Origin: a virus
Direction: 5' to 3' (one strand)
DNA: 48,231 nucleotides
IMG/VR virus record: IMGVR_UViG_3300021957_000064
Span: 1 to 48,231 of that record
Under the pieces are notes generated by a model. The model was not told where the DNA came from, searched no databases, and worked only from the letters and a program-made list of their open reading frames with translations. The number at the start of each line of letters is the position of its first letter. Position 1 is the stretch's first letter. Both the position numbers and the translations under genes were made by a program. Below are positions 1-48,231 of the stretch, piece after piece.

Positions 1-215
1 TGGGCTAACTCTGTATAACCACCTATGTGATTACCTTCGTTGTCCCAGATTTGTGGTACGGTATTCATACCTGCTTGTTTAAGTAGTGTCAATAGCCATT
101 TACTACTTGGTGAATTAAGTGAGTAGGCCGTGAAGCCTACCCGTTTTTCTCGTAACAAGTCCCTTGCCTTAGCGCAAAACTCACACTTGTCTGTGCTTAT
201 TACTACATAGCTCAT
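1..215 (-). CDS. glutaredoxin, 3' end cut by the window edge
   Basis: The visible 71 residues form a thioredoxin-fold redox protein. It starts MSYVVISTD, has the CEFC active site (C11, C14) and a TVP cis-proline loop near residue 54, followed by a GGYTE segment that in glutaredoxins binds the glutathione or substrate. The ATG overlaps the stop of the ribonucleotide reductase gene (ATGA at 212-215), so the two are translationally coupled. This supports a role in re-reducing the C-terminal cysteines of that reductase after each catalytic cycle. Only the C-terminal tail is missing. The family assignment is firm; the pairing with the reductase is inferred from context. Confidence 0.88.
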   Translation of the reverse strand, partial: MSYVVISTDKCEFCAKARDLLREKRVGFTAYSLNSPSSKWLLTLLKQAGMNTVPQIWDNEGNHIGGYTELA

Positions 216-2116
216 ACCAGATCTACTATCTCACAGCTATCCCCAGAGCAAGCCATCGTCTGCATAGATACTGTGTTGTCTTCACTCTCGTACTCATTAA
301 GTAGCTCCCAATTAATATTAGCTGGCATCTTGGCAAGCATTTCTTCATACTCCTCTTGGGTGCAATCCTGATAAGGTGCTTGCTGATAAGTATGATCTGA
401 GTGTGGCAGAAATGATACACCTGACATCTCATCGAAGTGTTCATAAACAAATGCACCCACAGCCATCCACTCAGCATCCCGTACAGAGATAGTAACGCTA
501 GGCTTATGCTCACACCATGAGCGTTGATACGTCAGCCACAACTCAAGCTGCTCTACTGCTGTCATGTCGTTACGTGTAACTGCACCACTGGGAGACTTTA
601 CAGGAAAGCTGAACACCACAGTAGAGTCAGGCTTCATAACGCAAGGCTCATTAGGAATTTCCTGATCAATCATGAACTGTGTCAGAGGATCTTTATTGTC
701 ACCACGCACAGTACGGATATAATAGGGGCTGTGACGAGCATGTATTCCACTAGCAGAATCAACCAGTTGTGATACCGTACCCGATGGTTTCACGCAGCTG
801 ATAGCAGCACTGACAGGGATGCCAAGCAACTCAGCCCACTCAGCGTTAGTAGCCACAGCGATGGATCGTAAATGCTCAAGTGTCTTCTCCAATCCTCTGT
901 TTTCATGTGTCATTAAAGGGTTGTCCATGATGCCTGTCATAGACACGCCAAGCAACCTCTCTTCTGCTGTGTTCTTCTGCCATACCTTACGTAAGTAGGG
1001 AAACTTAATCATGGTAGACTGAATTGTACCCAAGATTGTAGCTAGGCGTACCTTACGTTCAAGATCATCAATGGTATCTGTAGCACGTACAACACACTCC
1101 GTTAAGTTACAAAATTGATACGGGCGTAAAATTATTTCAGAACATGGGTTAGTCCCGAAGTCATAGTTAGGATCACGCCTACCAAACTTAGCTGCTTGCT
1201 TCTTGGATGCTTCACGATTAAAGATGCCACGCTCACCAGACTTAGACTCAACCAGAGACAACCACTCACGCATGAATGTTTCCATGTCTGGCTTCTCACT
1301 GTATGATACAGAATTATTAGCCAAGGCACGGTGTCCTGCAGTCTCCCACCATTGACCTGACTTAGCATATCGCATACGATCATCACTAAGATTAGACAAT
1401 GAGATCATAGCTGAACGCCTCACCCCACCCACGACAACGATCTGACCAATAAAGCACATCAAGTCGTGACATTCCATAGATGATAGCTTACGTCCCTGTG
1501 CAGCCTTGAATGTAGATACAGCAAAGTTAAATAGTTCTATAAGAGGCGCTGGGCCTGATGCTCTACCGCCAAACGTTTTAAGCCTTGCACCTGCAGGGCG
1601 TACCTGAGATACATCCCACTTAGGTATTTCACCAGCCCAAAGGAGCGCAAGAACTTGACGGAACCCCTTAGCCCAGCCTTCCTTACTGTCCTTAACGACA
1701 ACGATAGACTCACTCTCGAACAACTCAGGCACTTCTGGGAGCTTGCTGATGAACTGGCGCTCAACGGAGAATCCAACTCCAGTCCCGCAGAGGAGAATGT
1801 ACATAGCCTCATCGAAGGACTTAGGGTCATCTACGGGTAAGTAGCTACAGTTGTAGCCTGCAGTGTTGTCACGATCAAGCGCTGGGCCTGCTGTCATCAT
1901 TGCCCGCATAGATGGCATAATCTCTTGTCCAAGGATAGCTTGCTCAAGGTCTTTGATTAGGCTGTTCTTTACACCCCCTACTGCTTTAGCTACTACATTA
2001 TTCATATAGCGTGATACTGTCTCACTATATGACTCACGCCCTTTACCGTCGAAGTATTTTGCGTACCGCGACTTGTGGATGAATGCTTGGTAATCTGTTG
2101 GTAATTCGTTGCTCAT
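212..2116 (-). CDS. nrdJ: adenosylcobalamin-dependent (class II, monomeric) ribonucleotide reductase
   Basis: This 634-aa enzyme reduces ribonucleotides to deoxyribonucleotides for phage DNA synthesis, using a B12 coenzyme to make the thiyl radical. C90 (in YNCSY) and C336 (in YQFCNL) form the active-site disulfide pair. NPCSE at 323-327 carries the thiyl cysteine C325 and the catalytic E327. The 11-residue spacing from C325 to C336 equals that between C408 and C419 of the Lactobacillus leichmannii monomeric enzyme. KPSGTVSQ (about 443-450) is the phosphate-binding loop. C623 and C628 near the C-terminus are the shuttle cysteines. It is about 100 residues shorter than the Lactobacillus enzyme, as is usual in phages. 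No small subunit is present or needed. It overlaps MazG upstream and glutaredoxin downstream. Confidence 0.93.
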   Translation of the reverse strand: MSNELPTDYQAFIHKSRYAKYFDGKGRESYSETVSRYMNNVVAKAVGGVKNSLIKDLEQAILGQEIMPSMRAMMTAGPALDRDNTAGYNCSYLPVDDPKSFDEAMYILLCGTGVGFSVERQFISKLPEVPELFESESIVVVKDSKEGWAKGFRQVLALLWAGEIPKWDVSQVRPAGARLKTFGGRASGPAPLIELFNFAVSTFKAAQGRKLSSMECHDLMCFIGQIVVVGGVRRSAMISLSNLSDDRMRYAKSGQWWETAGHRALANNSVSYSEKPDMETFMREWLSLVESKSGERGIFNREASKKQAAKFGRRDPNYDFGTNPCSEIILRPYQFCNLTECVVRATDTIDDLERKVRLATILGTIQSTMIKFPYLRKVWQKNTAEERLLGVSMTGIMDNPLMTHENRGLEKTLEHLRSIAVATNAEWAELLGIPVSAAISCVKPSGTVSQLVDSASGIHARHSPYYIRTVRGDNKDPLTQFMIDQEIPNEPCVMKPDSTVVFSFPVKSPSGAVTRNDMTAVEQLELWLTYQRSWCEHKPSVTISVRDAEWMAVGAFVYEHFDEMSGVSFLPHSDHTYQQAPYQDCTQEEYEEMLAKMPANINWELLNEYESEDNTVSMQTMACSGDSCEIVDLV

Positions 2117-2472
2117 CTATTGTCTCCTGATCCTCTAATAACACCCCGTCTTGCACGGCTGTTTAGTTTGTCCATGTTAGCCTGCAGTACTTCTGTTAGG
2201 TCACTGTTAAAGTAATTGGCTAGGGCAGTAACGTAGAACACTACATCACCTAACTCTTTGACTAGTTCATCTGGTGAGACTTTTGTAGAATCACGTAGCT
2301 TCTTCTTGATCTTCTCTGCTACCTCACCTGCTTCACCTACTAAGCCTAGTGTGTTCTCAACTAAGCGTGTCTCGCCTTCTGTGACGATCTTACCTTCAAC
2401 CCAGTATGAATAATCCTGAGTATTAACGTCTGCCATTGCAGCGAATGCGTCTATGTCTTCCTGAGTAATCAT
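2113..2472 (-). CDS. MazG-like nucleotide pyrophosphohydrolase
   Basis: This 119-aa all-alpha NTP pyrophosphohydrolase of the MazG family hydrolyses (d)NTPs or alarmones to monophosphates. The metal-binding pattern is visible as E47-A-G-E50 and, after 22 residues, E73-L-G-D76, within the helices GLVGEAGEVAEK and ELVKELGDVVFY. The basic tail KLNSRARRGV is typical of phage MazG. Placement directly before the ribonucleotide reductase gene (4-bp overlap) suggests a role in nucleotide pool management. Lowering host ppGpp has been proposed for cyanophage MazG, but the substrate cannot be read from sequence. It overlaps the upstream 55-aa ORF by ATGA. Confidence 0.88.
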   Translation of the reverse strand: MITQEDIDAFAAMADVNTQDYSYWVEGKIVTEGETRLVENTLGLVGEAGEVAEKIKKKLRDSTKVSPDELVKELGDVVFYVTALANYFNSDLTEVLQANMDKLNSRARRGVIRGSGDNR

Positions 2473-2636
2473 TGTCTCTCTCTCACGTTTAAGTTTTCTA
2501 TTTCAATATCATCTATGTCATAGATAACATCTGTAATCAAGTCATGAATGTCTTGTTCATGATTATCTTCGTATGCAGATAGTATGTTATTACTGTCATC
2601 TATCTTAGCAACAAAGGTTATACTAAACTTCTTCAT
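2469..2636 (-). CDS. small hypothetical protein (55 aa)
   Basis: The ORF begins MKKFSITFVAKIDD and is strongly acidic in its second half (many Asp and Glu around DVIYDIDDIEIE). The start overlaps the end of the 117-aa gene upstream, and the TGA overlaps the MazG ATG. This coupled spacing is the main reason for calling it real. There is no recognisable family, signal peptide or membrane segment. The acidic character resembles small inhibitor-type phage proteins, but that is only a resemblance. Confidence 0.6.
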   Translation of the reverse strand: MKKFSITFVAKIDDSNNILSAYEDNHEQDIHDLITDVIYDIDDIEIENLNVRERQ

Positions 2637-2986
2637 GCATTCCCCTCTGTCTTTGTCCAGCGGCCTAGCCTGTAGACGTTACCTTCTACTTTAACGGTTC
2701 TATCTGCTTCCAACTCTTCTTCTGCCTCTGCGTATTGATCAGGAAACATGGCTTGCATTATATCTGCTCTTAAATCAACAAAGTCTTCCCACGCATCAGG
2801 GTAAAGCTCTAGGTATTTCTGTGCTGCAGACATGGTAAGCGCTTCATCTAAAGCTGCACTCATACCATCCTCAGAACCAGCGGAACCAAACACCATTCCT
2901 GTTTTGATGTTACCAGTCCACTCACCTTCCTCAATTACAGGAGATAATATAATAGCTATATCACCAGGTTTTATCTCATAGCTCAT
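2633..2986 (-). CDS. hypothetical protein (117 aa)
   Basis: I chose the ATG at 2986 (MSYEIKPGDIA). It follows a good ribosome binding site (GGAGAGAA) and overlaps the endonuclease I stop as TAATG; the longer open frame upstream runs through the endonuclease gene. The N-terminal KPGDIAIILSP stretch looks like a small beta-barrel. The middle is helical and acidic, and the end (YRLGRWTKTEG) is short and basic. I recognise no family. Its position between the recombination nucleases and MazG suggests a role in DNA metabolism or host takeover, without direct evidence. Confidence 0.72.
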   Translation of the reverse strand: MSYEIKPGDIAIILSPVIEEGEWTGNIKTGMVFGSAGSEDGMSAALDEALTMSAAQKYLELYPDAWEDFVDLRADIMQAMFPDQYAEAEEELEADRTVKVEGNVYRLGRWTKTEGNA

Positions 2987-3414
2987 TATTCTCTCCTCTT
3001 TACTTTGACACGTTGCTCTTTCATACGCTTGCCCTTTTCTTTCAGCCACTGCTCAGGTATCACACGGTGCGCCCATTGGAAACCCTTCTGATCACACCAA
3101 TCGCAATACCTACTTCTAGCGCCCTTGTAAAGCTTTGAGTTAGCATTACTAAATACAAAACGAATATCTAGTGTAGGGTGCTGACGTTGTATCTCTATAT
3201 GTTTACGTCTATCTGCAGAAGAAAACAACCCCTTCATTTCTATTATGATACCATTGTCTAATTCAAAGTCAGGTGTGTAAGTACGATACTTTAGATCCTC
3301 CCATTCTATCTTTAGCTTTTCATAGGCTACGATCTTCTGCCTGTCCTTGAGGTACGCAGCAGCCTCAACTTCAAGACCACTGCGATACAAGCGAGAGTTA
3401 TGTCTTCTAGCCAT
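2986..3414 (-). CDS. T7-type endonuclease I (Holliday junction resolvase)
   Basis: This 142-aa junction-resolving endonuclease debranches replicating and recombining phage DNA and in T7 also breaks down host DNA. The PD-(D/E)XK core reads E15/E17 in LEVEAAAYL, then P48-D49, then E59-M-K61 in IIIEMKG. This matches the E20-D55-E65-K67 layout of T7 gp3. A CxxC pair (YCDWCDQKG) near residues 104-107 resembles the C-terminal zinc-like element seen in many phage homologues. Length is close to T7 gp3 (149 aa). The gene overlaps the Cas4-like nuclease upstream by 8 bp and lies in a cluster with DNA polymerase and helicase, as in T7. Confidence 0.88.
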   Translation of the reverse strand: MARRHNSRLYRSGLEVEAAAYLKDRQKIVAYEKLKIEWEDLKYRTYTPDFELDNGIIIEMKGLFSSADRRKHIEIQRQHPTLDIRFVFSNANSKLYKGARSRYCDWCDQKGFQWAHRVIPEQWLKEKGKRMKEQRVKVKRRE

Positions 3415-4273
3415 CTAAGTACTCAGGTGCAATGTAAGTATAGTCTACCTCTTGTGGGTTCTTAGACTTACTAGGGATGCTAGGCCGTGGCTGCAGGCTA
3501 GTGTGGCACTTGTGCTTGAAGCTACAGAACTTACATGATGATGGTAGCACCCAGTTGCCTGTCTTCTTACGGTAGAATGTCTCTTCTACTGGTTCATAGC
3601 AACGCTCAAACGGTTCATCGTTATCTATGTAATCAGCTAAGGCTTGGATGTCAGCCAGCACGGCTTCTCTGTCCACCTCAGAGGCGTCTACGTACTTGAA
3701 GTGACCATTAGCCTTGTTCACTGCCCACCAGCCACCTACATCCTTTCCAGCGGCCTCTGCGTAGCCCACAAGCTGTGCCACATATCCAAAGCTGTCACCC
3801 TGAGAGAGTGTCTCAAAGGATGCAAACTTGTTATCGTATGACCAAGGTGATGCAGACTTAACATCATCAATACGCCCATCCAACTCCATGTCATACTCAC
3901 CCTTGATCTTCTGACCGTTAGGCAGGTTAAGTACAACCTTGTCATTGTCTTTGAAGTCTACCCCTGCTGCACGTAGCAGTCCCTTGAACACAGCCTCAAC
4001 AATATCACCAAGGATCATATTCATTAGGAAGTGTGGCGGGAAGGGCGTCTTACCCTCTGGATCATTCTTCTCAAACCATAGCTGGCACTTAGGCTTACCA
4101 ATGTTAGACATACGCAGTCGGAAGTTATCACGTGGGCCTGAGTTGAACTGCTTGTCCATAGCTGCCTCAACGTCAGCGGCAACCTGTTTGGTTACCGCCT
4201 CCGTCATTGTTGCTTCACCAGCCATGGCCTTCTGTAAGAAGTTAAAGACCATTAGTTCTGCTGGATGATTCAT
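3407..4273 (-). CDS. Cas4/RecB-like PD-(D/E)XK exonuclease with Fe-S cysteines
   Basis: This 288-aa protein has the RecB-family nuclease motifs: GEYD (D128), DDVK (D137, K139) and the QLxxY-type motif (Q167 in YVAQLVGYAE). Four cysteines, C63 near the N-terminus and C247, C250, C256 near the C-terminus, have the 1+3 arrangement that holds a 4Fe-4S cluster in Cas4 and AddB nucleases. The likely job is 5'-3' exonuclease resection or primer removal, the slot filled by gp6 in T7. The start overlaps the stop of the 291-aa gene (TAATG). Fold and catalytic residues are clear; polarity and cluster are inferred. Confidence 0.82.
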   Translation of the reverse strand: MNHPAELMVFNFLQKAMAGEATMTEAVTKQVAADVEAAMDKQFNSGPRDNFRLRMSNIGKPKCQLWFEKNDPEGKTPFPPHFLMNMILGDIVEAVFKGLLRAAGVDFKDNDKVVLNLPNGQKIKGEYDMELDGRIDDVKSASPWSYDNKFASFETLSQGDSFGYVAQLVGYAEAAGKDVGGWWAVNKANGHFKYVDASEVDREAVLADIQALADYIDNDEPFERCYEPVEETFYRKKTGNWVLPSSCKFCSFKHKCHTSLQPRPSIPSKSKNPQEVDYTYIAPEYLDG

Positions 4274-5148
4274 TATTCCACCTCAATGAAGTCGTTGTTG
4301 AGAATGTCATTAACCATAGCCTCATCAGAGGCAGACATACCCTTATTGCTACGCTCATTGTGTAGATCCAGCACCTTGCCATTCATGTACTCAACAAGAT
4401 CAATGAAGTCTTTTAGTGTATCATTGTCACTGTCAGACAGATCAACGCTGCTACCTAGCTTGGCTTCAATCCTACCAAACTTAGCACCTGTAGGAATACT
4501 ATCCTCTACACCCATCATTTTAATGGTAGACATGATAGGTAAGAGATTCTTACGGTTCAAGCCATTCAGTACAGCATCAATGCTCTTGAGTGAGTCACGG
4601 TTCTTAACATCCATGACCACAGGCACATCAGTAAAGTTACCTGTCACAGGCTCACCCTTGTCATTGATAGGGTTGTCTAGTGTGACTGTGGCAAAGAATA
4701 CCTTGACACGCTTGACTGTACGCATGATCTGTTTGGTAGCCTCAGGTAGTGACTGGAAGTCTTCAATGTATCCAGTAGGACGCCCCAAGTTAAACCCACC
4801 AACGCTATCCTTCATGTCACCGTTGAGTGAGTTAGACATGATAGACTTCTCCATCTCCTCTGTCTCACTGTTCCAGCGCTGCCACTGATTACGTTGAGCA
4901 AATATACGTAGGGTAATACCATTGCTGTATACCTTATCCTCACCCTGGACTAGAGTGAAAGCACCGATTGGTACAACCTCTGTCTTGATTGTCTTACCGT
5001 TAAACTCAACCTCACCCATGATAGGCTGGTGGATCATACCGACACGTGCGATAGATGGTGTAGCCTGCTGTGCTGGTGCGGAAGACACACCCATAAGCTC
5101 AGCCATAGACTGTCCACGATCTGCTGCGATTTGTAGTTCATTGCTCAT
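4273..5148 (-). CDS. probable single-stranded DNA-binding protein
   Basis: The 291-aa product has no motif I can name with certainty. It lies between DNA polymerase and the exonuclease and is rich in beta-type segments in the middle (about residues 45-170). It ends in an acidic tail with an aromatic residue (NNDFIEVE), the hallmark of phage and bacterial ssDNA-binding proteins such as T7 gp2.5, which use such tails to contact polymerase and helicase. There is a good ribosome binding site (AAAGGA) in a 43-bp gap after the polymerase gene. Alternative: another replication accessory protein. Confidence 0.55.
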   Translation of the reverse strand: MSNELQIAADRGQSMAELMGVSSAPAQQATPSIARVGMIHQPIMGEVEFNGKTIKTEVVPIGAFTLVQGEDKVYSNGITLRIFAQRNQWQRWNSETEEMEKSIMSNSLNGDMKDSVGGFNLGRPTGYIEDFQSLPEATKQIMRTVKRVKVFFATVTLDNPINDKGEPVTGNFTDVPVVMDVKNRDSLKSIDAVLNGLNRKNLLPIMSTIKMMGVEDSIPTGAKFGRIEAKLGSSVDLSDSDNDTLKDFIDLVEYMNGKVLDLHNERSNKGMSASDEAMVNDILNNDFIEVE

Positions 5149-5191
5149 TTCTATATCCTTTTAATAGAGTCAAAGAGTACCTAGTTATACC

Positions 5192-7240
5192 TCATACATC
5201 CACTGTGTCAAGCCAGTTTGGCCCGATTTTAGCTTCTAATAATAGTGGTACATTCATTCTTACTCCATACACTGACTCAACTAGATCAGTCAAGCCCTCA
5301 TTCATATCATTTACCATACCTAATACCTGATCTACTTCATCAGGGTGTATATCAATAACTGTTGAGTCATGTACAGTATTTACCAGACAGGATTGCATAG
5401 GCTCAAGACGCCTGTACATCTCATTAAGCACGACAGGTACAACATCACCTGTTGCAAAGCCCTGCACTGGATAGTTCTTGATCATAGTGAAGTGTGTTAC
5501 ACTCCCGTTTGACCTACGAGATATGTCAGGGAAAGCATACTGCCTGCCTGATACGTTAGTAATCTTATTGAAGCGCATTGCCTCCTCACCTAAGTTCTTA
5601 TGCCATGCTGCAATCCCCTTATACTTATCAATGAATTGAATGTAGTATGCCTCCTCTGCCTTACTTCTACCATATCCTGTAGCCCCAAAGAGAGGCGCAA
5701 AGGTATGTTCCTTGGCTTGCTGGCGCGTTGTAGGCTGGCCTGCATCAGAGATAACCTTGGCTGTGTAACTGTGTACATCAAAGCCTGTGTTAATCTCCTC
5801 AATAGCAGTCTCATCCTGTGACAAGAATGCTGCCGCCCTAAACTCAAGCTGGGCAAAGTCAGACTCACATATGTAACCGCCATCCCAGCGAGACACAAAC
5901 ACACGCTTAACAGGGAATGTACCCCCACGTGGCATGTTCTGCATGTTAGGTTCCTTACCACTGAAACGTCCAGTAGCTGTCACACTCTGAGTGAGCGTGG
6001 CGTGTAAGAAACCATCATCCTTTGAGTAAATACCTATGCCATCCACAAACGTAGACAGATAGCTGCTGATAGCAGAGAAGCGTAGGTAGTCTTGCAGGAA
6101 TGAAACAGCCTCATCCTTGTTGTGTGTCTTGGCTGTACCAATCAGGAGTGTCAGCTTATCCTTACTTGTACTGAACCCATTGGCACTGACCCACTTCTTA
6201 CTAGGTGCAGAGAACCGCAACCCAGCAATCTGTTGTGTCTGAGTAAGCTGGAACCCACGAGTGTCACAGTCCTTGCACTTGTTGGGCTTAGCAAACTTAG
6301 TGCCATCCTTCTTGGTCTTGTATGTCTTGCCTAAACCCTCACAGGTAGGGCAGGTGAATGCCTTGGTACGATAGATAGGCTGGCTGTTGGAGTTTACTGC
6401 TGAGCGAAATTCAGCGGGTGTGTTGGTGAACTCAAACAGTCCAGCCCATTCCTTCTTGTTATTCATACGAACACTAAACACAACCTGAGACATCTGCTCT
6501 GGTGAGTTGATATTGATAGGCGTGTCACCCATAAGCTCACGCACCTTAGTTTGAAGTCGTGTCTCTAGCTCTGATCGTTCATCCTCAAACTGCTTTCTAA
6601 CTTTTTCTAGTTCTTCAAGATCCACCCTGATTCCTGACATGTACATTCTGGTGAGGGTCTTGCAGGTATCGAAGGTAACATCTCTGACTGTGTGAAGGGA
6701 CTTACTTTCTGGGGTAGCGTAGTCTGCTTCGATAGAGTGGAACAACTCACTAGTTGTGAGCAGGTCAGCCCTAAGATAAAGGCTAAGCTTACTGAGATCA
6801 GTTTCATTTGTGTTGATACCTTTCTTGATACATGTAGACAGGTAGTCTTCCTTTTGCTCAGCAAGGTCACGGCGTATGGCACAGGCGCTAAGAGAGATAG
6901 CATCCTTCTGCCCACGTAGAAGTAAATACTCTGCAAGCATGGTGTCATAGATAAGGCCATCATAGGTGAAGCCACTTTCCCACAGCCACATTAAGTCATG
7001 CCTAGCGTTGTGCATGATGAGCAAGGTTGTCATGTCAAGAACACTCTGTATCAATGCACGGCCTGCACCTGATGTATCCTTAGCTTCATTGTGATCTAAT
7101 GTTACAGTATGTAACTCTTCGTGATTGTCAGCATTGACCATGCCAACCTGAGTCAGCGTGTTGGTAGGCTCAAAGGGATCGTTAAAGATCTTGCCATCCC
7201 TCCAAGTCACACTGTTCTCAACGTCTAATACTAGTCTCAT
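5192..7240 (-). CDS. family A DNA polymerase with inserted DnaJ-type zinc finger
   Basis: This 682-aa replicative polymerase starts with a 3'-5' exonuclease domain: D6 and E8 in LVLDVEN (Exo I) and D82 in HNARHDLMW (Exo II). The polymerase domain has motif A (DFAQLEFR, D461), motif B (R506, K510 and the following FG and YG) and motif C (H624-D625-S626). Between the domains is an insert with C297-C300 (CPTCEGLG) and C322-C325 (CKDC), a half DnaJ cysteine-rich domain able to bind one zinc. This fusion defines the HMO-2011 group of marine phages. T7 pol has a thioredoxin-binding loop elsewhere in the thumb; whether the zinc insert serves processivity is unknown. Confidence 0.95.
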   Translation of the reverse strand: MRLVLDVENSVTWRDGKIFNDPFEPTNTLTQVGMVNADNHEELHTVTLDHNEAKDTSGAGRALIQSVLDMTTLLIMHNARHDLMWLWESGFTYDGLIYDTMLAEYLLLRGQKDAISLSACAIRRDLAEQKEDYLSTCIKKGINTNETDLSKLSLYLRADLLTTSELFHSIEADYATPESKSLHTVRDVTFDTCKTLTRMYMSGIRVDLEELEKVRKQFEDERSELETRLQTKVRELMGDTPININSPEQMSQVVFSVRMNNKKEWAGLFEFTNTPAEFRSAVNSNSQPIYRTKAFTCPTCEGLGKTYKTKKDGTKFAKPNKCKDCDTRGFQLTQTQQIAGLRFSAPSKKWVSANGFSTSKDKLTLLIGTAKTHNKDEAVSFLQDYLRFSAISSYLSTFVDGIGIYSKDDGFLHATLTQSVTATGRFSGKEPNMQNMPRGGTFPVKRVFVSRWDGGYICESDFAQLEFRAAAFLSQDETAIEEINTGFDVHSYTAKVISDAGQPTTRQQAKEHTFAPLFGATGYGRSKAEEAYYIQFIDKYKGIAAWHKNLGEEAMRFNKITNVSGRQYAFPDISRRSNGSVTHFTMIKNYPVQGFATGDVVPVVLNEMYRRLEPMQSCLVNTVHDSTVIDIHPDEVDQVLGMVNDMNEGLTDLVESVYGVRMNVPLLLEAKIGPNWLDTVDV

Positions 7241-7249
7241 GTCTATCTC

Positions 7250-8470
7250 CTAAGCCGTGTAGATAGAACGTGATCCATCTAGCACACAAGTAATCTTTCC
7301 CTGATACCCGTTTAGTTTGTTCTTTGCAAGGTTAAGATAGCGCACTGGATCTTCATCCTGCCCCTCAACTTGAGCAGCCTTACCAATAAGTACCATAAGG
7401 TCTGCTTCTGCAGCCTTGCCTGTCTTGCTGCCTTCCATCATAGACTGGTTAGGATCTGTCCTACCCTCTGCCTCTGCGCTTAACTGTGACATCCATATCA
7501 CACAACAGTCATACTGTTTAGCAATGTTACGGGCATGGATAGCTGCAGCCTTGAGGGTAATGTCACTGCGCTCACTCTTCATGTCAGAGAACTTGTCACC
7601 CATGTCTAAAACAACAACATCAGGCTTCTCCTGTTTAACAACAGACTCAACCCATGCCATGCCCTTACCTGTGCTTTCCTTGAACATGATGTTCTTACGC
7701 ACAGGCTCATAGCGCATACGTGCTAGGGCTTGGTTCTCTCGTACCTCCTTCATTGTCATATTAGCAGAGGCACTGACGTAACGTGACGCTACTCGTGTGT
7801 ATGCTTCCTCATTGCAGAGGATAATACAACGTGCGCCTTGATGAGCGAAGCCACCATCAGCTGCGATAAGAGAGGCGTGGAAGGATGTCTTACCTGTGTT
7901 GGGACGTGCGCCTACCACAACAAGGTGACCACCACTGACACCCTCTACCTTACGGGCTAGGGTAGGTATGTTGAATGACCAACGTGACTCAAGGGCGGTA
8001 GCATCTAGGATTGTATCAAGGTCATCATCTTCCCAGTCAACACGCAGGTTAGGCGTAAAGTCATTCTTGTATTCCTCAAGTAGCTGACGCAGTGGCTCAA
8101 GGCTATTCTCTGTGCCATTCACGTAGTCAAAACCCAGGTTAGCCACAACATCCCCAACGTGCTGCTGAAATAAATGTGACAGTGTGTCCTGTGCTATCTC
8201 TTCCTTGATAGGCTCCGCAATATCTATGCGGCGAAAGAGTGCATCATATGCTGTACGTGTGGCGGTGGTCATGCTCTGGTTCATACGGTTGAACACAGCC
8301 TGCAAGTCCTGCACATTCATGCTGCCATCGTATGTTTCCATGGCGCTGTCTAGTGCTTGCTTAATCTTGCGTACATCCTTACTAAAGATCTTGTCGGGGC
8401 AACGAATGCCCTTGTGTTGATTATAAAAGTCACGGTCAAGTAACGTTTTAATAAGAGCCAGTTCCATCAT
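7250..8470 (-). CDS. DnaB-like replicative helicase
   Basis: This 406-aa ring helicase unwinds DNA ahead of the polymerase. The RecA-type C-terminal domain has Walker A GARPNTGKT (187-195), a CNEEA segment (about 219-223) supplying the catalytic Glu, Walker B VVVLDMG (D289) and an H4-like MSQLSAEAEGR region. The N-terminal 150 residues resemble a DnaB-type helical domain without a primase active site. T7 fuses primase and helicase in gp4; here they are separate genes 1.9 kb apart. The ribosome binding site GGAGAG is 7 nt before the chosen ATG. The stop is 9 bp from the polymerase start. Confidence 0.9.
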   Translation of the reverse strand: MMELALIKTLLDRDFYNQHKGIRCPDKIFSKDVRKIKQALDSAMETYDGSMNVQDLQAVFNRMNQSMTTATRTAYDALFRRIDIAEPIKEEIAQDTLSHLFQQHVGDVVANLGFDYVNGTENSLEPLRQLLEEYKNDFTPNLRVDWEDDDLDTILDATALESRWSFNIPTLARKVEGVSGGHLVVVGARPNTGKTSFHASLIAADGGFAHQGARCIILCNEEAYTRVASRYVSASANMTMKEVRENQALARMRYEPVRKNIMFKESTGKGMAWVESVVKQEKPDVVVLDMGDKFSDMKSERSDITLKAAAIHARNIAKQYDCCVIWMSQLSAEAEGRTDPNQSMMEGSKTGKAAEADLMVLIGKAAQVEGQDEDPVRYLNLAKNKLNGYQGKITCVLDGSRSIYTA

Positions 8471-8660
8471 TGTTATTCTCTCCTACAATTATACGGTATA
8501 TAACCTCAAGGGCCACTAGAGGCCACATGAGTGCAAATCTAATAGGGCCAGAATTATTCTCCTCAGGATCTTCTGGCTCTACCATGTGATATAGTAGTGG
8601 TACGGCTAACACATAAATGGATAAAGATCCAATCAAAAAGTACAAACCTTCATCGCTCAT
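8448..8660 (-). CDS. small membrane protein, two predicted TM helices
   Basis: A 70-aa ORF with two hydrophobic stretches, about residues 5-25 (YFLIGSLSIYVLAVPLLY) and 41-59 (IRFALMWPLVALEVIYRII), joined by an acidic loop (EPEDPEENN). It has a clear GGAG ribosome binding site and overlaps both neighbours, the 79-aa gene upstream and the helicase start downstream. No family is recognised. Small early membrane proteins of this type can alter the host envelope or exclude superinfecting phages, but nothing here fixes a role. Confidence 0.65.
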   Translation of the reverse strand: MSDEGLYFLIGSLSIYVLAVPLLYHMVEPEDPEENNSGPIRFALMWPLVALEVIYRIIVGENNNDGTGSY

Positions 8661-8889
8661 GTCTTAACTCCAAGTAATACGCCCCTTCTTTGCTATTGTA
8701 TGCAGCTATAATATCTAATAATTGTTGGCTGCTCATGATTAACATTTGATAAGCGTCCATTTCTGGTTCATACTGTCTCATAAATACAACACCATCATCA
8801 CCTAGTATAACCTCAACGTCTTCATGTTCATCATGCTGATCAAGTGTTGTGATTACAGAAGCATCTGATTCAAACTCAACTGTGTACAT
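8650..8889 (-). CDS. hypothetical acidic protein (79 aa)
   Basis: The product starts MYTVEFESDASVITTLDQ and is rich in Asp and Glu (DEHEDVEVILGDDG), ending LELRHER. It shows alternating hydrophobic residues consistent with a small beta-rich fold plus one helix (QMLIMSSQQLLDIIAAY). The ATG lies inside the end of the preceding 42-aa ORF and the end overlaps the membrane protein gene by 11 bp, so it belongs to the coupled early operon. No family recognised. Confidence 0.62.
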   Translation of the reverse strand: MYTVEFESDASVITTLDQHDEHEDVEVILGDDGVVFMRQYEPEMDAYQMLIMSSQQLLDIIAAYNSKEGAYYLELRHER

Positions 8890-9004
8890 CTGGTTGATCT
8901 CCTACAAGAATATTTACGTGTGCCACGTTACCATCAACACGAGTGATGACAAACTCTAGACCAGCCTTAGTGAGTAATAATCTTAGTTGACCTATAGGTA
9001 TCAT
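8876..9004 (-). CDS. small hypothetical protein (42 aa)
   Basis: This short ORF begins MIPIGQLRLLLTKAGLEF and ends near the start of the 79-aa gene. The ATG overlaps the TGA of the DUF3310 gene (ATGA at 9001-9004), and the stop lies 14 bp inside the next gene. It fills what would otherwise be an empty 112-bp gap in a tightly packed operon. No known domain. Called real on spacing and coupling. Confidence 0.5.
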   Translation of the reverse strand: MIPIGQLRLLLTKAGLEFVITRVDGNVAHVNILVGDQPDVHS

Positions 9005-9312
9005 AGCTTCTCCTCTCCATTAAGTTGATTGATACGCATCTGACAATAGCGTTGAACTTTCTCTAAGTCAATGATCTCACTTTGTAACTGCGTCTTACCC
9101 TCATACATCTTGTAGCCTGCACGACTGGCATACTTAACAATGTTGCCACGCCAGAAGTCAAAGCCATTACGCATGATGTATGTGATAGGCTCAATGTCCC
9201 ACCGTGCATAGTGTGTAGGTTCATTCACGATGTCTGATGTATGCTCTGACAATACACTCTCCTTAAAGTCTTCACGTTCTTTTATTAGTCGATTCCATTC
9301 ACTCTTTATCAT
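9001..9312 (-). CDS. DUF3310 family protein
   Basis: A 103-aa protein carrying the DUF3310 signature: PTHYARWDIEPITYI followed by FDFWRGNIVKYASRAGYK (residues about 32-68). The family is common in phages and is sometimes annotated as a nucleotide kinase because of a proposed relation to T7 gp1.7; I do not see a P-loop here. The chosen ATG (MIKSEW) follows GGGAAG; a longer GTG-started version to 9336 is possible. It overlaps the 40-aa ORF upstream. Neighbours (ThyX, helicase) fit a nucleotide-metabolism role, unproven. Confidence 0.75.
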   Translation of the reverse strand: MIKSEWNRLIKEREDFKESVLSEHTSDIVNEPTHYARWDIEPITYIMRNGFDFWRGNIVKYASRAGYKMYEGKTQLQSEIIDLEKVQRYCQMRINQLNGEEKL

Positions 9313-9421
9313 TGCTCTTCCCATTCTTTGCGTCACGTTCTTGAGCAGCCTTGCGCTCCTCTGGTGTCATAGGTCTAACATCTGTGAAGTCTGCCTCTAA
9401 GGGCCATTCATTATCAGTCAT
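9299..9421 (-). CDS. small hypothetical protein (40 aa)
   Basis: The ORF begins MTDNEWPLEADFTDVRPMTPEE and ends in a charged stretch (KNGKSNDKE). Its ATG overlaps the tail of ThyX, and its end overlaps the start of the DUF3310 gene by 14 bp. It is highly charged and probably unstructured or a single helix. No family; called on coupling and position. Confidence 0.5.
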   Translation of the reverse strand: MTDNEWPLEADFTDVRPMTPEERKAAQERDAKNGKSNDKE

Positions 9422-10079
9422 CATCATCCTCCGTCAGCGCATCCCAAGATACAGGGAATAGCTCAATCATCTTACGGTCAATCTGTTGTGCTACCACTCG
9501 TGTCTCTGCTTGTGTGTCAGGCTTACAGCGTAGGTTACACATGTCAGCGAAGGCATCCAAGCTACCTGACCAGTACCACTCAGTCATCATAGACTGTGGC
9601 AGTACCATACGTGCTTGCTCCGGGCATACACCTGCTTTAAGTAAACCCTGATATGCATCAATACAAGCATACATAGCTCTACCTACAGGTACACTGCCCC
9701 TTACTTTTATAATCCCCGTAGACCCTTGCTTCTTATCCTCGCTACGCCCACGCCATTCTGTAGGTGTGTAAAACTCAGGCTCACTGTCCACATACCTACG
9801 GCTAATCTCATTCCAGCGTAGGAACTTATGCTTGACTAGCTGCCGTGCTACAAAGACTGGAGCCTTGACATGGAAGGATGCAAAGCAATGCCCAAAGGGG
9901 CTGATGTGCTTGTGCTTGGCTAGGTATTGGATTAGTTTATCGTCCTTGTGTGAAAGTATATACTTACCCTTAACCATATCTATGCATTCAAGCTCACTCT
10001 TTTTACCAAAGCTTACTCTAGCAGCATTTACTACAGACAGGTCAGATCCCATATGCTCAATGTAAGTTGCTTCAATCAT
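9414..10079 (-). CDS. thyX: flavin-dependent thymidylate synthase ThyX
   Basis: This 221-aa enzyme makes dTMP from dUMP using FAD, NADPH and methylene-tetrahydrofolate. The ThyX motif (normally RHRxxxxNExSxRY) appears as KHKFLRWNEISRRY at 83-96, so both arginines of RHR are lysines. The FAD-contacting HISPFGH segment is at 58-64. The ATG at 10079 has a strong ribosome binding site (GGGAGAG) and overlaps the upstream stop as ATGA, which decides it over an ATG 21 bp earlier. Acidic C-terminal tail TEDDDD. Together with the ribonucleotide reductase and MazG it forms the phage nucleotide supply set. Confidence 0.93.
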   Translation of the reverse strand: MIEATYIEHMGSDLSVVNAARVSFGKKSELECIDMVKGKYILSHKDDKLIQYLAKHKHISPFGHCFASFHVKAPVFVARQLVKHKFLRWNEISRRYVDSEPEFYTPTEWRGRSEDKKQGSTGIIKVRGSVPVGRAMYACIDAYQGLLKAGVCPEQARMVLPQSMMTEWYWSGSLDAFADMCNLRCKPDTQAETRVVAQQIDRKMIELFPVSWDALTEDDDD

Positions 10080-10348
10080 GTTAATCTCTCCCATTGCCAA
10101 ACTGTTCCCTGTTCAGGTCTCTCTGCTTTATAAAGATTAGGTGGCCCTACGTCATCCATGTAATGATGCCCATAACGATAATGATACTCTTTTACTGCCT
10201 CGCCCTGCTTAATAAAACATTGCGTTATTGTACCATCCATAGGGCAGAAAAACTCTAGCACCCAAAGCTGTTTAAGGTCTCTAAACTTTTGTTCTGGCAG
10301 CTTAAATAGCTCGTCAACAGCCTCCCACTTAATATGATCTTTAATCAT
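10076..10348 (-). CDS. hypothetical protein (90 aa)
   Basis: The product starts MIKDHIKWEAVDELFKLPEQ. It is rich in aromatic residues (EYHYRYGHHYMDDVG; VWQWERLT), suggesting a small compact fold. I chose the ATG that overlaps the primase stop as ATGA; a start two codons upstream is possible. The stop overlaps the ThyX start. It has one Cys (FFCPMDG) and a second (TQCFIK), which do not make a clear metal site. No family recognised. Confidence 0.65.
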   Translation of the reverse strand: MIKDHIKWEAVDELFKLPEQKFRDLKQLWVLEFFCPMDGTITQCFIKQGEAVKEYHYRYGHHYMDDVGPPNLYKAERPEQGTVWQWERLT

Positions 10349-11136
10349 CTGCATACTTCCTTTAGTAGTTTAATATCATCAGGCACTTTATATTTTATAT
10401 CATCATACAGCTTCATAGCAACTGTATCAACGCCTGTCCATAGCTCAATCTCTCTTCTGAACTGTAAAGTTTTATCCATGGCATCAGGATCAAGGGCTAT
10501 GGCTACCTTTCGATACTCACCCACCTTATCCATGTGTTTAGTGGATAGTGATGTACCAAGGATAGCCAAGGCTGTGATGTTAGGTAGCAGCTGGCTTGCA
10601 ACTACTGCAGAAACGACATCTTCTACAATTAATACGACATCCCCACTGCCCACTGTGAAGTAATCAGCCTCACCAGTATAGCGATACCACTTAGGCATGG
10701 TGCGCTTACCTACTGCACGTCCCACTGCATCAATCAAACGTCCACGGTAGTGTATAGGAAACACAACACGCTCCTGTTTAACATCATACATCAAGCCAGG
10801 ATAGTCGCGGATACCCCAGCGCAAAACAAAATCCTTGTGCTTGGTATGCTCAAAGGTAGGGTTGACTAGGTAAGCAGGTATTTCCATGGTCTCAGCCTCT
10901 TCTGTGCCTCTCTCAGGCGGTGGTCTCATACGCATAATAATCTCTGCTGCTGTCATGTCTGTCTCATAGATGCCACCCACCCGACAGCCTAGCTTGTAGC
11001 AGTTATACTTCATTGTGCCGCCATCGTTCATGGCTGTGAATGTACCCTTACCCTTGCACTCAGGGCAGTTATTACGATAGGTGTCACCATCGTGTAGGTT
11101 TAGGGCTTCAACGTAACTACGAATGTTCATCGTCAT
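10345..11136 (-). CDS. DNA primase, zinc finger plus TOPRIM, T7 gp4 N-half type
   Basis: This 263-aa protein makes the RNA primers for lagging-strand synthesis. A zinc-binding domain has C24-C27 (CPEC) and C46-C51 (CYKLGC). The TOPRIM domain has E172-D173 (LIVEDVVSA) and D216-D218 (ALDPDA) for metal binding. It resembles the primase half of T7 gp4 without the helicase, which is encoded at 7250-8470. The start region (ATGACGATGAAC) shares 13 bp with the start region of the GIY-YIG ORF upstream. The ribosome binding site AAAGGA is within that ORF. Confidence 0.87.
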   Translation of the reverse strand: MTMNIRSYVEALNLHDGDTYRNNCPECKGKGTFTAMNDGGTMKYNCYKLGCRVGGIYETDMTAAEIIMRMRPPPERGTEEAETMEIPAYLVNPTFEHTKHKDFVLRWGIRDYPGLMYDVKQERVVFPIHYRGRLIDAVGRAVGKRTMPKWYRYTGEADYFTVGSGDVVLIVEDVVSAVVASQLLPNITALAILGTSLSTKHMDKVGEYRKVAIALDPDAMDKTLQFRREIELWTGVDTVAMKLYDDIKYKVPDDIKLLKEVCR

Positions 11137-11476
11137 CCAATCCTTTCATGTAACCGCACTCTTTAGTTTCAAAGAACTGCCAACATACTCTATAGTCTAT
11201 ATTATACCACTCACCCCGTAGTTTCTTTTTACAGAGGCTTTCGTGTATTTCCTTTTCTATTCCTCTTGCACTCTGCTCAGACCAAGGGCCAAAGAATGCC
11301 TGTAGATTAAGAGGTTTACTATTAGCGCACTGTAATGCCTCCCTTCTCTTAAAAGGGTCTTTACTTATTCCTATCTTTGTTGTTGTGTCTTCTCCATCAA
11401 CCGATATAAAATAAACATAACAGCCTTCTGGATGTCGCAAGTAGAGATCAAAACTAGTCATTAAGTTCATCGTCAT
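11117..11476 (-). CDS. GIY-YIG nuclease family protein (T5orf172/MUG113 type)
   Basis: A 119-aa product. The GIY-YIG-like core appears as CYVYFISV then TKIGISKDPFKRREAL (residues about 19-48, with the catalytic-type Arg in KRRE), followed by a helix with a Glu (EKEIHESL) and the RGEWY motif typical of this subfamily. Such proteins include free-standing phage nucleases. The ORF is flanked by GATGACGATGAAC, present once at its own start and once at the primase start, so it may be an insertion. Start is uncertain among ATGs at 11476, 11470 and 11461. It overlaps the integrase by 23 bp. Confidence 0.72.
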   Translation of the reverse strand: MTMNLMTSFDLYLRHPEGCYVYFISVDGEDTTTKIGISKDPFKRREALQCANSKPLNLQAFFGPWSEQSARGIEKEIHESLCKKKLRGEWYNIDYRVCWQFFETKECGYMKGLDDDEHS

Positions 11477-12374
11477 CGTTTCCTCTAGCTGATAGTGCCT
11501 TGGATGCACCACTGAATGTGTTGACCATGTAAGGCTTGATGGATGCCACGTTCTTGTGGCCCGTCACCTGCATGATACCTGCTAAGTCTACCCCACCCTC
11601 CATCATCTCTGTCACTGCTGTACGCCGTAAGTCCATAGCTGTCAGTGTGGTAGGTAGATTAGCTTCCTTTAGTACGTCATTGATAAGATAGCTTATTTCT
11701 AGTTTGTCATAGGGCGAGTACGCATTAGCGCGTGGCTTTATACGGGGCGCTACATATTCTTGAAACCCAAAGTCTTCCTTCTGCTGGCGCAGCATATCGC
11801 ACAACCCTGTTGAGATAGGTAAATGTATCTCTGCGTTGCGCTTACTCTGTGTCAAGTCCAAGCGGCACTGGGTTAAGTCTAGCTTATCCCACTTGAGAAG
11901 GCGCATGTCACCAACACGCTGCCCCCAATCATATGCCATGTGGACAATCAGACCAATGCTGCGCCAGCGGAAGTCACCATAAGCTGTTGCAAGGAATGAC
12001 TGCACTTGATCACGGCTCCACAGTACACGCCGTGGTTGACCAGACCTGGTTTGTACCAGAGCTACAGGATCATGCGTCATTACGTCATGTCTCATTGAGT
12101 GCCTCCACGCAGTAGATAGCACAGACTTGCGGTAGTTAGCTGTCCGAACCCCGACAGACAGCCACTCCTCATAAGCCTGAGTTAGATGACGTACCTTGAT
12201 ATTCTTATGGCGATAATCCCCAAGAGCCTTACCCTCAACCACTGTGCCAGATACGGCAGCAAGATGGATGTCATAATCTTTCTGTGTAGAACCTGCCAGA
12301 CGACCAAATACAGCAGATTTACTATAAAAATCAATGACTTCCTGTAGTGTTGATGAAGCCTTGGGGATATTCAT
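11454..12374 (-). CDS. int: tyrosine-family integrase
   Basis: A 306-aa site-specific recombinase with an N-terminal SAM-like arm/core-binding domain (about 1-105) and a catalytic domain. Visible catalytic residues are R153 (GQRVGD), K178 (QSKRN), R250 (MDLRR), H273 (TGHKN) and nucleophile Y282 (KPYMV). The first His of the usual HxxR box is M247. It would integrate or excise the phage, implying at least a temperate ancestry; integrases are also found in HMO-2011-type phages. Ribosome binding site AAGGAG 7 nt before the ATG. The acidic tail GNDDDELND is continued by the next gene. No att site could be identified. Confidence 0.9.
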   Translation of the reverse strand: MNIPKASSTLQEVIDFYSKSAVFGRLAGSTQKDYDIHLAAVSGTVVEGKALGDYRHKNIKVRHLTQAYEEWLSVGVRTANYRKSVLSTAWRHSMRHDVMTHDPVALVQTRSGQPRRVLWSRDQVQSFLATAYGDFRWRSIGLIVHMAYDWGQRVGDMRLLKWDKLDLTQCRLDLTQSKRNAEIHLPISTGLCDMLRQQKEDFGFQEYVAPRIKPRANAYSPYDKLEISYLINDVLKEANLPTTLTAMDLRRTAVTEMMEGGVDLAGIMQVTGHKNVASIKPYMVNTFSGASKALSARGNDDDELND

Positions 12375-12375
12375 G

Positions 12376-12477
12376 TTAGTCTCCTTTTACGTTAGCGTAC
12401 CAGAGGTACAAGAACCCTGCTAAGTAAACAGTCACTACCGCTAGTGGCAGGGCATGCATTAAAATGTAGGATACCAT
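12376..12477 (-). CDS. very small membrane peptide (33 aa)
   Basis: The ORF reads from MVSYILMHALP to ANVKGD and is almost wholly a single hydrophobic helix (VVTVYLAGFLYLWY). Its stop is 1 bp before the integrase start, and its own last codons carry the integrase ribosome binding site (AAAGGAGA). It starts inside the end of the 59-aa ORF, after GGGGTGAAG. One-helix peptides of this size occur in phage early regions. Function unknown. Confidence 0.45.
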   Translation of the reverse strand: MVSYILMHALPLAVVTVYLAGFLYLWYANVKGD

Positions 12478-12638
12478 ACTTCACCCCTATCTACATGTTC
12501 CTTAACGTCCTTAGCTGTAAGCTCTAATGCCTTAACCGTTCCACCGTTCCAGTATGCGTCATCAATCTGCCTCAATAGTTTGTGGTAGTAATCTGAGGCT
12601 GGCATAAGGTTAGTGGTATTGAATGCATGTACTTTCAT
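12459..12638 (-). CDS. small hypothetical protein (59 aa)
   Basis: The product begins MKVHAFNTTNLMPASDYYHKL and ends VDRGEVWYPTF. It looks like two helices: DYYHKLLRQIDDAYW and TVKALELTAKDVKEHVD. The ATG overlaps the stop of the 67-aa gene as ATGA, supporting real translation. No family recognised. It is followed directly by the 33-aa membrane peptide and the integrase. Confidence 0.55.
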   Translation of the reverse strand: MKVHAFNTTNLMPASDYYHKLLRQIDDAYWNGGTVKALELTAKDVKEHVDRGEVWYPTF

Positions 12639-12838
12639 AACTGGTGTACCTCATTATTGGTATATGATGCAAGCTCTTTCTCTTTTACTGTCTTGAATAT
12701 TACACGGCGTATGCCTGTGCGCTTGAACAGTTTGGCTCGAACCTTTATCGCATCATCTGCGCTGAACACTGTGGTGACATACTCACCATCAGGCTGACCT
12801 ACACTTGCGTAGACTTTTATAGCTTTACTTGCAATCAT
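12635..12838 (-). CDS. hypothetical protein (67 aa)
   Basis: The product starts MIASKAIKVYASVGQPDGEYV and has an alternating beta-alpha pattern (FSADDAIKVRAKLFKRTG then IRRVIFKTVKEKE). It is basic in the centre. The start overlaps the preceding stop (shared base at 12838) and the end overlaps the next ATG. The size and pattern are consistent with a small nucleic-acid-binding or adaptor fold, but no family is recognised. Confidence 0.58.
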   Translation of the reverse strand: MIASKAIKVYASVGQPDGEYVTTVFSADDAIKVRAKLFKRTGIRRVIFKTVKEKELASYTNNEVHQL

Positions 12839-13110
12839 TAACTGTCTCCTTCATCATAGTACCAAGCGGTTGGATCATCAGGTAACACATAAGGCTTCCA
12901 GTGATTAGGGTTACCATCCTCTCTTGCAGGAGGACGGAAGTCAAACATATTTTTCAATGCCCAAGACTTATCACGCAGGTCACTGAGTTGTGACAGGCGA
13001 ACATCCATCATCTCCATTGAATCCTCTATCATGCTATCCATACAGGTGTACACTTCCAAGAGTATCTTTACCTCGTCACGAGTGAGTTCTGTTTTAAGTG
13101 TCTTAGTCAT
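12838..13110 (-). CDS. hypothetical helical protein (90 aa)
   Basis: The N-terminal two-thirds (ELTRDEVKILLEVY to LRDKSWALKNMF) are strongly helical with a Met-rich stretch (MDSMIEDSMEMMD). The end is acidic and aromatic (DDPTAWYYDEGDS). The ATG overlaps the winged-helix gene's stop by one base. Cotranscribed with that regulator and the integrase. No family recognised. Confidence 0.6.
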   Translation of the reverse strand: MTKTLKTELTRDEVKILLEVYTCMDSMIEDSMEMMDVRLSQLSDLRDKSWALKNMFDFRPPAREDGNPNHWKPYVLPDDPTAWYYDEGDS

Positions 13111-13325
13111 TATACTGTCTCCTCAATTAAAACGTAGCGTGTGTACTGCTGACCAGTCACAGGGTGCTTACCCTTCACGCCATCAATGCGATAGCCTGAC
13201 TTGCGTAGCTCAGAGATACGCTTGGTGAATGACTGAATGCTGTAGTCCAGCATAGCCTCACGCAGGGTTAGACCCTTGGTTGCACGTAGGTGAGCCAGGA
13301 TTTTAGTGTTTTGTGTGTTAGTCAT
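13110..13325 (-). CDS. winged-helix DNA-binding protein
   Basis: A 71-aa protein with a helix-turn-helix pattern: ILAHLRATKGLTLREAM (helix and turn), then SIQSFTKRISELRKSGYRID (recognition helix and start of wing), then VTGQQYTRYVLIE (wing). This matches small phage proteins that read a DNA site to control transcription or start replication. The ATG at 13325 is chosen over one 24 bp earlier because GGAGAAAC lies at the right distance. It is the first gene of the integrase-proximal block and lies just downstream of a candidate extended -10 promoter. It is a candidate for the regulator of the integrase block or of the dyads found in the 17-18.4 kb region. Confidence 0.68.
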   Translation of the reverse strand: MTNTQNTKILAHLRATKGLTLREAMLDYSIQSFTKRISELRKSGYRIDGVKGKHPVTGQQYTRYVLIEETV

Positions 13326-13389
13326 GTCTGTTTCTCCTTGTTTAGACATTTATAGATTAGTCGTTGTGTTAAGCTGCGTCAATGTTACC

Positions 13390-13398
13390 ATTATATCA
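13390..13398 (-). promoter_or_regulatory. candidate extended -10 promoter for the winged-helix/integrase block
   Basis: On the minus strand the gap 13326-13417 contains TGATATAAT, a perfect extended -10 (TGn-TATAAT), about 65 bp upstream of the winged-helix gene. No good -35 is present at 17 bp, which an extended -10 can tolerate. An imperfect dyad with GTTG and CAAC ends lies just upstream of it. Read-through from the PP-loop gene could also serve these genes. Confidence 0.42.
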
Positions 13399-13417
13399 CG
13401 TTGTAATTATGCAACTA

Positions 13418-14197
13418 CTATAGTTTCTCAGGGTTAGAGTATACATCTTCCAAACGAGGATGCAGTATCTCAGTGAACTCTATGTCGCAAAAGTTACCAC
13501 AGTCAGGCATGATAATCTTCTGCTGCCTACCCGCATCAGGGTCTAGCTCATCCAGAAAAGTGTTACGGATGCAGCTGTTACCTACTAAGCGTTCAGCCTT
13601 TGACATCTTATCGAAGGTATCAGGGAAGTCCCTGCGTATCTTATTCCAATACCCCTTGCCGCCCTTGACGCAGCCTATGCAGTTATTGTTTCCATAACCT
13701 AAGTCATACATTACTGGACGTTTTATTTTAGCGTGTGTCTCTAGATAATGTAAGCTCTCTGGCTTATTCATCTTGCTATCTATGAGCGGGAACAAAGGTT
13801 TAGCGTCAGGGTACTGTTCCTTGAATCGTATAGCTCTGTTGATCTCCTTCTTGCTGTACTCAAAGCCAAAGACTTGGCCCTCGTATTGTAATTCTTTCTC
13901 TAGTCTCTGGCGTACCCGCTTCTTGAGAACGAGCGTACACCTTGCGCCTCCTGGGCCATTGACATACTTGTCCTTGATTATTACGTCGAATTGATCTTTA
14001 TACTTCTCAGGCGCACGTTCAGTTACGATCTCTCTACCGTACCATTCCTCGCACTGCTCTTTGAATCTTGCGTTGTCTGAATGTGCGCTATCAATGGCGA
14101 AGTAGATAGGCAAAATGTTATCTTTACCATACTTATCAATGGCTAACTTAGTAGCCACAGCACTCGTTACTCCTGCACTCCACCACGATATAATCAT
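13418..14197 (-). CDS. PP-loop ATPase of the PAPS reductase-like family
   Basis: A 259-aa protein with an N-terminal PP-loop variant (SWWSAGVTSAV, residues 4-14) that binds ATP or adenylyl sulfate, a GGARCTLVLKK segment (C87) like the CTRELK box of PAPS reductases, and GFEYSKKEINRA (110-121). The C-terminal half has five cysteines: C173-x-x-C176 (NNCIGC), C209, C233 and C237 (DCGNFC), a possible Fe-S or zinc site. Family members reduce sulfate, thiolate tRNA, or modify DNA (DndC). No dnd, tRNA or sulfate genes are adjacent; it is followed by the winged-helix gene. The family is clear, the substrate unknown. Confidence 0.78.
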   Translation of the reverse strand: MIISWWSAGVTSAVATKLAIDKYGKDNILPIYFAIDSAHSDNARFKEQCEEWYGREIVTERAPEKYKDQFDVIIKDKYVNGPGGARCTLVLKKRVRQRLEKELQYEGQVFGFEYSKKEINRAIRFKEQYPDAKPLFPLIDSKMNKPESLHYLETHAKIKRPVMYDLGYGNNNCIGCVKGGKGYWNKIRRDFPDTFDKMSKAERLVGNSCIRNTFLDELDPDAGRQQKIIMPDCGNFCDIEFTEILHPRLEDVYSNPEKL

Positions 14198-14448
14198 TTT
14201 ACTATCTCATACTTTTTGTTGATCTGATTTAGGCTAGACTTAGCTATTTGCGCGTCACACATACAGCCCTCAATGCTGCACTCTGCACCCTTAACTTTAA
14301 GAGTGTGGCCCGTGACTAGATCAGTTAAATCCATGACCCAGTACCCACGAGATACAGATTGTAATTGCTCCTTGGATAATGTCATGGGTATGCGTTTAGC
14401 CTTGGGGCTTGTGCTATTTGATAGCCTTGGAAAAAAGTTAGGTGTCAT
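14194..14448 (-). CDS. hypothetical protein (84 aa)
   Basis: The ORF begins MTPNFFPRLSNSTSPKAKRIP and contains a second Met (MTLSKEQLQSVSRG) that could be the true start. It has a CxxxCxC pattern (ECSIEGCMCDAQ) in the second half. Its start overlaps the 47-aa ORF by ATGA, which favours the longer form, and its end overlaps the PP-loop gene start. No family recognised; the three cysteines next to a Cys-rich PP-loop protein are worth noting. Confidence 0.6.
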   Translation of the reverse strand: MTPNFFPRLSNSTSPKAKRIPMTLSKEQLQSVSRGYWVMDLTDLVTGHTLKVKGAECSIEGCMCDAQIAKSSLNQINKKYEIVK

Positions 14449-14588
14449 TGTGTTACCTCTATCTCTGTCTTGATACCTTCCATGCGGCTATAAGTTTCCG
14501 CATGACGTTCTGCTTCATCCATGCGCTGCACAGTGTGATAGCATATTTCTTTGTTAGTCTTAGTGCTTGTCAATATGATGCGGATCAT
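14445..14588 (-). CDS. small hypothetical protein (47 aa)
   Basis: The product begins MIRIILTSTKTNKEICYHTVQ and ends MEGIKTEIEVTQ; a beta strand followed by a helix (QRMDEAERHAETYSRME). It has a clear GGAG ribosome binding site 8 nt before the ATG, and both ends overlap neighbours as ATGA. No family recognised. Confidence 0.55.
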   Translation of the reverse strand: MIRIILTSTKTNKEICYHTVQRMDEAERHAETYSRMEGIKTEIEVTQ

Positions 14589-14656
14589 TGTGTAGTCTCC
14601 TTTATATAACAGTTTTTCATCTCCTTGTTAAAGTAATTGTCGTTCCATATAGTCAT
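14585..14656 (-). CDS. very small ORF (23 aa), translationally coupled
   Basis: A 23-residue ORF starting MTIWNDNYFNKEMKN and ending ETTQ. Its ATG overlaps the TGA of the 53-aa gene and its TGA overlaps the ATG of the 47-aa gene, so it bridges two genes exactly. Its own end contains the ribosome binding site of the next gene. It may be a real peptide or only a coupling device that carries ribosomes across the gap. Confidence 0.38.
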   Translation of the reverse strand: MTIWNDNYFNKEMKNCYIKETTQ

Positions 14657-14814
14657 TGTTTCACTCCTTCGTTAACTATATTTTCTAGCTTCACATATAC
14701 AACTTCTTCTTCACCTTCAAGCCATCCGTCTATTGCTTCTTGCACCCACCATAACTGCGATGCATTTTCTTCGTGTTCTACTCTGAACACTAGCTTTGTT
14801 TCAACGTAGTACAT
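14653..14814 (-). CDS. small acidic hypothetical protein (53 aa)
   Basis: The product begins MYYVETKLVFRVEHEEN and continues with a tryptophan pair (LWWVQEAIDGW) and an acidic run (EGEEEVVYV). This looks like a beta strand, a helix, and a strand. There is a good ribosome binding site (AAGGAGACA) before the ATG, and an ATGA overlap with the next ORF. No family recognised. Confidence 0.55.
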   Translation of the reverse strand: MYYVETKLVFRVEHEENASQLWWVQEAIDGWLEGEEEVVYVKLENIVNEGVKQ

Positions 14815-14927
14815 CTGTCTTGTCTCCTTGCGTAAGCGATAGCTACAGCTTTGTGTGAAGTGATGACGATTATCTTACCGTCATCACCGTACACAATCCA
14901 TTTATATTTACGCTGAACTAACTGCAT
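14790..14927 (-). CDS. small basic hypothetical protein (45 aa)
   Basis: The ORF starts MQLVQRKYKWIVYGDDGKIIV and ends RQDRCTTLKQS. It overlaps the methyltransferase end by 20 bp and the 53-aa gene start by 25 bp. The predicted pattern is two beta strands and a helix. No strong ribosome binding site is seen. Called at low confidence because the overlaps are longer than the usual 4 bp. Confidence 0.42.
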   Translation of the reverse strand: MQLVQRKYKWIVYGDDGKIIVITSHKAVAIAYARRQDRCTTLKQS

Positions 14928-15636
14928 TGAACTCATATACTGCACGAGCGAAGCCACGAGGCGTTGCGCTGCGTATGTTCTTAGTCTTCATAGACTTACC
15001 GCCCAGCTTTAGGTGTTGCCTACTGTGGCCCTGCTCAGGCTGTACTGGATCTTTCCACGGCATAGTAAAGCCATTGCCTGTCCACAAGCATGTCTTTTTA
15101 GGGTAGGCATCCTTGGCTGCAATGTACTCAGGCCAGCGGGGATGTTCTGCATGATCGTCATGGATGTAGCCGCCATACTCATAAGGGTGGAAGCTATGGT
15201 CAGGCTTGCGCCACTTAGTAGCCAACACACTGACAGGGTTTTCTATGAAGTAAGGCACACCTAGCTCATTGAACATCTGAGCACATATCTTAGCGTAACT
15301 TACTGCCTTGTTCTGAAACTCAGGATCACGCTCTGCCTTGCGCTTGAAGTGCGCCGCACCTGATACAGCCATGTCAGTGCAGACAGGAAAGGCCATGCCA
15401 AACACAACGTCCTCAAACTGAAACTGTACAGCTATCCTGTTGAGTGTGCTCTGATCATGCAAGTCAGCTTTGACATACTTGATGCTGCCACCACTACCAA
15501 ACACATCAGTGACTGTGTTATCGTGTTGAATATCAAAGGCGATACAGCTGTAGCCAGCCTCTGCCCAAGGTACAAGCGCCTCACCTGTGAAGTCATACAG
15601 GCTTAGCACATATTTATCTACGTTATGGTTTGTCAT
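14908..15636 (-). CDS. DNA cytosine C5-methyltransferase-like protein
   Basis: A 242-aa Rossmann-fold enzyme. SAM-binding motif I appears as LSLYDFTGEALVPW (11-24). FDIQ at 34-37 fits the motif II acidic position. The catalytic loop reads FPVCTDMAVSGA (C86; usually PPC or GPPC). Motif VI reads FIENP (130-134; usually ENV). The target recognition domain is very short. The same compact family, with PPCTDLAVSGA and ENP, is common in phages and probably methylates phage DNA against host restriction or marks it. No partner restriction enzyme is near. It is coupled to the 61-aa ORF upstream by ATGA. Confidence 0.72.
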   Translation of the reverse strand: MTNHNVDKYVLSLYDFTGEALVPWAEAGYSCIAFDIQHDNTVTDVFGSGGSIKYVKADLHDQSTLNRIAVQFQFEDVVFGMAFPVCTDMAVSGAAHFKRKAERDPEFQNKAVSYAKICAQMFNELGVPYFIENPVSVLATKWRKPDHSFHPYEYGGYIHDDHAEHPRWPEYIAAKDAYPKKTCLWTGNGFTMPWKDPVQPEQGHSRQHLKLGGKSMKTKNIRSATPRGFARAVYEFNAVSSA

Positions 15637-15818
15637 TCTAGGTTACCTTCTAATAGATTATAAACATCATCATAAAGATCATTAAACATTTCTTGCGCTG
15701 CGTCAACATAAACTAAGTCACCGTTTGGTTCTTCACGATATACTGTTGCCCATGCGGAACACTTATCTTTTAACCATAAGTCTGCAATCTCAGCAGCTAA
15801 TTCTACATTGTTTCTCAT
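15633..15818 (-). CDS. small hypothetical protein (61 aa)
   Basis: The product starts MRNNVELAAEIADLWLKD and ends YDDVYNLLEGNLE. It is acidic and mostly helical, with one Cys (DKCSAWATVY). It is coupled by ATGA at both ends, to the 74-aa gene upstream and the methyltransferase downstream. No family recognised. Confidence 0.58.
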   Translation of the reverse strand: MRNNVELAAEIADLWLKDKCSAWATVYREEPNGDLVYVDAAQEMFNDLYDDVYNLLEGNLE

Positions 15819-16039
15819 AGGTCTATCTCCTGTTTAACTGCTTGCAGTGCATTAATTAGCCCATCAATAGTGTCATCAAATCTGATAGGGTCATAGTCAT
15901 CGTTATACAGTTCACCAACGTCTGCAATCTCTTGTGCGTTTAGAAAGTCACCCTCAGAATGGCGAGTCCAATGTTGGGCGATGGATATGTGGCGTCCGTT
16001 ATGACGCACCACGATATTGTTGAAGTCTATCTTTGCCAT
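15815..16039 (-). CDS. hypothetical protein (74 aa)
   Basis: I chose the ATG at 16039 (MAKIDFNNIVVRHNG), which follows AAGGA at a normal distance; an earlier in-frame ATG would run into the 196-aa gene. The product is acidic (LYNDDYDPIRFDDTIDG) and ends in a helix (LINALQAVKQEIDL). No family recognised. It is part of the small-gene block upstream of the methyltransferase. Confidence 0.58.
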   Translation of the reverse strand: MAKIDFNNIVVRHNGRHISIAQHWTRHSEGDFLNAQEIADVGELYNDDYDPIRFDDTIDGLINALQAVKQEIDL

Positions 16040-16059
16040 TGTTCTATATCCTTCTTGAT

Positions 16060-16650
16060 TTATATGTTGTGGACGCGTTTCCATGTAGTCCAAGTGATAG
16101 CCTGTAGCACATGCGGCTTTACCTTCACACGCTTGGCAGCTTTGACATACGCCACCTGTAATTCACGATATTGGCGCTTGCCCATGTTAGTCTTATCAGA
16201 AGTCAATCCTTCACGTTGACCACGAGCAATATTAAGAGCGTGTCCATCTATAGTAACTTCGTCCAGTCCACGGATGTTAGAGTAGAATGAGCGTATCTTC
16301 TGCCCATTCAAGCGTGTCAGAATGTCATCATCATCAATCAAGTCATCCTGTAGAATAGACCACGCTTTTTGTTTCATCGTGTTATAGCATGACACCTTGA
16401 AGTCATCCAAGCTGTCGCCACTCTGCCATGCAGCGCACATGGTGTCAGTGTCTTTGCAATTACGTTCCCACCTATTGTTAGGCGATAGCGCAGCCATGAC
16501 ACCGATCACAGTGTTGACGGGTAGCTTGTGAGTGTCAGCTATTTGTACCGCCACACGTTCTGCCCTAGCGTACCATTCAACGCCATTGATCGTGTCATCG
16601 TTTGACGCTTGGCGGTATAGTTTTAGGATGTTGCGTACATATTGAGTCAT
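16060..16650 (-). CDS. conserved phage protein with glycosylase-like DGH motif (196 aa)
   Basis: I recognise this as a protein type repeatedly seen in phages but without a proven function. It has a helical N-terminus with GVEWYARAERVA and ALSPNNRWERN (55-64), a central GQKIRSFYSNI (K118) and TIDGHALNIARG (134-144), then ALQAITWTTWKR. The order, a Lys-containing helix followed by a strand ending D-x-H, recalls the HhH-GPD DNA glycosylases, where K and D act in catalysis. That is a speculation from short motifs. It lies at the head of a leftward block behind a candidate promoter. Confidence 0.7.
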   Translation of the reverse strand: MTQYVRNILKLYRQASNDDTINGVEWYARAERVAVQIADTHKLPVNTVIGVMAALSPNNRWERNCKDTDTMCAAWQSGDSLDDFKVSCYNTMKQKAWSILQDDLIDDDDILTRLNGQKIRSFYSNIRGLDEVTIDGHALNIARGQREGLTSDKTNMGKRQYRELQVAYVKAAKRVKVKPHVLQAITWTTWKRVHNI

Positions 16651-16681
16651 CTGGTCAATCCTTCTGTGTTAAACTATCCAG

Positions 16682-16711
16682 AGAGTAGGCACCTTAGCGC
16701 CTACCTGTCAA
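16682..16711 (-). promoter_or_regulatory. candidate leftward promoter for the 196-aa gene block
   Basis: On the minus strand TTGACA (16706-16711) is followed after 18 bp by TACTCT (16682-16687), with an A-rich stretch upstream like an UP element. A 6-bp stem GTAGGC/GCCTAC lies in the spacer. TGTTAAACT at 16667-16675, one mismatch from the AGTTWAACT dyad repeated at 18.16-18.28 kb, sits at the expected start point, an operator-like position. The -35 is perfect, the -10 weak. Confidence 0.45.
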
Positions 16712-16719
16712 GAGAGTTT

Positions 16720-16986
16720 TTATTTGTCACGCCAAACACGGATCACACGGTTAACTTTATCTGTGCGATACGAAAATTTCATACCGTTATTGGCTGGGCG
16801 TTCATGCTGTTGTCTAATCGCCATGCTTACACGACCGCTAACTTTTAAATAGTTTAGAGTGGTAGTCGGATCTACAGGCACAGCAAAACTAGAACCCACA
16901 CTCATTTTAAAGAAGGGGTATTTATATTGTGAAACGCCATTGCGAGTAGGGGTAGGCTTTGGGATATTCTTTTCAACTTTATACAT
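16720..16986 (-). CDS. basic hypothetical protein (88 aa)
   Basis: This is the first gene of the leftward half. The ATG at 16986 (MYKVEKNIPKPTPT) is preferred to one three codons earlier because AAAGGA then has a normal spacing. The product is basic (IRVWRDK at the end) with a beta-rich centre (PFFKMSVGSSFAVPVDP). Similar short proteins with a TRNG..KYPF..M..G.SF pattern occur in phages; I know of no function. Its position next to the control region suggests very early expression. Confidence 0.66.
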   Translation of the reverse strand: MYKVEKNIPKPTPTRNGVSQYKYPFFKMSVGSSFAVPVDPTTTLNYLKVSGRVSMAIRQQHERPANNGMKFSYRTDKVNRVIRVWRDK

Positions 16987-17044
16987 TTTGGTCATCCTTT
17001 TATGAGGTTATATTTGTACTGGTGATTGGTTAGATACACCACGA

Positions 17045-17072
17045 GATAGGCACAATCTTGGACATGCCTATC
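17045..17072. repeat. 8-bp perfect inverted repeat
   Basis: GATAGGCA (17045-17052) and TGCCTATC (17065-17072) form a perfect 8-bp stem with a 12-nt loop, about 60 bp upstream of the first leftward gene. No T-run follows on either strand, so a simple terminator is unlikely. It could be a leader RNA hairpin in leftward transcripts or a protein site. Confidence 0.5.
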
Positions 17073-17257
17073 CTAGCTATATCTAATAAACCGTGCTACG
17101 TTTATGATCACACGCACCCTTTGAGCCAAACCCCCCTATTCAGAAGGGACCACGAGCGCAATTATCGCATGTATACGCCGTGTGTTTATCGGTCTAGTCA
17201 GAATTAAGGAGTGTCAATCCTATCATCCAACATGAATGCGCTTGTCTATGTGCCTAT

Positions 17258-17313
17258 ATCCTAGCAAGGATTCCACTACCGCATTGTCGTAGTGCAAGGC
17301 CCGATCTAACGGG
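17258..17313. repeat. three consecutive short hairpins, possible structured RNA
   Basis: Within 56 bp there are ATCCT-AGCA-AGGAT (17258-17271), CACTAC-9 nt-GTAGTG (17274-17294) and CCCG-ATCTAA-CGGG (17300-17313). Each is a perfect stem. Their tight spacing without an ORF suggests a structured RNA or leader element. I recognise no known RNA family. Confidence 0.38.
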
Positions 17314-17364
17314 ATATGTCAAATAACGTTTAGTCTCTTTTGTCTTGCCCTATCGTGGACTGAT

Positions 17365-17458
17365 TCGGTTTAGTTAGTCAAGTATTTTATTCGGTCTTAC
17401 TTTTAGTCGGTATTTATATTCGGTCTTAGTATTCTATGCGGGTCTTCTATCCGGCTTG
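17365..17458 (+). repeat. cluster of degenerate CGGTCTT-type direct repeats
   Basis: Plus-strand copies of a CGGTCTTA-like motif start near 17365 (TCGGTTTAG), 17391 (TCGGTCTTA), 17407 (TCGGTATTT), 17420 (TCGGTCTTA), 17439 (CGGGTCTTC) and 17452 (CGGCTTG). One more lies at about 17190 (TCGGTCTAG). Spacing is irregular, 13 to 26 bp. Iterated short motifs in a non-coding region beside replication genes recall initiator-binding iterons, but a repressor site cluster is equally possible. Confidence 0.42.
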
Positions 17459-17565
17459 ATCGTCTAGGACGCTGGCTTGTGCTAGGTCTTAACCTTGTGC
17501 GTTTCGCCTTGTCGCTTTCGATGTATCAACATTGGCATGGATTGCTTCCGAATGTCTAGAACTTT

Positions 17566-17594
17566 TTTACGATTTACCCTGATTATTTTATAAC
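17566..17594 (+). promoter_or_regulatory. candidate rightward promoter
   Basis: TTTACG (17566-17571), 17-bp spacer, TATAAC (17589-17594). It reads into a stretch without a convincing gene, where the TGTGATCACA repeats lie about 130 bp downstream. It could make a leader or non-coding RNA from the control region. Confidence 0.35.
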
Positions 17595-17723
17595 CGTATG
17601 TTTTTGTTGGATAATGTTGTTGCTTTTGTGGGCTATGGCTTAAATCGCTGCCTCGCGGATGTAATACTACCCGCGCGTTTCTATTCTACACCACGAAAAG
17701 GTTTTGCTTTTAGGGGGTATCCT

Positions 17724-17790
17724 ATTTGTGATCACAAGAAGGGGGATATGCTTTGGCGTTTTGTGCATCCTTCTTTGATTTGTGATCACA
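17724..17790. repeat. 13-bp direct repeat built on palindrome TGTGATCACA
   Basis: ATTTGTGATCACA occurs at 17724-17736 and again at 17778-17790, exactly 54 bp apart. Its core TGTGATCACA is a perfect 10-bp palindrome, extended to 12 bp in the first copy. A 9-of-10 match (TATGATCACA) is at 17103-17112. Between the two copies, AAGAAGG and CCTTCTT add a further inverted repeat. Paired palindromes at a spacing of about five helical turns are typical operators for a dimeric repressor that loops DNA. Confidence 0.6.
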
Positions 17791-18109
17791 GTTTTGAATC
17801 TGCCTACAAAAACGCCTCTTTTAGCCATTTATTGTGGATACATCAGTTATAGAACGTAACAAAATCAATAGCTTAGGTAGTCTGACACCCCTGATTTAGC
17901 ATAATACCAGTCAAAACGAGGGGGGTGCGAGGGCCATGGCGGGGTATGGGGTACGTATATATACACAACTACACGCACGGGTATTTTAGGTTTGGCATAT
18001 TATGTCAGTAATACAGACCTATATCTATAAAAGTGGTGCATTTACATCACACATTGTTACAAAGCTGTAATAATTAGTAACATTATCCTGGGTACGTGCA
18101 TTTTAGGGA

Positions 18110-18137
18110 TTGACACGTATGTTCTGTGGAGTATAAC
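18110..18137 (+). promoter_or_regulatory. rightward sigma70-like promoter 1
   Basis: TTGACA (18110-18115), 16-bp spacer, TATAAC (18132-18137). It reads toward the late genes. The -35 merges into GACACGTA, half of a motif that recurs as GGTACGTGTC/GACACGTACC at 18362-18437. The AGTTWAACT dyads begin 20 bp downstream, so a bound protein would block or control initiation or elongation. Confidence 0.6.
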
Positions 18138-18157
18138 TACGTAGTAGTAGTAGACAG

Positions 18158-18275
18158 AGTTAAACATTTAAGTTAAACTTAATACAAGTAATAAATAATA
18201 AATAGTTTAACTATATAAAAAGTGTGTTAATAAGGTTACTGGACATAGGAAGAGTTTAACTTAGAGAGTTTAACT
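18158..18275. repeat. five AGTTWAACT dyads, candidate operator array
   Basis: The 9-bp interrupted palindrome AGTT-W-AACT occurs at 18171-18179 (AGTTAAACT), 18204-18212, 18253-18261 and 18267-18275 (AGTTTAACT), plus a one-mismatch copy at 18158-18166. The array lies between rightward promoters 1 and 2, ending 7 bp before the second -35. One-mismatch copies also occur at the leftward promoter near 16.67 kb and just before the gene at 40265. I infer operators for a phage or host regulator. Confidence 0.58.
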
Positions 18276-18282
18276 ATAGGGG

Positions 18283-18311
18283 TTGACACCCTTCTTTATA
18301 GTTTGTACACT
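18283..18311 (+). promoter_or_regulatory. rightward sigma70-like promoter 2
   Basis: TTGACA (18283-18288), 17-bp spacer, TACACT (18306-18311). This is the better spaced of the two rightward promoters and lies immediately after the last AGTTTAACT dyad. It would start the transcript leading to the 86-aa gene and the late operon. Confidence 0.6.
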
Positions 18312-18361
18312 ATCCATATGTAACACACATAAACTTGTATAAATATAAGTGTTGCACTATT

Positions 18362-18437
18362 GGTACGTGTCACAAAACATATGTGTACACTCTCCTCATG
18401 TCTCCTCTCTCCTAACATGTAGTTTGCGACACGTACC
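18362..18437. repeat. 10-bp perfect inverted repeat in late leader
   Basis: GGTACGTGTC (18362-18371) and GACACGTACC (18428-18437) are exact reverse complements separated by 56 bp. Related words occur at 18091 (GGTACGTG) and 18112 (GACACGTA). Between the arms is a run of CTCCTC/CTCTCTCC. It lies in the presumed leader of the late transcript, between promoter 2 and the first gene, so it may fold in RNA or bind a regulator. Confidence 0.5.
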
Positions 18438-18464
18438 TTTCTTTTATTAAGAAAAGTATTGACA

Positions 18465-18725
18465 ATGCCTTCTAAACCTGTACAACTATATGCAGACGAT
18501 AATATATTAGAAGAGTTTTACTCTGCGTTAGCTGACGGTAGTGCCAAACGTATACGCCGTATTCATATCCCTCGTAGTGATGTATTCTATGTACGTGCTG
18601 CAATAGAGGCTGACACTGGTGTGAGGTACACTTTAGATCACGTAGAGAGAGCTATGTACTTAGAAGGCATGTTATCTCGTAATGATGTACTAGACCCTGA
18701 TAGGGAACGTGAATATGGCAGATAG
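18465..18725 (+). CDS. hypothetical protein (86 aa), first rightward gene
   Basis: The product begins MPSKPVQLYADDNILEEFYSA and has a basic middle (SAKRIRRIHIPRSDVFYVR), followed by helices (TLDHVERAMYLEGML) and a charged end. The ATG at 18465 is preferred to the TTG two codons earlier; the ribosome binding site is weak (AAGAAAAG). Being first behind the control region, small and basic, it is a plausible regulator or DNA-binding protein, but I recognise no motif. Confidence 0.62.
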   Translation: MPSKPVQLYADDNILEEFYSALADGSAKRIRRIHIPRSDVFYVRAAIEADTGVRYTLDHVERAMYLEGMLSRNDVLDPDREREYGR

Positions 18726-18793
18726 AGATTACAAGAGATATTAACATATTAGGTTAGTAATAAAGCAGGTAAGAAATAGTAAGGAGCTAAAAA

Positions 18794-19084
18794 ATGCCAG
18801 CAAATAATTCAACAGCAAGACCAAAGAATCGTGATCAAAAACAAGCGACTCAGTTACTTAAAGATATAAAAACTCTTAAAGCCAAGCTTCGTAAACAATT
18901 AGGGAAGGGTGAAATAACCCAGACCGCTTTTGATAGGACTATGAAAAAACTTGACCCTTCTTTTAAAGGTGCTGTCGTTAAAGGTGTTCACGAACCAAAG
19001 ATGCAACAAACTGAAAGAGATGCAGCTAAGAAGACTATGACATATTCTAGTTCTCGTAGAACAGGCAGAAAAGTTAAAAGTTAA
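18794..19084 (+). CDS. small basic protein (96 aa)
   Basis: A Lys/Arg-rich protein (MPANNSTARPKNRDQKQATQ; ending SSRRTGRKVKS) with a central helix (LLKDIKTLKAKLRKQLGKGE). It has a good ribosome binding site (AAGGAG). It opens a run of small basic proteins (18.8-20.7 kb) that are conserved in marine phages. Likely to bind nucleic acid, perhaps in DNA condensation or packaging; no family name is assigned. Confidence 0.62.
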   Translation: MPANNSTARPKNRDQKQATQLLKDIKTLKAKLRKQLGKGEITQTAFDRTMKKLDPSFKGAVVKGVHEPKMQQTERDAAKKTMTYSSSRRTGRKVKS

Positions 19085-19094
19085 AGGTAGTCCT

Positions 19095-19373
19095 ATGGCT
19101 AGAGATTCTAGACTAGAACGTGCTGGTGTATCAGGTTTTAACAAGCCTAAGCGTACTCCTGATCACCCTACTAAGTCACACGTAGTTGTAGCTAAAGAGG
19201 GTGATACTATTAAGACTATACGTTTTGGTCAGCAAGGAGTTAGTGGTGCAGGTAAAAACCCTAAGTCAGCAGGAGAGAAAGCACGTAAGAAGTCTTTTAA
19301 AGCTCGCCATGCTAAGAACATTGCTAAAGGCAAGACTAGCGCAGCATACTGGGCTGATAAAGTAAAGTGGTAG
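19095..19373 (+). CDS. DUF5872-like small basic protein
   Basis: A 92-aa protein with a highly conserved marine-phage pattern: GFNKPKRTPDHPTKSHVVV, then KTIRFGQQG, then a Lys-rich stretch and KARHAKNIAKGK followed by SAAYWADKVKW. From memory this is the DUF5872 family, found in phages, algal viruses and some eukaryotes. The function is unknown. The basic C-terminal half suggests DNA or RNA contact. The next gene overlaps its end. Confidence 0.75.
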   Translation: MARDSRLERAGVSGFNKPKRTPDHPTKSHVVVAKEGDTIKTIRFGQQGVSGAGKNPKSAGEKARKKSFKARHAKNIAKGKTSAAYWADKVKW

Positions 19374-19375
19374 CT

Positions 19376-19645
19376 ATGAGTGATCTTAAACTTCCTGTAG
19401 CACTTGTAGCAGCGATGGCTATACAGCTTGTAGCTGCTGTGTGGTGGGTATCTAAACAGGCTCACACTATTGAGGTGTTACAGCAAGATGTTGTAGATAT
19501 GAAGACTTACATTAACTCTATGGATATTAACTTAGAAGCGTTGATACAGTTTGCTACGTTTACTGAGAATAGATGGGCTGAAGAGTATAGCAACGATATG
19601 ACATACGAGAGAGTGTTTGGCACTAAGGAGCCTACAGTAGAATGA
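19376..19645 (+). CDS. small membrane-anchored coiled-coil protein (89 aa)
   Basis: An N-terminal hydrophobic helix (LPVALVAAMAIQLVAAVWWV, residues about 5-24) is followed by a heptad-like helix (IEVLQQDVVDMKTYINSMDINLE). This layout, one N-terminal TM then a periplasmic coiled coil, resembles Rz-type spanins or other envelope proteins, but the location is far from the lysis genes. The ATG at 19376 is taken; a GTG three codons earlier is possible. It overlaps the next gene by 4 bp. Confidence 0.6.
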   Translation: MSDLKLPVALVAAMAIQLVAAVWWVSKQAHTIEVLQQDVVDMKTYINSMDINLEALIQFATFTENRWAEEYSNDMTYERVFGTKEPTVE

Positions 19646-19890
19646 CTCTTATCTCTCATATGCCTTTACCTAGTATGCCTTTTCAGACACATGAGAACAT
19701 CGTGTTTGAGAAAGCTGATAAAGATAGATCGTATAAAGCAAACATAGAAGAGAAGCCAGAGCCTAACCTAGTTACGCCTGACACACCTGTAGAGGACTTG
19801 AAGTTAGTTAATCAGATGTACGCCTATAACCCTGACCCTAATAAGCTACGTAAGCCTGACGGTCAGATAGTTAACTTTATTGTAGCTTAG
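19642..19890 (+). CDS. hypothetical protein (82 aa)
   Basis: The product begins MTLISHMPLPSMPFQTHENIV and is rich in Pro, Asp and Glu (KPEPNLVTPDTPVEDL), so probably extended. It is coupled by ATGA to the membrane protein before it. Similar short proteins are present at this place in related marine phages as far as I remember, without a known role. Confidence 0.58.
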   Translation: MTLISHMPLPSMPFQTHENIVFEKADKDRSYKANIEEKPEPNLVTPDTPVEDLKLVNQMYAYNPDPNKLRKPDGQIVNFIVA

Positions 19891-19891
19891 C

Positions 19892-20077
19892 ATGTGGGTA
19901 GGTATCATATTAATGTGTGCTAATCCTTCAGCTATGTCATGTCAGATAGTAGCTAAGCCTGATGTGTTCTACAGTAAAGAGTCTTGTGTTAATGAGACTA
20001 AACAGGTAGCTGCTAATATGATGCAGCAGGGTGTATATGCTATGCCTCAGTGTCATCAAATTAGTAAGAGTGTTTAA
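19892..20077 (+). CDS. small secreted Cys-containing protein (61 aa)
   Basis: The N-terminus MWVGIILMCANPSAMSC looks like a short signal peptide or lipobox region. It has four cysteines (C9, C17, C32, C54), the last three possibly forming a disulfide in the periplasm. It starts 2 bp after the preceding stop. Comparable small signal-peptide proteins with MW..I..MC occur in cyanophages and pelagiphages. Function unknown. Confidence 0.58.
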   Translation: MWVGIILMCANPSAMSCQIVAKPDVFYSKESCVNETKQVAANMMQQGVYAMPQCHQISKSV

Positions 20078-20079
20078 CA

Positions 20080-20262
20080 ATGCAAAAGAAGAGTAAGAGT
20101 ACAGTCAACGCTGCAGGTAACTACACTAAGCCTACTATGCGTAAGAACCTCGTAGCTAAAGTAAAGGCTGGTGGTAAGGGTGGAAAGCCTGGACAGTGGT
20201 CAGCACGTAAGGCTCAGATGGTAGCTAAGCAATACAAAGCTAAGGGTGGGGGCTACAAGTAA
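20080..20262 (+). CDS. small very basic protein (60 aa)
   Basis: A Lys/Gly-rich protein with the conserved phage pattern KSTVNAAGNYTKPTMRK, then KAGGKGGKPGQWSARKAQM and a GGGYK end. I have seen close relatives throughout marine podoviruses and myoviruses. High charge and no hydrophobic core suggest a DNA-bound virion or condensation protein. Starts 3 bp after the previous gene. Confidence 0.65.
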   Translation: MQKKSKSTVNAAGNYTKPTMRKNLVAKVKAGGKGGKPGQWSARKAQMVAKQYKAKGGGYK

Positions 20263-20263
20263 A

Positions 20264-20512
20264 ATGAAAGCACCACAGAAGTCTCTCAAGAAGTGGACTA
20301 AAGAGAAGTGGGGTACTAAGTCAGGTAAGCCTTCTACTCAAGGTAAGAAAGCTACAGGAGAGCGTTACCTCCCTAAGAAAGCTAGAGATGCCTTAACCCC
20401 TGCTGAGTATGCTGCTACAAGTGCAGCCAAGCGTAAAGGTACTAAAGCAGGTAAGCAATACGTAGCACAACCTAAGAAGATTGCTAAGAAGACAGCTAAA
20501 CACAGGAAGTAA
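20264..20512 (+). CDS. small basic protein, DUF6321-like (82 aa)
   Basis: The pattern KWGTKSGKPSTQGKKATGERYLP, then ALTPAEYAATSAAKRKGTKAG and QPKKIAKKTAKHR is conserved in marine phages; from memory this is DUF6321. The ATG at 20264 (MKAPQKSL) is chosen over an upstream GTG that overlaps the previous gene. Like its neighbours it is strongly basic, consistent with nucleic-acid binding. Function unknown. Confidence 0.66.
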   Translation: MKAPQKSLKKWTKEKWGTKSGKPSTQGKKATGERYLPKKARDALTPAEYAATSAAKRKGTKAGKQYVAQPKKIAKKTAKHRK

Positions 20513-20516
20513 TGAA

Positions 20517-20705
20517 ATGATGATGAACAAGAAAAGTAAAGACACACACACTATGCCTGACGGTACTGTAATGAAGGGTGCTAAGCACGGTTACAGCTAT
20601 GGTGGTATGGCTAAGAAGAAGAAACCTATGGGTTATGCTCATGGCGGTATGGCTTGTGGTGCAGATGTAAAACCAGCACGTCCCATTAAGAAGGGCAAGT
20701 CATGA
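20517..20705 (+). CDS. small Gly/Lys/Met-rich protein (62 aa)
   Basis: Starts MMMNKKSKDTHTMPDGTVMKG and has YGGMAKKKK and AHGGMACG repeats. MPDGT..MKG plus GGM repeats is a common marine-phage small protein type. The ATG at 20517 follows AGGAAG at a normal distance. It overlaps the next gene by 4 bp. Probably flexible and basic; no function known. Confidence 0.6.
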   Translation: MMMNKKSKDTHTMPDGTVMKGAKHGYSYGGMAKKKKPMGYAHGGMACGADVKPARPIKKGKS

Positions 20706-21019
20706 AGTATTATCACAAATACCAGGAAGCCCTTGAAGCTGCAGGTTATCGTGTAGATGAGCACGGCTACGTGTGGGACTCTATGGGTAACCAGTCTGCA
20801 GGTGAAGACAACTACGGTAACGTACAGAGTAAAGACCCTAACGTTACAGCTATCTGTATTGAACAGGATGAGTCACCACTATTAGCCAAGTTAGCTAAGA
20901 AGATTAAACCTAAGAAGGCTGCAGCCCCTGCTGGCAAGAAACGTGCTCGTACAGATAAAGGTCATTTTGTAAAGGATGACCCTAACACACCAGAGAATGA
21001 AGCATGGGTTGACGAGTAA
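20702..21019 (+). CDS. hypothetical protein (105 aa)
   Basis: An N-terminal part (YYHKYQEALEAAGYRVDEHGYVWDSMGN) is followed by a Lys/Ala-rich linker (KLAKKIKPKKAAAPAGKK) and an acidic end (DDPNTPENEAWVDE). It is coupled by ATGA to the preceding gene and by one base to the next. The Lys/Ala linker recalls histone-tail-like phage proteins. No family recognised. Confidence 0.6.
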   Translation: MKYYHKYQEALEAAGYRVDEHGYVWDSMGNQSAGEDNYGNVQSKDPNVTAICIEQDESPLLAKLAKKIKPKKAAAPAGKKRARTDKGHFVKDDPNTPENEAWVDE

Positions 21020-21381
21020 TGGCAGTCTTAACCAGTGCAAAGTATGTAACTAAATCTATTGATGTAACTTCTACTAGTTCATCAAGCCCTCAAGATTTGT
21101 ATGTATGTCCTAATACTTTTGTTTGTCTGGTTAAGTTCCTGCACTTATCTAATAGCGCAGCTAATAATAAGAAGATCAGTGTGTATTGGTATGAAGCTGC
21201 CACTACTACGCATCACTATATCGTAGATGACTTCTCATCAAGTGCTAACTCTATGCATGAGGTAGTCGAAGGTGGTGGATATATTGCACTACAGCCAGGT
21301 GATAAGCTGCAGTGCTTTGCTGAGACAGCAGGTACATACCACGTAACTATGTCTGGTGAAGAATACTATCAGCCTACCTAG
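21019..21381 (+). CDS. probable virion protein, beta-sandwich type (120 aa)
   Basis: A beta-rich protein: VCPNTFVCLVKFLHLSN, NNKKISVYWYEAATTTHHYIVD, then a GGGYIALQPGDKLQCFAE segment and HVTMSGEEYY end. The order of strands and the GG.I.L..GD.L turn match the 110-aa protein at 34728-35060 in the tail-fibre region, so the two are probably distant paralogues. Tail or head decoration is likely. No catalytic motif. Confidence 0.62.
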   Translation: MAVLTSAKYVTKSIDVTSTSSSSPQDLYVCPNTFVCLVKFLHLSNSAANNKKISVYWYEAATTTHHYIVDDFSSSANSMHEVVEGGGYIALQPGDKLQCFAETAGTYHVTMSGEEYYQPT

Positions 21382-21438
21382 TAAGTCATGACGGGTATGC
21401 ACAAAATAAGGGTACTACACTAGCTATAACTAAGTATA

Positions 21439-21469
21439 ACTATCTCCGCACATAGCAAAAGGAGATAGT
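21439..21469 (+). promoter_or_regulatory. RBS-sequestering hairpin before the DUF1127 gene
   Basis: ACTATCTCC (21439-21447) and GGAGATAGT (21461-21469) form a perfect 9-bp stem with a 13-nt loop. The right arm contains GGAG, the ribosome binding site of the ATG at 21473. Folding would hide it, so translation should depend on opening this stem by a protein, RNA, temperature or transcription rate. Two TATAACT words lie just upstream. Confidence 0.6.
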
Positions 21470-21472
21470 GCA

Positions 21473-21622
21473 ATGTTTAAGAACTTACTAACACGTATTC
21501 AGAATCATCAGCAGCGTAGAGCAGACTACTGGGTTCTAAAGAATATGTCTAACAAAGAGCTACACGATATAGGTATATCAAGAGGAGAGATATACAATCG
21601 TGTATACGGCAACGAACAGTGA
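21473..21622 (+). CDS. DUF1127 family protein (49 aa)
   Basis: The 49-residue product contains the DUF1127 signature: RRADYWVLKNMSNKELHDIG followed by ISRGEI (residues about 15-40). In alphaproteobacteria such proteins are short basic regulators, several of which bind RNA and affect growth, phosphate or motility. A phage copy could steer host RNA or metabolism. The ribosome binding site (GGAG) is in the hairpin at 21439-21469. It stands as a separate unit, with about 90-bp gaps on both sides, between structural genes. Confidence 0.8.
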   Translation: MFKNLLTRIQNHQQRRADYWVLKNMSNKELHDIGISRGEIYNRVYGNEQ

Positions 21623-21733
21623 GGATAAGTAGGAGTACACCCGTACTTTTGAGTCTAACTGTTTTAGCTCATATGTCTTTTGGAGATGTAGATAGGCAAA
21701 CAGGCAGTGGACTCAGGAGAGGGGGGCTTCACT

Positions 21734-22198
21734 TTGATAGATCCAGTAACAGCAATAGGTCTAGCAACAACCGCATTTAATACTCTCAAGAAGGGTATTG
21801 CAGTTGGTAAAGACCTACAAGACATGGGTGGTCAGTTAACACAGTGGGCTGGTGCTATCAGTGACTTGGACTTTGCTGAACGTCAGAACGCTAAACCACC
21901 TTGGTATAAAACCCTTGGTGGTGGCGTTCAAGCAGAAGCAATGGAGATATTCGCAGCTAAGAAGAAAGCTGAGTCTATGCGTAAGGAACTGAAGGATTAC
22001 ATCTGTGTTATGTATGGACCTTCACACTGGGATGAGCTTATACGTATTGAGGCTGACATTCGTAAACAAAAGAAAGAACACGATCATAAACGTATAGAGA
22101 TGCAGCGTAAGTTAATAGAATGGGGAGCAGGTTTTTTCTTGTTCATCCTTATTACAGGCATCTTTGTAGGTTTAGTATATTTAAGGACGTTACAATGA
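21734..22198 (+). CDS. conserved phage protein with C-terminal TM helix (154 aa)
   Basis: The product starts at a TTG: LIDPVTAIGLATTAFNTLKKG corresponds to the MIDPVTA start seen in marine phage homologues. AGGAGAGGGGGG lies before it; a GTG at 21707 is the alternative. The body is helical with AKKKAESMRKELKDYICVMYG, a coiled-coil-like RIEADIRKQKKEHDHKRIEMQRKL stretch in the second half, and a TM helix (AGFFLFILITGIFVGLVYL) at the end. It overlaps the terminase small subunit by 4 bp. Function unknown. Confidence 0.7.
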   Translation: MIDPVTAIGLATTAFNTLKKGIAVGKDLQDMGGQLTQWAGAISDLDFAERQNAKPPWYKTLGGGVQAEAMEIFAAKKKAESMRKELKDYICVMYGPSHWDELIRIEADIRKQKKEHDHKRIEMQRKLIEWGAGFFLFILITGIFVGLVYLRTLQ

Positions 22199-22563
22199 CC
22201 CGACAACTAACAGAAAAGCAGCAGCGCTTCCTAGAGGTACTCTTTGATGAGGCTGGCGGTGATGCTGTAGCTGCTAAGAAGATGGCGGGTTATGATCCTG
22301 CGTCTAGCACATCAGCTATTGTAGAAGCGCTTAAGGATGAGATTGGCGACAGGACACGTACATATTTTGCTCGTACTGCCCCTAAGGCTGCTATGGCAAT
22401 GGTTGGTGCCTTGTATGATCCTACAGAGCTAGGCATAAAAGAGAAGATGGTTGCAGCTAAGGACTTGCTAGATCGTGCAGGACTTGGTAAGGTAGACAAA
22501 GTAGACGTAACATCTGGCGGGGGTGTATTCTATCTGCCACCAAAAGAAGGTACAAACGAATAA
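22195..22563 (+). CDS. terS: terminase small subunit
   Basis: A 122-aa helical DNA-recognition protein that selects phage DNA for packaging. MTRQLTEKQQRFLEVLFDEAGGD, then AAKKMAGYDPASS (helix-turn-helix), and a C-terminal ATP/partner segment typical of marine T7-like TerS. The ATG follows AAGGA. Identification rests on the HTH, size and place upstream of the large subunit. Its stop overlaps the next ORF, which is in the -1 frame. Confidence 0.75.
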   Translation: MTRQLTEKQQRFLEVLFDEAGGDAVAAKKMAGYDPASSTSAIVEALKDEIGDRTRTYFARTAPKAAMAMVGALYDPTELGIKEKMVAAKDLLDRAGLGKVDKVDVTSGGGVFYLPPKEGTNE

Positions 22564-22976
22564 TACCTGAGAGAGATTTAGGGTTCTGGCAGTTACCATT
22601 ACCTCCCAAGAACCACACAAAAGAATGGCACCCTATAGTTAAGATAACAAAGAGGATACCCTTTGGTTACAGGATAGATCCTGAGAACGACAGACTACTC
22701 TTACCCATTGAATCAGAGCTTGAAGCTTTAGAGCTTGCAAAGCGCCACCTTAAGCAGTATAGTTATCGTGCAGTAGCACAGTGGTTAAGCAAAGAGACTG
22801 GTAGAACTATAACGTTCACAGGGTTAAAGAAGAGAATTGAAGTTGAGCAGAAACGTAGAAAAGCAATTGCAATTAAACGCAAGCTTGCCAAGTGGCTCCA
22901 AGAAACGCTTGAGCAAATCGAAAAGCTTGAAAAGAAAGGTGCAGGAGCCTACACAGAACCTGACAAAGATAGCTGA
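22560..22976 (+). CDS. conserved 138-aa protein between terS and terL, no standard start codon
   Basis: A clear protein-coding frame with the pattern IPERDLGFWQLPLPPKNHTKEW, then RIPFGYRIDPENDRLLLPI, YSYRAVAQWLSKETGRTIT (HTH-like) and a long basic C-terminal helix. I recall close relatives just upstream of terL in marine phages. The frame opens after a TAA near 22485 but contains no ATG, GTG or TTG before PERDLG. The best candidates are tandem ATA codons at 22560/22563, 9 nt after AGAAGG, or a -1 frameshift from terS at CCA-AAA-GAA. A sequencing error is the third option. Role unknown; likely packaging. Confidence 0.72.
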   Translation: MIPERDLGFWQLPLPPKNHTKEWHPIVKITKRIPFGYRIDPENDRLLLPIESELEALELAKRHLKQYSYRAVAQWLSKETGRTITFTGLKKRIEVEQKRRKAIAIKRKLAKWLQETLEQIEKLEKKGAGAYTEPDKDS

Positions 22977-24432
22977 AGAACCTGTAGTAGAAACTGTACC
23001 TGCACAAGTTAAGGCACCTGAATACGATGTAGAAGAAGCTCAGCAGGTAGTATTTAAGCCTAACCCTGGCCCACAGACAAACTTCCTTAGTGCGTCAGAA
23101 CGAGAAGTACTTTATGGTGGAAGTGCTGGTGGAGGTAAGAGTTACGCCATGTTGGCTGATCCTCTACATGGACTGAATGATCCTAACTTCTCAGGACTAC
23201 TAGTAAGACATACTACAGAAGAATTAAGAGAGTTAATACAAAAAAGTCAGGAGTTGTATCCTCGTGCTATACCTGGAATTAAGTGGTCGGAACGTAAATC
23301 GCAGTGGACTTCTCCTCAGGGCGGCAGACTTTGGATGTCTTATCTTGATAAAGACACGGATGTCACACGCTATCAGGGTCAAGCTTTTAACTGGATTGGA
23401 TTCGACGAGCTTACGCAATGGTCTAGCCCTTACGCTTGGGATTATATGAGATCAAGATTACGTAGTAGTTCCAAAGACTTAGGTCTTTATATGAGAGCTA
23501 CAACCAACCCTGGAGGAAGTGGACATGCTTGGGTTAAAAAAATGTTTATTGATCCTGCAGTCGGGAATCAGCCGTTTTGGGCAACTAACATTGAAACAGG
23601 TGAAACGATTACGTTCCCTAGAGGGCATAGTAAAGAGGGTATGCCTCTATTTAAAAGACGCTTTATTCCTGCCTCTCTATTTGACAATCCGTACTTGGCT
23701 GAAGCTGGCGACTATGAAGCAATGCTTCTCTCGCTTCCAGAGCATCAGCGCAAGCAGTTACTTGAAGGTAACTGGGATGTTAATGAGGGTGCCGCTTTTC
23801 CAGAGTTTGACAGAAAAGTACATGTTGTGGACGCATTCGATGTACCTGACTCTTGGGCAAAGTTTAGGGCTTGCGATTATGGTTATGGTAGTTACACTGG
23901 TGTTCTGTGGTTTGCTGTAGCACCTGATGAACAAGTGGTTGTGTACCGTGAGATGTATGTGTCTAAGGTTACAGCTTCTGATCTAGCAGATTTGATCTTG
24001 GAAGCAGAAGCAAGAGATGGTACAATAAGATACGGGGTGCTGGATAGTTCTTTATGGCACAACCGTGGCGACACTGGGCCTAGCTTGGCAGAGCAGATGA
24101 ATCAAAAGGGGTGCCGCTGGCGTCCGTCTGACAGGTCAAGGGGTTCACGTGTCGCGGGTAAGAACGAGATACATAGACGGTTAAAGGTGGATGAGTTCAC
24201 TGAGAAGCCTCAACTAGTATTTATGGATAGCTGTACAAATACTATTGCACAGATACCTAGTATTCCTCTGGACAAGCGAAACCCAGAAGATGTTGATACT
24301 CATGCAGAGGATCACTTGTATGACGCTCTAAGGTACGGAATCATGACACGTCCACGCAGCAGCATATGGGACTACAACCCAGCAAAACAACGCACTGGCT
24401 TTCAGGCTAGTGATCCATCATTCGGGTATTGA
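22939..24432 (+). CDS. terL: terminase large subunit
   Basis: The packaging motor ATPase and nuclease, about 497 aa from a GTG start. The start is uncertain: no ATG is available, and the open frame extends back to 22837 inside the previous gene. Walker A GGSAGGGKS (60-68), Walker B IGFDE (154-157), coupling motif TTNPGG (188-193). The RNase H-like nuclease has D313 (RACDYGYG), D369 (GVLDSS) and D462 (HLYDALRY). The protein translocates DNA into the prohead and cuts it at the end. It overlaps the 138-aa gene by 38 bp and is followed at once by the portal gene. Confidence 0.92.
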   Translation: MQEPTQNLTKIAEEPVVETVPAQVKAPEYDVEEAQQVVFKPNPGPQTNFLSASEREVLYGGSAGGGKSYAMLADPLHGLNDPNFSGLLVRHTTEELRELIQKSQELYPRAIPGIKWSERKSQWTSPQGGRLWMSYLDKDTDVTRYQGQAFNWIGFDELTQWSSPYAWDYMRSRLRSSSKDLGLYMRATTNPGGSGHAWVKKMFIDPAVGNQPFWATNIETGETITFPRGHSKEGMPLFKRRFIPASLFDNPYLAEAGDYEAMLLSLPEHQRKQLLEGNWDVNEGAAFPEFDRKVHVVDAFDVPDSWAKFRACDYGYGSYTGVLWFAVAPDEQVVVYREMYVSKVTASDLADLILEAEARDGTIRYGVLDSSLWHNRGDTGPSLAEQMNQKGCRWRPSDRSRGSRVAGKNEIHRRLKVDEFTEKPQLVFMDSCTNTIAQIPSIPLDKRNPEDVDTHAEDHLYDALRYGIMTRPRSSIWDYNPAKQRTGFQASDPSFGY

Positions 24433-24434
24433 TA

Positions 24435-26564
24435 ATGGCAGAACAAGAAGAAATGTTTGAAACAGATGAAGTCGTAGCTGCAGAGGACAGTACGGATAGC
24501 ATCTTTGAGACTAAATCTAGTGTTGTATCCTTTGTAGCTGATCGCTACAAACGTGCAGAAGACTCCCGTTATGCAGATGAGGAGCGTTGGTTAAAGGCTT
24601 ACCGCAACTACCGTGGTTTATATGGCAAGGATGTACAGTTCACAGACACTGAGAAGTCTCGTGTATTTGTTAAGGTTACTAAGACTAAGACCCTAGCAGC
24701 ATATGGACAGATCGTAGATGTACTATTCGGTAACAACAAGTTCCCCTTATCAGTAAACCCTTCTGTACTTCCTGATGGTGTAGCGGAGTCTCTGCATATC
24801 AATGTAGATCCTAACGCTGCCGCTGCAGGTAAAGCTCTTGATCCTGTAACAGAACAGCCTTCTCCTAAGCCGTACCTGCTTGATGGTGAGAATAAACTTC
24901 AACCAGGTGAGACACTCTCAGATTTATCTAGGCGTCTTGGCCCTCTCTCTAGAAAACTAGAGTCTGTATCTGATAGGGTAGTAGAGGGTGACGGTACTTC
25001 CCCTACAACTGTTACATTCCATCCTGCATTGATTGCAGCTAAGAAGATGGAAAAGAAGATCCATGATCAACTTCAAGAGTCTGGAGCTTCTACACACTTA
25101 CGCTCTATGGCATTTGAGATGGCTTTACTTGGCACAGGTGTCATGAAAGGCCCATTTGCAGTAGATAAAGAATACCCTAACTGGGATGAGTCAGGTGAGT
25201 ATGACCCTATAGTTAAGACTGTACCTGAGTGTAGTCACGTTTCTGTGTGGGACTTTTATCCTGATCCAGAAGCTAAGTCTATGAATGATGCAGAGTATGT
25301 GGTTCAACGTCATAAGATGTCTCGTACACAGCTTCGCTCACTCAAGAACCGTCCTTACTTTATGGCTGACTCAATAGGCATGGCTGTTGATAAAGGCCCA
25401 GACTATGTACAGAAGTACTGGGAAATGACTATGGAGGATGACGATACACAACCGTCCTCTGAGCGCTGGGAAGTATTAGAGTTCTGGGGTTATGTTGATA
25501 TAGAGGTGCTTGAAGAGCATGGGGTATCTATCCCTAAGTCACTTAAAGACCTAGATGAAGTTAACTGTAACGTTTGGGTATGTAACGGTGAGGTTCTTCG
25601 CTTTGTACTTAACCCATTCAAACCTACACGTATCCCCTACTATGCAGTACCTTATGAGCACAACCCCTACAGCTTCTTTGGAGTAGGTATTGCTGAGAAC
25701 ATGGATGATACGCAGACGTTGATGAATGGCTTTATGCGTATGGCTATTGACAATGCTGCACTATCTGGTAATCTGATTATTGAGGTTGATGAAACGAATA
25801 TGGTGCCTGGGCAAGATCTAAGCGTGTACCCTGGCAAAGTGTTCCGCAGACAGGGGGGCGCACCAGGACAAGGCATTTTTGGCACCAAGTTTCCCAATGT
25901 AGCACAAGAGAACATGCAACTCTTTGATAAAGCACGTGTGTTAGCTGATGAAAGTACTGGGTTCCCTTCCTTTGCTCATGGTCAAACTGGCGTTTCGGGT
26001 GTGGGTAGAACAGCATCTGGTATTAGTATGCTTATGTCTGCTGCTAATGGTAGTATACGCACAGTAGTTAAGAACATAGATGACTATCTACTGCGTCCAT
26101 TAGGTAAGTCATTCTTCTCATTTAACATGCAGTTTGACTTTGATGAGACTATTCGCGGTGACTTAGAGGTTAACGCATCTGGTACAGAGAGTTTAATGGC
26201 TAACGAAGTACGCTCACAACGCTTGATGCAATTCCTACAGGTTGCACAGAATCCAGTACTAGCTCCCTTTGCTAAGATGGATTATGTTATTCGTGAGATT
26301 GCTAAGTCTATGGATCTTGACCCAGACAAGGTTACTAACTCCATGCAGGATGCTGCTATACAGGCTGAGATCCTAAAAGGCTTCCAGACTCCCGCACAGC
26401 CCCCTGCAGGGCCAGAAGGTGTAAACATGCCTGAGGGTAGCCCAGCGCCTGAAGGACAGGCTCCACAGGGCGTACAGGACACCTCAGGTGGTGGTGGCTC
26501 TCAGATAGGCATTGGCACAGCACCTACACCAGGTGAGCAAGGGTTTACTGGTAATGTCGCTTAA
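24435..26564 (+). CDS. portal (head-tail connector) protein
   Basis: A 709-aa protein forming the dodecameric ring through which DNA enters and leaves the head. It lies directly after terL. Visible features are the acidic N-terminus, YADEERWLKAYRNYRG, the portal-like GVGIAENMDDTQTLMNGFMR segment in the second half, and a flexible Pro/Gly-rich C-terminus (AQPPAGPEGV; GGGGSQIGIG). It is longer than T7 gp8 (536 aa), as in other marine podoviruses. The ATG is 2 bp after the terL stop. Confidence 0.86.
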   Translation: MAEQEEMFETDEVVAAEDSTDSIFETKSSVVSFVADRYKRAEDSRYADEERWLKAYRNYRGLYGKDVQFTDTEKSRVFVKVTKTKTLAAYGQIVDVLFGNNKFPLSVNPSVLPDGVAESLHINVDPNAAAAGKALDPVTEQPSPKPYLLDGENKLQPGETLSDLSRRLGPLSRKLESVSDRVVEGDGTSPTTVTFHPALIAAKKMEKKIHDQLQESGASTHLRSMAFEMALLGTGVMKGPFAVDKEYPNWDESGEYDPIVKTVPECSHVSVWDFYPDPEAKSMNDAEYVVQRHKMSRTQLRSLKNRPYFMADSIGMAVDKGPDYVQKYWEMTMEDDDTQPSSERWEVLEFWGYVDIEVLEEHGVSIPKSLKDLDEVNCNVWVCNGEVLRFVLNPFKPTRIPYYAVPYEHNPYSFFGVGIAENMDDTQTLMNGFMRMAIDNAALSGNLIIEVDETNMVPGQDLSVYPGKVFRRQGGAPGQGIFGTKFPNVAQENMQLFDKARVLADESTGFPSFAHGQTGVSGVGRTASGISMLMSAANGSIRTVVKNIDDYLLRPLGKSFFSFNMQFDFDETIRGDLEVNASGTESLMANEVRSQRLMQFLQVAQNPVLAPFAKMDYVIREIAKSMDLDPDKVTNSMQDAAIQAEILKGFQTPAQPPAGPEGVNMPEGSPAPEGQAPQGVQDTSGGGGSQIGIGTAPTPGEQGFTGNVA

Positions 26565-26748
26565 AAGCTTCGTTAACGATAAAACTACATGGGAAGCGTT
26601 CCTCGTTGAGATTGAGGAGCGCATCTCTACACAGCATCGTAGCATGGAGAGTGTTACAGACACTGCTGAGCTATACAGACATCAGGGTGCCTTACGTGCT
26701 CTTCGGCAACTGCAATACTTGAGGGACAAAGTGAATGGCAATAAATGA
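26554..26748 (+). CDS. small hypothetical helical protein (64 aa)
   Basis: Starts MSLKSFVNDKTTWEAFLVE and is helical throughout (EIEERISTQHRSMESV; GALRALRQLQYLRDKVNG). It overlaps the portal end by 11 bp and the next gene start by 14 bp. Small proteins of this kind are commonly found right after portal genes in marine phages. Role unknown, perhaps head assembly. Confidence 0.62.
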   Translation: MSLKSFVNDKTTWEAFLVEIEERISTQHRSMESVTDTAELYRHQGALRALRQLQYLRDKVNGNK

Positions 26749-28105
26749 TCAAATGGAAATGGCCTTTGGTGAACAACCAGAAGTAGACCCAGTGTCAGGC
26801 AATGAAGTACCTACAGGCTCCTTACCAGAAGAAGTACGTGATGACATCCCTGCTCAACTAAGTGAGGGTGAGTATGTTGTACCTGCTGATGTAGTACGTT
26901 TCTTTGGTGTTAAGTTCTTTGAGGATATTCGTGCAGAAGCTAAACGTGGTTTCGCATCTATGGAAGCTAATGGACGTATTGGTGGTGAGCCTATTGGTAT
27001 AGAAATGGGTGGTGATGAACTGCCCTTTGACATCTCTGAGTTACAGATGGTTGATGATGGTGAGCCAGAACAGCCCATGATGAATGAAGGTGGTTTCATC
27101 TCTGGTTATGCTCCTGGCGGTTTAGCTGATACAGGTGATCTGCCTCTGACTGAGGAGAATTATCAAGGCACAGGAATGCAGCAACGTCAGTATACCAATG
27201 CTGAAGGTAATATTATTACTATATTATTCTTCAACAATATGCCTATGAGTGTAATACCAGCAGGCTACTCTCCATATACTCCTGAGGCTACACCTACTGA
27301 AGCTAAAGAAGCTGTTGTTAATGATAATGATGATGGCCCTCCTCCTATGCAAAACCCTGAGCCTATAGACTACAAAGCACTATCAGCAGAAGAGCTTCGT
27401 GGTTTAGTTGAAGATCAGAAAGGCACAAACTCAACCGCTATTTCATTAGGTCTAGGTATGCTTAATCCTCTTCTAGGTATGGCATTTAAAGCAGCTTCGT
27501 GGCATCAGTCTAAGCAAATAACTAAAGAGTTACAACGGAGAATGGAAGATGCTTCATTAGATGCTAAGCAAAAGGCTTTCTATGCAGATCTTACAGAGAC
27601 TATGACTGCAGACCAGCCAGGATTCTTTGAGAGATTATTTGGCAAGACAGAAGAGGAAGCTAAGAAGCCTGATGTAGCAGGTACTGTAATGACCCCTGAG
27701 GAGATCACCGCTACAGTAGAAGCAGCTTTAGCATACTCCCCAGAAGAAGGATATGTTCCAACAGGTATGCCACCAATTCCAGCACCTTCTCCTATCACAA
27801 TGAAGGTCTTGGACGATGAGCCAGGTGCTAGAGATTATAAAGGCCCATTAGCACCAACTGTTTCTAGTGATACAGACAGTGGCAGTGATGCTAGTGGATC
27901 ATCTGACATATTTGCAGATGCAGCCAGCAACGCAGATGCAGGTACGGCTAAAGTAGTAGCGGCTGCAGAAGAAAACCTAGCCACTGAAAGTGAGATTAGT
28001 GACATACAAAAAGAAGGTGCTAAAATTAAGGAAAAACTTGAGTCTGCTGCCCGTGGCGGTGGAAGAGGTTTCTCTGATGGCGGCTTAATGAAGAAAAAGA
28101 AGTAA
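26735..28105 (+). CDS. putative virion-associated protein (456 aa)
   Basis: Begins with VSGNEVPTGSLPEEVRDDIPA then LSEGEYVVPADVVRFFGVKF, a pattern I recall from marine podoviruses but without an assigned function. The middle has GG.ISGYAPGG and a short helical domain with a hydrophobic stretch (SLGLGMLNPLLGMAFKAAS). The C-terminal half is Pro/Ser/Asp-rich, then ends in a Gly-rich and Lys-rich tail (GGLMKKKK). Located between portal and scaffold, so probably a capsid or connector component or assembly factor. Confidence 0.6.
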   Translation: MAINDQMEMAFGEQPEVDPVSGNEVPTGSLPEEVRDDIPAQLSEGEYVVPADVVRFFGVKFFEDIRAEAKRGFASMEANGRIGGEPIGIEMGGDELPFDISELQMVDDGEPEQPMMNEGGFISGYAPGGLADTGDLPLTEENYQGTGMQQRQYTNAEGNIITILFFNNMPMSVIPAGYSPYTPEATPTEAKEAVVNDNDDGPPPMQNPEPIDYKALSAEELRGLVEDQKGTNSTAISLGLGMLNPLLGMAFKAASWHQSKQITKELQRRMEDASLDAKQKAFYADLTETMTADQPGFFERLFGKTEEEAKKPDVAGTVMTPEEITATVEAALAYSPEEGYVPTGMPPIPAPSPITMKVLDDEPGARDYKGPLAPTVSSDTDSGSDASGSSDIFADAASNADAGTAKVVAAAEENLATESEISDIQKEGAKIKEKLESAARGGGRGFSDGGLMKKKK

Positions 28106-28129
28106 CTACCCATATAACTATAAGGCTAC

Positions 28130-28143
28130 CCAGCTACGGCTGG
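28130..28143 (+). promoter_or_regulatory. UNCG-type hairpin before the scaffold gene
   Basis: CCAGC-TACG-GCTGG, a 5-bp stem with a C(UACG)G tetraloop, an unusually stable RNA fold. It is 21 bp upstream of the scaffold ATG and 24 bp after the previous stop. No T-run follows, so it may stabilise or process mRNA rather than terminate it. Confidence 0.45.
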
Positions 28144-28164
28144 CCCCAACATAAGGAGTAATAA

Positions 28165-29097
28165 ATGTCGGAAGCCCAAATTCAAACGGACTCAGTGTCA
28201 CATAATCGTAACCTATCTCGTATAGAACGTGATGAGGTTGAGCTAAAAGAACTGCTCAAGCAAGCAGGGGTAACGCAAGATGAAACAGAAGAGGAAGCTG
28301 TTGAAGCGGAACCCAATAGCTCAGAGCCTAGCGAATCCTCAGTTCAGGCAGAGAATAGTGCCAAACAAGAAAAAGAACCACAAGCTAAAGCACAAGAAGA
28401 TGAAGAGCTAAGTTCGGAAGAGAAGAACTTTAAGAAGCGTTATGGTGATCTCAGGCGGCACACTCAAGAGAAAGAGAAAGAGTTTCAGGCACAGCTTGAT
28501 AAGCTAACTTCTCAACTTGATGCAGCCACAAAAAATGAGCTTGTACTACCTAAGTCAGAAGATGAGGTAGAGGCTTGGGCTAAGAAGTACCCAGACGTTG
28601 CAGGTATCGTAGAAGCTATCGCTGATAAGAAAGCTAGTGAACGTTCATCTGAGCTTGACGGGCGCTTAAAAGAGATTGAAGCTTTACGCTCAACAGCTAA
28701 GCGTGAGAAAGCAGAAGCAGAGTTACTCTCTATGCATCCTGACTTTAAAGATATTCGTGCTGATGATGCATTTCACTCTTGGGCAGAGAAACAGCCTAAA
28801 GTCGTACAGGATGCTTTATACGAGAATAGTGAAGATGCTAAATCTGTTGCACGTGTTATTGATCTATACAAGTCAGATCAGGGCATCAAGACTAAAAGCA
28901 CTAATGACTCTGATAAAGCAGCTGCGTCTTCAGTTAAGGCTAAGGGACGTGCTACACCAGATACAGATGACTCATCTAAGTACCTCAGTGAATCACAGGT
29001 ATCCAAGATGTCACTAAAGGAATACGAGAAGCGCATGGATGAGATCTTTGATGCTCAGCGCTCTGGTAAATTTATTTACGATATGAGTAAGAAATAG
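28165..29097 (+). CDS. capsid assembly scaffolding protein
   Basis: A 310-aa acidic, Glu/Lys/Gln-rich protein with long coiled-coil helices (RHTQEKEKEFQAQLDKLTSQ; KEIEALRSTAKREKAEAELL) and a low-complexity N-terminus. Its place just before the major capsid gene is the standard scaffold position. Scaffold directs prohead assembly and leaves before maturation. The ribosome binding site is AAGGAG. Identification rests on composition and order, not on a conserved motif. Confidence 0.8.
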   Translation: MSEAQIQTDSVSHNRNLSRIERDEVELKELLKQAGVTQDETEEEAVEAEPNSSEPSESSVQAENSAKQEKEPQAKAQEDEELSSEEKNFKKRYGDLRRHTQEKEKEFQAQLDKLTSQLDAATKNELVLPKSEDEVEAWAKKYPDVAGIVEAIADKKASERSSELDGRLKEIEALRSTAKREKAEAELLSMHPDFKDIRADDAFHSWAEKQPKVVQDALYENSEDAKSVARVIDLYKSDQGIKTKSTNDSDKAAASSVKAKGRATPDTDDSSKYLSESQVSKMSLKEYEKRMDEIFDAQRSGKFIYDMSKK

Positions 29098-29098
29098 T

Positions 29099-29126
29099 TT
29101 GACATTTCTTTAATCGTAGATAAAAC
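29099..29126 (+). promoter_or_regulatory. candidate promoter for the major capsid gene
   Basis: TTGACA (29099-29104), overlapping the end of the scaffold gene, 16-bp spacer, TAAAAC (29121-29126). It lies at the head of a 237-bp gap before the capsid gene, the most highly expressed gene of such phages. AACTATAGG after it also occurs after the last AGTTTAACT dyad at 18.27 kb. The hairpin at 29135-29165 follows immediately. Confidence 0.45.
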
Positions 29127-29134
29127 TATAGGTA

Positions 29135-29165
29135 TGTACAGTGTCAGGCATTAACTGCCTGTACA
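29135..29165 (+). terminator. hairpin upstream of capsid gene, weak terminator or mRNA processing site
   Basis: CAGGCA-TTAAC-TGCCTG (29145-29161) is a perfect 6-bp stem, with outer TGTACA words on both sides (29135-29140 and 29160-29165). A short T-run (CTTTTC) follows a few bases later, so it might terminate weakly, attenuating transcription between scaffold and capsid or stabilising the capsid mRNA end. The rest of the gap to 29334 holds a small AAAGA/TCTTT hairpin and the capsid ribosome binding site AAAGGAG. Confidence 0.42.
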
Positions 29166-29334
29166 TGCTTTTCAATAAGCACTAGCCACACGAAGAACTA
29201 CCTCTGAGTATAGGCCCAGCGCTTGAAGGATGGCCCTCCTGATAGCAATGCTGACTACCCTAGAACAAAGAGCCTCTTTTATTGTGGATATGTAGTGTCT
29301 AAATCTCACGCCATATCTATAAAGGAGAATTATT

Positions 29335-30384
29335 ATGGCTATTGGAACCGCTGGTGGTGGATTTAACGGGAACTTCTCCCCGATTATCTACTCCAAACAG
29401 GCACAGATTGCTCTACGCAAGGCTGCTGTTACTAACGCAATCACCAACAACTCATATTTCGGTGAGATTGCAAACCAAGGCGACACTGTTCGCATTCAGA
29501 AAGAGCCAGACGTAACAGTCAACGCTCTGCAGCGTCACACAGGTATCTCAGTAGAGAAACTTGATGATTCTGACTTCTCGCTCACCATTGACCAAGCTAA
29601 CTACTTTGCTTTCAAAATGGATGACATTGAAGAGCAGTTCTCAAATGTAGACTTCACATCTTTGGCTGCTGATCGTGCAGCATATAAGATGGCTGATGCA
29701 ATGGACGCAGACGTATTGTCGTACCTCTCAGGTCACACTGCTGCTGGTGCTCACATCACTAGTTCATCAGGTGATAAGCAAACTGCTTTGACTGCTACTG
29801 GTGAATACATTGCTGCGAACCACTTGGACGCAACTGACTTCTCAAGCTTGACCATCTCAGGTTCTGCTACAGCAGGAGACTCAGTTCCATTAGCACCACG
29901 TTTACCAGGTGCAACTGCATTGTCAGCAACTACAGTATCTCCTTTAACAGTCGTAGCTCGTATGGCTCGTAAGATGGATACAGCAAGTGTTGACTCACGT
30001 GGGCGTTGGATCTGTGTTGACCCAGTGTTCGTAGAGATGCTCAAAGACGAAGACAGTCGCGTATTAAATGCTGACTTCGGTGGGGCAGGTCTTATGAATG
30101 GCTTGGTTCTAAACAACTTGCACGGCTTCCGTGTTTATGTGTCTACGAACCTTCCAGCAAAAGGCACTGGCGCTGGTACTTCTGGTACAACTGCACAAGA
30201 CGCTAACTATGGCGTTATTGTAGCTGGTCAGGAGGATGCTGTTGCTTCTGCAGAGCAGATCAACAAAGTCGAGAACTATCGTGATCCCGACTCATTCGCA
30301 GACATCGTGCGTGGTATGCACCTTTATGGACGCAAGATTCTGCGCCCAGAGGCATTGCTAACAGTACGTTACAACGCTGCTTAA
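29335..30384 (+). CDS. major capsid protein
   Basis: A 349-aa HK97-fold type coat protein. It starts MAIGTAGGGFNGNFSPII and has GDTVRIQKEPDVTV, ALQRHTGISVEKLDDSDFSL and a long helix with ADRAAYKMADAMDADVLSYL. The end KVENYRDPDSFADIVRGMHLYG..ILRPEAL is typical of marine podovirus coat proteins. Codon use is more regular and the gene has the best ribosome binding site of the late region, in its own leader after a candidate promoter. Preceded by scaffold, followed by a strong hairpin. Confidence 0.88.
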   Translation: MAIGTAGGGFNGNFSPIIYSKQAQIALRKAAVTNAITNNSYFGEIANQGDTVRIQKEPDVTVNALQRHTGISVEKLDDSDFSLTIDQANYFAFKMDDIEEQFSNVDFTSLAADRAAYKMADAMDADVLSYLSGHTAAGAHITSSSGDKQTALTATGEYIAANHLDATDFSSLTISGSATAGDSVPLAPRLPGATALSATTVSPLTVVARMARKMDTASVDSRGRWICVDPVFVEMLKDEDSRVLNADFGGAGLMNGLVLNNLHGFRVYVSTNLPAKGTGAGTSGTTAQDANYGVIVAGQEDAVASAEQINKVENYRDPDSFADIVRGMHLYGRKILRPEALLTVRYNAA

Positions 30385-30400
30385 TACTACTTAGTTTGTT

Positions 30401-30427
30401 GGGCTGGTCTTGTCAAGAGGCTGGCCC
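30401..30427 (+). terminator. strong hairpin after the capsid gene
   Basis: GGGCTGG (30401-30407) pairs with CTGGCCC (30421-30427), allowing two G-U pairs; TCTT and AAGA extend the stem inside. No long T-run follows. It may be a leaky terminator like the one after T7 gene 10, or a 3' stabiliser that raises capsid mRNA relative to the tail genes downstream. Confidence 0.5.
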
Positions 30428-30456
30428 TTCAACACACTTATCATTAGGATAGCTCT

Positions 30457-31179
30457 ATGGCTAATTATGTAACTCTAGTTAATCAGGCACTACGCCGTGT
30501 CAATGAAGTTGAACTTGATATTGGTGGTGATGGCTTTGGTGACGCACGTAACTTACAAGCGTTAGCTAAGGATGCTATTAACTCTGCTATACGTGAGATC
30601 CTGCAGAACAGCCAAGAGTGGCCTTTTACACTTACAACATATACGCAAACCCTTACCGCTGGTACAGGTGTGTATGACTTTGCCCCAGATGCTTCTAAAA
30701 TTGACTGGGACACTATCTACCTCAAGCGTCTATCTTCTAAGGGTAATACACCTGCTAGACTACCTGTAATTACTTATGAGGATTACATACGTAAGTATCG
30801 CTCAGGTGAAGATGTTAGCGGTGCAGATGGACATAGCGTACCTAACATTGCTTACCAGACACAGGACATGAAGTTTGGTATTACACCTCTACCAGATGAT
30901 GCATACGAATTAGAGTACCGCTACTGGTCATATCCTTCTGATCTAGTTTTTTATAATGATTTATGTATAATACCTGATCGCTTTAACACAGTGATAGTTG
31001 ATGGTGCTACAATGTATCTTATGCGCTTTCGTGCTAACGAACAGAGTGCTTCATTACACCAGCAGAAGTTTGAGGATGGTATGGATAACATGCGCCGTTT
31101 ACTTCTTGACTTACCTTTATATGTTAGATCCTCTGTAATAGCTGGCAGATACTTCAACAAGCAGACTGGCACTAACTAA
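30457..31179 (+). CDS. tail tube protein A (T7 gp11-like)
   Basis: A 240-aa adaptor/gatekeeper protein under the portal. Patterns ALRRVNEVELDIGGDGFGDA, an N-terminal helical bundle (ALAKDAINSAIREILQNSQEWPF), then the beta part with TGVYDFAPD and YWSYPSDL match tail tubular protein A of T7-like marine phages. It follows the capsid gene and is coupled by a shared base to the larger tail protein, as expected for gp11-gp12 order. Confidence 0.82.
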   Translation: MANYVTLVNQALRRVNEVELDIGGDGFGDARNLQALAKDAINSAIREILQNSQEWPFTLTTYTQTLTAGTGVYDFAPDASKIDWDTIYLKRLSSKGNTPARLPVITYEDYIRKYRSGEDVSGADGHSVPNIAYQTQDMKFGITPLPDDAYELEYRYWSYPSDLVFYNDLCIIPDRFNTVIVDGATMYLMRFRANEQSASLHQQKFEDGMDNMRRLLLDLPLYVRSSVIAGRYFNKQTGTN

Positions 31180-32963
31180 TGGCTGATAACCTACGTACCT
31201 TTGCTACACCTTGTATGGGTGGCTTGGTAGTTAACCAAGACCCTTTAACACAGGGTGGTCAGATGGCAGGTTCAGCACTGCGTCTTATCAACTATGAGCC
31301 TGCCTTGAATGGTGGGTATAGACGTATATCAGGCTATAAAAACTCTTATGGTGAGCTTACAGGATCAGCTAATAGCCCTGTGTTAGGCGTACATGTATCT
31401 GCTAATATTAATCAGGGCATCTTTGGTTGTCGTAAACCTGCTTCTGGTAATAACTACCTACACTGGTATAACCATTACTATGATGTTACATTAGCTTCAG
31501 GAGAAGGTGCTGGATTTAGTGTAGGAGAAAAGGTTACAGGTGTAGTTAGCTCAAGTAACGACGAAGGTGTAGCTGCTACAGGAACAGTCATCTCTAAAAC
31601 TGCAAACGCTCTTGTAATTAACTTTGGCAAGCTACCTGATGCTATATTCTCTACAGGTAATGTTTTAACAGGTGGTACATCTACGGCTACAGGTACAGTA
31701 CAGGCCACTCCTGTAGTAAAAGGGTGGCAGGCTGTTACTAGTGTAGGTTCCCCCACTATGACTGGCGTATCTAAGGTACGCTTTGAAAGTTTTAACTGGG
31801 GTGCAGCTAAGTTTGCTATGGCTGATGGCATTAACCCTGCCGCTACTTGGGATGGTACAACGTATGTTCAACTTAACGGTGGAGAAGCGCCCAGCGCACC
31901 TAGTTTAGTTGCATCATTTAACAATCACTTATTCTTAGCTGGTGACTCTTCTGAGCCTTACAACTTATACTTTAGTGCTCCTATAAATGAAACTGATTGG
32001 ACACCTGCAGGTGGCGCAGGGGTTATCAATGTAGGCTTTGAAGTTATACAACTTAAGACTTTTCGTAATGAGATGTATATCTTTGGGCGTAATAACATTA
32101 AGCGCTTAGTAGGTAATAACATTGCTGACTTCGCACTACAAACAGTTACCTCTAATCTTGGATGTGTTGCCGCTGACAGTGTAGCAGAGTTTAATGGTGA
32201 GATACTATTTCTAGCACCTGATGGCATTAGACCCGTTACGGGTACTGACCGTATTGGTGATATTGAGTTGGCAACATTGTCTAAGCCTATTCAGTCTATC
32301 TTTGAAGATTATACAGCTAATGAAGACCTTGCTACAATGACTACTGTAGTAATAAAAAAGAAGTCACAGTTTCGTTTATTCTTTACTAACCAAGATTCAC
32401 TTGGTATCATTGGCGCTATCAGGCGTAGTGGTCAGGGTGGTGCAGGGTTTGAGTTTAGTCAGTTAGTAGGCGTATCAGTAAACTGTGCAGACAGTGGTTA
32501 CATTGGTGATGAAGAGTTTGTTATACATGGGGATAGTGTCGGGTATGTATTTCGCCAAGAGGTAGGTAATGACTTTGATGGTAGAGACATCTTTAGTTTA
32601 TTCCAGACACCCTTCTACTACATGGATGATCCTGCTGTTCGTAAGTCTTTCTATGATGTAGATACCTACATGCGCTCTGAGGGAGAAGTCTCTGTAGTTA
32701 TGGCTGTTGAGTATGACTATGGAGATCCTTCAGTAGAATTAAGTTCAGACTACTTCTTATCTACTGCAGGGGCTGCTGCCTTTTACGATAAAGCTACATT
32801 TGACTCTACAGACATATACGATGGTAACCCTTCCCCTGTAGAGAGTACTACTATTGCTGGTTCTGGTAAGTCTATCTCAGTACGTTACGTGGCAAGCAAT
32901 ACAAAACCTAGTCACACTATCCAGGCTATCACACTAACATATGGCCTAAACGACAGGCGCTAA
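31179..32963 (+). CDS. tail tube protein B / nozzle (T7 gp12-like)
   Basis: A 594-aa beta-rich tail nozzle component. The start MADNLRTFATPCMGGLVVNQD, then GGYRRISGYK and the propeller-like body with NNHLFLAGDSSEPYNLYFS, FRNEMYIFGRNNIKRL and IGDIELATLSKPI match gp12-type tail tubular B proteins. Together with tail tube protein A it completes the short non-contractile tail. An inserted segment near residues 100-175 (VGEKVTGVVSS to GTVQATPVVKG) looks like an added beta domain. Confidence 0.82.
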   Translation: MADNLRTFATPCMGGLVVNQDPLTQGGQMAGSALRLINYEPALNGGYRRISGYKNSYGELTGSANSPVLGVHVSANINQGIFGCRKPASGNNYLHWYNHYYDVTLASGEGAGFSVGEKVTGVVSSSNDEGVAATGTVISKTANALVINFGKLPDAIFSTGNVLTGGTSTATGTVQATPVVKGWQAVTSVGSPTMTGVSKVRFESFNWGAAKFAMADGINPAATWDGTTYVQLNGGEAPSAPSLVASFNNHLFLAGDSSEPYNLYFSAPINETDWTPAGGAGVINVGFEVIQLKTFRNEMYIFGRNNIKRLVGNNIADFALQTVTSNLGCVAADSVAEFNGEILFLAPDGIRPVTGTDRIGDIELATLSKPIQSIFEDYTANEDLATMTTVVIKKKSQFRLFFTNQDSLGIIGAIRRSGQGGAGFEFSQLVGVSVNCADSGYIGDEEFVIHGDSVGYVFRQEVGNDFDGRDIFSLFQTPFYYMDDPAVRKSFYDVDTYMRSEGEVSVVMAVEYDYGDPSVELSSDYFLSTAGAAAFYDKATFDSTDIYDGNPSPVESTTIAGSGKSISVRYVASNTKPSHTIQAITLTYGLNDRR

Positions 32964-32977
32964 GAGAGGAATAAAAC

Positions 32978-34717
32978 ATGTCAGGCTATACACGCCAATC
33001 CACTGCAGACATTGTACCTACCGCTGTAGTACGCGCAGCGCCTATCAACGCAGAGTACAACAAACTACGTGATGCTTTTACACAAAGTAACACAGGGACT
33101 ACAGGACACAAGCATGATGGCTCATCTGATGAGGGTTCCTACGTACCTCTGATCGCTGACCTAGATAAAAAGAATTACTTTACAGTAGATCAGACTAATA
33201 ATCTTTTTGGTTTATTTGTTGAGGTAGGTGGCTCTGCTGTAGAGCAGTTACGTTTTCAAGACGGTGCTATAGTTCCCGTCACTGATAATGACATTGACCT
33301 TGGTACATCCAGCTTAGAGTTTAAAGACCTATACTTAGATGGTACTGCTACTGTTGATACTCTTCAAGTTGATGAGAATGGTACAATCACAGGAAACTTT
33401 ACGGTTAATGGTAATACTGTATTAGGTAATACCACAAGTGATACTGTAACGTATACAGCTAGATCAGCCTCTGATTTTTTACCTACTACAGATGGTACAT
33501 ATGATCTTGGCTCTACTACTCATGAATGGCAAGACTTACATCTTGATGGTACAGCTACCGTTGATACATTACAAGTAGATGAAAACGGTGTAGTCACAGG
33601 TAACTTATCTGTAGGCGGCAACATGAGCACTACAGGTACAAACGCAATAGGCGGTACTTTATCTGTAACAGGTGCAACTACACTAAACAACACATTAGGC
33701 GTTACAGGAGCATCCACTTTATCTTCTACCCTAGCAGTTACTGGTACGTCTGTTTTTACAGGTGCTGTTACTGCTAATGGTGGTGTAGTAGGAAACCTTA
33801 CAGGTAACGTAACTTCTTCTGGCACATCTACATTTGCTGACATTGATATGTCTGGCACTATTGATATGGGCAGCAATAAGATTACGGCTGTAACTGATCC
33901 AACATCTGCACAAGATGCTGCAACAAAAGCGTATGTAGATTCTGAAGTTGCAGGTATTATAGACTCAGCACCAGGAGCACTAGATACCCTTAATGAATTA
34001 GCTGCAGCTATTGGTGATGATGCTAACTTTAGCACTACCATAACAAACAGTATTGCAACTAAGTTACCGTTAGCGGGTGGCACTATGACAGGTGCTATAG
34101 CTATGGGCAACAGTAAGATAACTGGTCTTGCTACACCTACTGCCTCTACAGATGCAGCGACAAAAGGCTACATTGATACTACCTTTAGTGAAACTGCTGC
34201 TGCTGCGACTAGTGCTACGGCTGCTGCTGCCTCTGCTGCTTCTGCCGCCAGTTCATACGATCAGTTTGATGATCGTTACTTAGGTTCTAAATCTAGTGAT
34301 CCTACAGTAGACAATGACGGTGACGCACTTATAACAGGTGCTATATATTACAATAGTTCAACGGAACAGATAAAAGTTTATACGGGTAGTGTTTGGAAGA
34401 ATGCAGGCTCTACAGTAAATGGTACTTCTTCACGTACTGCTGCTACTGCTACATCAGGCCAGACTTCATTCTCAGCAAGTTACGATGTAGGTTTTGTTGA
34501 TGTATATCTAAATGGTGTCAAGCTTTTAGTAGGCACAGACTTTACAGCCACTAGTGGTTCTGCTATAGTATTATCGTCTGGTGCAACTGCAGGAGACATT
34601 GTAGATATTGTTGCATATGGTGCTTTTGTTCTTTCTAATCACTACACACAACCCCAGAGTGATGCACGTTATGCATCAATAGATGACCCAATTGCTATGG
34701 CTATTGCATTAGGATAA
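32978..34717 (+). CDS. tail fibre protein with internal repeats
   Basis: A 579-aa fibrous protein. The N-terminus (MSGYTRQSTADIVPTAVVRA, then INAEYNKLRDAF, GTTGHKHDGSSDEG) is the tail-attachment domain common in marine podoviruses. It has two copies of a unit with DLGTSS..FKDLYLDGTATVD and DLGSTTHEWQDLHLDGTATVD, followed by short TG..TT beta repeats. A later part has an ATKAYVDSEV and an ATKGYIDTTF collar motif and an Ala-rich helix, and the end has QSDARYASID. This is the fibre joined to the tail; host-binding domains probably come from the following genes. Confidence 0.82.
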   Translation: MSGYTRQSTADIVPTAVVRAAPINAEYNKLRDAFTQSNTGTTGHKHDGSSDEGSYVPLIADLDKKNYFTVDQTNNLFGLFVEVGGSAVEQLRFQDGAIVPVTDNDIDLGTSSLEFKDLYLDGTATVDTLQVDENGTITGNFTVNGNTVLGNTTSDTVTYTARSASDFLPTTDGTYDLGSTTHEWQDLHLDGTATVDTLQVDENGVVTGNLSVGGNMSTTGTNAIGGTLSVTGATTLNNTLGVTGASTLSSTLAVTGTSVFTGAVTANGGVVGNLTGNVTSSGTSTFADIDMSGTIDMGSNKITAVTDPTSAQDAATKAYVDSEVAGIIDSAPGALDTLNELAAAIGDDANFSTTITNSIATKLPLAGGTMTGAIAMGNSKITGLATPTASTDAATKGYIDTTFSETAAAATSATAAAASAASAASSYDQFDDRYLGSKSSDPTVDNDGDALITGAIYYNSSTEQIKVYTGSVWKNAGSTVNGTSSRTAATATSGQTSFSASYDVGFVDVYLNGVKLLVGTDFTATSGSAIVLSSGATAGDIVDIVAYGAFVLSNHYTQPQSDARYASIDDPIAMAIALG

Positions 34718-34727
34718 GGAAACAAAT

Positions 34728-35060
34728 ATGGCTAATACATTTAAAAATGCAGTTAGTTCAGCAATAGGCACTGGTCAAACAAGTGTCTATACTGTACCTT
34801 CTGCTACTACTTCTACAGTTATAGGATTGACTGTATCAAATATAACATCCTCAGACATAACAGTTGATGTTGTTGTTACTGACACGAGTGCCAGTGCAAG
34901 TGTCCACATAATTAAGGGAGCTACAGTGCCTGTTGGCGGTGCGGTTGTTCCAATAGGCGGTGATCAAAAGGTTGTGCTAGAAGCAGCAGATATACTTAAA
35001 GTTACAAGTAGTGCTTCATCAAGTGCAGATGCCCTTGTATCCGTACTAGAACAGACATAA
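34728..35060 (+). CDS. small tail-associated beta protein (110 aa)
   Basis: A Ser/Thr/Val-rich beta-sandwich protein: TVPSATTSTVIGLTVSN, then ITVDVVVTDTSASASVHIIK, a GGAVVPIGGDQKVVLEAADIL turn and VSVLEQT end. It resembles the 120-aa protein at 21019-21381 in strand order. It lies between fibre genes with a proper ribosome binding site (AAGGAAA). Likely a fibre-tip or decoration protein. Confidence 0.65.
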   Translation: MANTFKNAVSSAIGTGQTSVYTVPSATTSTVIGLTVSNITSSDITVDVVVTDTSASASVHIIKGATVPVGGAVVPIGGDQKVVLEAADILKVTSSASSSADALVSVLEQT

Positions 35061-35072
35061 GGAGAGACACAG

Positions 35073-35891
35073 ATGCCCTACATTGGTAATCAACCTGCAC
35101 CCACTAATGTTAGTAGTGCTAATATTACAGATAATTCTATAGTTAATGCTGATGTTAATGCTAGTGCAGCTATTGACGTTAGTAAACTTAGTGGTGCTGC
35201 ACCATTAGCTAGTCCTACATTTACAGGTACAGCAACTGCACCTACCGTTAATGCAAGCACTGCACTACAAATTGGTGGTGTTGCTATTACAGCTACTGCC
35301 GCTGAATTAAATATACTTGATGGGGTAACTTCTACTGCCGCTGAACTTAATATCTTAGACGGTGTTACATCTACAGCAGCAGAACTAAATATTCTTGATG
35401 GAGTAACTTCAACGGCTGCAGAACTAAACAAGCTAGATGGTTATACAGGAGCAGTTGCTGATCTTAATAGAACAGACGTATCTACAGAAGGTCTATCAGA
35501 AGCAAGTAAAGTTGTGACTGCAGATGCTAATGGAGATATTACTGTTTCAGAAGAGTTTAAAGCAAAATCATATAATGAGACACACGTTGCTTTATCTCCT
35601 GCAGCAACTGTAGATATAAATTTTGAGTTAGGAAACTCTTTTTCTTTAACAACAAATCAAAATACTACTTTTACTTTTAGTAATCCACCTGCTTCTGGAA
35701 CAGCTTATGGCTTTATACTAGAATTAACTGCAGGAGGAACTCACTCAGTTACTTACCCAACAGCAGTAGACTTTGCAGGTAACACTGCACCTGATGCACC
35801 TGCTAGTGGAGAAAAAGACATTCTTGTTTTTCATACTAGGGATGGCGGTACTAACTATCACGGTTCATTAGCTATTGATGCAGCTTCATAA
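35073..35891 (+). CDS. tail fibre, module 1, with TAAELN repeats (272 aa)
   Basis: MPYIGNQPAPTNVSSANITD is the frequent marine-phage fibre N-terminus. Four tandem 13-residue repeats (TAAELNILDGVTS type) lie at residues 75-122. The C-terminal 100 residues (SYNETHVALS to IDAAS) form a domain repeated in the fibre at 38103-39152, including NTTFTFSNPPASGTAYGF and the DAPASGEKDILVF pattern. This suggests duplication of the module. Followed by a 572-aa adhesin candidate. Confidence 0.78.
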   Translation: MPYIGNQPAPTNVSSANITDNSIVNADVNASAAIDVSKLSGAAPLASPTFTGTATAPTVNASTALQIGGVAITATAAELNILDGVTSTAAELNILDGVTSTAAELNILDGVTSTAAELNKLDGYTGAVADLNRTDVSTEGLSEASKVVTADANGDITVSEEFKAKSYNETHVALSPAATVDINFELGNSFSLTTNQNTTFTFSNPPASGTAYGFILELTAGGTHSVTYPTAVDFAGNTAPDAPASGEKDILVFHTRDGGTNYHGSLAIDAAS

Positions 35892-35900
35892 GGATTTAAG

Positions 35901-37619
35901 ATGTCAGTAACAACAACAAAGTTTTTCCATTCAGGGGGTGCATCAAAATCCTATTGGGTAGGAACTATTGATGCCAATCTTAATTATTTATTTGGTGGCG
36001 GGGTTGATAGTGATGATGATAATAACTACTATTTTGCTGCTGCCAGTAGTAATGGTACGCCTGGAAATGGACTACTTTTATGGAAGTTTAAACAAGATGG
36101 CACGTTATTAGCTAGTCACGAAGATGCAACTCCTACAAGTGCTGGTAGTGGTAACTCTTTTAATAATAGCTATCAAATGAATAAGATGACTGGAATAAGA
36201 ACATTTAAATATGGTGGTAGCTCAACAAAAAATGCTATCGGTATCTTTGGTACTACTCCTACCTCTTCTGGTGGTTATCCTGCCCCAACCTTTTCAATGT
36301 ACAATACTGATCTTACTAGGAAGTCTTTTTTCCATGATTATGGTGGCCCCTGTTATGGCTATCATTATAAACAACCAAGCTCTCCTAGTGGATATAACAA
36401 CAGGTTAAATGAACCTTATATTAGCAACACGTCTGACATAAATACGGGTACATTTGCTGATATTGCTCCTGACGGTTCATTTATGGCAGGCTTAGGCTAT
36501 GATGGTTATTATGGTATGCTAGGATGTATGTACATAGGAGCTAATAATACTTCATCAGGGAACCTACCTCAAGGTGCTGGCTTTCTGTATTCAAGTGCTA
36601 ATGCCTACCCAGGAAGACAAGCATTTCCTGGCAATAATTTAACTATAGAAGTGGTAGACGGTAAGCCTGTTATTTTAACGGGTGGTATAAGTCTAAGCCG
36701 TCAACCTTATTGTGGAAGTTTTCTTGTTAATAATCCTACTAGCAACAGTGTAATGCCTTCAACTTGGATGCAATCTTGGCATGGCGTTGCGGCCAGTACT
36801 CAAATGCAGGATACCAAGGTTGGAACTAGTATTGCACTAACTACGCTGGGTCCTAATAAATATAATACCTTATATACACAAACACATTGGAGTTACTATA
36901 GAACACAGTATCTTTATCGTTTAGAATTAACTGATGGAGTACATAGTGATGGTAGTGGCTACACAAATTATGCTTGGCAATCAGCCACCATGAACCCATC
37001 TGGTGCATCTACTTCATCTACCTACGACATATTAGTACATGATATTGCAGGTGATCCAACAGGAGACTCTTTTTATCTCCTTTATCAAGCTAAAGGTACA
37101 TATCTGATGCCTGATAGCCAAAATCATGATGGTGCTTGGTATATAGCTAAGTATACTCACGGTGGTAGTAATGCAACGTTACAATGGTCTAAACGTATAT
37201 CTAGGGCCAAGAATGCTCCTGTTAATGCGTATGCCTCAAACACCACTAGTAGTAACCAGTGGACAGGTAAAATTAGATGTGATCAAGATGGCGATTTAAT
37301 GTTTCAATTAGCTTGGAAAGTATCTTCACCTACTCAAAAAATAGAATATGGTGTAGGGGTTTTACCTGCAGATGGTGCTGGTATATCAGATGGTACTTAT
37401 GGGGATTATTATATTATGGATCCGCATAACAGTTACGGAAATACACCTGTAGACTTTAGCAATTGGTCTAATCAGACTCGTAACATAAGCAACATGAATA
37501 GTTATACTAGTAGCTATTATTACGCATCAAATAATGATACATTCAGAACAGACAGATTAACACCTGCTTTTAGTGGGTATCAAGCACACTTAAATTCTGC
37601 AGCAACAAATGTAGTGTAA
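35901..37619 (+). CDS. large adhesin candidate, possible beta-propeller (572 aa)
   Basis: No family recognised with certainty. The sequence is rich in Tyr, Ser, Asn and Gly, with repeated units of the type DDNNYYFAAAS..LLLWKFKQDGTLL and YIAKYTHGGSNATLQWSKRI, which resemble SBBP-type propeller blades. Mid-protein KPVILTGGISLSR and late GKIRCDQDGDLMFQLAWK fit the same idea. It lies between a short fibre and a fibre chaperone, the place of a receptor-binding protein. It is equivalent in position to the seven-bladed protein of module 2. Confidence 0.6.
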   Translation: MSVTTTKFFHSGGASKSYWVGTIDANLNYLFGGGVDSDDDNNYYFAAASSNGTPGNGLLLWKFKQDGTLLASHEDATPTSAGSGNSFNNSYQMNKMTGIRTFKYGGSSTKNAIGIFGTTPTSSGGYPAPTFSMYNTDLTRKSFFHDYGGPCYGYHYKQPSSPSGYNNRLNEPYISNTSDINTGTFADIAPDGSFMAGLGYDGYYGMLGCMYIGANNTSSGNLPQGAGFLYSSANAYPGRQAFPGNNLTIEVVDGKPVILTGGISLSRQPYCGSFLVNNPTSNSVMPSTWMQSWHGVAASTQMQDTKVGTSIALTTLGPNKYNTLYTQTHWSYYRTQYLYRLELTDGVHSDGSGYTNYAWQSATMNPSGASTSSTYDILVHDIAGDPTGDSFYLLYQAKGTYLMPDSQNHDGAWYIAKYTHGGSNATLQWSKRISRAKNAPVNAYASNTTSSNQWTGKIRCDQDGDLMFQLAWKVSSPTQKIEYGVGVLPADGAGISDGTYGDYYIMDPHNSYGNTPVDFSNWSNQTRNISNMNSYTSSYYYASNNDTFRTDRLTPAFSGYQAHLNSAATNVV

Positions 37620-37633
37620 GAAAGGAAGAACTC

Positions 37634-38092
37634 ATGTACGTAAAAATTACAAACGGAAGTGTAGATACATGGCCTTATACCATAGGGCAACTACGCCGTG
37701 ATAACTCTAATATATCATTTCCAAAATTAATCCCAGGTGATTTTCTTGCTAGTTATGGTATTTTACCTGTAACACAACAGGACACCCCTAGCTATACAGA
37801 AAGAACACAAAAGATAGAATTAGACGCTACCCCAACTTTAGTTGATGGTGTTTGGACATTAGGTTGGACAGTCTCTGATAAAACATCTGATGAAGTTACA
37901 GAATATGACACAGTTACAGCAGTCACAAATCGTGCTAGGCGAGATATTAAACTTACTGAGACAGACTTCTATGCCTTGTCAGACGTAACAATGTCAAGTG
38001 AGATGACAGCATACCGACAAGCTTTGCGTGATCTACCATCACACAGCAATTGGCCTGATCTTGAAGACAGTGATTGGCCTACAAAACCGTAA
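37634..38092 (+). CDS. tail fibre assembly chaperone-like protein (152 aa)
   Basis: The C-terminal part matches the phage tail assembly chaperone family: RRDIKLTETDFYALSDVTM, then EMTAYRQALRDLP and the ending DLEDSDWPTKP. The N-terminus (MYVKITNGSVDTWPYTIGQLRRD) is the part that recognises the fibre partner. Such proteins help fold or attach the preceding fibre. A nine-codon remnant with the same end (DDDWPTKP) follows the second module at 40200-40229. Confidence 0.72.
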   Translation: MYVKITNGSVDTWPYTIGQLRRDNSNISFPKLIPGDFLASYGILPVTQQDTPSYTERTQKIELDATPTLVDGVWTLGWTVSDKTSDEVTEYDTVTAVTNRARRDIKLTETDFYALSDVTMSSEMTAYRQALRDLPSHSNWPDLEDSDWPTKP

Positions 38093-38102
38093 GGATTAAC
38101 AG

Positions 38103-39152
38103 ATGAGTAAAGCAAGAGATTTAGCTAACTTGATGTCAACTGGCAATGAGTTGGCAGATGGAGATATTAGTGTTGCTGAAATAAATGACTTAACAGCTAC
38201 GGCTGCTGAGTTAAATATTATGGATGGTGTTACTGCTACTGCAGCAGAGCTAAACTTTGTTGACGGTGTTACATCTAATGTCCAGACACAGGTAGATACT
38301 AAGCAACCTTATGCCACAATTACAGTTACTGTAGTGGACTCTGGCGGCAATAAGTATGCTCTTGATGGCACTGTACAGCAACTTGCTTTACTTACTCCTT
38401 CAACAACATATCGCTTTGATCAGTCAGATAGTTCTAACTCAGGACATCCATTACTATTTAGTACAACTTCAAATGGTACACATGGTGGTGGTAGTGCATT
38501 TACTACGGGTGTTACTACTGTAGGTACAGCAGGTAGTGCAGGAGCTTATACACAAATTAAACTTGAGCAAGACACGCCAAGTACTTTGTATTACTATTGT
38601 TCGGTACACTCAGGTATGGGCGGTGAAGTAAATAAAACTATATCTAAACTATCAGACTTAGGTATTACCTCTACTTCTACTGAGTTAAACATCCTTGATG
38701 GTGTAACAAGTACTGCAGCAGAGCTTAATTACGTTGACGGTGTAACATCTGCAATACAAACTCAGTTAGACGCCAAGATGACGCCTACCTATACGGGCGA
38801 TGTAGACATCACTGGCGAGCTAATCGTTGATAGCTATAACGAAACCTATGCAGCACTTTCTGGCACAACGCCAGCGGTAAACTGCGAGGCGGGTAACGTG
38901 TTTGCTCTAAGCACTTCGGGCAACACTACCTTTACTTTCACTAACCCACCCGCTAGTGGTACTGCTTATGGATTTACCCTAAAGGTAACGGCTGGTGGCA
39001 CTCATACACTAACATGGCCCAGTTCAGTAGATTGGGCTGGGGGTTCTGCCCCTGATGCACCTGCAAGTGGTGAGACTAATATTCTTGTATTTATTACATA
39101 TGATGGCGGCACTACTTGGTATGGCTTCCAAGGCGGGGCAGCAATGGCATGA
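38103..39152 (+). CDS. tail fibre, module 2, with cupredoxin-like domain (349 aa)
   Basis: The N-terminus MSKARDLANLMSTGNELADG is a common fibre start. TAAELN repeats at residues 32-58 and again at about 191-216 flank an inserted domain (about 72-178). That domain ends YYYCSVHSGMGG with C166, H169 and M172 and has H115 in SGHPLLF, the H...CxxHxxM pattern of type 1 copper sites in cupredoxins. The C-terminal domain repeats that of the 272-aa fibre. The stop overlaps the propeller gene (ATGA). Confidence 0.78.
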   Translation: MSKARDLANLMSTGNELADGDISVAEINDLTATAAELNIMDGVTATAAELNFVDGVTSNVQTQVDTKQPYATITVTVVDSGGNKYALDGTVQQLALLTPSTTYRFDQSDSSNSGHPLLFSTTSNGTHGGGSAFTTGVTTVGTAGSAGAYTQIKLEQDTPSTLYYYCSVHSGMGGEVNKTISKLSDLGITSTSTELNILDGVTSTAAELNYVDGVTSAIQTQLDAKMTPTYTGDVDITGELIVDSYNETYAALSGTTPAVNCEAGNVFALSTSGNTTFTFTNPPASGTAYGFTLKVTAGGTHTLTWPSSVDWAGGSAPDAPASGETNILVFITYDGGTTWYGFQGGAAMA

Positions 39153-40195
39153 GTTTAATAAGCAAACTTACAACGATCGCTGCGGCGGGTTCTGGTGGGC
39201 CTACGGGTTCTTATATAGCTTTGGCACACAATAATTCTCCATATTTTACTTTATTAGACCATACTACTAAAGGCTCTGTTTCTTCTGCTGATACTTACAC
39301 TTTAAACGGGGCAGGACAAGCAGTAGGATTTAGCCCTGAAGGAGAATATATTGCTGTTGGACATGATACTGTATATTTTAAACTCCTAGACCACACTGCT
39401 GTTGGTTCTGTGAGCTTAACAAGCAGTACTCGCATAATCGGTGATGATGTAGATTATCTATCCTTTAGTCCAACCGATACTTACATTGCAGTTGGTGAAA
39501 ACAACAGAGTACATCTAATAGATTATAGTAATCCAAGTTCTGTTTCTAAAGTAGCAACTTTTACTTTTACGGGTACTGAAAACAAAGTTCGTGGCGTAGA
39601 CTTTAGCCCCGATGGAAATTATATTGCTGTAGCACATCAGTCCTTACCTAGATTTACTCTTTTAGATCATACTACTGCGGGTTCTCTTTCTTCAGCAGAT
39701 ACTTATTCAATAGCTGCTGCTTCAGGTGACTACTTTGGAGCATATAGTGTGGCTTTCAGCCCTGTTGGAGATTATATTGCAGTAGGGATGCATGGCAACG
39801 GTGGTTATCCTAGAGTGGTTCTTTTAGATCACACTACTGCTGGTTCAGTATCTCTTGCTGATACCAATACTAATGTTCCAGGCGTTGCTAAAGGTCTGGC
39901 TTTTAGCCCTGACGGAAAGTACCTTGCAGTAGCACACACTACTTCTCCATACTTTACACTCTTAGATCATACTACTGCTGGTTCATTGTCTTGGGCTTCT
40001 TCTGTGATTTTAGCTGCAAATGATGGATACTGCGTAGACTTTAGCCCTGACGGTAAATATATTGCTGTTGGGCAAAACTCTACATCAAATACTTACTTTA
40101 CTCTCTTAGACCACACTACGGCTGGACAGGTTTCTATAGCCGATACTTTTACTGGAACGGGTATAGTAAATGGAGTAGCATTTAGCCCTAATTAA
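39149..40195 (+). CDS. seven-bladed beta-propeller tail protein (348 aa)
   Basis: Almost the whole protein is seven tandem units of 44-50 residues, each of the form YIAVGH..FTLLDHTTAGSVS.ADT..VAFSPDG. These are WD40/YVTN-like blades; the first begins near residue 21 (SYIALAHNN) and the last closes at VAFSPN. Only a 20-residue N-terminus (MSLISKLTTIAAAGSGG) precedes them. The SPDGKYIAV strands are characteristic of beta-propellers. It is coupled to the cupredoxin-containing fibre and most likely is the receptor-binding tip. The start is the ATG at 39149; upstream codons belong to the fibre gene. Confidence 0.8.
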   Translation: MSLISKLTTIAAAGSGGPTGSYIALAHNNSPYFTLLDHTTKGSVSSADTYTLNGAGQAVGFSPEGEYIAVGHDTVYFKLLDHTAVGSVSLTSSTRIIGDDVDYLSFSPTDTYIAVGENNRVHLIDYSNPSSVSKVATFTFTGTENKVRGVDFSPDGNYIAVAHQSLPRFTLLDHTTAGSLSSADTYSIAAASGDYFGAYSVAFSPVGDYIAVGMHGNGGYPRVVLLDHTTAGSVSLADTNTNVPGVAKGLAFSPDGKYLAVAHTTSPYFTLLDHTTAGSLSWASSVILAANDGYCVDFSPDGKYIAVGQNSTSNTYFTLLDHTTAGQVSIADTFTGTGIVNGVAFSPN

Positions 40196-40199
40196 CTTG

Positions 40200-40229
40200 G
40201 TTGATGATGACTGGCCCACTAAACCATAA
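40200..40229 (+). pseudogene. remnant end of a tail fibre chaperone gene
   Basis: The last nine codons before TAA encode VDDDWPTKP, matching the end DSDWPTKP of the chaperone at 37634-38092. It is preceded by the propeller stop with no further open frame. It suggests that a fibre-chaperone gene once ended the second module and was replaced, down to its last codons, by the propeller gene. Confidence 0.55.
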
Positions 40230-40235
40230 TATAAC

Positions 40236-40264
40236 TTGACAAATACACTAAAATAGGTTTAACT
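40236..40264 (+). promoter_or_regulatory. candidate promoter before the lysis/virion block
   Basis: TTGACA (40236-40241), 17-bp spacer, TTAACT (40259-40264), directly abutting the ATG at 40265. The -10 region is inside GGTTTAACT, one mismatch from the AGTTTAACT dyad of the control region. Transcripts for the first gene would be leaderless, so its main target may be the genes downstream. Confidence 0.4.
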
Positions 40265-40519
40265 ATGTCAGACGTAAAGCTAACTACAGAAGAGCTAGAA
40301 GATATGCTAGATCGTGCAGCTAAGCGTGGGGCTAAGTTAGTCCTGCGTGAGTTAGGTCTACATGATGAAACCGCTTCTGTAGACATACGTGAGATACGTA
40401 GTTTGCTTGATACATGGCGTCAGACAAGACAGAGTGTATGGAATACATTTGTAAAAATTACTACTATTACTGTGTTCACCTTCATTGCTGCTGCAATCTG
40501 GATGAAGATAGGTAATTAA
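40265..40519 (+). CDS. DUF6127-like small membrane protein, holin candidate
   Basis: An 84-aa protein: LTTEELEDMLDRAAKRGAKLVLRELGLHDE then DIREIRSLLDTWRQTRQS and a C-terminal TM helix (ITTITVFTFIAAAIWMKIG, about 65-83). This matches what I remember as DUF6127, a phage family of amphipathic helices plus one TM, often near lysis genes. It could be a holin-like or envelope protein. It starts the block that includes the lysin. Confidence 0.65.
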   Translation: MSDVKLTTEELEDMLDRAAKRGAKLVLRELGLHDETASVDIREIRSLLDTWRQTRQSVWNTFVKITTITVFTFIAAAIWMKIGN

Positions 40520-40533
40520 TAAGGACTATTATA

Positions 40534-43305
40534 ATGGCTAAACGATTTGCAGGTTTCACTCCTGAACAGATGGGTAAGATTATACCTGAAATGAAGGGTA
40601 TGCAAGCAGATGAGCAGGCTAAGTTCTTGGCATCCCAGCCTGGTGCTGCAGCACGTGTAGGTAAGATGGCTGAACTAGCTCAGAAGCGTATTGGTATGGC
40701 TAATGGTGGTTATGCTAAGAGGCAGGGTTATGCCAATGGTGGTGGGGCATCTGGCGCGGATCTTACGGATGCCATACGCGCTGCTGGTATAGATCGCAAC
40801 GCATGGAATACAATGAGTGACGCTGCTAAGCGTGATGCTATGAATAACAACTCAAGACTAAAGAATGTTTTCTCTAGTCATGATAGCTCAAGCGGGTTTG
40901 ATTTTGGCGGTGGTGCTGGTACTACTCCTAACACTACTGGTGGGTTTGATATGGGTATAGACACACCTGAGCCTGTTAAACAGCCAGGCGACTTTACAAG
41001 TGGGCCTGTATTACCTGTAGAACCTAAGTATGACCCCTCTAAAGGTCTACCTACTGCACCTGAGGGTATAACAGAAGCTGATTATGCACCCTTCCTAGAA
41101 CAGATAGCTGGTGGATCAACAGGTGCAGGTGCTGAGAAGAACATTCCTGGCATTACTGAAATGCTATCCTCAGGTAAGCTACCAAAAGATCCTACAGACT
41201 ATGAGATAACTGGCGAATCAAGAGACTGGACTATCACATATGCTGATGGGACTACACTAAAGTCTCCCTACAAAAAACGTAAAAGCATAGATAAAGAAGC
41301 AGCTAATATAGCTAATGTTCTACAGCAGTATAAAGAGTCTGACCCATACAAAGCCAGTGCTGCTGCTCAGGATCAGTACACTCAACAGCTAGACTTATAT
41401 AAGCAAGAACAGTATACGCAAGCGGGAGAGGCTCTTACTGATGTAGGGGCTTCACTAGACACTGCACAGAAAAATGTGTCTCAAGAGCAGGGTACTCTAA
41501 ACTCCTTGTCTCAACAGCTGTCTAACCTTCCCCCTGATGATCCCCAACGAGAAGTACTACAGAAGCTCGTAGATGAGCAGCAGGTCAAAGTCACTGTAGC
41601 TAAAGCTAATCTATCACAGGCTAATGCAAACGTAGCACGTGTAGGCACACCTAGCACTACAGAACTACAAGAAGCTGCTCTTAGTGATCCTATGTCTATG
41701 ACTACTAAGGCTGATGTAGCTCTTACCTCTGAGGCGCAGAAGGCTGCGGGTATGATTGGGGAAGATAAGGGGCAGGCTGCAGAAGAAGCTGATACTGCTA
41801 CTCAGACAGAGGCTAACATAGCTGCTAATGCACCCCTAGCAAAAGAGTTTGAAGCTGCAGGTATGACACCTAAAGAGGCAGCTGCTGAAGTAGCTAATGT
41901 CATGTCTAAGCTTACTGCTGTGACTGGTAAGCCCAGCGAAGAAGCGTTAACTCAGGCTGCTACTATGTCAACAGATGAGTTGGCACAGCTAGGTTTAACT
42001 GCTGCACAAATTAGTCGTGCTCAACGTGTAGAGGGTGTAGCACCCTTAGAAGTAACACCAGATATGAAAGTATCTAGTGCTGTAGACTTCGCACGTGCTA
42101 AAGCTGAGACTAACTTTACTGCAGCTACAGGTGTACCCTCTACTGAGGCTACCGTACAGGGACAGCTTACAGGACTACTACAACAGTTTGAGGATGGTGA
42201 GACACCAGCATGGGCTGCAGGAGCTATGAGGGCTGCTACAGCTACACTAGCTTCACGTGGGCTAGGTGCATCAAGCATGGCTGGTCAGGCTATTGTACAG
42301 GCTGCTATGGAGTCTGCACTACCTATCGCACAGATGGATGCACAGACACGTGCAAGCTTTGAAGCACAGAACTTGTCTAACAAGCAACAGGCTGCTATGT
42401 TTGCTGCTGAGCAACGCTCTAAGTTCTTAGGTCTAGAGTTTGACCAAGCGTTTCAGTCACGTGTACAGAATGCTGCACGTATCGCTGATGTAGCTAAGAT
42501 TAACTTTACCGCTGAGCAACAGGTTGCATTAGAGAATGCTCGTATGGCTCAGACTGTAGACATTGCTAATCTAGATGCTAGGAATGCTAAGATTATGGCA
42601 GATGCTGCAGCTATGTCACAGTTAGACATGGCTAACCTTAACAACAGACAGCAGGCTAACGTACAACGTGCTCAGGCTTTCCTTGACTTTGATATGACTA
42701 GCATGAGTAACCAACAGCAAGTGGCTATGTTTAAAGCGCAGAGCCTAGCTAGTGTATATACATCTGACACTGCTGCTGCTAATGCTGCTAGACAGTTCAA
42801 CGCTTCTAGTGATGATCAGGTTGATATGTTCTTCTCTAACTTACAGAACAACATTAACCAGTTTAACAATGATCAGTACAACTCTATGGAACGCTTTAAC
42901 GCTGGTGAAGCAAATGCGCTTAGCCAGTTCAACTCTGCTCAGCAAAACTCTCGTGACACATTTAATGCACAGAACCAGCTAGTTGTAGCACAGGCTAACG
43001 CACAGTGGTCACAGGCTATTACTACCACAGACAATGCTGCACTAAACCAAGCAAACCGTGATGCTGCACAGGCTGCTAATAACTTTACCATGACAGGTTA
43101 CAACAATGCCATACAACGTGAGCGTGATACATTAGCTTGGGCATGGCAGTCTGCAGAGAATGACAAAGATAGGGACGCTAAGATTGCTGTTGCTAATATA
43201 AGCAAAGGCTCTGATGATGACGATAGTGGTTCGGCTCTTAGCGCTGCTGCAGGCACATTCATGGGTGCTATTGCTTCTAACGCTGCAGACATCATCTTTA
43301 CTTAA
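40534..43305 (+). CDS. large virion protein, Ala/Gln-rich coiled coil (923 aa)
   Basis: The N-terminus has FAGFTPEQMGKIIPEMKGMQ and Gly/Tyr-rich links (ANGGYAKRQGYANGGG). The middle is helical and Ala/Gln/Thr-rich. The C-terminal third repeats units such as QTVDIANLDARNAKIMADAA, NLNNRQQANVQRAQAFLDFD and SQFNSAQQNSRDTFNAQNQ, forming long alpha-helices with NQ-rich faces. Proteins with this end are widespread in marine podo- and myoviruses and probably are internal virion or tail proteins. No enzymatic motif seen. Confidence 0.66.
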   Translation: MAKRFAGFTPEQMGKIIPEMKGMQADEQAKFLASQPGAAARVGKMAELAQKRIGMANGGYAKRQGYANGGGASGADLTDAIRAAGIDRNAWNTMSDAAKRDAMNNNSRLKNVFSSHDSSSGFDFGGGAGTTPNTTGGFDMGIDTPEPVKQPGDFTSGPVLPVEPKYDPSKGLPTAPEGITEADYAPFLEQIAGGSTGAGAEKNIPGITEMLSSGKLPKDPTDYEITGESRDWTITYADGTTLKSPYKKRKSIDKEAANIANVLQQYKESDPYKASAAAQDQYTQQLDLYKQEQYTQAGEALTDVGASLDTAQKNVSQEQGTLNSLSQQLSNLPPDDPQREVLQKLVDEQQVKVTVAKANLSQANANVARVGTPSTTELQEAALSDPMSMTTKADVALTSEAQKAAGMIGEDKGQAAEEADTATQTEANIAANAPLAKEFEAAGMTPKEAAAEVANVMSKLTAVTGKPSEEALTQAATMSTDELAQLGLTAAQISRAQRVEGVAPLEVTPDMKVSSAVDFARAKAETNFTAATGVPSTEATVQGQLTGLLQQFEDGETPAWAAGAMRAATATLASRGLGASSMAGQAIVQAAMESALPIAQMDAQTRASFEAQNLSNKQQAAMFAAEQRSKFLGLEFDQAFQSRVQNAARIADVAKINFTAEQQVALENARMAQTVDIANLDARNAKIMADAAAMSQLDMANLNNRQQANVQRAQAFLDFDMTSMSNQQQVAMFKAQSLASVYTSDTAAANAARQFNASSDDQVDMFFSNLQNNINQFNNDQYNSMERFNAGEANALSQFNSAQQNSRDTFNAQNQLVVAQANAQWSQAITTTDNAALNQANRDAAQAANNFTMTGYNNAIQRERDTLAWAWQSAENDKDRDAKIAVANISKGSDDDDSGSALSAAAGTFMGAIASNAADIIFT

Positions 43306-43315
43306 GGATAAATAT

Positions 43316-45148
43316 ATGCCATTTAATTACAACACACAAGGTATTACAAATCCTGATGCTAATGATCCCCGTAACTTAGGTGGCTCAGAAGGTTACGGTA
43401 ACCCAACCGCTTCTGGCTCATCTGGTATTATGAGTAGCACAGCTAATACTACATCTAACGATGATGATAATGAGCCTAGCTTCTTTGAGAGTATTGCTAA
43501 CCTCTTCTCTGGTGCTGGTGCAGACCTACCTAGTGATAACAATGATGACGGTGACTCAGGCGCTTCCTTCTATAGTGGCCCTATGTTTGGGCCTTTTAAT
43601 AATGGATCTGACGATAGTGGCTCCGATAATAATAGTAGCTCTACAAGCCCTACAAATAAACCTCTTCCAACACCAGCAGCAGACCGTGCAGTGTATGAGG
43701 CGTTAGGCATTGATGTGCCAGAGGTGTACAGGGGTGAGCTAGGTGAATGGGAACCAGAGCCTAACATTAACGTGGATGTACTACAGAAAGCACTGCAGCC
43801 TGATCCTATCACTGTAGAAGAGATTGAAGTTAAGGCAGGTGACACCCTAAGCGGTATTGCAAAAGATAAAGGTGTACCTGTACAGGACGTAATTAATGCT
43901 AATCCACAGATTAAAAACCCTGACTTGATTCGTCCAGGTGAGAAGGTTACTGTACCAGATGTGTATTCAGGTGAGAGTACAATGGAGAGGATGGCTCGTG
44001 AGTCTGCAGAACTAGCTGCATCAAAGCGTGATGCTGCAGGCATTACTAGATCGTTAACACCAGAAGAGGTTAAAAAGCGTAACGCAGCGTTAAAAGCTGA
44101 CTCAGAAGATCCTGATCGTAAGTTCTATCAATCAACTATACCTATAGAAGACCGCACGTTTCCAGCAGAGGCTGAACAGGCAGACGGTATTATGACTCCT
44201 AGATTGGATACTAAGGGAGAGACAGGCAGTATTATGAGTAAGCCTCTTACAGATGATGATATGGGTTTGCCAGAAAGTAGATCTACAGAAGAACAGTCTG
44301 TAGCCGCAGAGCAATACTTAAACGAAAACTTATATAGTACTGATGCACCGATAAATGTTTCTAATATGCAAATATCAGGTACTAACTTCTCAGATAGAAA
44401 TAATGCTATTGATGAAGTGGCAAGAGGTCTTTCTAATACATACACTGATGAAGAAGTTGCAGCTTTAAAAGCAACTATAGCAAGAGAATCAGGCGTTTCA
44501 TTAGTTGAAAGAAAGTATACTAAAGAGGGAGCTATAAGAAAGTTTCCTAACTACGCTACAGAGTTAAGAAGGTTACCTGATGATGTTTCTGGTGATGCTA
44601 TATTTGATATAGTATATGGCAGAGAGAATATGGGTAATACGGAAGCTGGGGATGGTAGTAAGTATATAGGCAGAGGTCTAATACAAATTACTGGAAAGAA
44701 TAATTACAGAGATGTTTCTGAAAGATTAGGTCTAGGAGATTTACTTGTAACTAATCCAGAATTAGTAGCTACAGACCCTGCTATTATGGTAGCAGCCACT
44801 AAAGCCTACCTAGATATGAAAGGGTTTGGTTCTGATACTCTAAGTGCTAATAGCCTTAAAGATACAATAGGTCACGGTGGTGGTGCATTAGAGGCTGAGA
44901 CTAGGTGGGCAAACACAATAGAAGATCTTAGGACACAAGGAAAAGATGATCTTGCTGACGAATTAGTACTGAATAATGAGTTTACTGCACAAAGAGTGAC
45001 AGGTACTGCCGTTGATGGTGATATTGGGCCTAATAGTAGGACGGCTATGACCGAATGGTTAGGTAGAGCACCTAGAAACATAACGGTTCCTCAGGGTACT
45101 TCTAATTTAGATTTGGTTAGGATGGTTAATACGGCGGCTAATTCCTAA
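43316..45148 (+). CDS. multidomain lysin: LysM, GH19-type muramidase/chitinase, PG-binding
   Basis: A 610-aa protein. A low-complexity acidic first 120 residues is followed by a LysM domain at about 168-215 (VKAGDTLSGIAKDKG). A GH19-like catalytic domain spans about 360-545: catalytic E391 in TIARESG, then YIGRGLIQITG and NNYRDVS. A peptidoglycan-binding segment at about 551-585 has VDGDIGPNSRTAM. It degrades host peptidoglycan; the long N-terminus and place among virion proteins suggest it may be carried in the particle for entry, or act at lysis with the holin that follows. The ATG at 43316 lies after the previous stop. The stop overlaps the holin start (TAATG). Confidence 0.85.
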   Translation: MPFNYNTQGITNPDANDPRNLGGSEGYGNPTASGSSGIMSSTANTTSNDDDNEPSFFESIANLFSGAGADLPSDNNDDGDSGASFYSGPMFGPFNNGSDDSGSDNNSSSTSPTNKPLPTPAADRAVYEALGIDVPEVYRGELGEWEPEPNINVDVLQKALQPDPITVEEIEVKAGDTLSGIAKDKGVPVQDVINANPQIKNPDLIRPGEKVTVPDVYSGESTMERMARESAELAASKRDAAGITRSLTPEEVKKRNAALKADSEDPDRKFYQSTIPIEDRTFPAEAEQADGIMTPRLDTKGETGSIMSKPLTDDDMGLPESRSTEEQSVAAEQYLNENLYSTDAPINVSNMQISGTNFSDRNNAIDEVARGLSNTYTDEEVAALKATIARESGVSLVERKYTKEGAIRKFPNYATELRRLPDDVSGDAIFDIVYGRENMGNTEAGDGSKYIGRGLIQITGKNNYRDVSERLGLGDLLVTNPELVATDPAIMVAATKAYLDMKGFGSDTLSANSLKDTIGHGGGALEAETRWANTIEDLRTQGKDDLADELVLNNEFTAQRVTGTAVDGDIGPNSRTAMTEWLGRAPRNITVPQGTSNLDLVRMVNTAANS

Positions 45149-45570
45149 TGTTTGGCTTACCCCTAGAACTTATCACAATGCTCTTCTCCACAGTGCTAGG
45201 CGCAGTCATGTCTATCTGGGGGCAGAACACTAAGAATAAAGCTAGACAGCAAGAGATGATGATAAGTGGTATGCAGGAAGCCAGAGATCATGGCAAGACT
45301 GACACACACTTTGCATGGACACGTAGACTCATAGCATTATCTTCAATCTTTGCTATTATAGTCTTGCCAAAGCTAGTTGCTGTATGGTATCCTGAGGTTA
45401 GCGTTATCGTAGGCTACACTGAGGTGCATGGTGGTTTGTTTAACTGGCTATTCGGTGGTGACGGTACAGTTAAATGGCAGGCAGCACGTGGCTTTGTTAT
45501 CACACCCCTAGACACACACATTGTATCAGCCATCGTAGGTCTCTACTTTGGCGCAGGATTTACTAAGTAA
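45148..45570 (+). CDS. 3TM-type holin-like membrane protein
   Basis: A 140-aa protein with hydrophobic helices at about 5-24 (LELITMLFSTVLGAVMSIW), 62-84 (LIALSSIFAIIVLPKLVAVW) and 120-138 (HIVSAIVGLYFGAGF), separated by a basic segment after TM1 (NTKNKARQQEMM). This fits the three-TM holin family also seen in gene transfer agents. It overlaps the lysin stop by one base, the usual holin-lysin partnership, although here the lysin comes first. It would open the inner membrane at lysis. Confidence 0.72.
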   Translation: MFGLPLELITMLFSTVLGAVMSIWGQNTKNKARQQEMMISGMQEARDHGKTDTHFAWTRRLIALSSIFAIIVLPKLVAVWYPEVSVIVGYTEVHGGLFNWLFGGDGTVKWQAARGFVITPLDTHIVSAIVGLYFGAGFTK

Positions 45571-45579
45571 GGTATAATT

Positions 45580-46137
45580 ATGGAACAAGACTTTTTTGAT
45601 AGACCTATTCCAGGGCAATCCCTAACATCTGAACCAGGTAATGTTCCATGGGAGCAGCCACCACAGATGGCAGACATTGAGGAGGTTACAAAGTTCTACA
45701 TTAATAGACTAGCTAACCAAGAAGTACTTGATGACTTTGGTGCTTTGTGTAGTGCGGGTGTACCCCTAGCTCCTATCGTAGAGAGTATCTACCAGCAGGG
45801 CATTACTCGTGGCTTACATACTGTTGATGCAGGTATGCTTGTAGCTCCTGTTATCCACACGTTCCTCAAGCAGGCTCTTCAGTCTATGGGTATCACTGTT
45901 AAAGATACAAATGCTGATCCTAAGAAGAAAGCAGAAGAAAAAGAGAAGCAACGCTTCCTGTTACTCGCTAATAAGTATTTGCTTGAAGAGGGTGATGACT
46001 CAGAAGATCCTGGCAAAGCAATGATACGTGAACTAGTAGATCAGGATGAGGGCGTGGAAGAAGAAGAGACCATGGAAGACATGGCTCCTGTAGAAACTGT
46101 AGAAGAAGAGCCTACGGGTTTGATGGCAAGGGGTTAA
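45580..46137 (+). CDS. putative virion-associated protein (185 aa)
   Basis: The N-terminus is followed by a helical domain with VTKFYINRLANQEVLDDFGALC and GVPLAPIVESIYQQGITRG, then HTFLKQALQSMGI. The end is very acidic (DDSEDPGKAM; DQDEGVEEEETMED). Homologues with this pattern are known to me from marine phages, uncharacterised. It precedes large internal virion proteins and may be an assembly factor for them. Confidence 0.6.
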   Translation: MEQDFFDRPIPGQSLTSEPGNVPWEQPPQMADIEEVTKFYINRLANQEVLDDFGALCSAGVPLAPIVESIYQQGITRGLHTVDAGMLVAPVIHTFLKQALQSMGITVKDTNADPKKKAEEKEKQRFLLLANKYLLEEGDDSEDPGKAMIRELVDQDEGVEEEETMEDMAPVETVEEEPTGLMARG

Positions 46138-46140
46138 GAC

Positions 46141-47709
46141 ATGGCATTTGATTGGAAAGCATTTGGCGCAGCCTTTTTAGGTGAAGTCACAGAAGGTATT
46201 GAAGAGCGTGGGGCAGAGGCTAAGGCTTACAAAGAGAAGCAAGAGGAAGCAGCTGAGCGCAACCAAAGTCTGATTACCCAGCGTACTTCTAGAGCTAGAC
46301 AGGCTGCACAGTATGGACGCCAAGCTGAAGCACTTATGTCTACACACCCTCAGGGTAAGGCTCTCGTGCGTCAGGCTATGGCATCTGGTATGGGTACGGT
46401 ACAGGAGTTGTATGAAAAGCTATACGCAGCTGCAAATGCACCAGGCCAGAATGGTAGACTGGGAGTTGATGATGTTGAAGCTATCATTAACATGCCTAAT
46501 ATTCCAGCTGTAGATCAGTCTCTAATGGACATGAGCCTAGATGATTATGCTAGAAAGACATATGGTGCTAGTACCACTACACAGGCGGCTGTACCAGAAG
46601 ATGATACAAGCGCTGTAGGGCAACTGTTTGGCTTTGGTGCTAAGAAACGTGTTAAGCAGGAGCTTGCTGAGCAGGACTTTGGTAGTGGCATGACTGTAGC
46701 TGAGATTAACAGGCTTGCTAAACAGGAGGAGTATACGTCACTCATTCCTGGCGCTACTATGTTGTTCACTGAGCGTAACATGTTTGATACAGATAAAGCC
46801 TTTGACTTCTCTAAGAAGATTACAGAAGTTACTGCAGATGCGATTGAGGGTGATCAGGCAGAGGCTTATATTAAAGCAGCTAGACTAGAAGCTATGCAGC
46901 CTGGTATGACTACTGCTGAACAAATGGCTGCTGCGAACAAAGCAGAAGCACAGGCTATCAAAGATCTACAGATAGTGGCTGCTAAGCCACTCATTGACTA
47001 CTTTGCTGATGTGTATCATGCGGGTAAGTTCTTTGATAATAAACTTGCAGTACAGACTATTGCAGGTGTCATGGGTGAAGGGTATGTAGATACTCTAAAA
47101 GAGATGTACTCTATTGAAGCACCTGATGGTGAAGATACTGCTCCTGTAGAACCTGCAGCGGCAGAACCTGTAGAGCCTGTAGTAGAAGAACCAGCGCCTA
47201 GAGAAGATGTTACTCTTACTGAACCTGTAGATGAAGACGCAGAACAAGATGAGAAATATCCCACTGCTGCTCCATTCGATGAAACAGGCATGAAGCTTGT
47301 AGAGCAGGCTATGGAGGGTCAGTTCTTTGATGGCAACTACTCAGATAAGTATACTCGTGCTCAATGGGATGAAATGAGTAGAGCAGAACGTAGGGAAAGA
47401 GGGTTACCTGAATCACCTGCTGGTGGCTTTTTGAACTTCTACTTCCGCGATGAGCTTGATGAACTGATAGCTCCTTCTGTTGCAACTCTGAATATTATAC
47501 GTAATGCACCTGATCCTAATTATAAAATTAAGATTAGAGGTAAGTTAGGTGCATTTAACATAACTGCAGAGCAACTAAAGCTACTAGATGAATCTTACTT
47601 TATTGGAGAGAATCCTAGAATTACTATTGAAGAGTATTCAGAAGGTGAAGATAGAGTGAGAAAGAGTATATCTCGTAAAGACCGTAAGATTTTTGAGGCA
47701 AACTCATGA
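46141..47709 (+). CDS. putative internal virion protein (522 aa)
   Basis: Starts MAFDWKAFGAAFLGEVTEGI with a charged helix (AKAYKEKQEEAAERNQSL) and repeated Ala/Gln-rich helices (TSRARQAAQYGRQAEALM; MAAANKAEAQAIKDLQ). A Glu/Pro/Val-rich linker lies at about 335-380. The end is a compact alpha/beta domain (IKIRGKLGAFNITAEQLKLL). No enzyme motif is visible. By position it corresponds to the T7 core proteins (gp14-16) that are ejected into the host. Its stop overlaps the next ATG (ATGA). Confidence 0.6.
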   Translation: MAFDWKAFGAAFLGEVTEGIEERGAEAKAYKEKQEEAAERNQSLITQRTSRARQAAQYGRQAEALMSTHPQGKALVRQAMASGMGTVQELYEKLYAAANAPGQNGRLGVDDVEAIINMPNIPAVDQSLMDMSLDDYARKTYGASTTTQAAVPEDDTSAVGQLFGFGAKKRVKQELAEQDFGSGMTVAEINRLAKQEEYTSLIPGATMLFTERNMFDTDKAFDFSKKITEVTADAIEGDQAEAYIKAARLEAMQPGMTTAEQMAAANKAEAQAIKDLQIVAAKPLIDYFADVYHAGKFFDNKLAVQTIAGVMGEGYVDTLKEMYSIEAPDGEDTAPVEPAAAEPVEPVVEEPAPREDVTLTEPVDEDAEQDEKYPTAAPFDETGMKLVEQAMEGQFFDGNYSDKYTRAQWDEMSRAERRERGLPESPAGGFLNFYFRDELDELIAPSVATLNIIRNAPDPNYKIKIRGKLGAFNITAEQLKLLDESYFIGENPRITIEEYSEGEDRVRKSISRKDRKIFEANS

Positions 47710-48231
47710 GCTACGAAGAATCCCTAGCACGGCTTAATGCCTTTAAAGCTTCTACACCTATAACTACAGGGGTAGAAACGTCTAGTAACTTCTCACTAGA
47801 TCCAGGTGTCACTCTAAAGAAGGATGATCTTAAGAAAAACTACGAGTACACCACAGCCATTCGTGACTACATGATTGAGCGTAAGGGTGTAGACTATCAA
47901 GACACAGATGAGGAAACACTTGTAGAAGACTTTGTAGATCACATGCGTTACTTCAATGCTAACACTGTGTCTACTGCTGGTGAGGTACGCTTCATTAGTA
48001 AAGCAGATGATAGACGTAAAGCAAAGGCTGCTAAGGCATACCAACTGTATGACCAACTAGGCAACGTGTTTGTGAATGACGGTATCATGGGTGCTGTAGA
48101 TGGCATCAAAGATTATGTATTTGCTGCAGCATCTGACCCTACAAACTACATTGGTGTAGCTACTGGTGGTATAGCTCGTGCTGGTGCCGCTGGTCTTAGC
48201 GTTACTGGTAAGCAACTAATCAAAGCATCTG
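47706..48231 (+). CDS. large virion protein, N-terminal part only
   Basis: The frame is open to the window edge (175 residues). It starts MSYEESLARLNAFKASTPITT and continues with VDYQDTDEETLVEDFVDHMRY, KADDRRKAKAAKAYQLYD and VFAAASDPTNYIGVATGG, where a hydrophobic Gly/Ala-rich helix begins. N-termini of this kind head the very large ejected proteins of marine podoviruses. The function (perhaps with peptidase or muramidase domains) cannot be seen here. ATGA overlap with the preceding gene. Confidence 0.65.
   Translation, partial: MSYEESLARLNAFKASTPITTGVETSSNFSLDPGVTLKKDDLKKNYEYTTAIRDYMIERKGVDYQDTDEETLVEDFVDHMRYFNANTVSTAGEVRFISKADDRRKAKAAKAYQLYDQLGNVFVNDGIMGAVDGIKDYVFAAASDPTNYIGVATGGIARAGAAGLSVTGKQLIKAS

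Follow-up and report, generated by a model that had tools for sequence, protein, structure and literature searches.

A putative promoter-embedded lock on the ribosome binding site of a DUF1127 gene in marine phages of the HMO-2011 type

Background

The DUF1127 family is common in alphaproteobacteria, and locks on a ribosome binding site (RBS) that an internal promoter opens are known chiefly from bacteriophage T4 and its relatives. In T4, the genes e (lysozyme), soc, 49 and I-TevI have a hairpin over the RBS whose 5' strand contains a late promoter; the early long transcripts of gene e are closed, and its late transcripts, begun inside the 5' strand, are translated (PMC3014915). Leader control of a DUF1127 gene has been described for duf1127_1 of S. 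meliloti, with a translated upstream ORF (uORF) and probably Rho-dependent termination (PMC12218461). As to the proteins, CcaF1 of Rhodobacter sphaeroides binds RNA, RNA binding is without evidence for YjiS of Salmonella, and the DUF1127 proteins of Agrobacterium (e.g. SDP1) act via binding to PhoR; the family has recently been tied to RNA turnover and to this phosphate sensor.

The phage locus described here resembles the T4 system in that the Shine-Dalgarno (SD) sequence would be closed in long RNA, in that the DNA of the 5' arm contains the predicted promoter, which would give an RNA of its own without that arm, and in that the arrangement is conserved in related phages. It differs in phage group and gene, both unrelated to those of T4, and in being known from sequence alone, with a predicted transcription start. 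The T4 late promoter TATAAATA, served by gp55, is absent, the box being TATAAC, TAAAAC or TATAAT instead, and the T4 system has no counterpart to the element at a fixed 42-43 nt ahead of the box. We propose that the likeness is one of mode of action, with no sign of kinship. With S. meliloti duf1127_1 the locus shares a DUF1127 gene under leader control; the phage leaders differ in having a stem over the RBS and no conserved uORF. The phage protein has the sequence family PF06568 in common with CcaF1, YjiS and SDP1, and is set apart from them by being phage-encoded behind a phage-specific leader.

No report of a promoter-embedded lock on a phage DUF1127 gene was found in the literature searched, which excludes most subscription journals. 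Judged by title and abstract, the literature that mentions DUF1127 together with phage does not seem to treat any DUF1127 gene of a phage, and a literature search for HMO-2011 promoters gave unrelated work only.

Methods

The window, i.e. the whole stretch of DNA that was analysed, comprises 48,231 nt (IMG/VR record IMGVR_UViG_3300021957_000064, positions 1 to 48,231), and all coordinates refer to it. About 280 related loci were collected by protein searches from IMG/VR contigs and from HMO-2011-type CRP roseophages, the isolates being CRP-1, -2, -3, -13, -207, -212, -235, -345 and -738. Seven new HMO-2011-type isolates, CRP-207, CRP-235 and CRP-603 among them, are reported in PMC9038755. Leaders were grouped at approximately 86% similarity into 41 clusters, which reflect sequence similarity and are by descent not fully independent. 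After removal of two Sinorhizobium phages and one further locus, the 38 clusters from the HMO-2011-type group, picked by protein similarity alone, were analysed (protein-anchored set). IMG/VR was also searched with the two promoter elements alone, the gene and the stem not being used (promoter-anchored set); the two sets come from the same collection and overlap in part.

Results and discussion

The DUF1127 gene and its surroundings

The gene (21473-21622, +, 49 aa) matches Pfam PF06568 over profile positions 1-37 of 37 (E = 1.1e-8; 35.2 bits, gathering cut-off 23.3), in agreement with the family named in the original prediction for this DNA, and its reading frame is under purifying selection (pN/pS 0 to 0.28). 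It had been described as standing alone among structural genes; instead, it follows a block of small genes and precedes the packaging genes (163-aa gene, TerS, TerL, portal), with which it shares its strand. In CRP-1, DUF1127 is followed on the same strand by small genes, endolysin, TerS, TerL, portal and coat, and CRP-603 has a gene annotated as DUF1127 at the matching place. One genome scan gave three weakly similar cellular loci only, and a host-derived origin of the phage gene is only a guess. Elsewhere in the window, a phosphoadenosine phosphosulfate reductase gene (13421-14197, -; phrog_424, E = 3.9e-42) is a possible auxiliary metabolic gene.

The hairpin in the window

The 5' arm ACTATCTCC (21439-21447, +) and the 3' arm GGAGATAGT (21461-21469, +), which contains the SD sequence GGAG, form a perfect 9-bp stem around the 13-nt loop GCACATAGCAAAA (21448-21460, +), exactly as originally claimed; the stem is followed by gca and the start codon at 21473, a gap of 3 nt. 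Both arms are defined by sequence, local fold and arm comparison in relatives. The local 54 nt fold with -13.1 kcal/mol (z = -2.9, RNAfold). The whole 124-nt leader is not unusually stable (z = -0.66), so the signal of the stem is a local one. With 50-800 nt of upstream RNA included, the mean probability of the nine pairs is approximately 0.98 (25 C). Opening of the SD is predicted to cost 8.2 kcal/mol in read-through RNA, as against 0.8 in RNA starting from G21448; a cost of at least 8 kcal/mol is reached at none of the 60 other gene starts of the window, whose median is 1.9. The window hairpin exceeds chance.

A stem over the SD is also the general anatomy of an RNA thermometer, and a thermosensor had been among the original suggestions. 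The predicted melting contradicts it, since pairing of GGAG in the model does not drop below 97% at temperatures up to 75 C; the anti-SD is CUCC and not a run of U, and Rfam covariance models gave no match in 21200-21800 (E up to 1). A thermometer is scarcely credible here.

Conservation of the stem among related leaders

An RBS-masking hairpin was found across the 38 leader clusters, with 26 distinct best 9-nt arm pairs; besides ACTATCTCC/GGAGATAGT, examples are ACTACTCCT/AGGAGTAGT, TAATTACCT/AGGTAATTA and AAACTCTCC/GGAGAGTTT. The pairing score was at least 7/9 in 30 of the 38 clusters, compared to 7.9% of shuffled upstream sequences, and a perfect 9-bp stem was present in about half of the related leaders, compared to 0.05% of the shuffles. 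The original prediction had taken the structured leader for a sign of regulated translation and had named conservation of the stem as a check: the stem is kept while the arms change fully, and this compensatory change in a stem that masks the RBS supports translation control.

The predicted cost of opening the SD in the protein-anchored clusters has a median of 7.2 kcal/mol in read-through RNA versus 0.9 in RNA from the predicted start; in one cluster (L219) the read-through RNA is only weakly closed (2.8 kcal/mol). The loops vary in sequence and in length, from 11 to >30 nt, and some hold an inner hairpin. In the longer loops, which many relatives have (e.g. L090, L083, L125), the inner hairpin starts on the predicted first base of the transcript or only a few bases from it; the cassette's own transcript would then carry a 5' hairpin, which could protect it from decay.

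The predicted -10 box and transcription start

A predicted -10 box, TATAAC (21435-21440, +), overlaps the first two bases of the 5' arm. All 38 clusters have such a box (TATAAC, TAAAAC, TATAAT or TATACT) at the equivalent position ahead of the SD; among the window's other gene leaders, two of 44 carry one 22-48 nt before the SD. Where perfect TTGACA hexamers occur in these phage genomes, the -10 sequence behind them is usually TATAAC. Perfect TTGACA-16-TATAAC promoters lie at 18110-18137 (+) and 5184-5211 (-) of the window, and CRP-207 has one close copy of the latter.

In most clusters the 5' arm spans the end of the box, beginning approximately 2 nt ahead of it and extending 7 nt past it, so that the first loop base is the eighth after the box, the predicted transcription start. 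In the window this base is G21448; a purine occupies the position in 29 of 36 clusters. In the divergent leaders of CRP-738, CRP-235 and L116 the 5' arm lies wholly upstream and the box is inside the loop, which still leaves the predicted start in the loop. RNA from the predicted start would retain 3-7 nt of the arm in a few clusters, and in RNA begun there the SD is only partly freed in L083 (2.6 kcal/mol) and CRP-235 (4.0 kcal/mol).

The inner box of the window has no TTGACA-like -35 (best match 2 of 6), and a sigma-70 -35 at 16-18 nt from the inner box was not found in the window or in most relatives. Lacking such a hexamer, the window's box would depend on an activator or on a factor of the phage.

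An overlap of an inverted repeat with a -10 box is also a frequent arrangement for an operator, and the repeat might act as DNA, bound by a repressor or activator. Arm sequence and spacing vary widely among the relatives, whereas pairing and masking of the SD stay, and we regard this as very improbable.

The upstream element

The upstream element of the window, CGGGTATGCAC (21392-21402, +), keeps a fixed distance to the -10 box in relatives, where it takes the form CGGG(G/T)(A/T)T(G/T)C(A/C), 42-43 nt upstream of the box. At this spacing it was present in 36/38 protein-anchored and 52/53 promoter-anchored clusters. Clusters differ in how far the box lies from the SD (22 to 47 nt), and relatives differ in the genes upstream of the element. 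The constant spacing of element and box fits a promoter, and the variable loop length fits an RNA lock. The exact CGGG pattern occurs once in the window and once each in six of the nine isolate genomes, always at the DUF1127 leader; the isolates that show it differ from T4 in having one such DUF1127-tied cassette per genome.

The search of IMG/VR with the promoter elements gave 118 loci, 116 of them with a DUF1127 gene within 520 nt, and the other two look like chance matches. At the level of sequence, promoter elements and gene are thus linked nearly one to one. In the 53 promoter-anchored clusters the predicted cost of opening the SD has a median of 7.3 kcal/mol in read-through RNA, versus 0.9 from the predicted start, and the read-through RNA reaches at least 4 kcal/mol in 51 of them.

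A probable start-site-dependent lock

The -10 box and the fixed upstream element, neither of them noted in the original prediction, move the reading of this leader from a regulated switch to a lock that depends on the start site. Positions 21392-21472 probably constitute a regulatory cassette for DUF1127, a promoter-embedded RBS lock of the T4 gene e type. The promoter would consist of the upstream element and the TATAAC box, and the same DNA would encode the 5' arm of the RBS-masking hairpin. Read-through RNA from the upstream genes, which presumably exists, would contain both arms, fold and close the SD. RNA from the cassette promoter, if this is active, would start at about G21448, without the 5' arm, and expose the SD. 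DUF1127 would be made only on firing of the cassette promoter, presumably together with the switch-on of the packaging and structural genes behind it. We infer late timing from a single circumstance, namely that the promoter stands in front of the packaging and structural block. The upstream stop codon (21379-21381) lies approximately 58 nt before the 5' arm, so that a terminating ribosome would probably be too far away to open the hairpin.

Attenuation by a uORF as in S. meliloti was considered and rejected, the leader having no conserved uORF. The window leader holds only an 11-codon ATG frame without an SD, and the alignment of leaders shows that most relatives lack this ATG.

The second upstream box

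A second copy of TATAACTA lies 10 nt upstream in the window (21425-21432, +), without a matching -35, and an upstream TATAAC-like box was found in 18 of the 38 clusters. In most leaders of the CGGGGTTGCA subtype it belongs to a better-looking promoter, TTGCA(A/T)-17-TATAACTA, 14-15 nt upstream of the inner box, and RNA from this promoter would contain the complete hairpin. Two-box leaders may use both promoters, which would amount to a start-site switch; alternatively, one of their promoters is spurious. A role of TATAACTA as a general late promoter was rejected: a similar copy occurs at 28113 of the window, but is absent there in CRP-207, CRP-1 and CRP-3.

Under a tandem-promoter switch, the upstream promoter would give a locked RNA for the downstream genes and the inner promoter an unlocked one, and the choice between them would set translation of DUF1127. 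The subtype just described suits this account, with the exact 17-nt spacing of TTGCA(A/T) in most of its leaders, yet half of the clusters lack the upstream box and the window's own copy is without a -35, and we hold such a switch to be quite unlikely. In its broadest form, the idea is that of a portable cassette throughout an abundant marine phage group: starts separated by 14-15 nt would yield one locked and one unlocked DUF1127 message, and production of this putative regulator, acting on RNA turnover or on the PhoR phosphate sensor of the host, would depend at late onset on promoter choice alone. This is rather unlikely.

The better-looking promoter, in giving many CGGGGTTGCA-type leaders an RNA with the whole hairpin, would also suit a translational operator, i.e. 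DUF1127 or another RNA-binding protein that binds the stem-loop on one full-length mRNA. Such autoregulation had been part of the original prediction, and RNA binding by CcaF1 and the nearly one-to-one link between lock and DUF1127 are in keeping with it. However, loops of 11 to >30 nt and arms that change fully would hardly give one protein family a target, this account leaves unexplained why each leader has a -10 box and an element at a fixed distance from it, and, within the family, YjiS is without evidence of RNA binding and the Agrobacterium proteins act through PhoR. An operator is unlikely, and the claim of autoregulation found no support.

Implications

With the promoter-embedded lock as the preferred reading, a logic like that of T4 would now be seen in unrelated, very common marine phages of the HMO-2011 type, in approximately 50 distinct leader clusters, and serving one small gene, a putative regulator. 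That promoter, lock and DUF1127 are so strictly linked suggests a cost of mistimed production and a role for the protein at the late-gene switch. Speculatively, a DUF1127 protein that a phage makes late might influence how infected marine bacteria take up phosphate.

Other elements in the window

A conserved G+C-rich element (GGCTACCCAGCTACGGCTGGCCCC in the window) lies at 28113-28165, before the gene that precedes the coat gene, and is shared by the window, CRP-207, CRP-1 and CRP-3; it is possibly a 5' hairpin, a processing site or a terminator. The long leader of the probable coat gene starts at 29099-29126 with a promoter-like TTGACA-16-TAAAAC (TTGACA-16-TATAAC in CRP-1), after which the gene has an untranslated leader of approximately 200 nt. 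Within 29275-29335, a 9-bp stem with a 36-nt loop and one G-U pair reaches the SD of a 349-aa gene, probably that of the coat protein.
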